A model generated the notes under the pieces. The model did not search any database, was not told the DNA's origin, and saw nothing but the letters and a program-made list of their open reading frames with translations. DNA of 64,000 nt, from the NCBI GenBank assembly GCA_016932995.1, contig JAFGBU010000020.1, positions 1 through 64,000 on the forward strand. Reading direction: 5' to 3'. This DNA is from Desulfovibrionaceae bacterium. Its GTDB lineage: Bacteria; Desulfobacterota; Desulfovibrionia; Desulfovibrionales; Desulfovibrionaceae. The translations under genes and the position numbers were made by a program. This document shows positions 1 to 64,000 of this stretch, one piece after another; the first letter of the stretch is position 1; every line of letters begins with the position of its first letter.

Positions 1-105
1 CCCCTTGAGCCGCCCCTTCGGGACCCCTTGAGCCGCCCCTTCGGGACCCCTTGAGCCGCCCCTTCGGGACCCCTTAGCCGCCCCTTCGGGACCCCTTAGC
101 CGCCC
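1..105. repeat. Tandem 23-bp minisatellite array
   Basis: About 4.6 head-to-tail copies of a 23-bp unit beginning CCCCTTGAGCCGCCCC occupy 1-23, 24-46 and 47-69. A fourth copy at 70-91 and a partial fifth from 92 have lost one G (TTGAG becomes TTAG), so they are 22-bp units. Each unit contains a CCCTTCGGG mini-inverted repeat able to form a 3-bp stem. The unit is not a multiple of three, so it is unlikely to be coding. The window begins inside the array, so its true length is unknown. Nucleotides 106-177 between it and rnr are AT-rich, and I see no gene there. Confidence 0.9.
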
Positions 106-177
106 ATGGGAAGTTTATTAAGCTATGCTAAACAAGTTGTCAATAAAAAATTTACACGGAGAGAGAAAAAGGGCCGC

Positions 178-2353
<2,176 letters not shown>

Positions 2354-2373
<20 letters not shown>

Positions 2374-3502
2374 CGCTTGCCCCCTCTTCGGCCCCTGGGG
2401 CCGGGGCCAGGCCCCTTTCGGCCAACAGGTCCATCTTCTTCAGGCGCAGGGCCTCGTAGCGCCTGGTCCACCAGACATCGAAGTTGGAGGCGGTGAACAT
2501 GCTCTGGCCGAACACGAGCTCCAGGTCAAAGGTCCAGAACCCGGCCCCGGCCAGGGGCCCGAGCTTGACCGCGTCCTTGGGCGTGCACAGGACGGCCTCG
2601 CAGCCCGCGGACCGGGCCTCGGCCAGGATGTCGTCGGCGTCGTTCTTGGTGAACATGTGGTGGTCCGGGAACTCCATACAGCGTTCGGGCGGGTATCCGA
2701 AGTAGCGCCTGGCCGTGCGCTTGACCTGGGACGGGTCGGCCACCCCGGACACGAGCAGGTACCGGGCCCCGTCGAAGTCGTTGGCCCATTCCCGGCCCAG
2801 GACCCGCCTGATCCCCCTGGGCACCAGGGAGAACTGGAAGACGGGCCGGCCCAGGGCCCCGAGCCTCTTTTCCATGACCGGCCTAAGCTTGTCGAAGGTC
2901 GTCTTGCGCGACTTGAGCACAAAGGCCCCGGCCCGGGAAAGGGCCTCGGCGCCCTCGCGCCAGGTCCCGGCCGGGATGACCTGGTTCCACTGGCTCAAGA
3001 GGTCCCTGGGCCGGAGCAGGACCAGGTCCAGGTCGCGCTCAACAGCCAGGTGTTGAAAGCCGTCGTCAAGGACCAGGAGCGCGGGGTTGTACAGCCTACA
3101 GGCCAGGGCCCCGGCGCGCCTGCGCCTGGGATCGACCAGCACGCGCGCCCCGGGGTTCTCCCGGGCCAGGAGCAGGGGCTCGTCCCCGGCCTCCTCGGCC
3201 AGGCTCTCGGCCCCGACCAGGTAGGGGTATTTCTCGGGCCTCGCCCCGTAGCCCCTGGTGAGCAGGGCGGCCTGAAGCCCCTTTTGGGCCGCCCAGCCCA
3301 GGAGCCAGCCGGCCAGCGGGGTCTTGCCCGAGCCGCCCCAGCCGATGTTGCCCACGGACACGGTCAGGCAGGGCGCGGTCCAGCGCGGCAGGCGGCCGGT
3401 CTCGTACAGATAGCGCCTCAGCCTCATGATCAGGCCGAAGGCGTATCCAAATGGAGACAGGACCGGGCGCAGGCGCCTTTGCATTTCGGTCGGGGAAGCC
3501 AT
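2354..3502 (-). CDS. lpxK: Tetraacyldisaccharide 4'-kinase
   Basis: 382 aa. LpxK phosphorylates the 4' position of the lipid A disaccharide precursor at the inner membrane, the last step before Kdo addition. The N-terminus has a hydrophobic/amphipathic segment followed by a Walker A motif, GWGGSGKT at about 54-61, in the family setting SVGNIGWGGSGKTP. The DDGFQH motif seen in LpxK enzymes follows mid-protein. Its presence shows that the organism makes lipid A, so it is a diderm with LPS or lipooligosaccharide. The 3' end overlaps rnr by 20 bp, so the two are probably co-transcribed. It is somewhat longer than E. coli LpxK (328 aa). Confidence 0.95.
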
Positions 3503-3518
3503 GGCTGTGCGGCTGAAC

Positions 3519-3548
3519 GCGCAGGGGCCCCGTTCGGGGCCCCTGCGC
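3519..3548 (-). terminator. GC-rich hairpin downstream of the BI-1 gene
   Basis: A perfect 13-bp inverted repeat (3519-3531 and 3536-3548, loop GTTC) lies between the BI-1-like gene and the lpxK start, both on the minus strand. No T-run follows on that strand. It could be a terminator lacking a U-tract, a processing or pausing hairpin, or a stabiliser of the upstream mRNA 3' end. Confidence 0.6.
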
Positions 3549-3555
3549 TTATCGG

Positions 3556-4290
3556 CTACTCCCTGGTCTGGCCCATGAAGCGCAAGAGCATCAGAAAGAG
3601 GTTGATGAAGTCCAGGTACAGGGTCAGGGCGCCCAGGATGGTCCCCCTTCTCACCGCCGTGGAGTCGTCGGCCGGGACCATCTCGCCCATGGTCTTGAGC
3701 TTCTGGGTGTCGTAGGCGGTCAGGCCGGTGAAGATGAGCACCCCGATCCCGGAGATGACGAACTCCATGGCCGCGCTCTTGAGGAAGATGTTCACCACCA
3801 TGGCGATGAGCAGGCCGATGAGGCCCATGAACAGGAGGCTGCCCAGGCCGGTGAGGTCGCGCTTGGTGACCATGCCGTACAGGCTCATGGCCCCGAACAT
3901 GCCCGCGCAGACGATGAAGGTCTGGAAGATCGAGGCCGAGGTGTAGGCCAGAAAGATCATGGACAGGGTGACCCCGTTCAGGGCGCTGTAGGCCAGAAAC
4001 AGGGACGTGGCCGTGGTCCCGGACAGGCTCCGGATGCGCGCGCTCAGGAAAAAGACCAGGCCCAGCTCGGCGATGAGCAGAAACCAGGTCAGGCCGGACA
4101 GGCCCACGACCCGGCCGGCCGGGTCAAAGCTGAACAGCGCGCCCAGGACCGTGGGGCTTGAGGCCGCGAACATGGCCACGGCCGCGGTCAGGGCCAGGCC
4201 CGCGCTCATCCAGCCGTAGACCCCGCGCATGAAGGCGTTGAGGACCTCGGTTCTGGTCTTCACGCCGGGAAGCGATGAGTATGGCGTCAT
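3556..4290 (-). CDS. Bax inhibitor-1/YccA family membrane protein
   Basis: 244 aa from the chosen ATG at 4290, which has AAGGAGG seven or so bases upstream. A longer frame to 4332 lacks such a site. The protein is almost entirely hydrophobic, with about seven membrane segments, and matches the BI-1/YccA/YbhL family: an N-terminal soluble stretch, then segments such as GWMSAGLALTAAVAMF, and a C-terminal FINLFLMLLRFMG. Characterised bacterial relatives are pH-sensitive Ca2+ leak channels or modulators of the FtsH protease. Which applies here cannot be told from sequence. The next gene upstream encodes a cation/Ca2+ antiporter, so a shared role in calcium handling is possible but is only inferred. 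Confidence 0.88.
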   Translation of the reverse strand: MTPYSSLPGVKTRTEVLNAFMRGVYGWMSAGLALTAAVAMFAASSPTVLGALFSFDPAGRVVGLSGLTWFLLIAELGLVFFLSARIRSLSGTTATSLFLAYSALNGVTLSMIFLAYTSASIFQTFIVCAGMFGAMSLYGMVTKRDLTGLGSLLFMGLIGLLIAMVVNIFLKSAAMEFVISGIGVLIFTGLTAYDTQKLKTMGEMVPADDSTAVRRGTILGALTLYLDFINLFLMLLRFMGQTRE

Positions 4291-4411
4291 GGGCACTCCT
4301 CCTTGACGTTGGCTTGCGCCCGCGCGCGCCATGATGGGCGCGGGGCGTCAACTCCCTAATTAATCAGCTTCGGCCGGCCTGGCAAGTGCGGGCACAGGAC
4401 AAAGGCCCGGC

Positions 4412-5338
4412 TCAGACCCAGAGGTCCGCGACCCAGCGGATCGAGTTGACCAGGACCAGGAACGCGCCCTCGATCCTGGACAGCCGCCAGCCGGTGCGCA
4501 TGAGCACAAGGGCCAGGCCGATCATGGCCACCAGGGCGCACAGGCTGGGCACCGCGTCCGGGATCGCGCCCAGGGGCCTGAGCAGGCAGGTCAGGCCGAG
4601 GACCCCGGCGAAGTTGAACAGGTCGCTGCCGATCAGGTTTCCCAGGAGCATGTCGCTTCTGCCCTTCAGGGCCGCGGCCAGGCAGGTGACCAGCTCGGGC
4701 AGGGAGGTGCCCGCGGCGACCATGGTCACCCCGATGGCCCAGCGGCTCAGGCCCAGGTCCTGGGCCAGCCCCACGGCCGCGCCGACCACCAGCTCCCCGC
4801 CCAGGGCCAGGCCCGCGAAAGCGAGCAGGAGCCTGGGCCAGTCCCACCAGCGCGCGGCCCTGGACAGGCCGGGGCCGGACGCGCGGCCCACGACCCTGGG
4901 CCGGGACATGAGCCACAGGACGTAGCCGGCCAGGAACAGGACCAGGACGATCCCGGTGGCCCGGGAAAGGCCCGTGGTCAGGGCCGAGACCAGGATGAAC
5001 CCGGTCACGGCCAGGAGCAGGGCCCCGTCGCGCAGTACCAGGGTCCTGTGCGTGGCCAGGGGCCGGATCATGGCCATGGTCCCCAGGATGAACCCGAGGT
5101 TGAAGATGTTGGAGCCGACCACGTTGGACAGGGAGATGTCGCCCAGGCCCTTGAAGGCCGCGTTCAGGGTGACCACGAACTCCGGGGCCGAGGTGCCGAC
5201 CGCGACCACGGTCAGGCCGATGGCCAGCTCGGACACGCCCCAGCGCCTGGCCAGGGCCGCGGCCGAGTCCACTATCCAGTTGGCGCAGAACCAGAGCATG
5301 AATGCCCCGAGCAGGAACTTGGCCAGGTCAAGCGCCAT
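4412..5338 (-). CDS. Calcium/sodium antiporter, CaCA family (YrbG-like)
   Basis: 308 aa integral inner-membrane protein with about ten helices in two inverted halves. Each half carries the alpha-repeat signature of Na+/Ca2+ exchangers: VAVGTSAPEFVVTL in the first and MVAAGTSLPELVTC in the second, with the ion-binding Glu in each. Length and motifs match bacterial YrbG-type exchangers. Such proteins exchange cytoplasmic Ca2+ against Na+ or H+. The start overlaps the end of the upstream PP-loop gene by 11 bp, so the two are probably translated from one message. Confidence 0.92.
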   Translation of the reverse strand: MALDLAKFLLGAFMLWFCANWIVDSAAALARRWGVSELAIGLTVVAVGTSAPEFVVTLNAAFKGLGDISLSNVVGSNIFNLGFILGTMAMIRPLATHRTLVLRDGALLLAVTGFILVSALTTGLSRATGIVLVLFLAGYVLWLMSRPRVVGRASGPGLSRAARWWDWPRLLLAFAGLALGGELVVGAAVGLAQDLGLSRWAIGVTMVAAGTSLPELVTCLAAALKGRSDMLLGNLIGSDLFNFAGVLGLTCLLRPLGAIPDAVPSLCALVAMIGLALVLMRTGWRLSRIEGAFLVLVNSIRWVADLWV

Positions 5339-6380
5339 GCGCGAGTTCCTGCTTCCAGTCCTTGAGCCCGGAGAGGTCCGGCTCGGCCCAGGCCAGGGGG
5401 GTCTCCCGGCCGGGGAGCACGGAGACCGCCTCCGGACCCCCGGGCCCGGTGACCAGGACCTCGACCGGGCCCGCGGCCTGCACGGCCCGGCCCGAGTACG
5501 AGGCCGTGAACGCGGCCGCGTCGCGCACCGCCTCCCGGTCCCATTGCCCGGGGCCCACGGCCCTGGCCAGGGCGAGGGGCCCGGGAAAGTCCCGGACCCT
5601 GAGCAGGATGTCCCCGGGCCGCACCAGGGCCTCCATGCGCAGGTTGTCGGCCTTGTTGCGGCCGATCACCAGCCACCGGCCGCCGGACCAGAACTGCCGG
5701 CCCACGCGGCAGAGCCTGAAGTCGTCGGCCCGCGGCGCGGGCAGGTGCCTGAGGACGGGCAAGAAGCGCCTGGCCGACTCGGGCTCGGCCAGCTCGCAGC
5801 CCCCGGCCGGGGTGGGCGTCTCGGTCAGGCCCAGGTCCCGGGCCAGGGCCAGCTGCCTCTTGCGGCCCCGGCCGCCGATGTCCAGGAGCCGCTCGCGGTC
5901 CACCAGCCCGGAGGCCTCGACCGCGGTGGGGTTGAGCCTCTTGGCGCACAGCGGCCGGACCAGGATGTCCCGGACCCCGGCCTCGCGGCTGATGAGGTAC
6001 AGGGAGTCCCTGCGCTGGGACATGGGCCTCTGGCCGGTGACCTCGCCGGAGACGATGAACGAGGCCCCGTACTGCCCGAGCAGGTCCCTGGCCCGGCTGA
6101 GCATGAGTATCTTGCAGTCCACGCAGGGGTTGAGCAGCTTGCCGAAGCCGTGCCTGGGCCCGGCCGCGAGCAGGGCCGAGAACTCGTCGCCCAGGTCCAC
6201 GGCCTCGATGTCCAGGCCGTAGGCCTTGCGCCAGCGGCCGACCTTGCGCGGTCGGCCGAAGAACGGGCTGGTGAAGTGCAGGCCCAGGACCGCCAGGCCC
6301 TGGGCCTGGATGAGCCTGCAGGCCAGGATGCTGTCCAGTCCGCCGGAGAACAGGGCCAGGGCGTGGTAGGGCTTGACCAT
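5328..6380 (-). CDS. PP-loop ATPase fused to an NFACT-R (DUF814)-like RNA-binding domain
   Basis: 350 aa. The N-terminal half is a PP-loop (adenylating) domain related to ThiI/MnmA-type tRNA thiolases, with SGGLDS at residues 12-17. Cysteines in NPCVDCK (86 and 89) and at 195 (GGCEL) could carry sulfur or bind a metal cluster. Residues about 223-300 (RVGRQFWSGGRWLVIGRNKADN and following) look like the NFACT-R/DUF814 domain, known from RqcH/NEMF-type and RNA-modification proteins. The likely role is ATP-dependent modification, probably thiolation, of tRNA or another RNA. This is inferred from the domains, and the exact nucleotide is unknown. Databases often label relatives loosely as tRNA (5-methylaminomethyl-2-thiouridylate) methyltransferase. 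It diverges from recA. Confidence 0.8.
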   Translation of the reverse strand: MVKPYHALALFSGGLDSILACRLIQAQGLAVLGLHFTSPFFGRPRKVGRWRKAYGLDIEAVDLGDEFSALLAAGPRHGFGKLLNPCVDCKILMLSRARDLLGQYGASFIVSGEVTGQRPMSQRRDSLYLISREAGVRDILVRPLCAKRLNPTAVEASGLVDRERLLDIGGRGRKRQLALARDLGLTETPTPAGGCELAEPESARRFLPVLRHLPAPRADDFRLCRVGRQFWSGGRWLVIGRNKADNLRMEALVRPGDILLRVRDFPGPLALARAVGPGQWDREAVRDAAAFTASYSGRAVQAAGPVEVLVTGPGGPEAVSVLPGRETPLAWAEPDLSGLKDWKQELAHGA

Positions 6381-6439
6381 AGAAGGGGCTTGTTACGTCA
6401 CCTGGGGGCCCAGGGCAAGGCCCGGGCCTGCCCCCGGAG

Positions 6440-6468
6440 TTGCCGCCCGGCGATTGTTCTGCTAGTCT
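6440..6468 (+). promoter_or_regulatory. Candidate sigma70 promoter of recA
   Basis: TTGCCG (6440-6445), a 17-nt spacer and TAGTCT (6463-6468) lie 42 nt before the recA start codon. I see no convincing match to the E. coli, Bacillus or Geobacter types of LexA operator, so SOS control cannot be read directly. Confidence 0.4.
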
Positions 6469-6510
6469 TGCCCGTCTGGTCAACCGGACCTGAAACCAGG
6501 AGAGCAGAAC

Positions 6511-7569
6511 ATGGCCAAGAAAGCCCCGGCCGCGCCCGACGCCGAGCGCGCGCAGGCCCTGAGCACCGCCCTGACGACCATCGAGCGCAAGTTCGGCAAG
6601 GGCTCGATCATGCGCCTGGACGGGGAGGCCTCGACCAGGATCGAGGTCATTCCCACCGGGTCCATCGGCCTGGACCTGGCCCTGGGCGTGGGCGGGGTGC
6701 CCAAGGGCCGGGTCACCGAGATATACGGCCCCGAGTCCTCGGGAAAGACGACCCTGGCCCTGCACATCATCGCCGAGTCCCAGAAGCGCGGCGGCTCCGC
6801 GGCGTTCATAGACGCCGAGCACGCCCTGGACATAAACTACGCCAAGCGCCTGGGGGTCAAGACCGAGGAGCTGTTGATCTCCCAGCCCGACTACGGCGAG
6901 CAGGCCCTGGAGATCGCCGACCTCCTGGTGCGCTCCGGCGCGGTGGACGTGGTGGTCATCGACTCGGTGGCCGCGCTCATCCCCCAGGCCGAGCTCGAGG
7001 GCAGCATGGGCGAGACCCAGGTCGGCGGCCAGGCCAGGCTCATGTCCCACGCCCTGCGCAAGCTGACCGGGAGCATACACAAGTCCAAGACCGTGGTCGT
7101 GTTCATCAACCAGATCCGGATGAAGATCGGCATGACCGGGTACGGCAACCCGGAGACCACCTCCGGGGGCAACGCCCTGAAGTTCTACGCCTCGGTGCGC
7201 CTGGACATCCGCAGGATCCAGTCGCTCAAGGACCGGGAGGAGGTCTTCGGGTCCAAGGTCCGGGTCAAGGTCATCAAGAACAAGGTCGCCCCGCCCTTCC
7301 GCGAGGCCGTCTTCGACGTGCTCTACGGCACGGGCATCTCAAGGGAAGGCGAGATACTGGACCTGGGCGTGGAGAACGGCGTGGTCGAGCAGAGCGGGGC
7401 CTGGTACGCCTTCGGGTCCGAGCGCCTGGGCCAGGGCCGGGAGAACGTGCGCGCCTACCTGGCCGACAACCCCGACCTGCGCCAGCAGGTCGAGGACCGA
7501 TTGAAGGAGCACCTGGGCATGGCCGAGCCGCGGGAGGCGGACGCGGCCGCCCCGGGCGCGCAGGAATAA
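6511..7569 (+). CDS. recA: Recombinase RecA
   Basis: 352 aa, the usual RecA length. RecA forms ATP-dependent filaments on single-stranded DNA for strand exchange and for triggering LexA self-cleavage. Walker A is GPESSGKT at residues 73-80. The Walker B region ([12 protein letters not shown]), the L1/L2 DNA-binding loops (around GSMGETQVG and [22 protein letters not shown]) and an acidic, Glu/Ala-rich C-terminal tail are all present. The ATG at 6511 has an AGGAGA ribosome-binding site. A strong intrinsic terminator follows directly, so recA appears to be a single-gene unit, without the recX that often follows it elsewhere. Confidence 0.98.
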
Positions 7570-7585
7570 CCCCAAGCACTCAACC

Positions 7586-7613
7586 CCCCGGGGCCCTTGT
7601 CCCGGGGCTTTTT
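7586..7613 (+). terminator. Intrinsic terminator of recA
   Basis: A 7-bp GC stem (7586-7592 with 7601-7607), an 8-nt loop, then CTTTTT, lie 17 nt after the recA stop codon. Confidence 0.9.
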
Positions 7614-7649
7614 ATTCCCCTTTGACAGGGGCCCGGAGACCGGCCGAAC

Positions 7650-10295
7650 ATGAACGCCGCCGAGATACGCAGACGATTCCTCGAATACTTCAAGCGCCAA
7701 GGCCACGCCATCGTGCCCAGCTCGCCGCTGATACCCAGGGACGACCCGAGCCTGCTGTTCACCAACGCGGGCATGGTCCAGTTCAAGAAGACCTTCCTGG
7801 CCCAGGAAAAGAGGCCCTACGTCAAGGCCGCCTCGTCCCAGAAGTGCCTGCGCGTGGGCGGCAAGCACAACGACCTGGAGAACGTCGGCCGCACCGCCCG
7901 GCACCACACCTTTTTCGAGATGCTCGGCAACTTCTCCTTCGGCGACTACTTCAAGGCCGAGGCCATCAGTCTGGCCTGGGAGTTCCTGACCCGGGACCTG
8001 GGCCTGGACAAGTCCAGGCTGTACGTCACCGTGTACCGGGACGACGACGAGGCCTTCGACCTCTGGCGCAAGGTCGCCGGGGTCGAGGCCGGGCGCATCT
8101 TCCGCCTGGGGGAAAAGGACAACTTCTGGTCCATGGGCGACACCGGGCCCTGCGGCCCGTGCTCCGAAATCCACTTCGACCAGGGCCCGGACATGGCCTG
8201 CGGCCCGGACTGCGGCGTCGGCAAATGCGACTGCGACCGCTTCCTGGAGGTCTGGAACCTGGTGTTCATGCAGTACGACCAGACCGAGTCCGGCCAGCGC
8301 GTGCCCCTGCCCAGGCCGTCCATCGACACGGGCATGGGCCTGGAGCGCGTCACGGCCGTGGTCCAAGGCGTGCGCTCCAACTACGAGACCGACCTGTTCA
8401 TGCCGCTCATCGACTTCGTGGCCGCAAGGTCCGACACGGCCTACAAGCGCGGCCGGGAGACGGACACCGCCCTGCAGGTCATCGCGGACCACAGCCGGGC
8501 CATCGCCTTTCTGATCGCCGACCAGGTCCTGCCCTCGAACGAGGGCCGGGGCTACGTGCTCAGGAGGCTCATCCGCAGGGCCTTCCGCTTCGGCCGGCTG
8601 CTCGGCCTGACCGAAGCGTTCCTGTTCGAGACCGTGCGCGAGGTCTCCGGGCTCATGGCCGGGGCCTACCCCGAGCTCGAGGACAACCTGGAGTTCACGG
8701 TCCGGGTGGTGCGCGAGGAGGAGGAACGCTTCAGCCAGACCCTGGACAAGGGCCTGGCCATCCTGGAGGAGGAGATGGACGCCCTGGCCGGGGAGAACTC
8801 GAAGGTCATCTCCGGGGACCTGGCCTTCAAGCTCTACGACACCTTCGGATTCCCCCTGGACATCGTCAACGACGTGGCCGAGAGGCGGGGGATGTCCGTG
8901 GACGAGGCCGGGTTCAGGCGCTGCATGGACGAACAGAAGAAGCGGGCCAAGAAGGCCTGGAAGGGCTCGGGCGAAAAGGATTTGGCCGGCAGGTTCGAGT
9001 CCCTGCTCAAGGCCGGGGTCAGGACCATTTTCAGCGGGTACGACGCCACCCAGGGCCGGTCCGTGGTCAAGAGCCTTCTGGACGACCAAGGCGCGTACAG
9101 CCGGCGGCTGGTCCAGGGCCAGGGCGGCTGGCTGGTGGCCGAGGAAACGCCATTCTACGGCGAGTCCGGCGGCCAGACCGGCGATGTGGGCGGCCTGGAG
9201 ACCATGACCGGCTCGGCCGAGGTCCTGGACACCCTCAAGCCCTCGCCCGAACTGACCGTGCACAAGATATTCGTCAACGAGGGCGAGGTCCTGCCGGACC
9301 AGGAGGTCAGGCTCAGCGTGGATGTCGAGGCCCGGCTGGCCACGGCCAGGAACCACACCTGCACCCACCTGCTCCACGCCGCCCTGCGCAGGGTCCTGGG
9401 CGGGCACGTCAAGCAGTCCGGGTCCCTGGTCGGCCCGGACCGGCTGCGCTTCGACTTCACGCACATCGCGCCGCTGACCCCGGAGGAGATCGCCAGGGTC
9501 GAGGAGGAGGTCAACCGGGCGATCATCGAGAACCACGGCCTGCGCAACTCGGTTCTGCCCTACGAGGAGGCCGTGGCCAAGGGGGCCATGGCCCTGTTCG
9601 GCGAGAAGTACGCCGACCAGGTGCGCATGGTCGAGGTCCCGGGGGTGAGCGTCGAGCTCTGCGGGGGCACGCACCTCTCGGCCACGGGCCAGGCCGGGTC
9701 CTTCGTGATCCTGTCCGAATCCGGCATCGCCGCCGGGGTCCGGCGCATCGAGGCGGCCACGGGCTGGAACGCCCTGGCCCACTTCCAGTCCCGGAGCAGG
9801 CGGCTGGACGAGGCCATGGCCGCGCTCAAGTCCGGGCCGGACCAGGTCGCCGAAAAAATCAGGGGCCTGCAGGCCCAGAACAAGGACCTGGCCAGGGAGG
9901 CCGAAAGGCTCTCGGCCAAGCTGGCCGGCGGCGCGGGCCAGGACCTCTTGTCCCGGGCCGAGGACATCGCCGGGGTCAAGGTCCTGGCGGCCAAGGTCGA
10001 GGCCCCGAGCGTCAAGGCCCTGCGCGAGCAGGTGGACGGCCTGCGCTCCAGGCTGGCCTCCGGGATCATCTGCCTGTTGGCCGAGACCGGCCAGGGCAAG
10101 GTGAGCGTGATTTTGTCCGTGAGCAAGGACCTGCTCTCCAGGTTCACGGCCCCGGCCCTGATCAAGGACGTGGCCGCCGAGGTCAACGGGGGCGGGGGCG
10201 GGAGGCCGGACCTGGCCCAGGCCGGAGGCACGGACCCGGCCGGCGCGGACCGGGCCCTGGACAGGCTCAGGCAGGGCGTGGCGGCCGCGAAATAA
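7650..10295 (+). CDS. alaS: Alanyl-tRNA synthetase
   Basis: 881 aa, full length for bacterial AlaRS. It charges tRNA-Ala in the cytoplasm. The class II catalytic core is at the N-terminus, with [14 protein letters not shown] (motif 2 area) and GMGLERV (motif 3). The editing domain follows, with the zinc-ligand pattern [12 protein letters not shown] and later [12 protein letters not shown] coiled-coil and C-Ala domain close the protein. The GGAG site lies about 10 nt upstream of the ATG. alaS directly downstream of recA is a common bacterial order; here they are separated by a terminator. Confidence 0.98.
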
Positions 10296-10310
10296 TCCCG
10301 GATGCGGCTA

Positions 10311-10339
10311 TTGACAGGGCCGGGCAAAGCTCGTAAAAG
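10311..10339 (+). promoter_or_regulatory. Sigma70-type promoter of rplM-rpsI
   Basis: A perfect TTGACA (10311-10316), a 17-nt spacer and TAAAAG (10334-10339) lie just after the alaS stop codon and 35 nt before rplM. Confidence 0.75.
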
Positions 10340-10373
10340 CCCTGTTTCGAGTTTCGATCAAGGAGCCAAAGCC

Positions 10374-10802
10374 ATGAAGACATATAGCCCCGGGCCCGAG
10401 GACCTCAAAAACGAGTGGGTCGTGGTCGACGCCTCGGACAAGATCCTCGGCCGCCTGGCCACCGAGGTCGCCAACCGCCTGCGCGGCAAGCACAAGCCCG
10501 AGTTCGCGCCGCACATGGACAACGGCGACTTCGTGGTCGTGGTCAACGCGGACAAGGTCCGGTTCACGGGCAACAAGCTGGACAACAAGCTCTACCACAA
10601 GCACACCGGCCATCCGGGCGGGATCAAGTCCATGACCCTGCGCGCGCTCATGGAGCGCAGGCCCGAGCAGGTCCTGATCAAGGCCGTCCGGGGCATGCTG
10701 CCCAAGAACCGCCTGGCCAGGCAGCAGATCAAGAAGCTCAAGGTCTACTCCGGCCCCGAGCATCCGCACGCGGCCCAGCAGCCCAAGACCCTGGATATCT
10801 AA
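10374..10802 (+). CDS. rplM: 50S ribosomal protein L13
   Basis: 142 aa, the same length as E. coli L13. L13 is an early assembly protein of the 50S subunit that binds 23S rRNA. Recognisable blocks are [25 protein letters not shown], the central HTGHPGG and the C-terminal [15 protein letters not shown]. The start was set at 10374 because AAGGAG sits eight bases upstream. The longer frame from 10302 would begin inside the promoter. It forms the conserved rplM-rpsI operon. Confidence 0.98.
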
Positions 10803-10823
10803 ATCTTTATCGGAGCATCGATC

Positions 10824-11213
10824 ATGAAGGATTTCAACTACGGCACCGGCAAGAGAAAGTGCGCCGTGGCCCGCACCAGGATATACAAGGGCAACGGCCG
10901 GATACTGATCAACGACCGGCCCTTTGAGGAGTACTTCCCGCGCCAGACCCAGCGGATGATCGCCCAGCAGGCCCTGGTCCTGTCCAAGATCCAGGACAAG
11001 GTCGACATCAGGGTGAACGTCTGCGGCGGCGGGGTGGCGGGCCAGGCCCAGGCCGTGCGCCACGGCATCGCCCGGGCCCTGACCGAGTTCGACCCGGACC
11101 TGCGCTCGGTGCTCAAGAAGGCCGGGTTCCTGACCCGGGACGCCCGCAAGAAGGAGCGCAAGAAGTACGGCCAGCGCGGGGCCCGCGCCAGGTTCCAGTA
11201 CTCCAAGCGCTAA
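10824..11213 (+). CDS. rpsI: 30S ribosomal protein S9
   Basis: 129 aa. S9 is a small-subunit protein whose long C-terminal tail reaches the tRNA anticodon loop in the P site. The YGTGKRKCAVARTRIYKGNG start and the terminal RGARARFQYSKR, with its invariant last Lys-Arg, are both present. It lies 21 nt downstream of rplM and is followed by a strong terminator. Confidence 0.98.
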   Translation: MKDFNYGTGKRKCAVARTRIYKGNGRILINDRPFEEYFPRQTQRMIAQQALVLSKIQDKVDIRVNVCGGGVAGQAQAVRHGIARALTEFDPDLRSVLKKAGFLTRDARKKERKKYGQRGARARFQYSKR

Positions 11214-11236
11214 TCCCGGGCCTTTTGGACCAGCCC

Positions 11237-11272
11237 GGCCGGGCCCGCCATTTGGCGGGCCCGGCCTTTTTT
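11237..11272 (+). terminator. Intrinsic terminator of rplM-rpsI
   Basis: A perfect 13-bp stem (11237-11249 with 11254-11266), loop ATTT, then a T6 run, lie 23 nt after the rpsI stop codon. Confidence 0.95.
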
Positions 11273-11341
11273 CAACCCGAAACCGGTGGACGCAATCGGC
11301 CCGAGCCTTGCCAGGCGGCCGGGTTGCCTTTATGTTGGGCC

Positions 11342-12604
11342 ATGTCCTCCAAGAAACGGCCCCGGCCGCGCCTGGTGTTCGCGGACCAAAGCGGCCAGAT
11401 ATTCGACCATCCCGATCTGTTGATGCTCTGCAGAAGGGGCCGCGAGCTGGGGCTTCCCAAGCCCGACGAGCTCGTCGCCCTGCCGCCCGAGAGCGAGTGC
11501 CTGCTCCTGCCGCACAGAAGCGCCCTGGGCCTGGACCCGGACTCCGGCCGGGCCGAGGCCCTGGACGAGACCGCGGTGGCCGCGTTCGTCTGCCCCGGCT
11601 ACACCCTGACCGGGGTGGCCGCGTACCAGACCCGGGACCGGGCCCCGACCCTGCCCCTGTTCGCCTACGGCGCGGTGGGCTTCGCGGACGGCAGGCTGTG
11701 GGTCTGCGCCAAGAGGGTGGACGCGGACAGGCGCCAGAAGTTCTCGAACATCCCGCGCCGGCGCATCGAGAACGGGGCCCAGAGGCTCCTGGCCCGGTTC
11801 CCGGAAAACAGGCTGGTCCGCCACCTGATCGGCTGCGCCCTGACCAACGGCTGCCCAGCGGCCAAGAACCTGGCCCTGGGCCGCTTCGAGGCCCCCCTGC
11901 CCACGTCCAGGACCTGCAACGCCCGCTGCCTGGGCTGCCTGTCGCTCCAGCCCGAGGACTCGGGCTTCCCCGCGACCCAGAGGCGCATCGAATTCACGCC
12001 CACGGCCCAGGAGATAGTCGAGATCATGTCCTGGCACGAGGCCAGGGAGAAGCGGCCGATCTTCTCCTTCGGCCAGGGCTGCGAGGGCGAGCCGCTCACC
12101 GAGGCCGAGCTCCTGGCCGAGGCGATCCGCAAATACAGGCGCGAGGGCGGCACGGGCACGGTGAACATCAACACCAACGGCAGCCGCCCGGCGGCCATGC
12201 CGGTCCTGGCCGTGGCCGGGCTGACCTCGATCCGGGTCAGCCTGAACAGCGCCCGCAAGGGGCCGTACGAGGCCTACCACCGGCCCGTGGGCTATCTGTT
12301 CGAGGATGTCCTGGAGACCGTGGCCAAGGCCAAGGAGGTCGGCCTGTTCGTGTCCCTGAACCTGCTCTACTTCCCGGGCTTCACGGACACCGAGGCCGAG
12401 ATGGAGGCCCTGGACAATCTGGTCCGGGGCGCGGGCGTGGACTTCGTCCAGCTCCGGAACCTGAACCTCGACCCCGAGCTGTACATGGCGGCCATGGCCC
12501 GGTTTGATCCGGGCCCGGCCATGGGCCTGGCCAACTTCAAGAAGCGCCTGCTGGCCGGGGACACGGGGCTCAAGTTCGGGTACTTCAACCCCTACCTGGG
12601 CTAG
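11342..12604 (+). CDS. Radical SAM domain protein with a long N-terminal extension
   Basis: 420 aa from the ATG at 11342. A longer frame would start inside the terminator stem at 11225, so it was rejected. Residues 192-199 are CNARCLGC, the CX3CX2C [4Fe-4S] cluster motif of radical SAM enzymes. It is followed by GQGCEGEPL (SAM-binding GGE-like region) and a TIM-barrel-like pattern (TVNINTNGS, IRVSLNSAR). The first 190 residues form a separate domain with scattered cysteines (30, 53, 84, 122, 165, 171) that I do not recognise. Relatives occur in Desulfovibrio next to rplM/rpsI, but I know of no assigned reaction. There is no strong ribosome-binding site. The 3' end overlaps purM convergently by 4 bp. 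Confidence 0.8.
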   Translation: MSSKKRPRPRLVFADQSGQIFDHPDLLMLCRRGRELGLPKPDELVALPPESECLLLPHRSALGLDPDSGRAEALDETAVAAFVCPGYTLTGVAAYQTRDRAPTLPLFAYGAVGFADGRLWVCAKRVDADRRQKFSNIPRRRIENGAQRLLARFPENRLVRHLIGCALTNGCPAAKNLALGRFEAPLPTSRTCNARCLGCLSLQPEDSGFPATQRRIEFTPTAQEIVEIMSWHEAREKRPIFSFGQGCEGEPLTEAELLAEAIRKYRREGGTGTVNINTNGSRPAAMPVLAVAGLTSIRVSLNSARKGPYEAYHRPVGYLFEDVLETVAKAKEVGLFVSLNLLYFPGFTDTEAEMEALDNLVRGAGVDFVQLRNLNLDPELYMAAMARFDPGPAMGLANFKKRLLAGDTGLKFGYFNPYLG

Positions 12605-13647
12605 AACCCGACCTCGACGCGCTCCAGGCCCTGGACGCGCTTGATTGCCCGGCCGATGACCCAGGCCTCAACGCCCATGGCCCCGAGCCGGCCGATGATC
12701 TCCTCGGCCGAGGCCGCCGCGGCGATGATCACGTAGCCCACCCCGCAGTTGAAGACCTGGAGCATCTCGGGCCAGGCCATAGCGCCCTGGGCCTTGAGCC
12801 AGTTAAAGACCGGGGGCACGGGCCAGGACCCGAAGTCGACCTGGGCGCAGACCGCTTCGGGCAGGACCCGGGGCAGGTTGTCGTAGAACCCGCCGCCGGT
12901 GACGTGGACCATGCCCTTTATCTCCAGGTCCCTAAGCAGGCCGAGGACCGGCTGGACATAGATGCGCGTCGGGGCCATGAGCACCTCGGCCGCAGGGGCC
13001 CCGCAGCCCGGCAGCTCGTCGTCCGGGCCCAGGTTCGAGGCCTCAAACAGCTTGCGCACCAGGGAGTAGCCGTTGGAGTGCAGGCCGCTGGAGGCCAGGC
13101 CGATCAGCTGGTCGCCGATGGTCACCCGCGAGCCGTCCACGATCCGGTCGTTGTCCACCAGGCCGACGCAGAACCCGGAGAGATCGTACTCCCCGTCCGC
13201 GTAGAACCCGGGCATCTCCGCGGTCTCGCCGCCCAGAAGGGCGCAGCGGGCCTGCTTGCAGCCCTCGACGACCCCGGCGATGACCTGCTCGGCGACCTCA
13301 GCGTCCAGCCTGCCGGTTGCGAAGTAGTCCAGAAAAAACAACGGCTTGGCCCCCTGGACCAGGACATCGTTGGCGCTCATGGCCACCAGGTCCTGGCCTA
13401 TGCTCGCGTGCCTGTTGAAGGCAAAGGCCAGCTTGAGCTTGGTGCCCACGCCGTCGGTCCCGGCCACCAGCACCGGCTCCTTGACCTGACTCAGGTCCGG
13501 CTTGAACAGCCCGCCGAAGCCCCCGATGTCCGTGATCACGCCCTTGGTGAACGTGGTGGCCACAAGGCCCTTGATGCGCCCGATGAAGGCGTTGGCCGCG
13601 TCTATGTCCACGCCCGCCGACCTGTAGGCCGAAGCTCGATCGTCCAT
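12601..13647 (-). CDS. purM: Phosphoribosylformylglycinamidine cyclo-ligase (AIR synthetase)
   Basis: 348 aa. PurM closes the imidazole ring in the fifth step of purine synthesis, converting FGAM to AIR with ATP. Family blocks include VAGTDGVGTKLKLAF, SANDVLVQGAKPLFFLDY, LLGGETAEMPGFY and LASSGLHSNGYSLVR. Two in-frame ATGs exist. The outer one (13653) abuts the AGGAG, while the inner one (13647) is six bases from it, so the inner one was chosen. It stands alone, with no other pur genes nearby. Confidence 0.97.
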   Translation of the reverse strand: MDDRASAYRSAGVDIDAANAFIGRIKGLVATTFTKGVITDIGGFGGLFKPDLSQVKEPVLVAGTDGVGTKLKLAFAFNRHASIGQDLVAMSANDVLVQGAKPLFFLDYFATGRLDAEVAEQVIAGVVEGCKQARCALLGGETAEMPGFYADGEYDLSGFCVGLVDNDRIVDGSRVTIGDQLIGLASSGLHSNGYSLVRKLFEASNLGPDDELPGCGAPAAEVLMAPTRIYVQPVLGLLRDLEIKGMVHVTGGGFYDNLPRVLPEAVCAQVDFGSWPVPPVFNWLKAQGAMAWPEMLQVFNCGVGYVIIAAAASAEEIIGRLGAMGVEAWVIGRAIKRVQGLERVEVGF

Positions 13648-13859
13648 GACCATCTCCTGGGTCCGAGGCTGAAATCCGGACCCCCTCTATAGGCCCAAGG
13701 ACCGCGAAACTCAAGGCCGCCGCCCCGGCCGCCGGCCGGCCCGCGCCGGCAGCGCATGGGCCCGCGAATTGCGAAGCGGTCCTTCAGACCCGCGTTGCAT
13801 TGACCGGCCAAAAGGGCCACAATGTCAGCGGCCCCAAACCGGGCCCAGAGGAGGAGGAC

Positions 13860-14219
13860 ATGAGCCTTTTTCGCGCCGCAGCCATACTGGTCCTGGTCCT
13901 GGTCCTGGCCCCGGACCCGGCCTTGGCCGGGAAGTTCGAGAACAAGGACACGGCCGGGGAGCGCCGGGAGACAAGCTTCGGCACCCGCAACAAGCGCAGC
14001 GCCGTGACCATGACCACGGACCCGGCCACCGGGGAGGAGACCGTGGACGTGGTCCCGCCGCCCAAGATCGAGCGGGACACCACCTGGGACAAGATGATCA
14101 TCAAGGCGAACATCGACTCGGCCTGGCCCAGGGGCAACGGCACCACCTCGTCTACCACGGAGACCACGTCCACGTCCGGGGACAACTCCACGAGCACGAC
14201 CACGACCACCAGCTGGTAG
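13860..14219 (+). CDS. Small secreted hypothetical protein with a Thr/Ser-rich C-terminus
   Basis: 119 aa; I do not recognise a family. Residues 1-23 form a typical Sec signal peptide (positively charged start, LVLVLVLAP core, ALA-type cleavage site), so the mature protein should be periplasmic or exported. A charged central part contains Arg/Lys/Thr-rich turns and VVPPPKIERDTTWDKM. The last 25 residues are almost pure Thr/Ser with a few Gly/Asp, ending in Trp. The ATG at 13860 has a GAGGAGGA site close upstream. It lies 4 bp before the radical SAM enzyme gene, so they may be co-transcribed. Its codon bias matches its neighbours, which supports a real gene. Confidence 0.7.
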   Translation: MSLFRAAAILVLVLVLAPDPALAGKFENKDTAGERRETSFGTRNKRSAVTMTTDPATGEETVDVVPPPKIERDTTWDKMIIKANIDSAWPRGNGTTSSTTETTSTSGDNSTSTTTTTSW

Positions 14220-14223
14220 GGCC

Positions 14224-15261
14224 GTGAACCGGGCCATGCTCCAGAGGCCGCTCAAAAACGGCCGGGCGCGCTGCGATCTGTGCAGCCAGCGCTGCGTATT
14301 GGAGCCCGGGGACCGGGGCCTGTGCGCGGTGCGCGAGAACCGGGACGGGGTCCTGTACAGCCTGGTCTTCGATCGCGTGGCGGCCCTGAACCTGGACCCG
14401 GTGGAGAAAAAGCCCCTGTTTCACTTCCTGCCCGGCAGCCAGACCCTGTCCCTGGCCACCCAGGGCTGCAACCTGTCCTGCCTGTTCTGCCAGAACGCGG
14501 AGCTCTCGCAGGGCCCCAAGCTGGGCAGGCCCATAAGCGGGCAGAAGATATCGCCCGAAGAGATCGTGGCCGAGGCCAGCGAGCAGGGCGCGGCCAGCAT
14601 TTCCTACACCTACTCCGAGCCCACGGTGTTCTTCGAGCTGATGCTCGAGACCAGCCGCCTGGCCGCGGCCCAGGGGCTCAAAAACATCATGGTCTCCAAC
14701 GGGTTCCAGAGCCCGGAGTGCCTGCAGGCGCTCGGTCCGCACATCCAGGCCGCGAACATCGACCTCAAGGCCTTCAGCCGCAAGTTCTACCACGAGCAGT
14801 GCGGGGCCCGGCTCGAACCGGTGCTGGACAACTTGAGGGCCATGCGCTCCCTGGGCTGGTGGCTGGAGGTCACCACCCTGGTCATACCCGGGCTCAACGA
14901 CTCCGAGGCCGAGCTCGGGGACCTGGCCGGGTTCCTGGCCCAGGAGCTCGGGGCGCACACCCCGTGGCACGTGTCCAGGTTCAGGCCGAGCTACAGGCTC
15001 CAGCACCTCCCGCCCACGCCGCTTGCGACCCTGGAGCGGGCCGTGGAGATCGGAAGGGGCCGGGGCCTGGAGCACGTGTACCTGGGCAACGTGCCCGGCC
15101 ACAGGTTCGGGGACACCTTTTGCCCGGGCTGCGGCCGGGTCCTGATCGCCCGCCGCGGGTTCGCGGTCGCCGGGATGTTCATGGACCACGGCGCCTGCCC
15201 GGGCTGCGGCCGGGCCGTGGCCGGGGTCTGGGACGGCCAAGGCGCGGCGGTCCTTGCCTAG
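14224..15261 (+). CDS. amrS: AmmeMemoRadiSam system radical SAM enzyme
   Basis: 345 aa (GTG start; an ATG at 14236 is an alternative). The cluster motif CNLSCLFC is at residues 82-89. It is preceded by the typical N-terminal cysteine module CDLCSQRC...GLC (17-34) and the family block DPVEKKPLFHFLPGS. A C-terminal CPGCG...CPGCG pair looks like a zinc ribbon. This matches the radical SAM component of the AmmeMemoRadiSam system, related to pyruvate-formate-lyase activases. The usual partners (AMMECR1-like and Memo-like proteins) are not in this window. The modified substrate is unknown. It is located directly after the small secreted protein. Confidence 0.85.
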   Translation: MNRAMLQRPLKNGRARCDLCSQRCVLEPGDRGLCAVRENRDGVLYSLVFDRVAALNLDPVEKKPLFHFLPGSQTLSLATQGCNLSCLFCQNAELSQGPKLGRPISGQKISPEEIVAEASEQGAASISYTYSEPTVFFELMLETSRLAAAQGLKNIMVSNGFQSPECLQALGPHIQAANIDLKAFSRKFYHEQCGARLEPVLDNLRAMRSLGWWLEVTTLVIPGLNDSEAELGDLAGFLAQELGAHTPWHVSRFRPSYRLQHLPPTPLATLERAVEIGRGRGLEHVYLGNVPGHRFGDTFCPGCGRVLIARRGFAVAGMFMDHGACPGCGRAVAGVWDGQGAAVLA

Positions 15262-15282
15262 GGGGTGCATTCGGGGTAGAAC
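15254..15282 (+). promoter_or_regulatory. Candidate promoter of tRNA-Pro
   Basis: TTGCCT (15254-15259), a 17-nt spacer and TAGAAC (15277-15282) overlap the end of the upstream gene and lie 14 nt before the mature tRNA 5' end. Confidence 0.5.
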
Positions 15283-15296
15283 TCGCCTTCCCCGGT

Positions 15297-15373
15297 CGGG
15301 GCGTGGCGCAGCCTGGTAGCGCACCTGCCTTGGGAGCAGGGGGTCGCCCGTTCAAGTCGGGCCGCCCCGACCA
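15297..15373 (+). tRNA. tRNA-Pro (anticodon UGG)
   Basis: 77 nt with an encoded CCA end. The acceptor stem CGGGGCG pairs with CGCCCCG, followed by discriminator A. The D-arm stem is GCGC/GCGC. The anticodon stem CCTGC/GCAGG encloses the loop CTTGGGA, giving TGG at the anticodon. The T-arm stem GCCCG/CGGGC encloses TTCAAGT. All stems pair, so the gene looks functional. Confidence 0.97.
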
Positions 15374-15382
15374 GAGATGTCA

Positions 15383-15411
15383 AAGGGCCCGGGCCCTGGG
15401 CCCGGGCCCTT
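15383..15411. terminator. Strong symmetric hairpin between tRNA-Pro and the Rrf2 gene
   Basis: AAGGGCCCGGGCCC (15383-15396) and its reverse complement (15398-15411) are separated by a single T, so the stem can form with a small terminal loop. It lies between convergent units and probably ends transcription from both sides. A long T-run is lacking. Confidence 0.7.
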
Positions 15412-15438
15412 GTCCGTTCACGGGCCGGGCGGCTGTTT

Positions 15439-15867
15439 TCAGGCCCCGGCCTCGGGGCAGGACCCGGCGTCCTCGACCAGGTCCGCAAGGCTGGTCATGT
15501 CCAGGCTCCGGCACATGGCCTCGTGGGCCTCGGACCACAGCCTGGTCATGAGGCACTCGGCCGAGCGCTTGCAGGCCTTGGTGTCGCGGACGCATTTGAC
15601 CAGGGGCGAGCCGGCCTCCAGGAGCCTGACCACCTCGCCCATGCGGATGTCCCGGGCCGGCCGGGCCAGGAAGTGCCCGCCCCCGGGGCCGCGCCTGCTG
15701 CCGATGAACCCGCCCTTCTTGAGCTCCCTGATGATCTTCTCCAGATACTTGACCGACACGCCCTGACGCCTGGCGATGTCCGCGACGCGCACCGGGCCGG
15801 ACCCGCCGTGCAGGGCGATGTCCAGGATCATGCGCGCGCCGTAGCGGCTCTTGGTGGTCAGCTTCAT
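15439..15867 (-). CDS. Rrf2-family transcriptional regulator with a cysteine cluster
   Basis: 142 aa. The N-terminal winged helix-turn-helix (MKLTTKSRYGARMILDIA, then DIARRQGVSVKYLEKII) is typical of Rrf2/IscR/NsrR proteins. Three cysteines at about residues 92-105, with spacing C-X6-C-X5-C, lie where IscR and NsrR bind a [2Fe-2S] or [4Fe-4S] cluster. IscR itself has C-X5-C-X5-C. It therefore probably senses iron-sulfur status, redox or NO, but which is unknown. An imperfect GGTC-N7-GACC inverted repeat (15886-15900) lies just upstream and could be an autoregulatory site. No isc or suf genes are adjacent. Confidence 0.9.
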   Translation of the reverse strand: MKLTTKSRYGARMILDIALHGGSGPVRVADIARRQGVSVKYLEKIIRELKKGGFIGSRRGPGGGHFLARPARDIRMGEVVRLLEAGSPLVKCVRDTKACKRSAECLMTRLWSEAHEAMCRSLDMTSLADLVEDAGSCPEAGA

Positions 15868-15981
15868 TATGGTCCCTGGTCCGGAGGTCGGATATAGACC
15901 AACTCACTTAAGCGATTGCGCCCGATTTCTCAAGTTTGTCTTGCGCTCGGCGTTTGGCGCGCAGGACGGGCAAAGATAGCG

Positions 15982-17226
15982 CTAGTCGAAGTCGGCCAGA
16001 AGCGAGCCGATATGGATGCCCGCGGTGACCGGGGTCTTCTGGTAGAACTGCTTGATCCTCCAGCAGGCCTGGTGGAGCTGATCCGAGGCGATGCCGTTGC
16101 GCAGGGCCGTGGAGGCCTCGATGAACGCGGCCAGGCGGTCGCAGATCTTGAGCAGGTCGCCGTCCTTGGGGTCCAGCGCGTCCAGGTTCAGGGGTCCGCC
16201 GATGTCCTCGCTTGAGACCTTGCGCACCCGCCCGTCCTCGCGCACCGTGGCCGAGAACTCCGAGCCCACGGAAAGGCCCAGGAAATAGACCAGGCGCTCG
16301 GCCAGGTCCGGGTAGCCGTTGTCCCGCAGGGGCAGGAGCACGACCCGCTCCAGCTCCTTGTGCTCGTACTCCCTGATCAGCCCGGCGATCTCCGCGGAGG
16401 ACGACTTGACCGGGGAGATGATGTCCCGGGTCAGAAGCTCCGGCAGGTCGTGGAACAGGCCGGCGAAGAAGTTGTTCTGCCGCCTGGCCCGGCAGGCCCC
16501 GACCTCGAGGCTGAACAGCCAGCCGAACGCGGCCACGATGAACATGTGGCCCAGGACCGTGGTCTCGGGGATGCGCGGGGTCTGGGACCAGCGCTTCTGA
16601 AAGCGCAGCTGGCCGCACTTGGAGGCGAACCGGCCGAGGACCGAGTCGTCGTCCAGGAGCTCGGCCACCCCGACCAGGTCCGTGAGACGGCCGAGCCGGT
16701 CGACGAAGCTCTGCTCTATCTCGATCAGCTCGTCGTCCGGAGGGTTGATGGTCTTGATGAGCCGGAACTCGGAATGGCTGGCGTAGAGGTGCGCGGCGAG
16801 CAGGATGCGCCGGGCCAGGCCCCTGTCTTCCGGGTCCATGAGAAAGGCCCGCATCCGGGTCCCGAACTCCTGGCCCAGGGGGGTGATGCGCGTCTTGAGC
16901 TGGTCCAGGACCCATTCGGTGAGCTTCTGGTAGTCGGCGCGGTTGGCCTTGATCCGGTAGAACACCGGGGGCTTGATGTCGGTGATGACCAGGCGGTAGA
17001 GGTACTCGAATATCCCGCCCTCCACGATCTCCTCGCCCAGGGCCAGGCGGGCCTTGAGGTCCATCTCCCGGGAGTTGAGCGCGAACAGCAGCCAGGCCAG
17101 GATCATCTTGTGGGCCTGCTTGTCCACCTCGGCCAGCTCTATGGGTCTTAGCTTGTCGTTCCAGCGCTTCATGAACGATCCGGAAAAGACCAGCTCCAGA
17201 AGCCCCTTGCGTATGATCGGCGTCAT
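15982..17226 (-). CDS. HD-domain phosphohydrolase of unknown substrate
   Basis: 414 aa from the ATG at 17226, which has GGAGGG six bases upstream; a much longer open frame continues upstream but is not coding. The HD metal site is visible: His in TVLGHMFIVAA, the His-Asp pair in FAGLFHDLPELLTRD and a later Asp in LKICDRLAAFIEA. The HDLPE block resembles YfbR/HD_3-type 5'-nucleotidases. About 200 N-terminal residues precede it with no recognised domain. It is probably a cytoplasmic phosphohydrolase acting on a nucleotide, but this is inferred from the fold only. Confidence 0.8.
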   Translation of the reverse strand: MTPIIRKGLLELVFSGSFMKRWNDKLRPIELAEVDKQAHKMILAWLLFALNSREMDLKARLALGEEIVEGGIFEYLYRLVITDIKPPVFYRIKANRADYQKLTEWVLDQLKTRITPLGQEFGTRMRAFLMDPEDRGLARRILLAAHLYASHSEFRLIKTINPPDDELIEIEQSFVDRLGRLTDLVGVAELLDDDSVLGRFASKCGQLRFQKRWSQTPRIPETTVLGHMFIVAAFGWLFSLEVGACRARRQNNFFAGLFHDLPELLTRDIISPVKSSSAEIAGLIREYEHKELERVVLLPLRDNGYPDLAERLVYFLGLSVGSEFSATVREDGRVRKVSSEDIGGPLNLDALDPKDGDLLKICDRLAAFIEASTALRNGIASDQLHQACWRIKQFYQKTPVTAGIHIGSLLADFD

Positions 17227-17288
17227 CTGCGGCCCTCCAGCCTGTTGACTAACCCTGACCGGGACAAAGCTCAAGGCCGGCCAGGGCC

Positions 17289-18710
17289 TCAGGCCGGGGG
17301 TCTTTTCAGGAGCAGGGCCAGGCACTCCACGTGCGCGGTGTGCGGGAACATGTCCACGACCCTGACCCGGTCCAGGACATAGGCCCCGGCCAGCCGGGCC
17401 AGGTCCCGGGCCAGGCCGGCCGGGTCGCAGGACACGGCCAGGACCCGGGCCGGGCCGAGCTCGAGCAGGGCGTCCACGGCCCGCGGGCCCAGGCCCGAGC
17501 GCGGCGGGTCGCAGACCACCAGGTCCGGCCCGGGCAGGCCCTTTGCGGACCAGCCAGGGGACTCGATGTCCGCGGCCATGAACGAGCAGTTGTCCAGGCC
17601 GTTTTGCCCGGCGTTGGCCGCAGCGTCGGACACGGCCCCGGGGCTGATGTCCAGGCCCAGGACCCGGGCCGCGGACCGGGCCATGAACAGGGACAGGCCC
17701 CCGACCCCGCAGTACAGGTCGAGCACAATCTCCCGGCCGGACGGTGCGGCCAGGTCCACGGCCGCCTGGTACAGGGCCCGGGCCTGGGCGGTGTTGGTCT
17801 GGAAAAATGAGTCCGCCGAAAGCCTGAGGCGCAGGTCGCCGACCGTCTCCTCCACGAACCCGGGCCCCAGGGTCAGGACCCGGCGCTCGCCGACAGCCAG
17901 GTCCGCCCGGCCGCCGCGCGTGGAGTGGACAAAGGAGCGCACAAACGCAAACCGGTCCATGAGCGCCCGGCCCAGACCGGCCGCGGCCTTGAACCCCCGG
18001 CTGCCCGGGGAGGTGATCACCTGGGCCATGACCTGGCCCTGGTCCGGGCCGCCCCGGCCCACGTGCCGGACCACCAGCCGCCGCCAGAAGCCCCGGCCCC
18101 CGACCCGGTCCCAGGCCGGCAGGCCGGTCCCGCGGCAATAGGCCCTGGCCGCGTCCAGGACCTGGACGGTCTGCTCGCTGGCCAGAAGACAGTCCCGGAT
18201 GTCCACCACCCGGCCGGCCCCGCGTTCGAGCAGGCCCAGGCGCAGGTCCTTTGCCCGGCCCTCAAAGCTGAACTCCATCTTGTTGCGGCAGCGCCTGTTC
18301 TCGGCGCAGGCCAGGGCCGGCAGGACCCGGGCCGGGACCTGGCGGCCGATCCTCTCCAGGGCGTCCAGGACCACCCGCTGCTTCCAAAAGACCTGCCGCT
18401 CGTAGGCCATGTTCTGCAGGGCGCAGCCCCCGCAGGTCCCGAAGTGCGGGCAAAAGGGCTCGGCCTGCTCCGGGGACCGGACCAGGACCTCGGAGACCTC
18501 GGCCTCGGCGTGGCGCTTGCGCACCCGGCTGATCCTGGCCGAGACCGTCTGGCCGGGCACCGCGCCGTCCACGAACACGGCCAGGCCCCGGACCCTGGCC
18601 AGGCCCCTGCCCCCGGCGGCCATGGACTCGATCGCGCACTCCACCAGGTCGTTGTCCCGCAACCCGGCCCCAGGGCCGGTCTCGCCCGGGATTTGATCCG
18701 CGTCGGACAT
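17289..18710 (-). CDS. rlmD: 23S rRNA (uracil-C5)-methyltransferase, RlmD/TrmA family
   Basis: 473 aa from the ATG at 18710 (GGAGG seven bases upstream; an in-frame start 12 codons earlier lacks one). A TRAM domain (about 18-80) binds RNA. CPHFGTCGGC, together with a later Cys, matches the [4Fe-4S] ligands of RlmD. The C-terminal SAM domain contains LDLYCGVGGLSLFMA, DPPRSGLG and VSCDPAGLARDL, which holds the catalytic Cys that attacks uracil C6. The cluster cysteines make an RlmD-like rRNA enzyme more likely than TrmA. The exact position (U1939 or U747) cannot be decided from sequence. Confidence 0.9.
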   Translation of the reverse strand: MSDADQIPGETGPGAGLRDNDLVECAIESMAAGGRGLARVRGLAVFVDGAVPGQTVSARISRVRKRHAEAEVSEVLVRSPEQAEPFCPHFGTCGGCALQNMAYERQVFWKQRVVLDALERIGRQVPARVLPALACAENRRCRNKMEFSFEGRAKDLRLGLLERGAGRVVDIRDCLLASEQTVQVLDAARAYCRGTGLPAWDRVGGRGFWRRLVVRHVGRGGPDQGQVMAQVITSPGSRGFKAAAGLGRALMDRFAFVRSFVHSTRGGRADLAVGERRVLTLGPGFVEETVGDLRLRLSADSFFQTNTAQARALYQAAVDLAAPSGREIVLDLYCGVGGLSLFMARSAARVLGLDISPGAVSDAAANAGQNGLDNCSFMAADIESPGWSAKGLPGPDLVVCDPPRSGLGPRAVDALLELGPARVLAVSCDPAGLARDLARLAGAYVLDRVRVVDMFPHTAHVECLALLLKRPPA

Positions 18711-18826
18711 GAAATCCTCCAAATGGTTGGCCGCGGGACAAGGCAATCATGAACCGCCCCTGCCCCGCGCGCAGGCCGGGTCATAGACCCTGGGGCAGGC
18801 AAAGGCAACAGCCGCGATCAGGGGGC

Positions 18827-19648
18827 CTAAGGGCCCGGGTCCGGTCCGCCGCGGCCGCCGAGCAGGCTCAGGTCCCGGGGGCCCAAGCCCGGCTCGATGC
18901 CGGTTATCTCTATGCTGAAGTGACCGATGGAGACCTTGCTCTTGACCTTGACCGGTATCCTGCGCTCGTCCGCGGTGATCCAGACCTGGAGCCTGGCCCC
19001 GGGGCTGGTCCTGAACACGGTGCCGACCTCCTCCAGGTGCGGCTCGACCAGGAAGGCGTCGAACTCGCCCATCGGGGTCTCGACCTTCTCCCGCCCGACC
19101 ACCCTGGCCACGCCCATCTCGATCTTCTTGCCGTCCGTGACCCGGCTCTTGAACTCGTAGCCCACGTACAGGGGCTGGGCGCGGAAGGCGTAGAGCATGG
19201 ACAGGGGGTCCAGGGCGCCGTCGGGCGCGAGCAGGGCCATCTTGAGCTCGCCCTGCTTGTACCTGTAGACCAGGCCCCGGTCCCAGTCGAAGTCCAGGGT
19301 CACCTTGCGCCGGTAGTCGCCCTCCTCCTGGTCCTTGTCGTAGAGCAGGCTGCGGGTCACGGCCAGGTCCGTGTAGGCCTCGATGTTGTCGCGCAGGCGG
19401 TAGAAGGCGTCCACGAACGGGGTGCTCTTGGCCCGGGCCCGGTAGTGCCTGACCGGCACGCCCTTGAGCTCCTCGTCGGCAAGGACCTCCAGGCTGGCCC
19501 GGCCGGCGTGGATGAAGGTCCAGTAGATGTCGTAGGACAGCTTCTCGCCGGCCGCGAAGGGCGGCCCGGCCTCGGCCCGAACCGGGCCCGGCCAGGCGGC
19601 GAGGACAAGGCCGAGCAAAAGCCCGAAAAACACGCGCTTGGCCTTCAT
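18827..19648 (-). CDS. DUF3108-domain periplasmic protein
   Basis: 273 aa from the ATG at 19648. A signal peptide (MKAKRVFFGLLLGLVLAAW, cleavage after VRAEA) precedes a beta-rich domain with GEKLSYDIYWTFIHAGRASLEV near its start and later QVWITADERRIPVKVKSKVSIGHF, the pattern of DUF3108 proteins. These are exported proteins of unknown function, possibly lipid- or envelope-binding. It is transcribed divergently from the CBS protein gene. Confidence 0.85.
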   Translation of the reverse strand: MKAKRVFFGLLLGLVLAAWPGPVRAEAGPPFAAGEKLSYDIYWTFIHAGRASLEVLADEELKGVPVRHYRARAKSTPFVDAFYRLRDNIEAYTDLAVTRSLLYDKDQEEGDYRRKVTLDFDWDRGLVYRYKQGELKMALLAPDGALDPLSMLYAFRAQPLYVGYEFKSRVTDGKKIEMGVARVVGREKVETPMGEFDAFLVEPHLEEVGTVFRTSPGARLQVWITADERRIPVKVKSKVSIGHFSIEITGIEPGLGPRDLSLLGGRGGPDPGP

Positions 19649-19708
19649 GGCCCATGAACTGCGCCCTGGGCCCGGGCTTGTCAAGTGCGGCCGGGTGGAC
19701 AAAGCCTT

Positions 19709-19739
19709 GGGCAGCGGATATTTTGGTATTCAGCTGCCC
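19709..19739. promoter_or_regulatory. Inverted repeat in the DUF3108/CBS divergent gap
   Basis: GGGCAGC (19709-19715) and GCTGCCC (19733-19739) flank 17 AT-richer bases (GGATATTTTGGTATTCA). The repeat sits between two divergent starts, so it could be a shared operator or a 5' leader hairpin of the CBS gene. Confidence 0.4.
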
Positions 19740-19763
19740 GCCGTTCAAAAAAGGAGGTCTTGG

Positions 19764-20258
19764 ATGCTGCTCAGGAAAAGGGCCTGGGACATGATGCGCG
19801 AGGATTTCCCGTCGGTTGACGAGTCGGCCACCCTGGCCATGGCCATCCGGGACCTGCAAAGGGCCATGCAGGGCACGCCCGAGAGCCGCATCGTGGTGGT
19901 GCTCAAGAAAAACGGCGAGCTCAAGGGCGTGATCTCCATCTGGAGCGTGCTCAAGGCGGTCAAGGACTGGCTGTTCAAGGACAACAGCCTCAAGCTCTCC
20001 GGCGAGACCGACTGGGACCACGCCTTTGCCCAGGCCTGCCACCTGTGCACGCACACCGCCCTGGACGAGCACCTCGAACAGGACGTCCCGGTGCTCAAGC
20101 CCGGCGACCCCCTGGTGGTGGTCTTGGAGTCCTTTCTGAGCAGCAGGCGCGGCTGGGCCGTGGTCGAGGAGGGGGGCAGGGTCCTGGGCGTGGTCTACCT
20201 GGCCGACCTGTACCTGTCCCTGAGCTCGGACCTGGTCAGGGTCCCCGGCCCCAGGTAG
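19764..20258 (+). CDS. CBS-domain protein
   Basis: 164 aa. The ATG at 19764 has a perfect AAGGAGG site eight bases upstream, which decides the start. Two CBS motifs make up the protein: the first around MREDFPSVDESATLAMAIRDL to GVISIWSVLKAV, the second around EQDVPVLKPGDPLVVVLESFLSSRRGWAVV to GVVYLADLYLSL. Bateman-type CBS pairs bind adenine nucleotides and report energy state, but this protein has no effector domain. Convergent with the HD-GYP-like gene, 4 bp apart. Confidence 0.88.
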   Translation: MLLRKRAWDMMREDFPSVDESATLAMAIRDLQRAMQGTPESRIVVVLKKNGELKGVISIWSVLKAVKDWLFKDNSLKLSGETDWDHAFAQACHLCTHTALDEHLEQDVPVLKPGDPLVVVLESFLSSRRGWAVVEEGGRVLGVVYLADLYLSLSSDLVRVPGPR

Positions 20259-20262
20259 AGGC

Positions 20263-21282
20263 CTACTTGAACTTGGCGCACTCCACGACGAACGCCTGGA
20301 GGTGCGAGGCGGCCCTGGAGTCGTAGCCCCGGTCCTTGACCAGGGCCGCGGCCGCGTCCAGGGGCTTCATGGCCTCGGCGTAGGGCCTCTTGGTGATCAT
20401 GGCGCAGTAGGAGTCGACCACAGCGCAGAGCGCTCCGTACTCGCCGATCTCCGGGCCGGACTTGCGCATGGGATAGCCCTTGCCGCCCACGCGCTCGTGG
20501 TGCTCAAGCACGCACTGCTCCACCTCCGGGTACTTGAGGTCCAGCTTGGCCAGCATCTCGTAGCCCAGCTTGGGGTGGGCCTGGATCTTGGTCCTCTCGT
20601 CCGGGACCAGGGGCTTGGTCTTGTCCCTGATGAAGGCCGGAATCCTGGTCATGCCCATGTCGTGCAGAAAGAGCCCCGCGGCCAGGCGGTCGAAGACCTG
20701 GCGCTTGACCAGGCCCTCCTCGAAGTCATTGGCCCGCAGCCTGGTGTACAGGGCCAGGCCCACGAACCCGCAGTTGACCGAGTGCGAGGCCAGGCTGTGC
20801 TCCAGGGCCAGGCGGCGGACCAGGGCCTTGACCCGAAAGATGTCCTGGAACAGGTACTCGGTGAGCACCATGAGGTCGGCCCAGAGCTTCTGAAGGACCA
20901 GGGGCACGGGCTGATCCAGGAACTCGCCCATGCGCCTGGTCAGGGCCTGGACAAAGATGTCGGCGATCTCCGCCTCCTTGAGGTGCTTGTCCACCAGGAC
21001 CAGGTCCAGCTGGTAGCTGATGTGCTTGACGTAGACCGGGTGGTCGTCCCTGGACACGAAGACCAGGCCCTCGCCCACCAGCTTGGCCAGCTCCTGGACC
21101 TTTTCATTGGAAAGGCGCTGGCCGACCTTGAAGAACGGGATGACCCTGGCCACGTCCTCCTGGAAGCGGAAGATGTTCAGGGGCGGCCGGTACTTGTTGA
21201 AGCTGCCCAGGATGTCCTGATTTATCTGGTAGTATTCCTCGTCAAGGCCGTCGGGCACTTCCATCTTGGATATGGCGCACAT
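20263..21282 (-). CDS. HD-GYP-like domain protein
   Basis: 339 aa. The C-terminal 200 residues carry an HD-GYP-type site: His in LASHSVNCG, the pair in LFLHDMGMTRIP, HPKLGYEML, then LEHHERVGGKGYP and AVVDSYCAM. Canonical HD-GYP cyclic-di-GMP phosphodiesterases read HDIGK and HHExxDGxGYP. Here Lys becomes Met and Asp becomes Gly, while the metal-binding His/Asp residues remain. The activity could therefore be altered. The N-terminal 140 residues have no recognised domain. It starts 4 bp after the pyk stop codon on the same strand, so it is likely co-transcribed with pyruvate kinase. Confidence 0.87.
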   Translation of the reverse strand: MCAISKMEVPDGLDEEYYQINQDILGSFNKYRPPLNIFRFQEDVARVIPFFKVGQRLSNEKVQELAKLVGEGLVFVSRDDHPVYVKHISYQLDLVLVDKHLKEAEIADIFVQALTRRMGEFLDQPVPLVLQKLWADLMVLTEYLFQDIFRVKALVRRLALEHSLASHSVNCGFVGLALYTRLRANDFEEGLVKRQVFDRLAAGLFLHDMGMTRIPAFIRDKTKPLVPDERTKIQAHPKLGYEMLAKLDLKYPEVEQCVLEHHERVGGKGYPMRKSGPEIGEYGALCAVVDSYCAMITKRPYAEAMKPLDAAAALVKDRGYDSRAASHLQAFVVECAKFK

Positions 21283-21286
21283 AATC

Positions 21287-22705
21287 TCACTTCTCGTAGA
21301 CCTTGACCACGTTGGTCCTGGTGTATGCCTGATCCCTCTTGGGCTGTCCCGCGGTTATGACCACGGTGTCCTGGTCGGCAAAGGCCGGGGACAGCCGCAC
21401 GAACTCCTCGGCCCGATCCAGGTGGCTGTCGGCCGCTTCGGGCGGGGCGGCCGGTATCACGCCCCAGGAAAAGTTGGTGAAGCGCCTCACCTTGCCGTCC
21501 GGGCTCAGGGCGTATATCGGCTGCCTGGGCCTACAGGCCGACAGGGTCCTGGCCGTGGCCCCGGACACGCTGTGGCAGACCAGGGCCTTTGACCGGGTCT
21601 TCTCGGCCAGCAGGCAGGCGGCGTAGGCCAGAAACTTGGCCGGATGCTCCTGGCCCCCCGGGGCGTGCGGGCCGGGTCGGAGGTCTTCGAACAGAAAGTC
21701 CTCGGCCTGGTCGGCGATCTTGCGCATGAAGCGCACGGCCTTGCCCGGGTACTTGCCGATGGCCGTCTCCTCCGAGAGCATGATGCAGTCGGCGCCGTCC
21801 AGTATGGCGTTGGCCACGTCCGTGGTCTCGGCCCTGGTCGGGACCGGGCTGGTGACCATGGACAAGAGCATCTGGGTGGCGACTATAACCGGCTTGCCCG
21901 CGGCGTTGCAAGCGCCGATGATCCTCTTCTGCATGGCCGGGAGCTCGGACAGGTCGCACTCCAGGCCCAGGTCCCCCCTGGCGACCATGACCCCGTCGGA
22001 CTCCTCGAGTATCCGGAGCAGGTTGTTGAAGGCGTTGCGCCGCTCCAGCTTGGCGATGATCGGCAGGGTCTTTCCCAGGTAGCGCATCTCGGACTTCAGA
22101 TCCGCGATGTCCTCGGGCTTCTGGACGTAGGACATGGCCACGGCGTCCACGCCCAGGCCCATGCCGATCTTGAGGTCCTGCTTGTCCTTCTTGGTCAGGG
22201 CGTCGAGCAGGGTGGTCTTGCCCGGAAAGGCGATGCCCTTGCGCGGCGGGGCGATGCCCGCGGTCTCCGCGACCATGACCGCGACCTGGTCGCCCTGCCG
22301 GCCGGTGACGCTGAACCGGAGCATGCCGTCGGACAGGGCGACCACGTCTCCGACCTTGAGGCCCTTGACGATCTCGGGGATGTCCAGACAGATGAACGGC
22401 TCCTCGCGGCCAAGGGCCGCGTCCGAGGTGCCGAGCAGGACCTCGGCGCCCTTGGCGATTTCGAGGGTGCCCCGGCCCACGTCGCCGGTCCGGATCTTGG
22501 GCCCGGAGAGGTCCTGGAGCAGGGTCAGGGTGTGGCCGGTCTCGGCCTCCAGGCCGCGGATGGCCGCGACCAGCTCGGCGAAGTGCCGCTCGTCGCCGTG
22601 GGAGAAGTTGAGCCTGAATATCCTGGCCCCGGCGTCCACGAGCTCGCGGATGGTCTCGATGTCCTGGGACGCCGGGCCCAGGGTGGCGATTATCTTGGTG
22701 TGCAT
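21287..22705 (-). CDS. pyk: Pyruvate kinase
   Basis: 472 aa. It transfers phosphate from PEP to ADP in the last step of glycolysis. Motifs include TLGPAS at the start, RLNFSHGD, LLQDLSGPKIRTG and the active-site region IIAKLERRNAFNNL (Lys-Leu-Glu, where many enzymes have Lys-Ile-Glu). The signature ATQMLLSMVTSPVPTRAE has Leu where most have Glu. A C-terminal allosteric-type domain is present. The GGAGG site is nine bases before the ATG. Divergent from mraZ. Confidence 0.97.
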   Translation of the reverse strand: MHTKIIATLGPASQDIETIRELVDAGARIFRLNFSHGDERHFAELVAAIRGLEAETGHTLTLLQDLSGPKIRTGDVGRGTLEIAKGAEVLLGTSDAALGREEPFICLDIPEIVKGLKVGDVVALSDGMLRFSVTGRQGDQVAVMVAETAGIAPPRKGIAFPGKTTLLDALTKKDKQDLKIGMGLGVDAVAMSYVQKPEDIADLKSEMRYLGKTLPIIAKLERRNAFNNLLRILEESDGVMVARGDLGLECDLSELPAMQKRIIGACNAAGKPVIVATQMLLSMVTSPVPTRAETTDVANAILDGADCIMLSEETAIGKYPGKAVRFMRKIADQAEDFLFEDLRPGPHAPGGQEHPAKFLAYAACLLAEKTRSKALVCHSVSGATARTLSACRPRQPIYALSPDGKVRRFTNFSWGVIPAAPPEAADSHLDRAEEFVRLSPAFADQDTVVITAGQPKRDQAYTRTNVVKVYEK

Positions 22706-22854
22706 GGATCAGGGCCTCCGCAGGCAGACCCGGGAGGACCTGGCCGCCCCGGGGACTCTTGCTGAAATCATTGAATTTTTCTTGAACCTCCCGCCCCGGG
22801 CCGGGTCGCGGCCCGGCCCGCGCCTCTCGGGCCTGATGCTAGCTGGATTTTTTG

Positions 22855-22921
22855 CCAATGGAAACGCTTTTTTGGGTTGACATTTTCTTGAAATTCTCCC
22901 ATTGGTGGATTTAAGTATAAA
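22855..22921 (+). promoter_or_regulatory. AT-rich promoter region of the division/cell-wall cluster
   Basis: This is one of the most AT-rich stretches of the window. It contains TTGACA (22877-22882), TTGAAA (22888-22893) with TTAAGT 17 nt further (22911-22916), and TATAAA (22916-22921). No single -35/-10 pair is ideal, so more than one start is possible. CCAATGG (22855-22861) and CCATTGG (22899-22905) form an inverted repeat spanning the region. Confidence 0.55.
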
Positions 22922-22925
22922 ATAA

Positions 22926-22949
22926 GTGGTAATAAGTGGGTTATTGTGG
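22926..22949 (+). promoter_or_regulatory. Putative MraZ operator: three GTGG repeats at 10-bp spacing
   Basis: GTGG occurs at 22926, 22936 and 22946, exactly one helical turn apart, ending 7 nt before the mraZ start. A fourth GTGG lies 21 bp upstream at 22905. In E. coli, MraZ binds three TGGGA-type repeats with the same 10-bp period just upstream of its own gene, so autoregulation of the cluster by MraZ is likely. This is inferred from the pattern. Confidence 0.75.
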
Positions 22950-22956
22950 AGAAGAG

Positions 22957-23406
22957 ATGAAGTTTCGCGGTCACGCCCACAGGAGCCTGGACCCCAAGGG
23001 CCGGCTCATACTCCCGCAGCACTGGCGGGACGCCATCCTCGGCCAGGCGGCCGAGGCCAGGATCGTCTTGACCCTCTACGAGAATCACGTCATCGGCATC
23101 ACCCCGGCCCAGTGGGAGGCGCTCGAGTCCGAGCTTGAGAAGATCAAGGCCCCGAGCAAGAACATGCGCAACCTGCAGCGCATGCTCTACGGCGGGTACG
23201 AGGAAGTCGCCGTGGGCCGGCAGGGCCGCATCCAGATACCGGCCCATCTGAGAAAGAGCGGAAAGCTGAACAAGGAAGTCGTGCTCCTCGGCGTGGGCAA
23301 GCGCTTCGAGATACTGCCCGAGGGACGTTTCGAGGACGTCCTGGGCCAGGAGTTCGACGACGTGTCCGAGGAGCTGGCCCAGAACGGCGCCAGCCTGCCG
23401 TTCTAG
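22957..23406 (+). CDS. mraZ: Transcriptional regulator MraZ
   Basis: 149 aa from the ATG at 22957 (GGAGAAGAG upstream; an earlier in-frame start would lie within the operator repeats). Two SpoVT/AbrB-like repeats are visible. The first has HRSLDPKGRLILPQHWRD and the second VAVGRQGRIQIPAHLR, each with the D/GxxGRxxxP core. MraZ forms ring-shaped oligomers that bind direct repeats and control the dcw cluster. It is the first gene of a 15-gene unit; its stop codon abuts the next possible start. Confidence 0.96.
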   Translation: MKFRGHAHRSLDPKGRLILPQHWRDAILGQAAEARIVLTLYENHVIGITPAQWEALESELEKIKAPSKNMRNLQRMLYGGYEEVAVGRQGRIQIPAHLRKSGKLNKEVVLLGVGKRFEILPEGRFEDVLGQEFDDVSEELAQNGASLPF

Positions 23407-24393
23407 GTGTCGCGGACCATGGACCCGGCCGTCCGCCCGGCGCACGAACCGGTCCTGCTCCCCGAGGTGGTCGGCTGGCTCAGGCCCAGGCCCGGCGGCC
23501 GCTACCTGGACGCTACCGTGGGCCTCGGCGGCCACAGCCTGGGGCTGCTCGAGGCCGCCCAAGGCGGGATAGAGATACTCGGCCTGGACAGGGACGCTTC
23601 GGCCCTGGCCAAGGCCGAGGAGAGGTTGGCCGGATACGCCGGCCGCGTCCATCTGGTCCACTCGGCCTTCAGCGGGTTCGCCCGCGCCCTGGCCGACCTG
23701 GGCTGGACGGAGGTAGACGGGGCCATGCTGGACCTGGGCGTGTCCTCCCTGCAGCTGGACGACCCCGCAAGGGGCTTCAGCTTCCGGACGGACGGCCCCC
23801 TGGACATGCGCATGGACCTGCAAGGCGGCCTCGCCCCGGCCAGAAACCTGGTCAACAGGGCGGGTTTAGAGGTGCTCAAACGCATCATCCGCGACTACGG
23901 CGAGGAGCCCCTGGCGGGCAGGATAGCCAGGGCCATCGTCAGGGAACGCCAAAAGGGCGAGATCCGGGGCACCCTCGCGCTCGCTGAGATAGTCGCCGGG
24001 GCCTATCCGGCCAAGCGGCGCAGGCAGGCCAGGCTGCACCCGGCGACCAGGACCTTCATGGCCCTGCGCATCGCCGTGAACAGGGAGCTGGAGGAGCTCG
24101 GGGAGTTTTTGGCCGACATAGCCGACTTTCTCTCGCCCGGGGCCAGGCTGGCGGTCATCTCCTTCCACTCCCTGGAGGACAGGCTGGTCAAGCGGGCCTT
24201 CAGGGACCTGGCCAGGGGCTGCGTCTGCCCGCCCGGCCAGGCCCAATGCGCCTGCGCATCCGGGCCCGGGCTGAACATCCTGACCAAGAGGCCCCAGGTC
24301 CCGGGCGAGGACGAGATGCAGCGCAACCCCCGGAGCAGGAGCGCCAAGCTCCGGGTGGCGGAAAAACCGGCCCCGGCCGCGGAGGAGAGATGA
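23407..24393 (+). CDS. rsmH: 16S rRNA (cytosine(1402)-N4)-methyltransferase
   Basis: 328 aa (GTG start immediately after the mraZ stop; the ATG at 23419, preceded by AGGTG, is an equally likely start). Motifs are AHEPVLLPEVV, the SAM-binding DATVGLGGHS, LGLDRDASAL and DLGVSSLQLDDPARGFSFR. The ISFHSLEDRLVKRAFR block is diagnostic for MraW/RsmH. It modifies C1402 in the ribosomal P site. Its 3' end overlaps ftsL by ATGA. Confidence 0.97.
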   Translation: MSRTMDPAVRPAHEPVLLPEVVGWLRPRPGGRYLDATVGLGGHSLGLLEAAQGGIEILGLDRDASALAKAEERLAGYAGRVHLVHSAFSGFARALADLGWTEVDGAMLDLGVSSLQLDDPARGFSFRTDGPLDMRMDLQGGLAPARNLVNRAGLEVLKRIIRDYGEEPLAGRIARAIVRERQKGEIRGTLALAEIVAGAYPAKRRRQARLHPATRTFMALRIAVNRELEELGEFLADIADFLSPGARLAVISFHSLEDRLVKRAFRDLARGCVCPPGQAQCACASGPGLNILTKRPQVPGEDEMQRNPRSRSAKLRVAEKPAPAAEER

Positions 24394-24677
24394 AGCCTTC
24401 GACCAAGACCTGGGCCGGGGCCATCGCCCTGGCCCTGGTCGCGACCCTGGTCCTGGGCCTGGCCTCGGTGTGGCTGAACATCGAGCGCATGGACCTGGCC
24501 TACGACCTGAGGAAGATGGAGGAGGCCCTGAACAGGACCCGGGGCCTGGTGGCCAAGCTGGAGGTGGAGCGCAACAACCTCCTCTCCCCCTACCGGCTCA
24601 ACGGCCTGGCCGACAAGTTCGGGCTGGGCCCGGCCCGGGCCGGGCAGATGCGCAGGATCGAACCGTCCCGGCCCTGA
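24390..24677 (+). CDS. ftsL: Cell division protein FtsL (short, divergent)
   Basis: 95 aa, starting at an ATGA overlap with rsmH. A short cytoplasmic N-terminus precedes one membrane helix (about 8-28) and a periplasmic coiled-coil (MEEALNRTRGLVAKLEVERNNLLSPYRL). This is the topology of FtsL, which scaffolds FtsW/FtsI activation. Sequence identity in this family is always low, so the call rests on topology and its fixed place between rsmH and ftsI. Confidence 0.85.
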   Translation: MKPSTKTWAGAIALALVATLVLGLASVWLNIERMDLAYDLRKMEEALNRTRGLVAKLEVERNNLLSPYRLNGLADKFGLGPARAGQMRRIEPSRP

Positions 24678-24711
24678 CCGGGACCAAGGCTTAAGGAATC
24701 AGGACGCGGAC

Positions 24712-26655
24712 ATGGCCGGGACCAACGCCAAACGCCGGGACTCCAGCAGGACCAAGCTCGTCCTGGTGGTCTTTGTCTTCGCCCTGATCTGGGCCGGCCT
24801 GTGGTTCAGGGCCGGCTGGATACAGATCTACAAGGGCCCCCTGCTCCACGCCCTGGCCTCGCGCCAGAACCTGGCCGCCGAGTTCGAGCGCGGCGAGCGG
24901 GGCAGGATATTCGACCGCCGGGGCAACCTCCTGGCGACCAGCGTGGAGTCCAAATCGCTGTACATCCGGCCCCTGGAGATAGCCAACCCCGAGCAGGCCA
25001 AAAGGCGCCTGGCCGCGATACTCGGGATACCGGCCGCGGTGCTCGACAAGGCCCTGGGCTCCAGAAGCAACTTCGTGTGGATCAAGCGCCAGATCACGGA
25101 CAAACAGGCCCTGGCCGTGGAGGACCTCGGCCTGGCCGGGGTCTACCTGACCACCGAGCACAACCGCCTGTACCCCAACGGCCACCTGGCCGGCCAGGTG
25201 CTCGGCTTCGTGGGCGTGGACGGCGCCGGGCTGGAGGGCGTGGAGCGGGCCATGGAGCCCAGGCTGGCCGGGGGCCAGGCCAGGTTCGTGGTCCAGCGCG
25301 ACGCGGCCGGCCGCAGGCTGTACCTGGACGACATGGGCCGGGAGATGGACATCGACGGCCGGGACGTGCGCCTGACCATCGACTCGCACATCCAGAGCGC
25401 GGCCGAGCAGGCCCTGGCCGAGGCCGTGCGCAGATACGAGGCCCGGGCCGGCGTGGCCATGGCCGTCCAGGTCAAGAGCGGCGAGATACTGGCCCTGGCC
25501 AACTATCCGTTCTTCAACCCGAACATCTACCGGGACACCAGGCCCGAGCTGCGCAAGCCCAGGGCCCTGACCGACGTGTACGAGCCCGGCTCCACGCTCA
25601 AGCCCTTCCTGTTCGCCGCGGCCCTGGAAGAGGGGGCCATCTCCCCGGACAAGATATTCTTCTGCGAGAACGGCCGCTGGCGCGTGGGCGGCAGGACCAT
25701 CCGCGACCACCACCCCCACGCCTGGCTGCCGGCCCACAAGGTCCTGCGCTACTCGAGCAACATCGGCTCAGCCAAGATCGCCCAGTCCATCGGCGCGGCC
25801 GCGTATCACCGCTACCTGCGCGGCCTGGGCTTCGGAGAGCCGGCGGACATCGGGCTCTCGGGCGAGAGCTGCGGCCTGCTGCGCGGGCCGGAGCAGTGGC
25901 GGACCATCGACCTGGCGACCATCGCCTTTGGCCAGGGCGTCGGGGCCACGGCCCTGCAACTGGCCAGGGCCTATCTGTGCCTGGCCAACAAGGGCCTGCT
26001 CGTGCCCCTCAAGCTGTTCCAGGACCCGGCCCGGCCGAGGCCCGAGCCCAGGCGGGTCTTCAGCCAAAACACCGCGGACCGGGTCCTGGCCATGATGCGC
26101 GAGGTGGTCCAGGAGGACGGCACGGGCACCAGGGCGCGCATCCCCGGGCTGACCGTGGCCGGCAAGACCGGCACCGCGCAAAAGGCCTCGCCGGCGGGCG
26201 GCTACGGCGACGAGTTCATGTCCTCGTTCGTGGGCCTGGTCCCGGGCGAGGACCCGGAGCTGCTCTTCCTGGTCCTGGTCGACGAGCCCAAGTCCAACAA
26301 CTACGGCGGCGTGGTCGCGGCCCCGGCGGTCCGGGACATGGCCCTCAAGTCCCTGGCCTACTACGGCAGGCTGCCCGACGACCCCGCGGACCAGGCCCCG
26401 GCCCAGGCCGGGCAGGCCGGACCGGACCCGGCCCAGGCCGTCCTGGCCGGACAAAGCGAGCCCGGGGCCCTGGTCCCGGACATCCGGGGCCTGCCCGTGC
26501 GCCGGGCCATGGAGCTGCTCATGCGCAAGGGCATAGTCCCCAAGATCAAGGGCCGGGGCATGGTCGTCTCCGGCCAGAGGCCGGTCGCGGGCGACAGGTG
26601 GCCGGGGGCTGAAAAAAAAGGACAAGACGATGTTTTTATTCTCTGGGTCTCATAG
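24712..26655 (+). CDS. ftsI: Peptidoglycan transpeptidase FtsI (PBP3) with a PASTA-like tail
   Basis: 647 aa. One N-terminal membrane anchor (about 14-32) is followed by the class B PBP pedestal (RGRIFDRRGNLLATS) and the transpeptidase domain. The active-site motifs are STLK (Ser294, Lys297), SSN (348-350) and KTG (485-487). After an Ala/Gln/Pro-rich linker (about 555-585), the last 60 residues, PDIRGLPVRRAMELLMRKGI and on, form a PASTA-like domain. Such tails are typical of Gram-positive PBPs and also occur in deltaproteobacteria. It cross-links septal peptidoglycan with FtsW. No other gene lies between it and ftsL. Confidence 0.97.
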   Translation: MAGTNAKRRDSSRTKLVLVVFVFALIWAGLWFRAGWIQIYKGPLLHALASRQNLAAEFERGERGRIFDRRGNLLATSVESKSLYIRPLEIANPEQAKRRLAAILGIPAAVLDKALGSRSNFVWIKRQITDKQALAVEDLGLAGVYLTTEHNRLYPNGHLAGQVLGFVGVDGAGLEGVERAMEPRLAGGQARFVVQRDAAGRRLYLDDMGREMDIDGRDVRLTIDSHIQSAAEQALAEAVRRYEARAGVAMAVQVKSGEILALANYPFFNPNIYRDTRPELRKPRALTDVYEPGSTLKPFLFAAALEEGAISPDKIFFCENGRWRVGGRTIRDHHPHAWLPAHKVLRYSSNIGSAKIAQSIGAAAYHRYLRGLGFGEPADIGLSGESCGLLRGPEQWRTIDLATIAFGQGVGATALQLARAYLCLANKGLLVPLKLFQDPARPRPEPRRVFSQNTADRVLAMMREVVQEDGTGTRARIPGLTVAGKTGTAQKASPAGGYGDEFMSSFVGLVPGEDPELLFLVLVDEPKSNNYGGVVAAPAVRDMALKSLAYYGRLPDDPADQAPAQAGQAGPDPAQAVLAGQSEPGALVPDIRGLPVRRAMELLMRKGIVPKIKGRGMVVSGQRPVAGDRWPGAEKKGQDDVFILWVS

Positions 26656-26674
26656 GGCCGGGCCCAAGGACCTC

Positions 26675-28165
26675 ATGGACACCCCGGCGAACATGGACTG
26701 GCTGGGCCTTCTGGACAAGGTGCGCAAGGGGCTCATGGTCCGCACCGACTCGCGCGAGATACTGCCCGGCGAGGTCTTCGTGGCCATGCCCGGGGTCCGG
26801 GCCAGGGGCGCGGACTTCATCGCCGACGCCCTGGCCAGGGGCGCGGGCTACATCGTCTCCGCCAGGCCGGTCAAGGAGCTGATCAACATGGGCCTCGGGT
26901 CCCCGTCCAGCCTGGTCCACCACCCGGACCCGCCCGAGGCCCTGGGCCGGCTGGCCAAGGCCTTTTTCAACACCGAGGAGAGCAGCCTCAAGCTGGTCGG
27001 GGTCACCGGGACCAACGGCAAGACCACGGTCAGCTACCTGGTCGAGCACCTGCTGGCCGCCTCGGGCCTCAAGGTCGGGGTCCTGGGCACGGTGTCCTAC
27101 CGCTGGCCCGGGTTCTCGCTCAACGCCAAGCTGACCACCCCGGGCTGCTGGATGCTCCACGAGCTGCTGTTCAACATGGAGCAGAGCGACGTGGACGCCG
27201 TGGTCATGGAGGTCTCCTCCCACGCCCTGGACCAGAACCGGGTCGCGGGCCTGGCCTTTGACGCCGCCGTGCTCACCAACCTGACCCAGGACCACCTGGA
27301 CTACCACAAGGACATGGAGAGCTACTTCCGGGCCAAGGAGAGGCTGTTCAGACACTGCCCCAAGCCGGACAAGACCTGGATAGTCAACTTCAACGATCCC
27401 TTCGGCCGCAGGCTGCTGTCGAACGGCCGGGACCAGGTTTTGGGCTTCGGCCTGGGCGAGGCCGGCCTGGGCGAGGTCCCGGTCATGCAGGGCGAGATCC
27501 TGTCCAGCTCGGCCCGGGGCCTGGTGCTCAAGACCGCCTACAAGGGCAAGACCTGGGAGGTCGAGTCCGGGCTGATCGGCGCGCACAACGCCTCCAACAT
27601 CCTGGCCGCCCAGGCCGTGGCCTTCAGCCTGGGCCTGAACTGCCGCAACACCAAGAGAATCTCGGAGTTCAAGGGCGTGCCCGGCAGGCTGGAGCGGGTC
27701 GAGAACCCCCACGGCCTGGACATCTTCGTGGACTACGCCCACACCCCGGACGCCCTGGCCAACGTCCAGAGGTCCCTGCGGGACATCACCGCCAAGAGGC
27801 TCATCGTGGTCTTCGGCTGCGGCGGGGACCGGGACCGGACCAAGCGGCCGCTCATGGGCCAGGCCGTGGCCGACTACGCGGACGTGGCCGTGCTCACCTC
27901 GGACAACCCCAGGCACGAGGACCCGCTGAAGATCATGGCCCAGGCCCGGCCGGGCCTGACCAGCAGCCCCAGGTCGGGCTCGATGCGCATCGTCGAGGAG
28001 CCGGACCGCTACGCGGCCCTGGTCCTGGCCGTGGGCCTGATGGAGCCCGGGGACGTGCTCCTGGTGGCCGGCAAGGGCCACGAGACCTGCCAGCAGATAG
28101 GCGACGAGTTTCTGCCCTTCAGCGACGTCTCGGCCCTTAGAAGGGCCCTTGAGGAGACCAGATGA
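26675..28165 (+). CDS. murE: UDP-MurNAc-Ala-Glu:meso-diaminopimelate ligase
   Basis: 496 aa from the ATG at 26675 (AAGGA four to five bases upstream). The ATG at 26630, also with an AAGGA, would overlap ftsI by 26 bp, and the ATG at 26693 is another option. The ATP site is GVTGTNGKTT. Family blocks are VVMEVSSHALDQNRV and NLTQDHLDYHKDM. The DNPR motif in TSDNPRHEDP is the hallmark of enzymes that add meso-diaminopimelate rather than lysine, so the wall is predicted to be DAP-type. Overlaps murF by ATGA. Confidence 0.97.
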   Translation: MDTPANMDWLGLLDKVRKGLMVRTDSREILPGEVFVAMPGVRARGADFIADALARGAGYIVSARPVKELINMGLGSPSSLVHHPDPPEALGRLAKAFFNTEESSLKLVGVTGTNGKTTVSYLVEHLLAASGLKVGVLGTVSYRWPGFSLNAKLTTPGCWMLHELLFNMEQSDVDAVVMEVSSHALDQNRVAGLAFDAAVLTNLTQDHLDYHKDMESYFRAKERLFRHCPKPDKTWIVNFNDPFGRRLLSNGRDQVLGFGLGEAGLGEVPVMQGEILSSSARGLVLKTAYKGKTWEVESGLIGAHNASNILAAQAVAFSLGLNCRNTKRISEFKGVPGRLERVENPHGLDIFVDYAHTPDALANVQRSLRDITAKRLIVVFGCGGDRDRTKRPLMGQAVADYADVAVLTSDNPRHEDPLKIMAQARPGLTSSPRSGSMRIVEEPDRYAALVLAVGLMEPGDVLLVAGKGHETCQQIGDEFLPFSDVSALRRALEETR

Positions 28166-29568
28166 ACCTGACCCTGTCCCGGATACGCCAGTGCCTGACC
28201 GGCGACCGCCCGGAGACCGGCCCGGAGGCCGTGCTCTCCGGGGTGTGCACCGACTCCAGGCTGGCCAAGCCCGGGGACCTGTTCGTCTGTCTCAGCGGCG
28301 AGCGCTTCGACGGCCACAACTTCGCGGCCCGGGCCGCGGCCAGGGGCGCGGCGGCCATAGTCTCGTCCAGGCTCCTGCCCGACGTGTCCGGGGTCCCGGT
28401 GATCATGGTCAAGGACACCCTGGCCGCCCTGGGCAGGCTGGCCCGCTGCTGGCGGGACCAGACCAGGGCCAGGGTGGTGGCCGTGACCGGCACGGCCGGA
28501 AAGACCACGGTCAAGGAGGCCCTGGCCCGGGTGGCCGCCTGCGGGGGCCTAACGGTGGCCAAGAACTACAAGAACTTCAACAACCAGATCGGCCTGCCCC
28601 TGTCCATGCTCCGGGCCGGGGGCCAGGAGGACGTCTGGATCATGGAGCTGGGCATAAGCCTGGCCACGGACATGGACGAGCTCGGCCCGACCGCCTCCCC
28701 GGACCTGGCCCTTATCACCAACATCGGCCCGGCCCACCTGGCCGGCCTGGGCGACCTCGAGGGCGTGGCCCGGGCCAAGGCCTCGCTGTTCAGGCATGTG
28801 CGGCCGGGCGGGGTCTGCCTGGCCTGCCTGGACTACCCCCTGCTCTGGCAGGAGGCCCAAAAGATCGCGCCCCGGGTGCGGGGCTTCTCGCGCCTGGACC
28901 GGGACGCCGAGTTCTACTGCGGGTTCAAGGGCCTGGACGACTCCGGACGGGGCCTGTTCGAGCTGCGGGGCCCGCAGATCGACCAGACCCTGGGCCTTGA
29001 TCTCTGCGGCGAGCACGCGGCCGAGAACATCGCCGCGGTGGCCGCCGCGGCCCACGTCCTGGAATTGCCCGGCCGGGCCCTGGTCCTGGGCCTGGCCCAG
29101 GCCGCGGCCCCGGAGCAGCGCTTCCGGCCCATCCGCAGGGGCAGGCTCTTGATCATCGACGACTCCTACAATGCCAACCCACTGTCCATGCGCCGGGCCC
29201 TGGACGCGGCCAGGCGCATGGCCAAACAGGGCCCGCTGGTCCTGGTGCTCGGGGACATGCTCGAGCTCGGGGACGCGGCGGCCGAGGCCCACGAGGACCT
29301 GGGCCGGTTCATCCGCGAGCTCGCGCCCAGGGCGGTCTTCTTCCAGGGCGAGCACGGCCCGGACCTGGCCCGGGGCCTGGGCGACAACGGCCTGGTAAAG
29401 AAGTTCCAGCTCACCGAGAGGCCCGAGGACCTGACCAGGGGCCTGCGCGGCCTGGACCTGGCCGGGGCGGTCATCCTGGTCAAGGGCTCGCGCGCCTGCC
29501 GCATGGAGAGATACGTGCGCGCCCTGGCCGGGGACCAGGGACCCGAAGACCAGGGGGCGCGGCCGTGA
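28162..29568 (+). CDS. murF: UDP-MurNAc-tripeptide:D-Ala-D-Ala ligase
   Basis: 468 aa. It adds the D-Ala-D-Ala dipeptide to complete the UDP-MurNAc-pentapeptide. The N-terminal domain has [18 protein letters not shown]. The ATP site is VTGTAGKTT, followed by [22 protein letters not shown] and [13 protein letters not shown], all MurF signatures. The start overlaps murE (ATGA) and the end overlaps mraY (GTGA), indicating translational coupling. No ddl gene is present in this cluster, so the dipeptide ligase must be encoded elsewhere. Confidence 0.97.
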
Positions 29569-30641
29569 TCTATCATCTCCTGTACCCCCTAAGCGCGCAG
29601 ATAAGCGCCTTCAACGTCTTCAGGTACATCACCTTCCGGTCCATCTACGCCCTGCTGACCGCCCTGGTCCTGACCATCTTCCTGGGCCCGGCCTTCATCC
29701 GCTGGCTGAAGAGGCTCAAATGCGGCCAGCACATCCAGGAGGACGGCCCCAACCACCAGGCCAAGGAGGGCACCCCGACCATGGGCGGCATGATCATCGC
29801 CGCGGCCGTGGTCGCGAGCACCCTGCTCTGGGCCGACCTGACCAACCACTATATCTGGCTGACCCTGTTCGTGTTCACCGGGTTCGGGGCCGTGGGCCTG
29901 GTGGACGACTACATCAAGGTGGTCAAGAAGAGGAACAAGGGCCTGACCGCCTCGGGCAAGTTCGCGGGCCAGGTCCTGGTGGCCTCGGCGGCCATCCTGA
30001 TCCTGCTCTTCGAGCCGGCCTACTCCACCAAGCTGGCCGCGCCATTTTTCAAGCACTTCACCCCGGATTTGGGCTGGTTCTACCTGCCCTTCGCCCTGCT
30101 GGTCCTGGTCGGCTCGTCCAACGGCGTCAACCTGACCGACGGCCTGGACGGCCTGGCCATCGGCCCGACCGTGGTCGGCGCGGCCTGCTTCGCGGTCTTC
30201 ATCTACGTGGCCGGGCACGCGGCCATCGCCGAGTACCTGAACGTGACCCCGGTGCCCGGGGTCGGCGAGGTGACCGTGCTCTGCGGGGCCCTGATCGGCG
30301 CGGGCCTGGGCTTTCTGTGGTACAACGCCTACCCGGCCCAGGTCTTCATGGGCGACGTGGGCTCGCTCAGCCTGGGCGGGACCCTGGGCTTTCTGGCCGT
30401 GCTGGCCAAGCAGGAGCTCCTGCTCCTGGTCATCGGCGGGGTGTTCGTGTTCGAGACCATCTCGGTCATCCTCCAGGTCGGGTTCTTCAAGGTCTCCGGG
30501 GGCAAGCGCATCTTCAGGATGGCCCCCCTGCACCACCACTTCGAGCTCAAGGGCATCCCGGAGTCCAAGATCATCATCCGCTTCTGGATACTGTCCATAC
30601 TCATGGCCCTGGTGGCCCTGAGCACCCTGAAGCTGAGGTAG
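29565..30641 (+). CDS. mraY: Phospho-MurNAc-pentapeptide transferase (lipid I synthase)
   Basis: 358 aa (GTG start overlapping the murF stop). It has about ten membrane helices. Catalytic and signature blocks are [25 protein letters not shown] (Asp-Asp), [25 protein letters not shown] and [12 protein letters not shown]. It transfers phospho-MurNAc-pentapeptide to undecaprenyl phosphate at the cytoplasmic face of the membrane. It follows murF and precedes murD, the standard order. Confidence 0.98.
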
Positions 30642-30648
30642 CCCGAAG

Positions 30649-31950
30649 GTGAACAGGATCGTGCGCGACTTCAAGCAGGCCCAAAAGCTCAAGGACCACC
30701 TGGCCGTGGTCGTTGGCGCGGGCCGCTCCGGCCTGAGCGCGGCCAGGCTGCTCCTGGCCCTCGGCGCGCGCGTCCGCCTGGCCGACGCCAACCCCGACCT
30801 GCCCCCCGAGGTCCGGGACCGGTTCGGGCCCGAGGTCGAGATCGTGACCGGCGAACACCTGCCCGAGCACTTCAGGGACGCGGACATCGTGGTCCTCAGC
30901 CCGGGCGTGGCGGTCAGAAGGCTCGGCCGCGCCCTGAACGCGGTCCCGGAGCGCAAGGTCGTGGCCGAGCTCGAGCTGGCCTCCTGGTTCGTGGAGGCCC
31001 CGATCGTGGCCGTGACCGGGACCAACGGCAAGACCACGACCTGCACCCTGATCAGCCGCATCCTGGCCGAGGCCGGGAAAAAGGTCTTCACCGGCGGGAA
31101 CATCGGCACCCCGCTCTGCCAGTACCTGCTGGAGGACGAGCCGGCCGAGGTCCTGGTCCTGGAGGCCTCCAGCTTCCAGCTCCAGAACTGCCGACTGTTC
31201 AAGCCCAACATCGGCCTGCTGCTCAACTTCTCGGCCAACCACCTGGACTACCACCGGGACATGGACGAGTACCTCCAGGCCAAGCTGAACCTCTTTGCCC
31301 GCCAGTCCGAGTCCGACACCGCGATCCTGCCCGAGGAGCTGCGCGGCCTGCTCGAGGCCCGCGAGTTCACCCGGGCCCGAAAAATCTACTTCCGGCCCAC
31401 CGAGCGCTTCGCCTGCCCCGGGCTCGTCGGCGAACACAACCGGGCCAACATCGAGGCCGCCTGGCAGGCGGTCAAGGCCCTGGGCGTGGACCAGGACACG
31501 GCGGCCCGGGCCGTGGCCGGCTTCAAGGCCCTGACGCACCGGCTCCAGGCCCTGGGCGAGAAGAGGGGCGTGCTCTTTGTGGACGACTCCAAGGCCACGA
31601 CCCCGGAGGCCATGGCCGCGGCGGTCAAGAGCTTCGACCGGCCGGTCAGGCTGCTGGCCGGGGGCGTGTTCAAGGGCGGCGACCTGGCCGCATTGATCCC
31701 GACGCTCAGGGGCCGGGTGGCCGAGATCGGGCTCTTCGGCGGGGCGCGCGAGGTCTTCGAGTCCGCCCTGTCCCGGGACTTCGACCTGTTCTGGGAGCCG
31801 GACCTTTCGGCCGCGGCCAGGCGGCTGTTTCAAAACGCCGCGGCCGGGGACGTGATCCTGCTCTCCCCGGCCACGGCCAGCTTCGACCAGTACTCGAGCT
31901 ACGCCGAGCGCGGCGACGACTTTCAACGCCTGTACAGGGAGCTTTCATGA
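30649..31950 (+). CDS. murD: UDP-MurNAc-alanine:D-glutamate ligase
   Basis: 433 aa (GTG at 30649; GTG at 30661 is an alternative with AAGGTG further upstream). The N-terminal UDP-binding Rossmann fold has VVGAGRSGLSAARLLL. The ATP site is VTGTNGKTTT. Further blocks are NFSANHLDYHRDMDEY, FVDDSKATTPEA and LLSPATASFDQYSSYAERGDDF at the C-terminus. It adds D-glutamate, the second residue of the stem peptide. Overlaps ftsW by ATGA. Confidence 0.97.
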   Translation: MNRIVRDFKQAQKLKDHLAVVVGAGRSGLSAARLLLALGARVRLADANPDLPPEVRDRFGPEVEIVTGEHLPEHFRDADIVVLSPGVAVRRLGRALNAVPERKVVAELELASWFVEAPIVAVTGTNGKTTTCTLISRILAEAGKKVFTGGNIGTPLCQYLLEDEPAEVLVLEASSFQLQNCRLFKPNIGLLLNFSANHLDYHRDMDEYLQAKLNLFARQSESDTAILPEELRGLLEAREFTRARKIYFRPTERFACPGLVGEHNRANIEAAWQAVKALGVDQDTAARAVAGFKALTHRLQALGEKRGVLFVDDSKATTPEAMAAAVKSFDRPVRLLAGGVFKGGDLAALIPTLRGRVAEIGLFGGAREVFESALSRDFDLFWEPDLSAAARRLFQNAAAGDVILLSPATASFDQYSSYAERGDDFQRLYRELS

Positions 31951-33068
31951 ACCCCGAACCGGGCATGAACAAGAAGACCCGCGCCAGCGGCGCGGACCGC
32001 TGGCTGCTCCTGAGCGCCCTGCTCCTGGCCGGGTTCGGGCTGATAATGGTCCTGTCCTCGTCCGGGATAATGGCCGAGCGCATCTACCAGGACAAGTACC
32101 TGTTCTTCAAGAAGCAGGCCCTGTTCGCGGTCCTGGGCGCGGGCCTGATGTACGTCTGCTCCAGGACGCCCAGGAAGATGATCTACAGCCTGACCTATCT
32201 CTGGGTCACGGCCGCGATCGGGCTGCTGTTCATCTGCGCCCTGACCCCGCTCGGCGTGTCCGCGGGCGGGGCCAAGCGCTGGATCAGCCTGGGCCCGCTC
32301 TCCCTCCAGCCCCTGGAGTTCGCAAAGCCCGCATTGATCCTCTATCTGGCCTACTTCTTCGCCAGGAAGCAGGACATGGTCAAGACCTTCAGCGTGGGCT
32401 TTCTGCCGCCCTTCCTGCTCACCGGCCTGCTCTGCCTGCTGCTGCTCATCCAGCCGGACTTCGGCGGGGCCGTGTTCCTGGCCGGGCTGCTGTTCTTCAT
32501 GTGCCTGGTCGGCGGCACCAGGCTGGGCTATCTGCTGCTCTCCGTGATCTTCGCCGGCGGGGCCGGGTGGCTGCTGATCTCGTCTTCGCCCTACAGGTTC
32601 AAACGGCTGACCGCGTTCCTGGACCCCTTCAAGAGCGCCCAGGACGAGGGCTACCAGCTGGTCCAGTCCCTGTACGCCTTCGGCTCGGGCCAGATCTTCG
32701 GCGCCGGGCTGGGCGCGGGAAAGCAGAAGCTCTTCTTCCTGCCCGAGGCGCACAACGACTTCATCATGGCCGTGGTCGGCGAGGAGCTGGGCTTTGTCGG
32801 GCTGTCGCTCATCTTTTTGGTCATCGGGTTCCTGCTCTGGCGGGGCTTCAGGATCGCCCTGGACCAGGACGACCTCCAGGACCGCTTCACGGCCTACGGC
32901 CTGGTCCTGATCCTGGCCCTGGGCTTCATGCTCAACCTGGCCGTGGCCCTGGGCGCGGTGCCGCCCAAGGGCGTGCCCATGCCGTTTGTCAGCTACGGAG
33001 GGAGCAGCCTGCTGGTCTCGTTCATCTGCGTGGGCCTGCTCCTGAACCTGTCGAGGCGCGCGCGATGA
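31947..33068 (+). CDS. ftsW: Septal peptidoglycan glycosyltransferase FtsW
   Basis: 373 aa SEDS-family protein with about ten membrane segments. Characteristic blocks are GAKRWISLGPLSLQPLEFAKPALILYLA, IQPDFGGAVFL, HNDFIMAVVGEELGF and PPKGVPMPFVSYGGSSLL. It polymerises lipid II at the septum together with FtsI. Short overlaps on both sides (murD and murG) suggest a fixed ratio of synthesis. Its position between murD and murG identifies it as FtsW rather than RodA. Confidence 0.97.
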   Translation: MNPEPGMNKKTRASGADRWLLLSALLLAGFGLIMVLSSSGIMAERIYQDKYLFFKKQALFAVLGAGLMYVCSRTPRKMIYSLTYLWVTAAIGLLFICALTPLGVSAGGAKRWISLGPLSLQPLEFAKPALILYLAYFFARKQDMVKTFSVGFLPPFLLTGLLCLLLLIQPDFGGAVFLAGLLFFMCLVGGTRLGYLLLSVIFAGGAGWLLISSSPYRFKRLTAFLDPFKSAQDEGYQLVQSLYAFGSGQIFGAGLGAGKQKLFFLPEAHNDFIMAVVGEELGFVGLSLIFLVIGFLLWRGFRIALDQDDLQDRFTAYGLVLILALGFMLNLAVALGAVPPKGVPMPFVSYGGSSLLVSFICVGLLLNLSRRAR

Positions 33069-34144
33069 ACAGGCTGGTGGTCGCGACCGGCGGCACCGGA
33101 GGCCACATCTTCCCGGCCCTGGCCGTGGCCGCGGAGCATTTGCGCCGCGCGCCCCAAGGCCGGGTCCTTTTCCTGGGCGGCCGCGGCCCGGAGGGCGACC
33201 TGGCCCGCAAGGCCGGCCTGGAGTTTACGGCCCTGCCCGCCAGGGCCGTGGTCGGCAAGGGCCTCAAGGCCGTCCTTGGCCTGGCCTGGACGGCCGGGGG
33301 CCTGGCCCTTTCGATCGTCGAGCTCAGGCGCTTCAGGCCGGACGCGGTCATGGGCTTCGGCGGCTACGCGGGCTTCTGCCCGGTGCTCGCGGCCAGGCTG
33401 CTCAGGACCCCGACCGCGATCCACGAGCAGAACAGCCTGCCCGGGATCACCAACCGGCTGCTCGGCAAATGGGTGGACAAGATATTCATCTCCTTTGCCG
33501 ACTCGGCCGGGTTCTTCCCCAAGGAGCGCACCGTGAGCGTGGGAAACCCGGTCAGGCCGGAGATATCCAAGGTCCGGGAGAAGAGGTCCGCCGGACGGCC
33601 GGGCAGAAACCTGCTCATCCTGGGCGGCAGCCAGGGGGCCAGGGCCATAAACGACGCGGTAATCCAAGCCCTGCCGCTCCTGTCCGCGGCCGGGGTGGGC
33701 CTGCGCCACCAGGCCGGGCCCGGAGACGAGCAGAGGGTCAAGAACGCCTACCTGGCCGCGGGCCGGGACCCGTCGATGGTTCAGGGGTTCATCGAGGACA
33801 TGGCCGAGGCCTACGCCTGGGCCGACCTGGTCCTGTGCCGGGCCGGGGCCACGACCGTCTTCGAGCTGGCCGCGAGCGGCGCGCCGGCCATACTGGTGCC
33901 CTTCCCGTTCGCGGCCGGGGACCATCAGACCAAAAACGCCCGGGCCCTGGCCGAATGCGGCGCGGCAATCATCATCCATCAAAAGGACCTCTCGGCCCGG
34001 GCCCTGGCGGATCAGGCGGCCGGGCTGCTGGGCTCCGAAGACAGGCTCGCGGCCATGTCCGAGGCCGCAGGCCGCTTTGCCAGGCCCGATGCGGCAAGGG
34101 ACATGGTCTCGGACATGGAAAACATCGTCGCCAGGGCGGCGTAG
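33065..34144 (+). CDS. murG: Lipid II synthase MurG (GlcNAc transferase)
   Basis: 359 aa, starting at an ATGA overlap with ftsW. The GT28 family glycine-rich loop [16 protein letters not shown] is at the N-terminus. [14 protein letters not shown] and [14 protein letters not shown] follow. [12 protein letters not shown] and [31 protein letters not shown] form the UDP-GlcNAc site. It adds GlcNAc to lipid I on the inner face of the membrane. Confidence 0.97.
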
Positions 34145-34154
34145 GGGTGAACGG

Positions 34155-35594
34155 ATGAGCTCGGCCCAAAACCGGATCGGACCCGCCTTCGGCGGCGCGG
34201 CCAGGCCGGCCATGCACGGCCGGGTGAACACCATCCACATGGTCGGCATCGGCGGCTCGGGCATGAGCGGCATCGCCGAGGTGCTCATAAACATGGGCTT
34301 CACGGTCACCGGCTCGGACCTCTCGGCCGGGGCCTCGGTCAAGAGGCTGAAAAAGCTCGGGGCCACGGTGTTCATCGGCCACGGCCCGGAAAACGTGGGC
34401 GCGGCCGACGTCCTGGTCAAGTCCACGGCCGTGTCCATGGACAACCCCGAGGTCCAGAGGGCCCGGGACATGGGCGTGCCCGTGATCCCGAGGGCCGAGA
34501 TGCTCGCCGAGCTCATGCGCCTGCGCACGGGCATCGCCGTGGCCGGGACCCACGGCAAGACGACCACGACCTCGCTTCTGGCCACCGTGTTCACCGAGGC
34601 CGGGCTGGACCCCACGGTGATCATCGGCGGCAGGCTGAACACCTTCGGCAGCAACGCCCGGCTAGGCGAGGGCGAGTACCTGGTGGCCGAGGCCGACGAG
34701 TCCGACGGCTCGTTTCTGTGCCTGTCCCCGATCATGACCATCGTGACCAACGTGGACAAGGACCACATGGACTTCTACCCGGACATGGCGGCCATCGACC
34801 AGGCCTTCACCAGGTTCATGAACCAGGTGCCCTTCTACGGCCTGAACGTGGTCTGCGGCGACGACCCCGGGGTCCAGAGGCTGCTGCCGGGCATAAAGCG
34901 GCCCTGCCTGACCTACGGCCAGGGCGAGCACAACCGGCTTCGGGGCGAGGTCGTGAGCTCGCACCTCAGGACCCTGTTCAACGTGTTTTTCGACGGCCGG
35001 CCCTGGGGCGAGGCCACAGTGGCCCTGCCCGGCCGCCACAACATGCTGAACGCCCTGGGCGTGATCGGCCTGGCCATGGAGGCCGGGCTGGCCAAGGAGC
35101 ACATCCTCAAGGGCCTGGCGAACTTCGGGGGCGTGGGCCGGCGCTTCGAGCTCAAGGGCGAACGGGCCGGGGTCCTGGTGGTCGACGACTACGGCCACCA
35201 CCCGGCCGAGATCAAGGCCACCCTGGCCACGGCCCGGGCCTGCTACCCGGACCGGCGGCTGGTGGTCGCCTTCCAGCCGCACCGCTTCACCCGGACCCAG
35301 GCCCTGTTCGGCGAGTTCTGCAAGGTCTTCGAGGACGTGGACCTGCTCCTGCTGACCGAGATCTACCCGGCCTCGGAATCGCCCATACCCGGGGTCAGCG
35401 GCCTGTCCCTGGCCCAGGGCGTCAAGCAGGTCAGCCGTGTCAAGGTCCGCTTCTTCCCGGACCTCGACTCGGCCCAGGCCCACCTGCCGGAGATACTCGC
35501 GGCCGGGGACCTGTTCCTGACCCTGGGCGCGGGCAATGTCTGGCAGCTGGGGGAGAACTTCATCGCCGCCCGCGAGGCGGAGGGGCAGGGGTGA
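34155..35594 (+). CDS. murC: UDP-MurNAc:L-alanine ligase
   Basis: 479 aa from the ATG at 34155, which is preceded by AGGGGTGA; upstream in-frame codons overlap murG and were rejected. The N-terminus has [17 protein letters not shown], the ATP site is [11 protein letters not shown], and [10 protein letters not shown] and [10 protein letters not shown] follow, all diagnostic of MurC. It adds the first amino acid to UDP-MurNAc. It is followed after 3 bp by murB, which makes its substrate. Confidence 0.97.
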
Positions 35595-35597
35595 GCC

Positions 35598-36479
35598 ATG
35601 GGGCTCGTCGTCCACCCGGAACCGCTTCTGTCCGAGCGGACCACCCTGGGCCTGGGCGGCCGCGCCCTGGCCGAGGCCGTGGCCTCGGACCGGGCGGACC
35701 TGGACGAGCTCGGCGCGTTCTTTGAAAGACACGGCGGCCGGCCGTTCGTCCTGGGCCGGGGGAGCAACGTCCTGGCCCGGGACAACGGCCTGGACCTGGT
35801 ATTGGTCCGGGCGGCCGACACCACCGGGCCCGAGCGGATCGGCCAGGATCAGGACCGGGTCCTGGTGAAGGTCGGGGCGGGCGCGGCCCTGCCCGGGCTG
35901 CTCGGCTGGCTGCGCAGGGCCGGGTTGTCCGGGCTGGAGGGCCTGGCCGGGGTGCCCGGAAGCGTGGGCGGGGCCGTGGCCATGAACGCCGGGGCCTACG
36001 GCCAGGACCTGTCCCAGGTCCTTAGCAGGGTCCGGCTCTGGACCCCGGACAGGGGCCTGTTCTGGAGGCCGGCCGCGGACTGCGCCATGGGCTACCGGCA
36101 GTTCGACCCCCTGGCCGGGCCCGGGCCGTGGCTGGTCTGGGAGGTCGAATTGAGCCTTGCGCCCGGCGAGCCCGAGGCCGTGGCCCAGGCCATGCGCCGG
36201 GCCCTGGACAACAAGCGGCGCACCCAGCCCCTGGACGCGAAAAGCGCGGGCTGCGTGTTCAAGAACCCGGCCGGACGAAGCGCGGGCAGGCTCCTGGACG
36301 AGGCCGGGTTCAAGGGCAGACGACTGGGAGACATGGCCTTTTCCGAGCTGCACGCCAACTTCCTGGTCAACCTGGGCAAGGGCACGGCGGCCCAGGCCCT
36401 GGAGCTCCTGGATCAGGCCAGGGCCGAGATTTTGAAGAGACACGGGATCGACCTGGAAACGGAGGTGATTTTGCTGTGA
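35598..36479 (+). CDS. murB: UDP-N-acetylenolpyruvylglucosamine reductase
   Basis: 293 aa flavoprotein reducing enolpyruvyl-UDP-GlcNAc to UDP-MurNAc. FAD-binding blocks are LGRGSNVLARD and GVPGSVGGAVAMNAGAYG. The catalytic proton-donor segment reads SAGCVFKNP, with Cys219 where many MurB enzymes have Ser. The final Glu lies in DLETEVILL. The short size and the absence of the large insert of E. coli MurB indicate a type II enzyme. Its stop codon overlaps the ftsQ GTG start, with the ribosome-binding site GGAGGTGA inside murB. Confidence 0.95.
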   Translation: MGLVVHPEPLLSERTTLGLGGRALAEAVASDRADLDELGAFFERHGGRPFVLGRGSNVLARDNGLDLVLVRAADTTGPERIGQDQDRVLVKVGAGAALPGLLGWLRRAGLSGLEGLAGVPGSVGGAVAMNAGAYGQDLSQVLSRVRLWTPDRGLFWRPAADCAMGYRQFDPLAGPGPWLVWEVELSLAPGEPEAVAQAMRRALDNKRRTQPLDAKSAGCVFKNPAGRSAGRLLDEAGFKGRRLGDMAFSELHANFLVNLGKGTAAQALELLDQARAEILKRHGIDLETEVILL

Positions 36480-37309
36480 GCACCTTTACCCTGGAAAGAC
36501 AGAACAGGCTGAAGTTTCTTCCGGCCAAGGGCAACCGCTACAAGAGGCCCGGGGGCCCGGGCCTGTCCGCGCCCAGGGGCCTGGTCCCGGCCTTCAAGGG
36601 CCTGTTCGCCGGGGCCCTGGGCCTGGCCCTGCTCGCCTGCCTGGGCGTGGGCCTGCTCTACTCCTACCGCTGGATGACCATCAACCCGTACTTCGGGCTC
36701 AAGGAGGTCGAGGTCGCGGGCCTCGACCGCCTGGCCTACGGCGACGTGGTCAGGGAGGCCGGGCTCAGGCTCGGCCAGAACTGCCTGGCCTTGAACGTCA
36801 GCGACATCGAGTCCAGCCTGATCAAGAACCCCTGGGTCAAATCCGTGGCCGTGCGCCGGGACCTGCCGGGCAGGCTGAGCATCACGGTCACCGAGCGCAG
36901 GCCGGCGTTCTGGGTGCTGCGGGGCTCAAACCTGTTCTACGCCGACGACGAGGGTGTGCTGATCGCGGCCGTGGGCCCGGGCCGGTTCAGCTCCCTGCCC
37001 GTGCTCGAGGTCCATCCCGACGCCCCGGGCAAGGCCGCAGCCGTGAACCGCGTCGTGTCCCTGGCGCGCAGGACCGACCTGCCCTTTCCCCTGGACGCCG
37101 CGGCCTGGATCAGGGTCGATTCCAATGGGGACCTGGAGATGTTTCTGGACAACCGCGGCCTGACCGTGCGCCTCGACCCCGGGGACTGGGAGCGCGGGCT
37201 CACGCACCTGGCCGCGGTCTGGAAGGACCTCGAGGCCAGGGACGAATTGGCCCTGGTCTCGGCCATGGCCGCGCGCGGGGACAAGGTCTGGGTCAAAAGG
37301 AAAGGATGA
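36476..37309 (+). CDS. ftsQ: Cell division protein FtsQ/DivIB
   Basis: 277 aa. The GTG at 36476 overlaps the murB stop and has a perfect GGAGGTGA seven bases upstream, which fixes the start. A basic cytoplasmic N-terminus is followed by one membrane helix (about 42-62), a POTRA domain (YFGLKEVEVAGLDRLAYGDVVREAG to NPWVKSVAVRRDLPGRLSITVTERRP) and the FtsQ beta domain. It is a scaffold of the divisome that recruits FtsL and FtsI. Confidence 0.93.
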   Translation: MSTFTLERQNRLKFLPAKGNRYKRPGGPGLSAPRGLVPAFKGLFAGALGLALLACLGVGLLYSYRWMTINPYFGLKEVEVAGLDRLAYGDVVREAGLRLGQNCLALNVSDIESSLIKNPWVKSVAVRRDLPGRLSITVTERRPAFWVLRGSNLFYADDEGVLIAAVGPGRFSSLPVLEVHPDAPGKAAAVNRVVSLARRTDLPFPLDAAAWIRVDSNGDLEMFLDNRGLTVRLDPGDWERGLTHLAAVWKDLEARDELALVSAMAARGDKVWVKRKG

Positions 37310-37383
37310 ATCCGCGCCGGACAGGGCCTCGACGCAGCACCAGCGGCCCGGCTGATCCGGGCCGGATTCCAAGGAGAGTTCAA

Positions 37384-38616
37384 ATGGCCAAGAGTGACCT
37401 GGTCGTCGGGCTGGACATCGGGACCACCAAGATCTGCGCCGTGGTCGGCGAGTCGTCCGGCAAGGCCGTGAACATCGTGGGCATCGGCACCAGCCCCTCC
37501 ACCGGCCTGAGGCGGGGGGTGGTGGTGAACATCGAGCAGACCGTCCAGTCCATCAAACGGGCCCTGGAGGAGGCCGAGCTCATGGCCGGGTGCGAGATCC
37601 GCTCGGTCTACGCCGGCATCGCCGGAAGCCACATCAAGGGCTTCAACAGCCACGGGGTCATCGCGGTCAAGGGCGGCGAGGTCATCCAGAAGGACGTGGA
37701 CCGGGCCATAGAGGCGGCCAAGGCCGTGGCCATCCCCCTGGACCGGGAGGTCATCCACACCCTGCCCCAGGAGTTCATCGTCGACGACCAGCGCGGCATC
37801 GTCGATCCCCTGGGCATGGCCGGGGTCAGGCTCGAGGTCAAGGTGCACATCGTCACCGGCGCGGTGACCTCGGCCCAGAACATCGTGCGCTCCTGCCACC
37901 GGGCCGGGCTGGACGTGTCCAACATCGTGCTCGAGTCCCTGGCCTCGAGCAAGGCCGTGCTCTCGGCCGAGGAGCGGGAGATCGGCGTGGCCCTGGTGGA
38001 CATCGGCGGCGGGACCACGGACCTGGCCATCTTCTCCAAGGACAGCATCAAGCACACCTCGGTCCTGGCCCTGGGCGGCAACAACCTGACCAACGACATC
38101 GCCTTCGGCCTGCGCACGCCCATGACCTCGGCCGAGAAGATCAAGATCGAGCACGGCTGCGCCATGTCCGAATTGGTCACCGGCGACGAGAGCATCGAGG
38201 TGCCCAGCGTGGGCGGCCGGGACTCCAGGGCCATCTCCAAGAAGGTCCTGGCCGACATCTGCGAGCCGCGCTGCGAGGAGATACTGGCCCTGGTGGACCA
38301 GGACCTGATCAAGTCCGGGTTCAAGAACAACATCGCCGCGGGCGTGGTCCTGACCGGGGGCTCGTCGCTCATCTCGGGCATGGCCGAGCTGGCCGAGCAG
38401 ATCTTCGACCTGCCGGTGCGCATCGGCTACCCGGAGCAGGTCGGCGGGCTCAAGGACCTGGTCAACAGCCCGATCTACGCCACGGCCGTGGGCCTGCTCA
38501 TGCACGGCGTGGACGAGGAGGGCACCAGGACCGAGCGGCCCTTCAGGATCAGGGACGACAATGTCTTCAACCGCATTCTGGGCAGGATGCGGAAGTGGTT
38601 CACGGACATCGCCTGA
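37384..38616 (+). CDS. ftsA: Cell division protein FtsA
   Basis: 410 aa from the ATG at 37384 (AAGGAG eight bases upstream). It is an actin-like ATPase that tethers FtsZ to the membrane. Phosphate-binding blocks are VVGLDIGTTKICAVVGE and ALVDIGGGTTDLAIFS. The 1C subdomain has YAGIAGSHIKGFNS. The C-terminal VFNRILGRMRKWFTDIA is the amphipathic membrane-targeting helix. The strong ribosome-binding site and the 74-bp gap from ftsQ suggest raised expression of ftsA and ftsZ. Confidence 0.97.
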   Translation: MAKSDLVVGLDIGTTKICAVVGESSGKAVNIVGIGTSPSTGLRRGVVVNIEQTVQSIKRALEEAELMAGCEIRSVYAGIAGSHIKGFNSHGVIAVKGGEVIQKDVDRAIEAAKAVAIPLDREVIHTLPQEFIVDDQRGIVDPLGMAGVRLEVKVHIVTGAVTSAQNIVRSCHRAGLDVSNIVLESLASSKAVLSAEEREIGVALVDIGGGTTDLAIFSKDSIKHTSVLALGGNNLTNDIAFGLRTPMTSAEKIKIEHGCAMSELVTGDESIEVPSVGGRDSRAISKKVLADICEPRCEEILALVDQDLIKSGFKNNIAAGVVLTGGSSLISGMAELAEQIFDLPVRIGYPEQVGGLKDLVNSPIYATAVGLLMHGVDEEGTRTERPFRIRDDNVFNRILGRMRKWFTDIA

Positions 38617-38666
38617 CATCGGGCGCATGCCGGAGAGGTCAACAGGCAACGGTCAAGGAGGACAAA

Positions 38667-39920
38667 ATGGAATATTACGAGATCGAGCACGACACCAGCG
38701 CCAAGATCAGGGTCGTGGGCTGCGGCGGGGGCGGGGGCAACGCGGTCAACAACATGATCCAGTCGGCCTTGAAAGGGGTCAAGTTCATCGTCGCCAACAC
38801 CGATGTCCAGGACATCAACAAATCCCTGGCCGACAACAAGATCCAGATCGGCGAGAAGCTGACCAAGGGCCTGGGCGCCGGCGCGGACCCGGAGATCGGC
38901 AGAAACGCCGCCCTGGAGAGCATCGACCAGATCAAGGAGGCCGTGGGCGGCTGCGACATGGTCTTCATCACCGCGGGCATGGGCGGCGGCACCGGCACCG
39001 GGGCCGCGCCGGTGGTCGCCGAGGCGGCCAGGGAGGCCGGGGCCCTGACCGTGGGCGTGATCACCAAACCCTTCTACTTCGAGGGCAAGCGCCGGCTGCA
39101 GCAGGCCGAGCAGGGCATCGCCGCGCTGAGCAAGGTGGTCGACTCGATCATCACCATCCCCAACGACCGCCTGCTCCAGCTCGCGGCCAAGAAGGCGACC
39201 TTCTCCGAGATGCTCAAGAAGGCCGACGAGGTGCTCTACTACGCGGTCAAGGGCATCGCCGACCTGATCACCGTGCACGGGCTCATCAACCTGGACTTCG
39301 CGGACGTCAAGGCGGTCATGTGCTCCAGCGGCCTGGCGCTCATGGGCACGGGCATCGCCAGCGGCGACGGCCGGGCCAAGGAGGCGGCCATGCGGGCCAT
39401 CACCAGCCCGCTGCTCGAAGACGTGTCCATCGAGGGTGCCCGGGGCGTGCTCATCAACATCACCTGCTCGCCGGACATGACCATCGACGAGGTCTCCGAG
39501 GCGGCCAACATCATCTACAAGGAGGCCCACGAGGACGCCCAGATATTCTTCGGCACGGTCTTCGACTCCGAGGCCGGGGACGAGATGCGCATCACGGTCA
39601 TCGCCACGGGCATCGAGCAGGCCCTGGCCCAGAAAGACCCCGAGGAGGCCTCCCTGGAGCACAGGCTGTCGCTCATCGGCCCGGCCGCGCGCAACGCCCA
39701 GGCCCTCAGGCCCAAGCGCAAGGGGCACCAGCTGGTCCTGAGCGGCAACACCAACATCCCGGCCTACCTGAGGATGAAGGGCGAAGGCCTTGAAGGCGCC
39801 GTGGAGGCCCAGGCCAGCCCGCTCAGGCGCGCGTCCATGGCCGGACCCGGCGGCGAGGAGTTCATCTTTGAGGAAAACGAGTTCGACGTCCCGGCCTTCA
39901 TCCGCAGGAAGGCGGACTAG
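38667..39920 (+). CDS. ftsZ: Cell division GTPase FtsZ
   Basis: 417 aa from the ATG at 38667 (AAGGAGG five bases upstream). The tubulin signature GGGTGTG lies at residues 106-112. The GCGGGGGNAVNNM loop and the T7-loop region (NLDFADVKAVM) are present. A variable linker leads to the conserved C-terminal peptide FDVPAFIRRKAD, which binds FtsA. It polymerises into the Z ring. It ends the division cluster; no terminator is visible before the next plus-strand gene. Confidence 0.98.
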   Translation: MEYYEIEHDTSAKIRVVGCGGGGGNAVNNMIQSALKGVKFIVANTDVQDINKSLADNKIQIGEKLTKGLGAGADPEIGRNAALESIDQIKEAVGGCDMVFITAGMGGGTGTGAAPVVAEAAREAGALTVGVITKPFYFEGKRRLQQAEQGIAALSKVVDSIITIPNDRLLQLAAKKATFSEMLKKADEVLYYAVKGIADLITVHGLINLDFADVKAVMCSSGLALMGTGIASGDGRAKEAAMRAITSPLLEDVSIEGARGVLINITCSPDMTIDEVSEAANIIYKEAHEDAQIFFGTVFDSEAGDEMRITVIATGIEQALAQKDPEEASLEHRLSLIGPAARNAQALRPKRKGHQLVLSGNTNIPAYLRMKGEGLEGAVEAQASPLRRASMAGPGGEEFIFEENEFDVPAFIRRKAD

Positions 39921-39985
39921 GGCCCCGGGCGGCGTCCAGGGTCCGGTCGAGGTCTGAGGCCATCAGCGGCGAGAGGCGCAGCGCC

Positions 39986-41638
39986 ATGCACTTCGGCCGG
40001 GACGGGCCAAAGGCCCTGGACTTCGGCGGCCGACTGCCCACGGCCGTGGTTGTTCCCGGCGACGAGTCCCTGGCGCTCTCGACCCTGGGCTGGCAGGCGG
40101 TCTACCGCCTGCTCAGGGCCGAGCCGGAGATCGCGGTCGAGAGGTTCTACCTCGGCGGGGGCCGGACGCCCCGGTCGGTTGAAAGCGGCAGGGAACTGTC
40201 CTCCTTCCCTGTCATCGCCCTGAGCGTCTCATTCGAGGAGGAATACCTCCGCCTCCTCGAGACGCTCCGGGGAGCGGGCGTTCCGCGCAGAAGCGCGGAA
40301 CGCCCGGACCTCCCCCTGGTCCTGATAGGCGGGCCCACGGCCTTTCTAAACCCCGCGCCGCTCGCCCGGTTCGCGGACCTGTTCTGGGTCGGCGAGGCCG
40401 AACAGGGCCTGGCCGAACTCCTGGTCTCCCTCAAGCGCCACCTGTTCAGCGGCGGGGACAAGCAGGGCTTCATCCACAAGGTCAAGGACCTGCCCGGGGT
40501 CTATGCGCCGGGCAGGACGAGCGCGCCCGCCCGCCGGGCGGTGCTCGGCCACGGCCGCAAGCTGACCGAGCCGGCCTTTTCCTGCTTCGTCAGCGACCGG
40601 GCCGCGTTCAAGGACAGCCTGCTCCTGGAGGTCAACCGGGGCTGCCCGCACGGCTGCCGGTTCTGCGCCGCGGGCTACATCTACCGGCCGCCGAGGCAGG
40701 CGGCCATGGCCGAGCTGCAGGGCATCGTCGAGGCCGCCCAGCCGCCCAAGGTCGGCCTGGTGGGCACGGCCCTGACCGACTGGCCCGAGCTGATCCCGTT
40801 TCTGAGCTGGCTCCTGGACCAGAAGATCAAGTTCTCCCTGTCCTCGCTTCGGGCCGACGGCCTGAGCAGCGAGCTCCTCGGCCTGCTGCGCAGATCGGGC
40901 GTGCGCACCGTGACCCTGGCCCTGGAGGCCCCGAGCCAGAGGCTGCGCCGGATGTGCTCCAAGAAGCTCTCGGCCGAGACCTTTCTTGCGGCCCTCGGCA
41001 TGTGCGCCGAGCAGGGGGTCAACCACCTGCGCAGCTACCTGATCGTGGGCTGGCCGGGCGAGACCGAGGCCGACTACGACGAGTTCGAGGACTTCCTGGG
41101 CCGGATGGTCGCGGCCCGGGACAGGATAAAGGGACCGGGCAAAAAGGGCTTCATGCGCCTGACCATAAGCGCGAGCTGCCTGGTGCCCAAGCCCTGGACC
41201 CCGTTCCAGTGGGCGCCCATGGCAGGCCTCAAGCAACTGGACCGGGCCCTGGCCAGGCTCAAGAAGATGATCAGACCCCTGCGCGGGGTCCAGCTGTCCG
41301 GGGACAACCCGGCAAGGGCCAGGCTCCAGGGCCTGCTGGCCAGGGGCGACGAAAAGGTCGCCGACCTCCTGGAGCTGGCCGCGGACCTCGGGGGCTTCAA
41401 AAAGGCCCTCGCAGCCTGGGAGGGCGACATGTCCTGGTACCTGGACCGGGAACGCGGCGAAAACGAGGCCTTTGCCTGGGAGGTCCTGGACCTGGGCGTC
41501 GGGCGCGAGTTCCTGTGGCGGGAATGGCAGCGGGCCAAGATGGGCGCCGAGACCCCGGGCTGCCCGGCCGCGGGCTGCGGGTCCTGCCGCGCCTGCGGAC
41601 TGGCTAAGTGGCTCCGGACCGGAGCCCAAAAGGGCTAG
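39986..41638 (+). CDS. B12-binding-like radical SAM protein (TIGR03960-like)
   Basis: 550 aa. An N-terminal cobalamin-binding-like domain (about 1-140, with LIGGPTAFLNPAPLARFADLFWVGEAE) precedes the radical SAM core. Its cluster motif CPHGCRFC is at about residues 219-226, followed by RPPRQAAM. The C-terminal tail has CPAAGCGSCRACGL, a second cysteine group typical of the TIGR03960 family, whose members are often next to or fused with a DUF2344 protein. No DUF2344 gene is seen here. The reaction is unknown; RNA or protein methylthiolation has only been suggested from architecture. The 5' part contains consecutive inverted repeats. Follows ftsZ by 65 bp and may be co-transcribed. Confidence 0.83.
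   Translation: MHFGRDGPKALDFGGRLPTAVVVPGDESLALSTLGWQAVYRLLRAEPEIAVERFYLGGGRTPRSVESGRELSSFPVIALSVSFEEEYLRLLETLRGAGVPRRSAERPDLPLVLIGGPTAFLNPAPLARFADLFWVGEAEQGLAELLVSLKRHLFSGGDKQGFIHKVKDLPGVYAPGRTSAPARRAVLGHGRKLTEPAFSCFVSDRAAFKDSLLLEVNRGCPHGCRFCAAGYIYRPPRQAAMAELQGIVEAAQPPKVGLVGTALTDWPELIPFLSWLLDQKIKFSLSSLRADGLSSELLGLLRRSGVRTVTLALEAPSQRLRRMCSKKLSAETFLAALGMCAEQGVNHLRSYLIVGWPGETEADYDEFEDFLGRMVAARDRIKGPGKKGFMRLTISASCLVPKPWTPFQWAPMAGLKQLDRALARLKKMIRPLRGVQLSGDNPARARLQGLLARGDEKVADLLELAADLGGFKKALAAWEGDMSWYLDRERGENEAFAWEVLDLGVGREFLWREWQRAKMGAETPGCPAAGCGSCRACGLAKWLRTGAQKG
40233..40306 (+). repeat. Three consecutive inverted repeats inside a coding region
   Basis: Arm pairs are 40233-40241 with 40252-40260 (9 bp), 40264-40268 with 40271-40275 (5 bp), and 40275-40288 with 40293-40306 (14 bp, perfect, loop AGAA). 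All lie within the radical SAM gene around the codons for LRGAGVPRRSAERPD. The last stem is as strong as the best terminators of this window but is in frame and not followed by T residues. Confidence 0.85.
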
Positions 41639-41640
41639 CC

Positions 41641-41841
41641 TCAGCTGAACCCGCCGCCGGGTTTGCACCCGGCCGCGGGGGCTGCGGCCTTTTTCCTGGG
41701 CCCCCCGGAAAACACGGACAAGACCCTCTCGACCTCGCGGCCCTTGCACTGCGGACACTTCGGCCTGTGCTCGCGGCCAGCGGGCGCGAGGTCCTCGAAA
41801 CTGTGGCCGCAGGCCCGGCACCGGTATTCATAAATGGGCAC
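41641..41841 (-). CDS. FmdB-family zinc-ribbon protein
   Basis: 66 aa from a GTG at 41841 giving MPIYEYRC, the usual FmdB start, with GAGGG six bases upstream (a TTG two codons earlier is less likely). CRACGHSFEDL and CPQCKGREVERVLSVFSGG form a two-knuckle zinc ribbon. A short Ala/Lys-rich tail ends in CKPGGGFS. FmdB proteins are small putative regulatory proteins first noted with formamidase/amidase operons; their molecular role is unclear. It diverges from the zinc-stress gene zraP and shares its control region. It is convergent with the radical SAM gene, 2 bp apart. Confidence 0.92.
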   Translation of the reverse strand: MPIYEYRCRACGHSFEDLAPAGREHRPKCPQCKGREVERVLSVFSGGPRKKAAAPAAGCKPGGGFS

Positions 41842-41871
41842 GGGCAACCCTCAAGCGCATAGCTTTCAACA

Positions 41872-41899
41872 ATACTAAGCCCGGTCTGGACCCTGTCAA
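41872..41899 (-). promoter_or_regulatory. Sigma70-type promoter of the fmdB gene
   Basis: On the minus strand TTGACA (complement of 41894-41899), a 16-nt spacer and TAGTAT (complement of 41872-41877) lie 31 nt before the GTG. The first TTGCACA motif begins 8 bp upstream of the -35 box. Confidence 0.7.
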
Positions 41900-41906
41900 C
41901 CCGGGC

Positions 41907-41955
41907 TTGCACATTGCACAAACCTTGTGCATAATTTTGCACATATCCCTGCACA
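41907..41955. promoter_or_regulatory. Cluster of TTGCACA motifs, putative activator-binding array
   Basis: TTGCACA is at 41907-41913, 41914-41920 (directly abutting) and 41937-41943. The variant CTGCACA is at 41949-41955. The inverted copy TTGTGCA at 41925-41931 makes a perfect TGCACAA-N3-TTGTGCA palindrome (41915-41931). The array sits about 50-100 bp upstream of the sigma54 element, the usual place for enhancer sites of an NtrC-type regulator. The ZraR-like protein encoded at 45248 is the obvious candidate. This assignment is inferred. Confidence 0.75.
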
Positions 41956-42005
41956 TGACCGCGCCTTTCAGGTGTACCGGCTTGAAATAACATCATGTTT
42001 TCGGC

Positions 42006-42021
42006 TGGCACAGGTCCTGCT
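42006..42021 (+). promoter_or_regulatory. Sigma54 (-24/-12) promoter of zraP
   Basis: TGGCACAGGTCCTGCT matches TGGCAC-N5-TTGCW with one mismatch; the invariant GG (42007-42008) and GC (42019-42020) are exactly 10 bases apart. It predicts a transcript starting near 42032, leaving a leader of about 47 nt before zraP. Confidence 0.82.
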
Positions 42022-42078
42022 ACATGGATGCCGAACGCGCCGTCCTGGCTGACAGGCGGCAAACCAACGGAGGTATTC

Positions 42079-42555
42079 ATGGCAAAGAAGACGACACTGG
42101 TTCTTGGGACGGCCCTGGCCGCGCTCCTGGTGGCCGGCCTGGCCCTGGCCGGGCCCTACGGCCACGGAGACGGTCCGGGAATGGGCCGGATCTACGCCCA
42201 GCTGAGCCCGGAAAAGCAGGCCCTCGTGGACAAGGTCATGGACCAACACCAGGCCAAGTCCCATGATCTGCGCGAGAAGATGTGGGCCAAGAGGACCGAG
42301 CTCGACGCCCTGGTCAGGTCCGGCAAGGCCGAGAAAAAGGACATCCAGTCCCTGGTCCAGGAGATGACCAGGCTCAGGTCCGAGATGCACACCGAGCGCG
42401 AGGCCCTGCGCGCCGAGCTGACCAAGGAGACCGGCATCGAGCCGCCTCGGCGCGGCCTTGGCCCCGGGTTCGGCGAACGGGCCCACGGCTTTGGTCCGGG
42501 CAACGGGCCGGGCGCGGGCCGCTGCGGGTTCGGCGAACGGCCCTGCGGCTACTAA
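42079..42555 (+). CDS. zraP: ZraP-like periplasmic zinc-resistance-associated protein
   Basis: 158 aa from the ATG at 42079 (GGAGG five bases upstream). A signal peptide (1-24) precedes GPYGHGDGPG, then LSPEKQ (LTXXQ-like, 42-47) and long charged helices with coiled-coil character (48-118). The Gly-rich tail carries His/Cys. The tail contains two copies of GFGER (from a repeated 15-bp DNA segment) followed by His or Cys, plausible zinc ligands. ZraP/Spy/CpxP-type proteins are periplasmic chaperones induced by envelope stress or zinc. The sigma54 promoter and the downstream ZraS/ZraR-like pair support the name. Confidence 0.88.
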   Translation: MAKKTTLVLGTALAALLVAGLALAGPYGHGDGPGMGRIYAQLSPEKQALVDKVMDQHQAKSHDLREKMWAKRTELDALVRSGKAEKKDIQSLVQEMTRLRSEMHTEREALRAELTKETGIEPPRRGLGPGFGERAHGFGPGNGPGAGRCGFGERPCGY

Positions 42556-42591
42556 CCACAAACAATCCTCTGGGGAACGGGTCATTGGTCA

Positions 42592-42621
42592 GGGCGGTCC
42601 GGACGGCCGGGCCGCCCTTTT
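42592..42621 (+). terminator. Intrinsic terminator after zraP
   Basis: GGGCGG (42592-42597) pairs with CCGCCC (42612-42617), followed by TTTT, 36 nt after the zraP stop codon. It would make zraP mostly a single-gene transcript, with partial read-through to the kinase genes possible. Confidence 0.75.
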
Positions 42622-42636
42622 GACCCCGGCCGGGGT

Positions 42637-42665
42637 TTGACAAACAGGCCGTTCAGGGCAAGATG
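42637..42665 (+). promoter_or_regulatory. Weak candidate promoter of the DUF4405-kinase-regulator genes
   Basis: TTGACA (42637-42642) is perfect, but the hexamer 17-18 nt downstream (AAGATG/AGATGT, 42660-42666) is a poor -10 match. It would give the two-component genes a basal transcript separate from zraP. Confidence 0.4.
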
Positions 42666-42703
42666 TGCTTCGGGTGGCCCGAAACCGAACCCAAGGGATG
42701 GAC

Positions 42704-43531
42704 ATGCTCAGAAAAACCACCTCCCTGACCGGCCTCTTCTCCTTTGCCGCGCTGTCCGCGACCAGCGTGGTCCTCTACTTCGAGCCCCACGGCAGGGTGG
42801 CCTACTGGTCGAACTGGACCTTTCTGGGCCTGGGCAAAAACGACTGGGACGCCATGCACCTGGCCTCGGGCGTGCTCTTCGTGATCTCCTGCCTGGCGCA
42901 CATCTGGCTCAACTGGAGGCCGATCACCGCCTATCTCAAGGACAGAACCCGCAGGCTGGTGGTCTTCACCCCGGCCATGTGCCTCGGCCTGGGCCTGACC
43001 GCGTTCTTCTGCCTGGCCGCGGTCAGGGGCTGGCCCCCGGTCAGCCAAATCCTTGAGTTCAACGAGTACCTCAAGGACCTCCAGGCCGCGGTCCACGGCA
43101 ACCCGCCCTACGGGCACGCCGAGCTCAGCACGCTCAAGGCCTACTGCGGCTATCTGGACCTCGACCCGGCCCTGGCCCTGGACGCCCTCATAAAAGCCGG
43201 CCTGCGCGTGGACTCTGAGGGCTCGACCATCCTGGCCATCGCCCGGGCCAACGCCGCGACCCCGCAGAATATCCATGAGATCGTGACCCTGGCCCTTCGC
43301 CCGGACGACCCCTTTGCCGCCCTGCCGCCCCGGCCCCCGGAAGGCACGGGCAGGATGAGGCTCGCGGACTTCTGCGCCCAGCACGGCCTGCCCCTGGACA
43401 AGGTCCTGGACAGGCTTTCCGCGGCCGGGATCAGGGCCGAGGCGGGCATGAGGCTCAAGGACCTGGCCGCGGCCCACGGGGTCGAGCCCGCAAAGATATA
43501 CGCGCTCATACGCTCCAAGGCCGGTGGATAG
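42704..43531 (+). CDS. DUF4405-domain membrane protein
   Basis: 275 aa from the ATG at 42704 (AAGGG six bases upstream; an ATG two codons earlier is too close to it). Three hydrophobic helices are predicted at about 7-26, 50-70 and 86-106. His52 and His66 in the second helix (DWDAMHLASGVLFV, LAHIWLNWRP) fit the DUF4405 pattern, which resembles small haem-binding membrane domains. The soluble C-terminal half has two similar helical units ending in MRLKDLAAAHGVEPAKIYALIR. Its role is unknown. It lies 2 bp before the kinase gene, so it may be a membrane partner of the sensor. Confidence 0.82.
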   Translation: MLRKTTSLTGLFSFAALSATSVVLYFEPHGRVAYWSNWTFLGLGKNDWDAMHLASGVLFVISCLAHIWLNWRPITAYLKDRTRRLVVFTPAMCLGLGLTAFFCLAAVRGWPPVSQILEFNEYLKDLQAAVHGNPPYGHAELSTLKAYCGYLDLDPALALDALIKAGLRVDSEGSTILAIARANAATPQNIHEIVTLALRPDDPFAALPPRPPEGTGRMRLADFCAQHGLPLDKVLDRLSAAGIRAEAGMRLKDLAAAHGVEPAKIYALIRSKAGG

Positions 43532-43533
43532 AC

Positions 43534-45267
43534 GTGGACGTCAGCTGGAGGCGCAGGGAAAAGGGGCCCCTCCTGGCCGCGATCCTGGCCCTCGCGGTCC
43601 TGGGCGCGGGCAGCCTGTTTCTCACCTGGCAGAGCATCGAGCGCCAGCGCGAGGCCCTTGACGAGCACATGGCCCTGGCCGGCGGCGCGGTCATGCACGG
43701 GGTCGAGGGCCAGATCATGCGCCTCATGCGCGACCTGCGCTCCGGACCGGGCGCGGCCTCGCTCATGCCCCTGCTCGCCTCCGAGCTGTTCAAGGACATG
43801 GCCGGCCTGGAGGACATCTCGTTCATCGGCCTCTACGGCCGAGGCGGCCTGCTCGCGGCCGCATCGGGCGAGCCCCCCCCGGAGCTGGGCCAACGGCTCC
43901 CCGACCAGGTCCTGGCCGCGCTGGCCCAAAACGGCCGCTGGAGCCGGATGGCCGGGAGCGGAGAGGACCAGGTCCTGCTCCTGGCCAGGCCGGCCAGGCC
44001 GCCCCTGGCCAGGGCCTGCGACCTGGCCAGGCCCGGACCGGGCCGCCCGGCCCAAGGGCCCCCGGCCGTCCTGACCGTGGGCCTCAACGCCAAGAGGCAC
44101 CTGGCCCGCTTCGACCAGTCCCGACGCGCGGCCATGATACAGGCCGGGTACGTGCTCGGCGCGGCCCTGCTGCTCTGGGGCCTGGGCTTCGCCTACCTGC
44201 GCCGCAGGGACCAGGCCAGGCGGCTCTCGGGCCTGGAGCGCTTCCAGTCCAAGCTCCTGGACAGCATGCCGGACGGCATCCTGAGCATCGGCCCGGCAGG
44301 CGAGATCACCGCGGCCAACGGCTCGGCCGCCGGGCTTCTGGCCGCGCCGGGCGAAAGGACCCGGCTCATCGGCCGCAAGTGGTCCGAGTTCCCCTTCCAG
44401 GACCTCTGCCAGGGCCCTGAGTGGCGCAAGTACGACCACCAGGGCAGGAGGCTGGAGATGCTCTGCGTGCCCCTGCAGGAGCCGGCAGGCCCGCAGGAGG
44501 CCCCGGAGCGCCTCATCCTGGTCAGGGACCGGACCAGGATGAAGGCCCTGGAGGACGACCTCCAGGAGGCCAGGCGCCTGGCCGAGGTCGGATCCCTGGC
44601 CGCCGGGGTGGCCCACGAGGTGCGCAACCCCCTGAGCTCGCTGCGCGGATTCGCCCAGCTGTTCGCCGAAAAGCTGGCCGGGGACCAGACCCTGGCCGCC
44701 TACGCCGAGACCATGGTCCAGGAGGCCGACCGCCTGAACCGGGTGGTCACGGACCTCCTGTTTCTGGCCCGGCCCAGGGACCTGGCCCCAAGGGACCTGG
44801 ACCTGGATGCGGCCGTCCAGGACCTGTTCAGGCTCCTGCGCTTCGAGCTCAAGGCCAAGGAGGTGAGCCCGAGGCTGGACATCGAGGCCGAAACCGTGTT
44901 CGCCGATCCCGACGCCCTGCGCCAGGCCCTTTTGAACCTGCTGGTCAACAGCCTGGACGCCCTGCCGGACAAGGGCGGGGAGTTGCGCCTGGCCTCCAGG
45001 CGCGGCGCTGACGCCAAGGGCTGGCCCGGGACCTGGCTGAGCGTCGAGGACAACGGCCCGGGCATGGCCGGGGAGGTCAGGGACCGGGCCCTGGAGCCCT
45101 TCTACACGGCCAAGGAAAAGGGCACCGGCCTGGGCCTGGCCATTGTCCAGACCATCATGCGCGGCCACAAGGGCCTGGTGGAGATCGACTCCGGGCCCGG
45201 CCAAGGCGCGAGGCTCAAACTCTTTTTCCCGGACCCGGAGGCAGGCGATGAACGACCCGCGGCGTAG
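43534..45267 (+). CDS. ZraS-like sensor histidine kinase
   Basis: 577 aa (GTG start). Two membrane helices (about 12-32 and 203-222) flank a periplasmic sensor domain of about 170 residues. A PAS-like domain follows (about 233-335). The HisKA domain has the phospho-acceptor His361 in AHEVRNPLSSLRG. The ATPase domain has NLLVNSLDALPDKGG (N box), VEDNGPGM (G1) and GTGLGLAIVQTIM (G2). This matches NtrB/ZraS-type kinases that pair with sigma54 activators. The sensor domain is unclassified, and zinc is only inferred from the zraP linkage. The 3' end overlaps the regulator gene by 20 bp. Confidence 0.93.
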   Translation: MDVSWRRREKGPLLAAILALAVLGAGSLFLTWQSIERQREALDEHMALAGGAVMHGVEGQIMRLMRDLRSGPGAASLMPLLASELFKDMAGLEDISFIGLYGRGGLLAAASGEPPPELGQRLPDQVLAALAQNGRWSRMAGSGEDQVLLLARPARPPLARACDLARPGPGRPAQGPPAVLTVGLNAKRHLARFDQSRRAAMIQAGYVLGAALLLWGLGFAYLRRRDQARRLSGLERFQSKLLDSMPDGILSIGPAGEITAANGSAAGLLAAPGERTRLIGRKWSEFPFQDLCQGPEWRKYDHQGRRLEMLCVPLQEPAGPQEAPERLILVRDRTRMKALEDDLQEARRLAEVGSLAAGVAHEVRNPLSSLRGFAQLFAEKLAGDQTLAAYAETMVQEADRLNRVVTDLLFLARPRDLAPRDLDLDAAVQDLFRLLRFELKAKEVSPRLDIEAETVFADPDALRQALLNLLVNSLDALPDKGGELRLASRRGADAKGWPGTWLSVEDNGPGMAGEVRDRALEPFYTAKEKGTGLGLAIVQTIMRGHKGLVEIDSGPGQGARLKLFFPDPEAGDERPAA

Positions 45268-46609
45268 CGTCCTGGTGGTCGACGACGAGCCCGGCCACCG
45301 GCTCATGGTCCGGGCGGTCCTGGAGCACGCCGGCTGGCTGGTCCTGGAGGCCGCTTCCGGGGCCGAGGCCCTGCACATCGTCGCCGCCCAGGGTCCGGAC
45401 GCGCCCCAGGCGGCCCTGGCGGACATGCGCATGCCCGGCATGGACGGCCTGGCCCTGCTCAGGGAGCTCCGCTCCAGGCGGCCGGACATGCCGGTGATCC
45501 TGTTCACCGCCTTCGGCAGCGTGGGCTCGGCGGTCGAGGCCATGAAAAAGGGGGCCTTCGACTACCTGACCAAGCCGGCGGACAACGAGGAGCTCAAGGC
45601 GGTCCTGGACAAGGCCTTTGAGTACCGCCGCCTGGTGGTCGAGAACGCCAGGCTCCGGGAGGCCGTGGGCCGACCCCTGGCCGACACCCTGATCGGGTCC
45701 GGCCCGGCCATGGATCGGGTCCGGGCCCTGGTGGCCCAGGCCGGGCCCTCCGAGGCCACGGTCCTGATCAGCGGCGAGTCGGGCACGGGCAAGGAGCTGG
45801 TGGCCAGGGCCCTGCACAGGGCCAGCCCGAGGTCCGCGGGCCCCCTGGTCACGGTCAACTGCGCCGCCCTGCCCGCGGAGCTCCTGGAGAGCGAGCTGTT
45901 CGGCTATAAAAAGGGCGCGTTCACCGGCGCGGCGCGCGACAAGCCCGGCCGCTTCCAGCTGGCCCACGGGGGCACGCTGTTTCTGGACGAGATCGGCGAG
46001 CTGCCCCGGCCCGTCCAGGCCAAGCTGTTGCGCGCCCTGCAGGAGCGCCGCGTGGAGCCCTTGGGCGGCCTGGGGCCGGAGGAGACCGACGCGCGCATAA
46101 TCGCGGCCACCAACCGGGACCTGCGCCGGGACGTGGAGGCCAAGAGGTTCAGGGAGGACCTGTTCTTCAGGCTGGCGGTCCTGGAGATCGACATCCCGCC
46201 GCTCCGGGAGCGGCTGGAGGACCTGCCGCTCTTGGTCGGCCACCTGCTCGGCAAGCTGGGCGAAAAGAACGCCAAGCGGGTGCGCAGCGTGTCCCCGGCC
46301 TTCATGGAGGCCCTGGGCGCGCACGACTGGCCGGGAAACGTGCGCGAGCTGGAAAACGTGCTCGAACGGGCCCTGATCCTGGCCCGCTCCGACCGCCTGG
46401 GCCCCGAGCTGCTGCCGCCCCAGATCTCGGGCCGGGCCAAGGGGTCCGGGACCGCTGCCCCGGACTCGCTCGACCAGGCCGAGAAGCAGGCCTTGGTGCG
46501 CGCCCTTGAGGCCAACCAGGGCCACCGCCAGAACACCGCCGACGACCTGGGCGTGAGCCGCCGCAGCCTGCAGTACAAGCTGAAAAAATACGGGCTCACC
46601 AAACGCTAG
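45248..46609 (+). CDS. Sigma54-dependent response regulator, ZraR/NtrC family
   Basis: 453 aa. The receiver domain has Asp12/Asp13, phospho-acceptor Asp59 ([12 protein letters not shown]) and Lys110. The AAA+ domain has Walker A GESGTGKE (177-184), the sigma54-contacting loop GAFTGA (224-229) and the Walker B region [12 protein letters not shown]. The Fis-type helix-turn-helix at the C-terminus is [25 protein letters not shown]. All features needed to open a sigma54 promoter are present. It very likely acts on the promoter at 42006 through the TTGCACA array. Confidence 0.95.
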
Positions 46610-46665
46610 ATTGGCGGGGCTTTTTCGGTTAAGTTGACCCGGCCGCACCGCGGACCGGAGGGTTC

Positions 46666-47727
46666 ATGACCGAAGAGGCCTTGAAGGAAACCGTCCCGGC
46701 CGAGGCCCTGGAAAGGGCCGAGGCCGTGCTCAGGGAACGCTTCCGCCACTGCGGGCTGGAGGACCCCGGGCTCAAGGCCATCTTCAGGCACGGGGTCGAG
46801 CGCACGGCCCGGGACCTGGCCTTTGGACCGCCCGCGGCCAGCCCGGACAGCCCGCCGAAGGCCCGGGCCAAGGCCGCGGCCAGGATCGTGGACCCCATCG
46901 ACCTGCTCAAGGACAACCCGTCCCTGCCCTCCCTGCCCCAGATATTCTTCGAGCTCCAGACCGCCCTGGCCAGGCCCACGGCCTCGGCCTCGGACCTGGC
47001 CAGGGTCATCGGCCGGGACCCGGGCCTGTCCGCCCTGCTCCTGAGGATGGTCAACAGCGCCTTCTACAGCTTCCCCTCGCGCATCGACTCCATCTCCAGG
47101 GCGGTGACCGTGGTCGGGGTCCGCCAGCTCTCGCTCCTGGCCATGGGCTCCTCGGTCATGGACCTGTTCAAGGACATCCACGGCTCGGCCCTGGACCTCA
47201 AGGGCTTCTGGATGCACAGCGTGGCCTGCGGGACCGTGGCCCGGGAGCTGTGCCGCGTGTGCAAGACGGAAAAGCCCGAGCGCTGCTTCGTGGCCGGGCT
47301 GCTGCACGACATCGGCCTGATGGTCCTGGCCAAGTCCGCGCCCGAGGCCCTCGGCCAGGCCCTGGACCTGGCCAGGGCCGAGGGCCTCCCCCTGCACCTG
47401 GCCGAGCGCAGGCTCATGGGCTTCGACCACGCCAGGCTCGGCGGCATGCTCCTGCAGAAGTGGCGGCTGCCCTTCGAGCTGGTCGGCGCGGTCCTGGAGC
47501 ACCACTCCGCGCCCGGCCAGGACTCGCCGGACGAGGCCCTGGCCGTCCACCTGGCCGAGATCATCGTCTGCGGCCTGGGCGTGGGCAACTGCCCGGAGAA
47601 CGCGGTGCCCCGGTCAGAGCCCGGGGACTGGGAGCGCCTCGGCCTGGACGAGCAGGGCCTGGACCAGGTGATCCTGGAGGCCGGGGAAAAGATCGACGAG
47701 GCCCTGTCCATACTCATGCGCGCCTAG
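46666..47727 (+). CDS. HDOD-domain signalling protein
   Basis: 353 aa. After about 80 N-terminal residues of unknown type, the HDOD domain runs from LPSLPQIFFELQTAL through IGRDPGLSALLLRMVNSAFYSFPSRIDSISRAVTVVG and AGLLHDIGLMVLAK. HDOD domains are HD-like and often non-catalytic adaptors in stress or c-di-GMP signalling. GGAGGG lies shortly upstream of the ATG. It lies 56 bp after the response-regulator gene with no clear terminator, so it could be co-transcribed with it, but it is not a known Zra component. Confidence 0.9.
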   Translation: MTEEALKETVPAEALERAEAVLRERFRHCGLEDPGLKAIFRHGVERTARDLAFGPPAASPDSPPKARAKAAARIVDPIDLLKDNPSLPSLPQIFFELQTALARPTASASDLARVIGRDPGLSALLLRMVNSAFYSFPSRIDSISRAVTVVGVRQLSLLAMGSSVMDLFKDIHGSALDLKGFWMHSVACGTVARELCRVCKTEKPERCFVAGLLHDIGLMVLAKSAPEALGQALDLARAEGLPLHLAERRLMGFDHARLGGMLLQKWRLPFELVGAVLEHHSAPGQDSPDEALAVHLAEIIVCGLGVGNCPENAVPRSEPGDWERLGLDEQGLDQVILEAGEKIDEALSILMRA

Positions 47728-47735
47728 GGCCCGGT

Positions 47736-47764
47736 TTGACAAGCCCGGGCCCAGGGCTTAGTTG
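47736..47764 (+). promoter_or_regulatory. Sigma70-type promoter of the NifU-like gene
   Basis: TTGACA (47736-47741), a 17-nt spacer and TAGTTG (47759-47764) lie 27 nt before the ATG. Confidence 0.6.
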
Positions 47765-47791
47765 CCTTCAATCACTTCCGGAGGGATTAAC

Positions 47792-48013
47792 ATGCGAGAA
47801 AAAGTCGAGGCCACCCTGAACAAGATCCGGCCCATGCTCCAGGCCGACGGCGGGGACGTGGAGCTCGTCGAGGTCACGGCCAAGGGCGTGGTCAAGGTCC
47901 GCTTGCAGGGCGCCTGCAAGGGCTGCCCCATGTCCCAGATGACCCTCAAGAACGGGATCGAGCGCCTGCTGCTCAAGGAGGTCCCGGAGGTCAAGGCGGT
48001 TGAGGCGGTCTAG
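47792..48013 (+). CDS. NifU-like C-terminal-domain protein (Nfu-type Fe-S carrier)
   Basis: 73 aa from the ATG at 47792 with GGAGGG upstream. The protein consists of a single NifU C-terminal domain: KIRPMLQADGGDVELVEV, then CKGCPMSQMTLKNGIERLL with the CX2C pair that binds a [4Fe-4S] cluster between subunits. Stand-alone proteins of this type deliver clusters to apo-enzymes. The genome is rich in Fe-S proteins, including three radical SAM enzymes in this window. It has its own promoter, with gltX 60 bp downstream. Confidence 0.93.
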   Translation: MREKVEATLNKIRPMLQADGGDVELVEVTAKGVVKVRLQGACKGCPMSQMTLKNGIERLLLKEVPEVKAVEAV

Positions 48014-48073
48014 GCGTCCCTCCAGGGACCGGGCCCTGCCGCCGACGGACTTCCGACGCGTCCGGAGGCAGGC

Positions 48074-49468
48074 ATGAGCCAAGTCGTGACCAGGTTCGCG
48101 CCGAGCCCCACGGGCTTTCTGCACATCGGCGGGGCCCGGACCGCGCTCTTCAGCTGGCTCATGGCCAGGCAGGCCAAGGGCAGATTCCTGCTGCGCATCG
48201 AGGACACCGACCGCGAGCGCTCGACCGACCAGGCCATCGAGGCCATCCTCGCGTCCATGCGCTGGCTGGGCCTTAACTGGGACGGCGAGGCCGTGTACCA
48301 GAGCCGACGCATCGAGCGCCACAACCAGGCCGTGGACGAGCTGGTCCGAAAGGGCCGGGCCTACTGGTGCGAGTGCCCGCCGGAAGAGGTCCAGGCCATG
48401 CGCGACAGGGCCAGGCAGCGCGGCCTCAAGCCCAAGTACGACGGGACCTGCCGGGAAAAGGGCCTGGGGCCCGGACCCGGCCGGGCGGTGCGCCTGAAGA
48501 CCCCGCTGTCCGGGTCCACGAGCTACCAGGACCTGGTCAAGGGGCCCATCGTCGTGGACAACCAGGAGCTGGACGACATGGTCCTGCGCCGCTCCGACGG
48601 CACGCCCACCTACAACCTGGCCGTGGTCGTGGACGACCACGACATGGGCGTGAGCCACGTGCTCCGGGGCGACGACCACGTCAACAACACCCCCAGGCAG
48701 ATCACCATCTACCGGGCCATGGGCTGGCCCGAGCCCGCCTTCGGCCACGTGCCCATGATCCTCGGCCCGGACAAGAAAAAGCTCTCCAAGCGCCACGGCG
48801 CGCTCTCGGTCATGGAGTACGAGAGGCTGGGCTATCTGCCCGAGGCCCTGGTCAACTACCTGGCCCGGCTGGGCTGGTCCTGCGGGGACAAGGAAATTTT
48901 CTCCCGCCAGGAGCTGGTCGAGCTGTTCAGCGTGGACAACCTGGGCTCGTCCGCGGCGGTCTTCGACCTTAAGAAGCTGGACTGGCTGAACAGCCAGTAC
49001 ATCCAGGCCGGGGACCAGGCCCGGCTGGCCGGGCTGCTGGCCGAGTTCGTCAACAGGCGGACCCCCGGGGCGGGCCGGGCCGAGGACCTGGCCCGGGTCG
49101 TGCCCCTGCTGAAACCCAGGGCCAAGACCATGGTCGAGATGGCGGACAAGGCCGGCTTCTTCGTGGCCGACGCCCGGTCCCTGGCCTACGACCAAAAGGC
49201 GGTGGACAGGTTCCTCGACCCACAGGCCAAGGCCCTGATCCGGGAGTTCGCCGCGGCCCTGGAAGAGGCGGCCGGGTTCTCCCGGCAGGCCCTGGAACAG
49301 GCCGCCAAGTCGTTTTTGGACCGCCGGGGCCTCAAGTTCAAGGCCCTGGCCCAGCCGGTCAGGGTGGCGATCAGCGGCGCGGCCGAGAGCCCCGGGCTGT
49401 TCGAGACCATGGAGGCCCTGGGCCGGGACCAGACCCTGGGCCGGCTGAAAAGGGCCGCGGACCTCTAG
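48074..49468 (+). CDS. gltX: Glutamyl-tRNA synthetase
   Basis: 464 aa class I synthetase. The HIGH-like motif is FLHIGGARTALFSWLMA near the N-terminus. KLSKRHG (in KKKLSKRHGALS) is the KMSKS-equivalent. RIEDTDRERS and HVLRGDDHVNNTP are family blocks. GGAGG lies five bases before the ATG. A single gltX is seen. Whether it also charges tRNA-Gln (non-discriminating) cannot be decided here. It is followed by a bidirectional terminator. Confidence 0.97.
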   Translation: MSQVVTRFAPSPTGFLHIGGARTALFSWLMARQAKGRFLLRIEDTDRERSTDQAIEAILASMRWLGLNWDGEAVYQSRRIERHNQAVDELVRKGRAYWCECPPEEVQAMRDRARQRGLKPKYDGTCREKGLGPGPGRAVRLKTPLSGSTSYQDLVKGPIVVDNQELDDMVLRRSDGTPTYNLAVVVDDHDMGVSHVLRGDDHVNNTPRQITIYRAMGWPEPAFGHVPMILGPDKKKLSKRHGALSVMEYERLGYLPEALVNYLARLGWSCGDKEIFSRQELVELFSVDNLGSSAAVFDLKKLDWLNSQYIQAGDQARLAGLLAEFVNRRTPGAGRAEDLARVVPLLKPRAKTMVEMADKAGFFVADARSLAYDQKAVDRFLDPQAKALIREFAAALEEAAGFSRQALEQAAKSFLDRRGLKFKALAQPVRVAISGAAESPGLFETMEALGRDQTLGRLKRAADL

Positions 49469-49483
49469 CCCGGACCCCGGAAC

Positions 49484-49521
49484 AAAAAAGGCCCCGGCTC
49501 GAAAGAGCCGGGGCCTTTTTT
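49484..49521. terminator. Bidirectional intrinsic terminator between gltX and rpmB
   Basis: A 17-bp inverted repeat has A6 on the left, a GC stem (GGCCCCGGCTC), a GAAA tetraloop (49501-49504) and T6 on the right. It serves gltX on the plus strand and rpmB on the minus strand. Confidence 0.97.
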
Positions 49522-49540
49522 GTCAACCAAAGAAAAAGGG

Positions 49541-49753
49541 CTACTCGGCCTTGGCCTCGGCCCGGGGCTTGACCACCTTGCCCGAGCGGATGCAGCGGGT
49601 GCAGGCCCTGATCTGGCGGACCTCGCCGCTGGGGAACTGCATCCTGACCTTCTGGAGATTGGGCAGGAAGCGGCGCTTGGTCTTGTTGTTGGCGTGGCTG
49701 ACGTTGTTTCCGGACTGCGGACCCTTGCCGCATATGTCGCATACCTGGGACAT
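49541..49753 (-). CDS. rpmB: 50S ribosomal protein L28 (zinc-ribbon form)
   Basis: 70 aa. It begins [34 protein letters not shown], typical of L28, and contains CDIC and CTRC pairs, i.e. the zinc-binding C+ form. GGAGGAAGG precedes the ATG. It is transcribed divergently from the DUF177-rpmF operon. The C+ form is generally used in zinc-replete growth; a C- paralogue, if any, is not in this window. Confidence 0.97.
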
Positions 49754-49817
49754 TTCCTTCCTCCGAATTCGATCTCTGGACGTTCAGGACGCCCGGCGTG
49801 CCGGAGCGCAGACGGGC

Positions 49818-49846
49818 TACTTAGCCCTTTGCCCGGCAAAAGGCAA
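49818..49846 (-). promoter_or_regulatory. Sigma70-type promoter of rpmB with a palindromic spacer
   Basis: On the minus strand TTGCCT (complement of 49841-49846), 17 nt and TAAGTA (complement of 49818-49823). The spacer holds the palindrome TTTGCC-C-GGCAAA (49828-49840), which could be an operator. Confidence 0.6.
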
Positions 49847-49857
49847 GCGCATTTCCC

Positions 49858-49885
49858 TTGACAAGCCGAAATAATACAATATACG
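49858..49885 (+). promoter_or_regulatory. Sigma70-type promoter of the DUF177-rpmF-plsX-fab operon
   Basis: A perfect TTGACA (49858-49863), 16 nt and TATACG (49880-49885) lie 43 nt before the DUF177 start. They are 12 bp from the divergent rpmB -35 box. Confidence 0.7.
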
Positions 49886-49928
49886 AGAATTCGGCTGTCG
49901 CGCAAGGCAAGACAGGCCAGGGAAGCAC

Positions 49929-50444
49929 ATGTCCGATCTGTGGATTGCCGTTGGGGACCTCCCGGCCGAGGGCCGGGAATTTTCTTTTTCTGACCAGGGG
50001 TTCTGGACCAAGGCCCTCAAGGCCTTCGACCTGTCCTGCTCCCTGGCCGGGCCCCTTGAGGCCTCGGTCCTGATAAGGCCCCAGGGCGACGGGGTGCTGG
50101 TCAGCGGCAGGCTCTCGGGCCTGGCGCTCGTGCCCTGCGACCGCTGCGCCGAGCCCTTTGAGCAGCCGGTCAAGGCCGAGTTTACGGGCTTCGAGGGCCG
50201 CGGGGACCAGGACGGCCCGGGCGAGGCCAGGCTGCGCGAGCAGGGCGGCGCACTGGAGCTGAACATCGGGGCCGTGCTCTGGGAGCAGTTCGTGCTCGCC
50301 CTGCCGGTCAAGCCCCTGTGCTCGGAATCGTGCCGGGGACTGTGCCCGGGATGCGGGAAAAACCTCAACACCGAGGTCTGCTCCTGCAAGACCGAAAAGG
50401 GCGATCCAAGGCTTGCGGCATTGCGTAAACTGAAGCTATCCTAA
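49929..50444 (+). CDS. DUF177 (YceD-like) protein
   Basis: 171 aa. The central PCDRCAEPF and the later CSESCRGLCPGCGKNLN cysteine-rich block are the DUF177/YceD hallmarks. The gene is almost always directly upstream of rpmF, as here. YceD-family proteins are linked to 23S rRNA accumulation and ribosome assembly in plants and bacteria; the exact function is unsettled. It is the first gene of the rpmF-plsX-fabH unit. Confidence 0.93.
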   Translation: MSDLWIAVGDLPAEGREFSFSDQGFWTKALKAFDLSCSLAGPLEASVLIRPQGDGVLVSGRLSGLALVPCDRCAEPFEQPVKAEFTGFEGRGDQDGPGEARLREQGGALELNIGAVLWEQFVLALPVKPLCSESCRGLCPGCGKNLNTEVCSCKTEKGDPRLAALRKLKLS

Positions 50445-50494
50445 CGGCCCGGACAGCCGACAACCGACAACAACTTCATCCCAAGGAAGTCATC

Positions 50495-50674
50495 ATGGCC
50501 TTACCCAAGAAGAGAACCTCGAGATCCAGAAAGGGCATGCGCCGGTCGCACGACCAGGTCCAGACGCCGAACGTGATCTACTGCGAATGCGGCGAGCCGA
50601 CCCTGCCCCACAGGGCCTGCCCGGTCTGCGGATCATACAAGGGACGCCAGGTCACCGAACGCGAAGATGGCTAA
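50495..50674 (+). CDS. rpmF: 50S ribosomal protein L32 (zinc-binding form)
   Basis: 59 aa; the ATG at 50495 follows AAGGAAG. It starts MALPKKRTSRSRKGMRRSHD, the standard L32 opening. CECGEP and CPVCGSYKGR give four cysteines for one zinc ion. It is located between DUF177 and plsX, the conserved order. The last 8 bp overlap the plsX start, so translation is probably coupled, linking ribosome and phospholipid synthesis. Confidence 0.97.
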   Translation: MALPKKRTSRSRKGMRRSHDQVQTPNVIYCECGEPTLPHRACPVCGSYKGRQVTEREDG

Positions 50675-51701
50675 GACCCCGGTCATCGCCGTTGACGCCA
50701 TGGGCGGCGACTTCGGCCCCAGGGTCATAGTCCCGGCCGCGGTGGACGCCGTCAAGCGCGGGCTCTGCGCGGTCCTGGTCGGGGACGAAACCCAGGTCCG
50801 CGCGGAGCTGGCCAGGTGCGCCCCGGCCGGCGCGGACCTGGAGGTGGTCCACGCCTCCCAGGTCGTGGGCATGAACGAAAAGCCCTCCGAGGCCCTGCGG
50901 CGCAAGAAGGACTCGTCCATCCAGGTGGCCTGCAACCTGGTCCAGGCCGGCGCGGCCGACGGCGTGGTCAGCGCCGGGAACTCCGGGGCCACCGTGGCCT
51001 GCGGCATGTTCACCCTGGGCCGGATCAAGGGCGTCCAGCGCCCGGGCCTGGCCGGGGTCATGCCCACGGAAAAGAACCCCATCGTGGTCATAGACGTCGG
51101 GGCGAACGTGGACTCCAAGCCCTCGCACCTCTTCCAGTTCGCGATCATGGCCGACGCCCTGGCCAAGGACGTGCTCGGGGTGCCCAATCCCAAGGTCGGC
51201 CTGCTGTCCATCGGCGAGGAGGAGGGCAAGGGCAACCTGGTGGTCAAGGAGGCCTTTGATTTCCTGAGGCGCTCGTCGCTGAACTTCATCGGCAACGTCG
51301 AGGGCCGGGACATCTTCACCGGCGAGGTCGACGTGATCGTCTGCGACGGGTTCGTGGGCAACGTCGTGCTCAAGCTCTCCGAGGGCATGGCCAAGTCCTT
51401 CGGCAACGTGCTCAAGGCCGAGCTCAGGCGCAACCTGAGCTCCAAGCTCGGGGCCATGCTGTCCATGCCCGCGCTGAGCCGCTTCGCCGCGATCATGGAC
51501 TACGCCGAGTACGGCGGGGCGCCGCTGTTGGGCCTCAACGGCATCGTCATCGTCTGTCACGGCGCGAGCAACTCCAAGGCCATGACCAACGCCATAGGCA
51601 TGGCCTCGACATTCGTGTCCAGCAAGACCCACAAGCACATGACCGAGGTGCTCATGGCCCACAGCGAGCTGGCCGAGGCCGGCCGCAGGGTCAAGGTCTA
51701 G
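50667..51701 (+). CDS. plsX: Phosphate acyltransferase PlsX
   Basis: 344 aa. PlsX converts acyl-ACP to acyl-phosphate, the donor for glycerol-3-phosphate acylation by PlsY. Signature blocks are VIAVDAMGGDFGP at the N-terminus, VSAGNSGATVACGMFTLGRIKGV, IDVGANVDSKPSHLFQFA and IVCDGFVGNVVLKLSEG. Overlaps rpmF by 8 bp and precedes fabH by 38 bp. Confidence 0.97.
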   Translation: MAKTPVIAVDAMGGDFGPRVIVPAAVDAVKRGLCAVLVGDETQVRAELARCAPAGADLEVVHASQVVGMNEKPSEALRRKKDSSIQVACNLVQAGAADGVVSAGNSGATVACGMFTLGRIKGVQRPGLAGVMPTEKNPIVVIDVGANVDSKPSHLFQFAIMADALAKDVLGVPNPKVGLLSIGEEEGKGNLVVKEAFDFLRRSSLNFIGNVEGRDIFTGEVDVIVCDGFVGNVVLKLSEGMAKSFGNVLKAELRRNLSSKLGAMLSMPALSRFAAIMDYAEYGGAPLLGLNGIVIVCHGASNSKAMTNAIGMASTFVSSKTHKHMTEVLMAHSELAEAGRRVKV

Positions 51702-51739
51702 GCCTTGCGCCGGACGTCTTTGAGACCGATGATCAGGAC

Positions 51740-52732
51740 ATGAAAGCACAGTGCATCATACGCGGCCTGGGGCTCAAGGTCCCGAAAAAGGTGGTCAGCA
51801 ACGCGGACCTCGAAAAACTGGTCGAGACCTCGGACGAGTGGATCGTGACCAGGACCGGGATCCGCACCCGGTGCGTGGCCAACGCCAGTGAGACCTGCTC
51901 CGAGCTGGCCCTGGCCGCGGCCGGTCAGGCCCTGGACCAGGCCGGCATGGCGGCCGAGGACTTGACCCACATCGTGGTCGGCACCTTTTCCGCGGACTAC
52001 GTCATCCCCTCGGCGGCCTGCGTCCTGGAGCACAAGCTGGGCCTCAAGAACAGGGTCGCCCTGGACGTGTCCGCGGCCTGCTCGGGCTTTCTGTACTCGG
52101 TGGAGGTGGCCAGGGGGCTCATCGCCCTGCACCCCGAAAGCCGCGTCCTGGTCTGCGCCTCGGAGATACTGACCTCCAGGACCAACTGGGAGGACCGCTC
52201 GACCTGCGTCCTGTTCGGGGACGGGGCCGGGGCCGCGGTGCTCACGGCCGACGCCCCGGGCCTGGCCGGGGGCCGGATAATCGACCTGCTCCTGGCCTCT
52301 GACGGCAGCCTCGGCGACCTGCTCTCGGTCAAGGGCGGCGGGTCCGCGGCCCCGTACAGGCTCGGCGACAGGGTCGGCGAGGAGTTCTTCGCCCAGATGA
52401 TGGGCCGCGAGGTCTACAAGCACGCGGTCAGGAACATGACCGCCATCAGCCAGGACCTGCTGGCCAGAAACCGGGTCCACAAGGACGACCTGGACGTGCT
52501 CCTGCCGCACCAGGCCAACCTGCGGATCATCGAGGCCGTGGGCAGGAAGCTGGACATCCCCCCGGAAAAGGTCTTCGTCAACGTGGACCGCTACGGCAAC
52601 ACCTCGGCCGCCTCGGTGCCCCTGGCCCTTACCGAGGCCAGGCAGACCGGGTTCATCAAGGACGGCGACCTGGTCCTGGTGACCACCTTCGGCGGCGGAT
52701 TCACCTGGGGCGCGGCGCTCATCCGCTTCTAG
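51740..52732 (+). CDS. fabH: Beta-ketoacyl-ACP synthase III
   Basis: 330 aa. It condenses a short acyl-CoA with malonyl-ACP to start fatty acid synthesis. The catalytic triad is visible: Cys114 in LDVSAACSGFLYS, His257 in LLPHQANLRII and Asn287 in RYGNTSAAS. Whether it prefers acetyl-CoA or branched primers cannot be decided. It is the second fatty acid gene of the operon, after plsX. Confidence 0.97.
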   Translation: MKAQCIIRGLGLKVPKKVVSNADLEKLVETSDEWIVTRTGIRTRCVANASETCSELALAAAGQALDQAGMAAEDLTHIVVGTFSADYVIPSAACVLEHKLGLKNRVALDVSAACSGFLYSVEVARGLIALHPESRVLVCASEILTSRTNWEDRSTCVLFGDGAGAAVLTADAPGLAGGRIIDLLLASDGSLGDLLSVKGGGSAAPYRLGDRVGEEFFAQMMGREVYKHAVRNMTAISQDLLARNRVHKDDLDVLLPHQANLRIIEAVGRKLDIPPEKVFVNVDRYGNTSAASVPLALTEARQTGFIKDGDLVLVTTFGGGFTWGAALIRF

Positions 52733-52770
52733 CCCCGGCCGCGCAACCGCCGCCCCGAGCGCTTCCGAAT

Positions 52771-52799
52771 TTGCAGTCCGGCATCAATTAGTATATCTG
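52771..52799 (+). promoter_or_regulatory. Weak internal promoter before fabG
   Basis: TTGCAG (52771-52776) with TATATC (52792-52797, 15-nt spacer) or TATCTG (52794-52799, 17-nt spacer) lies in the 107-bp fabH-fabG gap, the largest gap of this operon and noticeably AT-richer than its surroundings. Confidence 0.4.
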
Positions 52800-52839
52800 G
52801 ACCTGACCGCCAGGCAGGCGCACCAAAGGGATGAAATCC

Positions 52840-53583
52840 ATGAGCACAACCGAGAGAGCGGCCCTGGTCACCGGGGGGTCCAGGGGCATCGGCCGGGCCG
52901 TGTGCAGGGCCCTGGCCAGGGACGGATTCCTGGTCCTTCTGACCTATGTCAGCCGCCCGGAGCAGGCCGAGGAGGTCTGCCGGGAGATCGCTGCGGCCGG
53001 CGGCCGGGCCCGGGCCTTCAGGCTCGACTCCGCGGACCGCGGGGCCGTGGCCGCGTTCTTCAAGGACCAGATCAAGGACCAGGTCCAGCTCGAGGTCCTG
53101 GTGAACAACGCCGGGGTCACCAGGGACGGCCTGATCATGCGCATGAAGGACGAGGACTGGGACCTGGTCCTTAGGGTCAACCTCGGCGGGGCCTTCGCCT
53201 GCCTCAGGGAGGCGGCCAGGATAATGGCCAAGCAGCGCCGGGGCCGAATCATCAACATCTCCTCGGTCGTCGGCCAGATGGGCAACGCGGGCCAGGCCAA
53301 CTACGTCTCGGCCAAGGCCGGGCTCATCGGACTGACCAAGTCCGCGGCCAGGGAGCTGGCCGCCAGGGGGGTCACGGTGAACGCGGTGGCCCCGGGCTTC
53401 ATCCAGACCGACATGACCGCCGCGCTCCCGGAAAAGATCAGGGACCAGATGCTCGAGACCATCCCGCTCGGCCGGCCAGGGACGCCCGAGGACGTGGCCG
53501 AAGCGGTCTGCTTCCTGGCCGGGGACAGGGCCGGATACATCACCGGCCAGGTCCTGGCGGTCAACGGCGGAATGTACATGTAA
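52840..53583 (+). CDS. fabG: 3-oxoacyl-ACP reductase
   Basis: 247 aa from the ATG at 52840; the ATG at 52831 lies directly on the AAAGGG and so is a poorer start. It is a short-chain dehydrogenase with [11 protein letters not shown] for NADPH binding. The catalytic residues Ser142, Tyr155 and Lys159 lie in [35 protein letters not shown] is typical of FabG. It reduces beta-ketoacyl-ACP in each elongation round. It lies 23 bp before acpP. Confidence 0.97.
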
Positions 53584-53606
53584 AACAATCTCCTTGGAGG
53601 AAAAAA

Positions 53607-53837
53607 ATGACCGTAGCCGAAAAAGTAAAAGAAATCATAGTGGATCAGCTTGGCGTGTCCGCTGACGAGGTCAAGCCCGAGGCCTCCTTTGTCGAGGATC
53701 TGGGGGCCGACTCCCTGGACCTGACCGAGCTGATAATGGCCATGGAGGAGGAGTTCGACATCGAGATCGACGACGAACAGGCCCAGAAGATACTCAAGGT
53801 CCAGGACGCGGTGGACTACATCCAGAAACAGCAGTAG
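53607..53837 (+). CDS. acpP: Acyl carrier protein
   Basis: 76 aa, strongly acidic. The phosphopantetheine attachment site is Ser36 in [21 protein letters not shown] lies shortly upstream of the ATG. It carries acyl chains for FabG, FabF, FabH and PlsX, all encoded next to it, and for LpxA-type enzymes. Confidence 0.98.
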
Positions 53838-53895
53838 GCCGCCGGCCCGCAGGGGACCGGGACCGAAAAACAACACCAAAGCCAGACAAGCGGAC

Positions 53896-55149
53896 ATGCC
53901 GGTAAAGAAACAAACAAGGGTCGTGGTCACCGGCCTTTCAGCCATCACCCCGCTGGGCAACGACCTGGAGACGAGCTGGAGCGGCCTGGTGGCCGGCAGA
54001 TCCGGCATCGGACCCATAACCAGCTTCGACACCACGGACTTCGAGTCCAGGATAGCCGGCCAGGTCAAGGGCTTCGACCCCCTGGCCTTCATGCCCCACA
54101 AGCAGGCCAAGCGCATGGACAAGTTCACCCAGTACGCCGTGGCCTGCCTGAAGATGCTCGCCGAGCACTCGGGCTGGACCCCGCCCGAGGAGCCGGATCC
54201 GAGGGTCGGGGTGATCATCGGCGTGGGCCTGGGCGGCCTGGAGACCATCGAGACCTACCACTCCAAGCTCCTGGAGGCCGGACCGAGACGCATCTCGCCG
54301 TTCTTCATCCCGGTGCTCATCGGCAACATGGCCTCGGGCCAGGTGGCCATAGCGGCCAGGGCCATGGGCCCGAACATGTGCACGACCACGGCCTGCGCCT
54401 CGGGCACCCACGCCATCGGCTGCGCGTACACGGACATCCTGCTCGACCGGGCCGAGGTCATGATCTGCGGGGGCGCCGAGTCGACCATCACGCCCCTGGC
54501 CGTGGCCGGGTTCACGGCCATGAAGGCGCTGTCCACGCGCAACGACGAGCCCGAGCGGGCCTCGCGGCCCTTTGACCGGGACCGCGACGGCTTTGTCATC
54601 GGCGAGGGCTGCGGCCTGATCCTGATCGAGTCCCTGGACCACGCCCGGGCCCGGGGAGCCGAGATACTGGCCGAGATCGCGGGCTTCGGGGCCTCGGCCG
54701 ACGCCTATCACATGACCGCCCCGCCCGAGGACGGCGCGGGCATGGCCCTGGCCATGCACAGCGCCCTGCGCGAGGCCGGGGTCGAGCCAGCGGACGTGGA
54801 CCACATCAACGCCCACGGCACCTCGACCATGCTGAACGACCTCTGCGAGACCCGGGCCATCAAGACGGTCTTCGGCGGGCACGCCCGCAAGCTGAGCATA
54901 ACCGCGAACAAGTCCATGACCGGCCACCTGCTCGGCGCGGCCGGGGGCGTGGAGGCGGCCTTCAGCGTCCTGACCCTTGTCCGGGAATTGATCCCGCCGA
55001 CCGTCAACCTCGAACACCCCGGCGAGGAGTGCGACCTGGACTACGTCCCGGGCCAGGCCAGGCAGGCGCGCGTGAACTACGTGCTGTCCAACTCCTTCGG
55101 CTTCGGCGGGGCCAACGCCTGCGTGCTCTTCAAGAGATTCACGGACTAG
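53896..55149 (+). CDS. fabF: Beta-ketoacyl-ACP synthase II
   Basis: 417 aa. The active-site Cys167 lies in [12 protein letters not shown], and the two histidines lie in [12 protein letters not shown] and [11 protein letters not shown]. The C-terminal [14 protein letters not shown] is the family ending. It elongates acyl-ACP with malonyl-ACP. It follows acpP, as in most bacterial fab clusters, and is 15 bp from glyA. Confidence 0.98.
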
Positions 55150-55164
55150 AACAAGGACAGCGCC

Positions 55165-56403
<1,239 letters not shown>

Positions 56404-56432
56404 GCCCGGCCCGGCGGCCCAAGGTATCGGAG

Positions 56433-56894
56433 ATGAGCGAACGCCTGCCCTGGCCCGTATACTTCATGCGCATCGCCCACCTGGTGGCCGAGCGCTCGAC
56501 CTGCCTGCGCCGCAAGGTCGGGGCGGTGGCCGTGCGCGACAAGCGCATCCTGGCCACGGGCTACAACGGCCCGCCCGCGGGCGTGCCCCACTGCGAGGAG
56601 GTCGGCTGCATCCGGGAGATCATGGGCGTGCCCTCGGGCGAGCGGCACGAGCTCTGCCGGGGCCTGCACGCGGAGCAGAACGTCATCATCCAGTGCGCGG
56701 TGCACGGCGTGTCCATGAAGGACACCGAGTTGTACTGCACCACCCAGCCGTGCCTCATCTGCACCAAGATGCTCATCAACTGCCAGGTCCGGGCCATCCG
56801 CTTCGCCGAGCGGTACCCGGACGAGCTGGCCGAAAAGATGCTCAGGGAAGCGGGGGTTGATTTTGCTCTCCTTGACGGAGACTTCAAGGCCTGA
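56433..56894 (+). CDS. dCMP deaminase/ComEB family zinc deaminase
   Basis: 153 aa from the ATG at 56433; a longer in-frame opening upstream overlaps glyA in another frame and was rejected. The zinc site is His79-Ala-Glu81 ([10 protein letters not shown]) and Cys107/Cys110 ([10 protein letters not shown]). [15 protein letters not shown] is typical of dCMP deaminases (ComEB family), which make dUMP for thymidylate synthesis. It overlaps or abuts ribD, depending on the ribD start. Confidence 0.93.
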
Positions 56895-56904
56895 GGAGCG
56901 GCTC

Positions 56905-58020
56905 ATGGCCCGGGCGGTGGCCCTGGCCCTGCGCGGCCGGGGCCCGGCCGCGCCCAATCCCTGCGTCGGGGCCCTGCTGGTCAAGGACGGCCTGGTCCTG
57001 GCCGAGGGCTGGCACCGAAAGTACGGCGGCCCCCACGCCGAGCGCGAGTGCCTGGCCCAAGCCCGGGACAGGGGCCTGGACCCCGCGGGCTGCGAGATGT
57101 ACGTCACGCTCGAGCCCTGCAACCACCAGGGCAAGACCCCGCCGTGCACCGAGGCCATCCTCGCGGCCGGGATAAAGAGGGTCCTGATCGGGACCAGGGA
57201 CCCCAACCCGGACGTGGCCGGGGGCGGGGCTGAGCGCCTTGAGGCCGGGGGCGTCGAGGTGGTCCGCGGGATACTTGAACGCGACTGCCTGGACCTGATC
57301 GCGGACTTCAAACTGTTCAAGGACAGCGCCAGGACCTTCAACATCCTGAAGATGGCCTCGACCCTGGACGGCCGGATCGCCACCCGCCAGGGCAAAAGAG
57401 AGGCCGTGTCCTGCGCGCAGTCCTTTGAGGACGTGCACCGGCTCAGGGCGCGCGTCGGGGCCGTGCTCGTGGGCGGGGACACCCTGCGCCGGGACAACCC
57501 CTCCCTGACCTGCCGCCTCGAGGGCCGGGGGCCCGGGGCCGGCCAGCCCCTGGCCGTGGTGGTCACCCGCCGCCTGCCCGCGCCGGGCGAGGACCTGAAC
57601 CTGCTCCGAAAGCGGCCGGGCCAGACCGTGTTCTGGACCTCGCTCCAGGCGGCCAAGTCGGACCCGGCCCAGGCCCTGCGCGAGGTCGGCGCGCGCGTCT
57701 GGGGCCTGCCCGACGAGAACGGCGGCCTGAAATTCTGCCCGGGCTTCGAGAGGCTGAGGGCCGAGTGCGGCTGCTGGCACGCCGTGTGCGAGGGCGGCGG
57801 CCGGCTGGCCATGAGCCTGGCCGACCAGGGCCTGGTGGACGAGTTCGTGCTCTACCTCTCGCCGCGCGTGCTCGGCCGCGACGACGCCAGACCGCTTTTT
57901 TCCGGCGGCCGGGCCATGTCCATGGACCAGGCCCTGGGCTTTCGCATCGGCCTGGTCGAGCCCATGGGCCAAGACCTCAAGCTGACCCTCAGGCCCCAGG
58001 AACGGCCCCAGGGCCTTTGA
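56905..58020 (+). CDS. ribD: Bifunctional riboflavin deaminase/reductase RibD
   Basis: 371 aa from the ATG at 56905 (GAGGAG six bases upstream). An upstream TTG at 56857 would add 16 residues, including family-like N-terminal ones, and remains possible. The deaminase domain (about 1-145) has HAE at 44-46 and Cys72/Cys81 in LEPCNHQGKTPPC. The reductase domain (about 150-370) starts with ILKMASTLDGRIAT. It carries out steps two and three of riboflavin synthesis. It lies 53 bp before ribE. No FMN riboswitch was seen upstream. Confidence 0.95.
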   Translation: MARAVALALRGRGPAAPNPCVGALLVKDGLVLAEGWHRKYGGPHAERECLAQARDRGLDPAGCEMYVTLEPCNHQGKTPPCTEAILAAGIKRVLIGTRDPNPDVAGGGAERLEAGGVEVVRGILERDCLDLIADFKLFKDSARTFNILKMASTLDGRIATRQGKREAVSCAQSFEDVHRLRARVGAVLVGGDTLRRDNPSLTCRLEGRGPGAGQPLAVVVTRRLPAPGEDLNLLRKRPGQTVFWTSLQAAKSDPAQALREVGARVWGLPDENGGLKFCPGFERLRAECGCWHAVCEGGGRLAMSLADQGLVDEFVLYLSPRVLGRDDARPLFSGGRAMSMDQALGFRIGLVEPMGQDLKLTLRPQERPQGL

Positions 58021-58073
58021 TTCGCGCCAAGGCGCGGCGCGGCAACAACAAGACAAGCCAAGCGGAGGCGGAC

Positions 58074-58727
58074 ATGTTCACCGGACTGGTGCAGGGCAAG
58101 GGCAGGGTCGAGGCCGTGGACGGCGGCGCGGAAACCAGGTTCAGGATCAGGACCCTGTTCGACGCGGCCGACATCCGCAAGGGCGAGTCCGTGGCCGTGA
58201 ACGGGGTCTGCCTGACCGTGGAGACCTTCGGCGGGCAGACCTTCACCGCCTACGCCAGCCGGGAGACCCTGGACGTGACCAACCTGGACCGGCTCAAGCC
58301 CGGCTCCCAGGTCAACCTGGAGCGGGCCCTGGCCGCGGGCGACCGCCTGGGCGGGCACCTGGTCAGCGGCCACGTGGACTGCCTGGCCGTGGTCTCGGGG
58401 GTCAAGCCGGCCGGCCAGTCCAAGGTCTTCAAGCTGACCTTTCCCAAGGAGTTCTCCAACCTGGTCATCCAAAAGGGCTCGGTGGCCCTGGACGGGGTCA
58501 GCCTGACCGTGAACCTGTGCGGCGAGGACTGGCTGAGCGTGAACATCATCCCGGCCACCCAGAAGGAGACGACCATCTCCGAGTGGCGGCCCGGGTACGA
58601 GGCGAACATGGAGACCGACCTCATCGGCCGCTATGTCCAACGCATGCTCGGGCCCTGGGCCGAACGCCTGGCCGAGGGCTCCGGACCGGGCATGTCGCGC
58701 GAGTTCCTGGCCAAGCACGGCTTCTAG
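58074..58727 (+). CDS. ribE: Riboflavin synthase alpha subunit
   Basis: 217 aa from the ATG at 58074 (GGAGG shortly upstream). Two lumazine-binding repeats are visible. The first opens with MFTGLVQGKGRVEAV and has VNGVCLTVE. The second has GSVALDGVSLTVN. It converts two 6,7-dimethyl-8-ribityllumazines to riboflavin. Its stop codon overlaps by 4 bp the end of the convergent RND gene, with no terminator visible between them. The neighbouring ribBA gene lies beyond two minus-strand genes. Confidence 0.96.
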   Translation: MFTGLVQGKGRVEAVDGGAETRFRIRTLFDAADIRKGESVAVNGVCLTVETFGGQTFTAYASRETLDVTNLDRLKPGSQVNLERALAAGDRLGGHLVSGHVDCLAVVSGVKPAGQSKVFKLTFPKEFSNLVIQKGSVALDGVSLTVNLCGEDWLSVNIIPATQKETTISEWRPGYEANMETDLIGRYVQRMLGPWAERLAEGSGPGMSREFLAKHGF

Positions 58728-61399
58728 CGCCGCCGCCCGGCCCTGCGCAGGGCCAGGACCGCGGGCGCGAGCGTCAGGCAGGCGGCCAGGGTCAGGGACA
58801 TGCCCGCGGCGAGCACGAACCCCAGGCTGAAGATGCCCCGGTGCCGGGCGGTCATCATCAGGGCGAAGCCCAGGATGGTGGTCAGGCTGGTGAGCAGGAC
58901 GCCCTTGCCCGTGCCCGCGGCCAGGCCCGGCGGGTCGTCGTCCGGGGCCTGGCAAAAGCGGTGGGCCATGTGCACCCCGTTGTCCACGCCGATGCCGAAC
59001 ATCAGGGGCAGGATGATGATGTTGGCCGGGTTCAGATCGACCCCGAACAGAAACATGACCCCGAACAGAAGCGCGAAGCCCGCGCTGACCGGGATGAGGC
59101 AGAACAGCGCGTCCCCCAGGGACCTGAAGTCCACGAGCAGCAGGGCGAACACCGCGGCCAGGGCGTACAGCCCGGCCCTCCAGTAGCTTCGGGTCATGAG
59201 CCTGGTGGACTCGAAGACCTGGATCGCCGGGCCGACCACGGCCGGGTCCACGGAGCGCGCCTGGCCCACGAACTCCGCCAGGGCCTCGGGCCGGTACACG
59301 TCGCTCCGGGGAAAGACCATGACCTGGAGCGAGCCGTCAGGGCCCGCGGCCAGACGCCGCAGCCCGGGCGGCAGGTCCCGGGGGCAAAGGGGCCCGGTGT
59401 CCAGGGCCTGGTCCAGGCGCTCCTGCCCGGCCCGGCTGGCGGCCTTGAACAAAACCTTTAACTGCGAATACCTCCCGGCCTGCCGGTCCCCGGCCTCGGA
59501 CAGGGCCATGCCCGCCCGGCCCACGGCCTGCAAAAGCTCCTCCATGGCCGCCTCGACCCTGACCGGCAGGCCCAGGTCGCTGCGCTTCAGGCGCGCCTCC
59601 ACGGCCCGGTTCAGGTCCGCCAGGGCCCGGTCAAGGCCGCGGGCCGAGTCCGGGACCAGGGCCCGGGCAGGGGCGGCCGCGGAGATTTCGGCCCGTGTCC
59701 TGCGCAGGGCCTTAATCTTGCGCTCCTCGTCCTCCGGAAAGAGCAGCCCGGCCCCGCGCACCGCGGCCACCGAGGGCAGGTCCCTGAACCTCAGGGTCCG
59801 GGCGCGGGCCTCGGCCGGGTCCTTGGCCACCGAGGCGCAGAACCAGACGTTCTCGCCCCCGGAGAGCAGCCTGTTCAGCCAGGTCACGGACTCCACCCCC
59901 CGGGGCAGCAGGTTCTGGAGGTTGTAGTCGTACTTGAGCGCGCCGAAGGACAGAGACGAGACCAGGACCAGCCCGGCCGCGACCCACACGGTGGCCCGGG
60001 GCCTTCTGGCCAGGGCCGAGACCAGGCCCAGGCCGTGCATGTTGACCAGCCTGCGCTCCAGGGCCGCGACCTGGCCCGAGCGGGGCAAAAAAATCCTGAG
60101 CAGGGCCGGAAAGACCGTGAGCATGGCCGCAAGGCAGAGCAGGATGCCCGCGCCCGCGATCAGCCCCATCTCGGCGATGCCCCTGAACCCGGTGAAGGCC
60201 GTGGTCCCGAAGGCCGCGGCCGTGGTCACCGCCCCGGTGACCAGGCCCGGTCCGGTGGTCTGCATGGTGTCGGTCATGGCCAGGGCGAAGCCCTCGGGCC
60301 CGTCCCCGTAGTCGCGCCTAACCATCTCGAAGCGGCTCATCAGGTGGATGCCGAAGTCGATGCCCATGCCCAGGAGGATGACCGTGAAGACCACGGACAG
60401 GACCTGGAGGTGGCCGATGGCCAGGGTCAGGAACCCGAAGGTCCAGGCCAGGGGAAAGAGCAGGGCCAGGACCGCCAGAAGGGGCATGCGCCAGCCGTGA
60501 AAGGCCAGGATCAGGAGCAGGGCCACCCCGGCCACCGCGAGCAGGGAGCACAGGGTGGAGTCCGAGACCACGACCGCGGTCTCGTCGGCCTCGATGACCG
60601 GGACCCCGGTCAGCCCGGCCCGGACCCCGGGCTCGGCCCGGCCCGCGGCCTCAAGTGCCCGCCTGGCCGCGGCAACGGCCGGTCCGAGCTTGTCCACCTC
60701 GTCCGAGGTCTGGGGCTCGATGTGGACGAAGAACAGGTCCCCGGAACGGCTGGTGAAGTACCTGCGGCCCCGGCCCGGGCCGAGGATCTCGAAGGGGTCG
60801 GGGCCCCCGGACATGAACCGGGCCAGGCGGTCGAAGAACGCGGACAGCCTGGCCAGCCCGGCCTCGGCCTGCTCAAGGCCGGCGCCGGACCCGGCCGGGG
60901 CCTCGAACCTCCGGGCCAGGGCCCGGACGAACCCGGCCGGGCCCTGGGCCGCGAGCAGCGGGGCCGCGTCCGCAAGCTCCCTGAGCCGGGCCTTGAACTC
61001 GGGCAGGGGCAAAAGCCTGATCAGCGCGGCCGAGGATCGGGCGCTGTCGAACCCGGAAAACGCGGCCCTGAAAGAGGTCTTGTCGGCCTCGATCTCCCGG
61101 ACCAGGGCGTCCACAAAGCGCTCGGCCCTGGCCGCGCCGTCCGGGCCCTGGGGCCGCTCGACCACGGCCAACAGGTCGTCGTCGCCCGGAAAGTTCTTCA
61201 GCCGCTCCAGGTTGCGCCTGTTCCAGTCCAGGTCCGGGCTAAGCAGGTCGTTGCGATCGCCCAGATAGACCAGCCTGGTCGCGGCCAGCCAGACGCAGGC
61301 CAAAACCAGGACCAGGCCCAGGACCAGGACCGGCCAGGGGTGGTCGCTGACCAGCCGGGCCAGGCGGGCCAGGACCCTGAACCTCAGCAATCGGCTCAC
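58724..61399 (-). CDS. RND/MMPL-family exporter, HpnN-like
   Basis: 891 aa, with about twelve membrane helices in two halves (an N-terminal helix at about 20-40, five near 275-420, one near 450, five near 725-880). Each half has a large periplasmic loop. VTGAVTTAAAFGTTAFTGFRGIAEMGLIAG and the MGIDFGIHLMSRFE / GIGVDNGVHMAHRF pairs are characteristic of MMPL/HpnN-type RND proteins that move hydrophobic lipids, such as hopanoids, to the outer membrane. The substrate here is unknown; no squalene-hopene cyclase gene is in this window. The start overlaps the upstream epimerase gene by 4 bp (ATGA), so the two form one operon. Confidence 0.87.
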   Translation of the reverse strand: MSRLLRFRVLARLARLVSDHPWPVLVLGLVLVLACVWLAATRLVYLGDRNDLLSPDLDWNRRNLERLKNFPGDDDLLAVVERPQGPDGAARAERFVDALVREIEADKTSFRAAFSGFDSARSSAALIRLLPLPEFKARLRELADAAPLLAAQGPAGFVRALARRFEAPAGSGAGLEQAEAGLARLSAFFDRLARFMSGGPDPFEILGPGRGRRYFTSRSGDLFFVHIEPQTSDEVDKLGPAVAAARRALEAAGRAEPGVRAGLTGVPVIEADETAVVVSDSTLCSLLAVAGVALLLILAFHGWRMPLLAVLALLFPLAWTFGFLTLAIGHLQVLSVVFTVILLGMGIDFGIHLMSRFEMVRRDYGDGPEGFALAMTDTMQTTGPGLVTGAVTTAAAFGTTAFTGFRGIAEMGLIAGAGILLCLAAMLTVFPALLRIFLPRSGQVAALERRLVNMHGLGLVSALARRPRATVWVAAGLVLVSSLSFGALKYDYNLQNLLPRGVESVTWLNRLLSGGENVWFCASVAKDPAEARARTLRFRDLPSVAAVRGAGLLFPEDEERKIKALRRTRAEISAAAPARALVPDSARGLDRALADLNRAVEARLKRSDLGLPVRVEAAMEELLQAVGRAGMALSEAGDRQAGRYSQLKVLFKAASRAGQERLDQALDTGPLCPRDLPPGLRRLAAGPDGSLQVMVFPRSDVYRPEALAEFVGQARSVDPAVVGPAIQVFESTRLMTRSYWRAGLYALAAVFALLLVDFRSLGDALFCLIPVSAGFALLFGVMFLFGVDLNPANIIILPLMFGIGVDNGVHMAHRFCQAPDDDPPGLAAGTGKGVLLTSLTTILGFALMMTARHRGIFSLGFVLAAGMSLTLAACLTLAPAVLALRRAGRRR

Positions 61400-62400
61400 G
61401 CCAGGCCCCGGGCCCTGAGCCAGTCCACGGTCTCGGCCAGGGCCGGGGCGCAGGGCCGCGGGACCAGGCCCAGGGCCTTGAGCGAGGCCCGGCCGTCAAA
61501 ACGGAAATTGCGTCTGGTCAGCCTGACCCCGGTGACCGTGGCCATGGGCGTGCCCCCGCTGAGCCTGCACACGGCCTGCTCCAGCCAGGCAAAGGCCAGG
61601 GCCAATGCGTAGGGCGCGCGCCTGGTCGGCGCGGGCCGGCCGGTGAGCCTGGCGAGCTCCCTGAAGATGTCCGGCAGGGACCAGTTCTCCCCGGCCAGGA
61701 GATAGCGCCTGCCCGGCTCGCCCCTCTCGGCGCAGGCCAAGACGCCAAGGGCCGCGTCGCGCACGTCTATGAGGTTGATGTCCGCATCGAGATAGGCCCT
61801 GATCCGGCCCCTGGAAAAAGCCCGGATCATGCGCGTCAGCGGGCCCAGGTGCACGTCGCCCGGGCCCACGGGCACGGTCGGGCTGGCTATGGACACGGCC
61901 AGGCCCCTGGCGGCGAACTCCCCGGCCGCCTCCTCGGCCAGCCACTTGCTGCGGCAGTAGGGGCCGAGCTGGTCCTTGAGCCCGGTATGGGTCCGGTCGT
62001 CGATGGTTTCGCGGCCCTGCTGCGAGGTCAAAATGGACTCGGTGGACACGTGCACGACCTTGGCCGCCCCGGCCTCCAGGGCCGCGGCCAGGACATTGCG
62101 CGCGCCCTGGTGATTGACCTGCTCGAAGACCCTGGGGTCCCTGGCCCACAGGTTGGGGTTCGCGGCCAGGTGCAGGACCACGTCGCAGCCCCGGGCCGCC
62201 CGGCGCACGAAGTCCGGGTCCCTCAGGTCCCCGGCCGCGAACTCCACGCCCTTCTTGGGCAGGTGGTCCACGCAGGCCCCGGGCAGGTCCAGGACCCTGA
62301 CCGAAAGCCCCCTGTCCACCAGGAGCCCCACCAGGTGCGAGCCTATGAAACCGGCCCCGCCGGTGACCAGCACCCGGCTGCCGCGGGTCTCTAACTCCAT
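61396..62400 (-). CDS. NAD-dependent epimerase/dehydratase, HpnA-like
   Basis: 334 aa extended SDR. The NAD-binding VLVTGGAGFIGSHLVG is at the N-terminus, and the catalytic YxxxK is YCRSK in LGPYCRSKWLAEEA, preceded by VSTES. GAGGCGG precedes the ATG. The overlapping RND exporter, with which HpnA proteins are often linked, makes a role in lipid or glycolipid (for example hopanoid head-group) metabolism plausible, but this is inferred. UDP-sugar epimerases and 3-beta-hydroxysteroid dehydrogenase-like enzymes are alternatives. Confidence 0.85.
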   Translation of the reverse strand: MELETRGSRVLVTGGAGFIGSHLVGLLVDRGLSVRVLDLPGACVDHLPKKGVEFAAGDLRDPDFVRRAARGCDVVLHLAANPNLWARDPRVFEQVNHQGARNVLAAALEAGAAKVVHVSTESILTSQQGRETIDDRTHTGLKDQLGPYCRSKWLAEEAAGEFAARGLAVSIASPTVPVGPGDVHLGPLTRMIRAFSRGRIRAYLDADINLIDVRDAALGVLACAERGEPGRRYLLAGENWSLPDIFRELARLTGRPAPTRRAPYALALAFAWLEQAVCRLSGGTPMATVTGVRLTRRNFRFDGRASLKALGLVPRPCAPALAETVDWLRARGLA

Positions 62401-62426
62401 GTCCGCCTCGGACGAAATCCGGATTG

Positions 62427-62450
62427 GGGCCCGGCCGCGCGGCCGGGCCC
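62427..62450. repeat. 24-bp perfect GC palindrome in the epimerase leader
   Basis: GGGCCCGGCCGC and its exact reverse complement abut without a spacer at 62438/62439. It lies in the untranslated leader of the epimerase gene (minus strand), about 27 nt before the ATG. It could form a hairpin close to the ribosome-binding site, or be a protein-binding site. Confidence 0.85.
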
Positions 62451-62570
62451 TGAAAATCGTCCCCCAGGGGCTAGCACAAGGCGGGTCCGGCTATCAAGCG
62501 GCCGGGTGCGGCCACGGAAACCAGCGGCCTGAAGCGCAACGCGTTCATACTTCCCCCCACGCCCGGGCGT

Positions 62571-62629
62571 CTTTGGCCAAAGATATTGTCACACCGGGCA
62601 CTTGACTTCAACCCGACCGGGCGTATTCA
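62571..62629. promoter_or_regulatory. Overlapping divergent promoters with palindromic sites
   Basis: This lies in the 415-bp gap between the epimerase and ribBA. The decamer TTGACTTCAA (62602-62611) supplies two -35 boxes. On the plus strand, TTGACT (62602-62607) and TATTCA (62624-62629) are 16 nt apart. On the minus strand, TTGAAG (complement of 62606-62611) and CAATAT (complement of 62583-62588) are 17 nt apart. Directly beside the minus-strand -10 box is the 12-bp palindrome CTTTGGCCAAAG (62571-62582). One polymerase would exclude the other. Confidence 0.5.
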
Positions 62630-62642
62630 GTGAGCAAGGCCA

Positions 62643-62678
62643 AAGGGCCCGGGAGCCGGGCGGCGGACCCCGGCCCTT
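62643..62678 (+). terminator. Possible attenuator hairpin in the ribBA leader
   Basis: AAGGGCC (62643-62649) pairs with GGCCCTT (62672-62678), extended by GGG/CCC (62651-62653 with 62668-62670). It lies downstream of the first plus-strand promoter, and its right arm runs into the -35 box of the second. No T-run follows. Confidence 0.35.
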
Positions 62679-62704
62679 GAGGATATATCATACTGTAATA
62701 TTTA
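62677..62704 (+). promoter_or_regulatory. AT-rich promoter of ribBA
   Basis: TTGAGG (62677-62682), a 16-nt AT-rich spacer and TATTTA (62699-62704). The surrounding 40 bp are by far the most AT-rich of this part of the window. Confidence 0.55.
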
Positions 62705-62722
62705 ATTATTTATCGAAGAAAA

Positions 62723-62801
62723 TTGCCCCTTTCCCCAAACCGCGTTTTTGGGGTAGAAAATGGGGTTCAAAAACCACTGCCCTGCGCAGGGGCCGGGGCA
62801 A
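62723..62801 (+). promoter_or_regulatory. Candidate structured leader of ribBA
   Basis: Three helices fit together as a three-way junction: P1 TTGCCCC (62723-62729) with GGGGCAA (62795-62801), P2 CCCCAAA (62733-62739) with TTTGGGG (62747-62753), and P3 CCCT/AGGG around loop GCGC (62780-62791). P1 ends 5 nt before the AAGGA ribosome-binding site. An alternative pairing of TTTCC (62730-62734) with GGAAA (62807-62811) would hide that site. The conserved parts of the FMN riboswitch are absent. Confidence 0.35.
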
Positions 62802-62815
62802 GACAAGGAAAAGCC

Positions 62816-64000
62816 ATGTCGCTTTGCAGGATAGAGGAGGCCATCGAGGACATCCGCCAGGGCCGGATGGTGATCATGGTCGACGACGAGGACCGGGAGA
62901 ACGAGGGCGACCTGGTCGTGGCCGCGGAAAAGACCACGCCCGCGGCCATCAACTTCATGGCCACCCACGGCCGGGGGCTCATCTGCCTGGCCATGTCCGG
63001 GGCCCTGATCGACCGCCTGCGCCTGCCGCTCATGTCCTCGGCCAACAAGTCCAAGTTCCACACCAACTTCACGGTCTCCATCGAGGCCCGCGAGGGCGTG
63101 ACCACGGGCATCTCGGCCTTTGACCGGGCGCACACCGTGCTCACCGCGGTGGACGACAAGACCCAGGCCGAGGACATCGTCACCCCGGGCCACGTGTTCC
63201 CGCTGCGGGCCATGGACGGCGGGGTCCTGGTCCGGGCCGGCCAGACCGAGGGCAGCGTGGACCTGGCCAGGCTGGCCGGGCTCAAGCCGGCCGGGGTCAT
63301 CTGCGAGATCATGCGCGAGGACGGCAACATGGCCCGCATGGACGACCTCAAGCCCTTTGCCCAAAAGCACGGCCTGAAGATCTGCTCGGTGGCCGACCTG
63401 ATCAACTACCGCCTGAGGTTCGGGGACTCCCTGGTCTCCAAGATATCCGAGGCCGACCTGCCCACGCGCCACGGCCACTTCAAGGCCACTGCCTTCCGCT
63501 CCGAGGTCGACGGCCGCACGCACATCGCCCTGAGCATGGGCCAGATCACCCCGGACGAGCCGGTCCTGGTGCGCGTGCACAGCGAGTGCCTGACCGGCGA
63601 CGTGTTCGGGTCCCTGCGCTGCGACTGCGGCGGCCAGCTGGCCGCGGCCATGTGCCAGATAAACAAGGCCGGCCGGGGCCTGGTCCTGTACATGCGCCAG
63701 GAGGGCCGAGGCATCGGCCTGGGCAACAAGATCAAGGCCTACCACCTCCAGGACGAGGGCTACGACACGGTCGAGGCCAACCAGAAGCTCGGGTTCCAGC
63801 CGGACCTGCGCGAGTACGGCACCGGGGCCCAGATACTGGTCGCCATGGGCGTCTCCAAGATGAGGCTTCTGACCAACAACCCCAAGAAGATAATCGGCCT
63901 GGAGGGCTACGGCCTGGAGGTCGTGGAGAGGGTGCCCATAGAGATGAGCGCCTGCGAGACGAACATAGACTATCTGACGACCAAGAAGGAAAAGATGGGC
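62816..64000 (+). CDS. ribBA: Bifunctional DHBP synthase/GTP cyclohydrolase II (3' end outside window)
   Basis: At least 395 aa; the frame is open to the last base of the window, so the C-terminus is missing by a few residues only, judged by family length. The DHBP synthase domain (about 5-200) has [18 protein letters not shown] and [10 protein letters not shown]. The GTP cyclohydrolase II domain (about 205-395) has the zinc cysteines Cys258, Cys269 and Cys271 in [18 protein letters not shown], and [14 protein letters not shown]. It makes both precursors of riboflavin. It belongs functionally with ribD and ribE but is separated from them by two minus-strand genes and has its own leader. Confidence 0.95.

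Follow-up and report, generated by a model that had tools for sequence, protein, structure and literature searches.

Between a leftward fmdB-like gene and a rightward zraP-like gene lies an intergenic space (positions 41842–42078, between the gene starts at 41841 and 42079) within the 64 kb stretch of DNA that was analysed, hereafter the window. The features in and around this space are as follows.

41641–41841, minus strand: fmdB-like zinc ribbon gene, 66 aa, GTG start at 41841 (Pfam Zn_ribbon_8, 59.3 bits, cut-off 34.4)
41872–41899, minus strand: sigma-70-like match for fmdB, TTGACA-16-TAGTAT (10/12 match)
41907–41955, plus strand, 49 bp: array of five TGCACA/TGTGCA half-sites, a putative upstream activating sequence (word reading and conservation)
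41915–41931, unstranded: convergent palindrome TGCACAA-N3-TTGTGCA
41926–41943, unstranded: exact outward dyad TGTGCA-N6-TGCACA, conserved in relatives
42006–42021, plus strand: sigma-54 (-24/-12) element TGGCACAGGTCCTGCT (direct reading, conservation, rpoN in the genome)
42079–42555, plus strand: zraP-like gene for a periplasmic Metal_resist protein, 158 aa (PF13801, 59.1 bits, over the cut-off)
42591–42621, plus strand: strong hairpin followed by UUUU, a possible partial terminator (z -2.5 for the 85-nt stretch)
42698–43531, plus strand: DUF4405 membrane protein gene (profile match; within the operon in many relatives)
43534–45267, plus strand: ZraS-like sensor histidine kinase (HisKA and HATPase)
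45248–46609, plus strand: ZraR-like response regulator of the NtrC family, the probable activator (Response_reg, Sigma54_activat, HTH_8)

Direct reading of the intergenic space confirmed the four direct motifs and one inverted motif that the initial annotation had described within 49 bp (41907–41955). The direct copies comprise TTGCACA at 41907–41913, 41914–41920 and 41937–41943 and CTGCACA at 41949–41955, and the inverted copy, TTGTGCA, occupies 41925–41931. The TGGCAC-N5-CTGCT element with exact GG-N10-GC spacing was likewise found at 42006–42021: within TGGCACAGGTCCTGCT the GG (42007–42008) is separated by ten nucleotides from the GC (42019–42020), and the element fits the pattern TGGCAC-N5-YTGCT. 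The genome carries rpoN (Sigma54_DBD, 204.8 bits), which together with the candidate enhancer-binding site upstream places the element in the sigma-54 class. NtrC-family regulators had been expected to bind 80–150 bp upstream of such a promoter; the upstream placement holds, but the array lies 51–99 bp from the -24 element, with 72 bp between the dyad centre and the -24 GG, which is towards the lower limit of that range.

The genes for ZraP, the DUF4405 protein, the kinase and the regulator are all co-directional, and a GGAGG sequence (42069–42073) precedes zraP. The NCBIfam equivalog cut-offs are not reached for ZraP (49 of 200 bits), ZraS (233 of 479) or ZraR (396 of 760), and the gene names are therefore used here in the sense of ‘ZraPSR-like’. 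The hairpin at 42591–42621 lies between zraP and the DUF4405 gene and possibly governs how much ZraP is made relative to ZraSR; it is absent from the output of the terminator scan, which demands five T residues.

A search of the same family found homologues of zraP and zraR in 149 genomes, from which 60 regions were taken. The gene order radSAM-(fmdB)-zraP-(DUF4405)-zraS-zraR is widely kept among these relatives. A sigma-54 element scoring at least 5/6 is present at 49 of 50 syntenic zraP loci, and at least two half-sites occur within 200 bp upstream of it at 47 of the 50; at one locus (L149) a recognisable promoter was not found in the scanned interval. The upstream regions of these 50 zraP genes (up to 300 bp) hold 157 exact half-sites. 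Dinucleotide shuffles give 18.6, with a maximum of 30, and control windows placed within the operon give 7. Beyond this family, array, promoter and synteny are also retained in families f4 and f6 of the same order (L324–L329, L334). A lack of conservation upstream of orthologous zraP genes, which the initial annotation had named as grounds for giving up its reading, was thus not observed. Since the relatives retain the layout, the control region is genuine, and the array and promoter are a control region of an already known bacterial kind.

A tally of all half-site spacings at these loci also defines the likely recognition unit. Half-sites are arranged as an outward dyad with 12 bp from TGTGCA to TGCACA, exactly in 23 of the 50 loci and with at most one mismatch in 37, and other short spacings are represented at zero or nearly so. 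The symmetrised consensus is tTGTGCA-N6-TGCACAa, and that of the promoter is TGGCACG-N4-(A/C)TGCT. From the conservation of this arrangement, the dyad at 41926–41943 is a probable high-affinity site for a regulator dimer. The convergent TGCACAA-N3-TTGTGCA, which had been put forward as the recognition unit from the window alone, occurs at one of the 50 loci, namely that of the window, and the outward dyad is conserved in its place. In pattern searches of the whole source genome the sole exact match to the convergent palindrome was the copy in the window, and matches with up to two mismatches elsewhere fell in genes resembling those for the ATP synthase b subunit and homoserine dehydrogenase; the palindrome was consequently rejected as a regulon motif. 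The only exact dyad in this genome, and likewise the only combination of a half-site with TGGCAC, lies at zraP. A wider regulon in the same genome was sought with looser patterns, which returned scattered single matches judged to be chance; the dyad with two mismatches gave 185 matches against 50 in a reversed control and is uninformative as a search pattern.

The occurrence of the motif follows the type of regulator encoded nearby. The helix-turn-helix of the orthologous regulators is near-invariant, commonly reading GHRxxTAxxLGxSRRxLQYKL with rare departures, and the recognition helix in the window is SRRSLQYKL. Fourteen zraP paralogues at 11 loci, which lie beside a regulator of 46–49% identity with the helix NKSEAARRLGITRxTLHxKL, have no dyad, and six of the 14 have a sigma-54 element. 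Conversely, dyad and promoter accompany three unlinked zraP copies with no regulator of their own nearby (L218–L220), and several zraR operons that lack a detected zraP carry an array or dyad upstream (L170, L172, L175, L179, L181). No local array was found at four loci of family f1 (L171, L176, L178, L180), nor beside the regulators of families f2 and f5 (L315–L323, L330–L333), which share the recognition helix; some f2 and f5 genomes have array-plus-promoter matches elsewhere, where the targets of the regulator may sit. Because the motif co-varies with the regulator, the nearby ZraR-like protein is very probably the activator of zraP. The initial proposal that the protein encoded at 45248–46609 binds the TGCACA sites and activates zraP therefore stands as very probable, on the basis of motif conservation, the presence of rpoN and the co-variation with the recognition helix. 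Many relatives possess a second, paralogous type of zraP/kinase/regulator locus, in which the genes diverge and the recognition helix differs (L221–L230, L232).

Several other explanations for the region were weighed. A fortuitous cluster of TGCACA words next to a fortuitous -24/-12 match would agree with the frequency of the single words: in the window TTGCACA occurs four times against 3.5 expected and is not over-represented, and TGGCAC-N5-TTGCW with up to one mismatch occurs once against 2.0 expected. As the single words are insignificant alone, the significance derives from clustering, combination and conservation. There are 27 TGCACA/TGTGCA half-sites in the 64 kb; under a Poisson model, five within 50 bp would be expected about 4e-8 times across the window, and no second cluster of at least three in 50 bp occurs elsewhere in it. 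The strict pattern TGGCAY-N6-TGC has two matches on both strands of the window, of which only that at 42006 extends to TGCT. With the layout also kept in dozens of species, coincidence is refuted by conservation and its probability is negligible. The palindrome at 41915–41931 could instead serve nitrogen control as an NtrC-type site, and not be a site for ZraR. The textbook spacing of NtrC half-sites is TGCAC-N7-GTGCA, and this is matched exactly in the window. That spacing is nevertheless peculiar to one of the 50 orthologous loci, against 23 with the exact outward dyad, and the array goes with the ZraR clade and with zraP, which makes nitrogen control at these sites very improbable.

It is also very improbable that the array is chiefly activated through another enhancer-binding protein, such as a DVU0621 orthologue. 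One study of Desulfovibrio vulgaris reports DVU0621 as a second regulator targeting DVU3384 (PMC3333781), but a later study assigns DVU3384 to DVU3381 and not to DVU0621 (PMC4641369), and the presence of the array follows that of the linked ZraR orthologue with its recognition helix. A different question is whether the same sites also repress or modulate fmdB, such that the region would be shared by two divergent promoters. The sigma-70-like promoter described for fmdB is present, with its -35 box at 41899–41894 and its -10 side at 41877–41872; the end of the -35 box is 7 bp from TTGCACA and, as had been noted, 8 bp when counted to the TGCACA core. A divergent fmdB gene is found 66–100 bp from the array in several relatives. 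FmdB is divergent at only 11 of 52 zraP loci, however, the array and sigma-54 promoter persist where it is missing, and no comparable sigma-70 match occupies the same place at the other fmdB-bearing loci. With the gene so seldom divergent and its promoter unconserved, shared control is unsupported, and the suggestion that the array modulates fmdB was not upheld: co-control is unlikely, though a lineage-specific effect may exist, and fmdB is probably a lineage-specific neighbour and a bystander outside the regulon. A regulatory link (to zraP) is thereby parted from a positional accident (fmdB), and the palindrome proposed from the window alone is corrected.

The distance from the dyad centre to the -24 GG is restricted among the loci, with values of 60–63, 69–76, 81–83, 92–97, 105–106 or 117 bp. 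These distances have a period of about 11.2 bp (R 0.69), with p of about 5e-5 using jitter and about 8e-4 for the 21 unique distances, values that are inflated because the loci share descent and are less independent than the statistics assume. One explanation, to which we give an even chance, is that the enhancer has shifted in evolution only by whole helical turns, to stand about 61, 72, 82, 94, 105 or 117 bp from the -24 GG, and acts only from one face of the DNA, with copies of the module having reached further targets in related genera, possible small RNAs included. The phasing offers a natural data set on the rotational tolerance between a sigma-54 promoter and an enhancer at short range.

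Taken with the conservation and co-variation, the sequence anatomy makes it highly likely that 41907–42021 holds both the enhancer and the sigma-54 promoter for zraP-DUF4405-zraS-zraR, an auto-regulated operon for envelope or metal stress that is activated by the ZraR-like protein. In the proposed mechanism, dimers of the phosphorylated regulator (45248–46609) would bind TGTGCA-N6-TGCACA at 41926–41943 together with the flanking half-sites and oligomerise across the array. The regulator would then contact RNA polymerase-sigma-54 at 42006–42021, about 72 bp away and always on the same helical face, and the promoter would be opened through ATP hydrolysis. ZraP would be made in excess, as the hairpin at 42591–42621 would limit read-through, and the transcripts that pass it would feed DUF4405-zraSR and so account for the predicted autoregulation. 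The signal may be envelope or metal stress; zinc as the inducer is a guess from the name. A related zraP gene in D. alaskensis fell strongly under copper (PMC8836040). For E. coli ZraR a broader role in envelope stress has been proposed, with zinc as activator.

The zraP-zraS-zraR synteny and the shared upstream motif place the locus with the Desulfovibrionaceae ZraR regulators of the DVU3381 type. DVU3381 regulates DVU3382-DVU3381 and DVU3384 in an envelope stress response (Kazakov 2015; PMC4641369), and its motif, according to Rajeev 2011 (PMC3333781), was tested by EMSA and is conserved in close relatives. The two systems are alike in having a ZraR-like regulator, in the kind of target, in sigma-54 dependence (predicted for the present locus), in having a motif conserved among close relatives and in the small number of targets, a likeness drawn from regulator and targets; the dyad found here, TGTGCA-N6-TGCACA, corresponds to TGT-N12-ACA. 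They differ in that zraSR of D. vulgaris is a separate regulated unit, whereas here the entire cluster has a single array and promoter in front of it. With ZraPSR of E. coli the locus has in common the periplasmic Metal_resist protein, the histidine kinase and the NtrC-family regulator and, as predicted from its sequence, autoregulation and a zraP gene under sigma-54. The E. coli genes zraP and zraSR diverge from an enhancer that lies between them. The genes described here instead run in one direction with DUF4405 between them, and they score below the NCBIfam equivalogs. As at NtrC enhancers, paired dimer sites lie upstream of a -24/-12 promoter and would act by DNA looping, but the conserved dyad is the outward TGTGCA-N6-TGCACA, and the NtrC-like arrangement is confined to the window.

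A precise candidate recognition sequence, TGTGCA-N6-TGCACA, is thus tied to one recognition helix of a stress regulator that is conserved among sulfate reducers. In two related genera (g38 and g21; L294–L301, L302–L313), stretches of 300–600 bp that lack a plausible gene and contain conserved blocks lie downstream of TGCACA arrays with strict sigma-54 promoters. These stretches may encode small RNAs that depend on sigma-54 and belong to the same regulon; the candidates have no match in Rfam and their covariation is weak. Related genera also carry the array and sigma-54 module before second zraP genes and other small envelope proteins. At L275, L289, L290, L283 and L291 the genes behind it are second copies of Metal_resist genes and genes for a protein with weak likeness to SHOCT, a membrane protein resembling cytochrome b, and two small unnamed proteins whose starts look like signal peptides.
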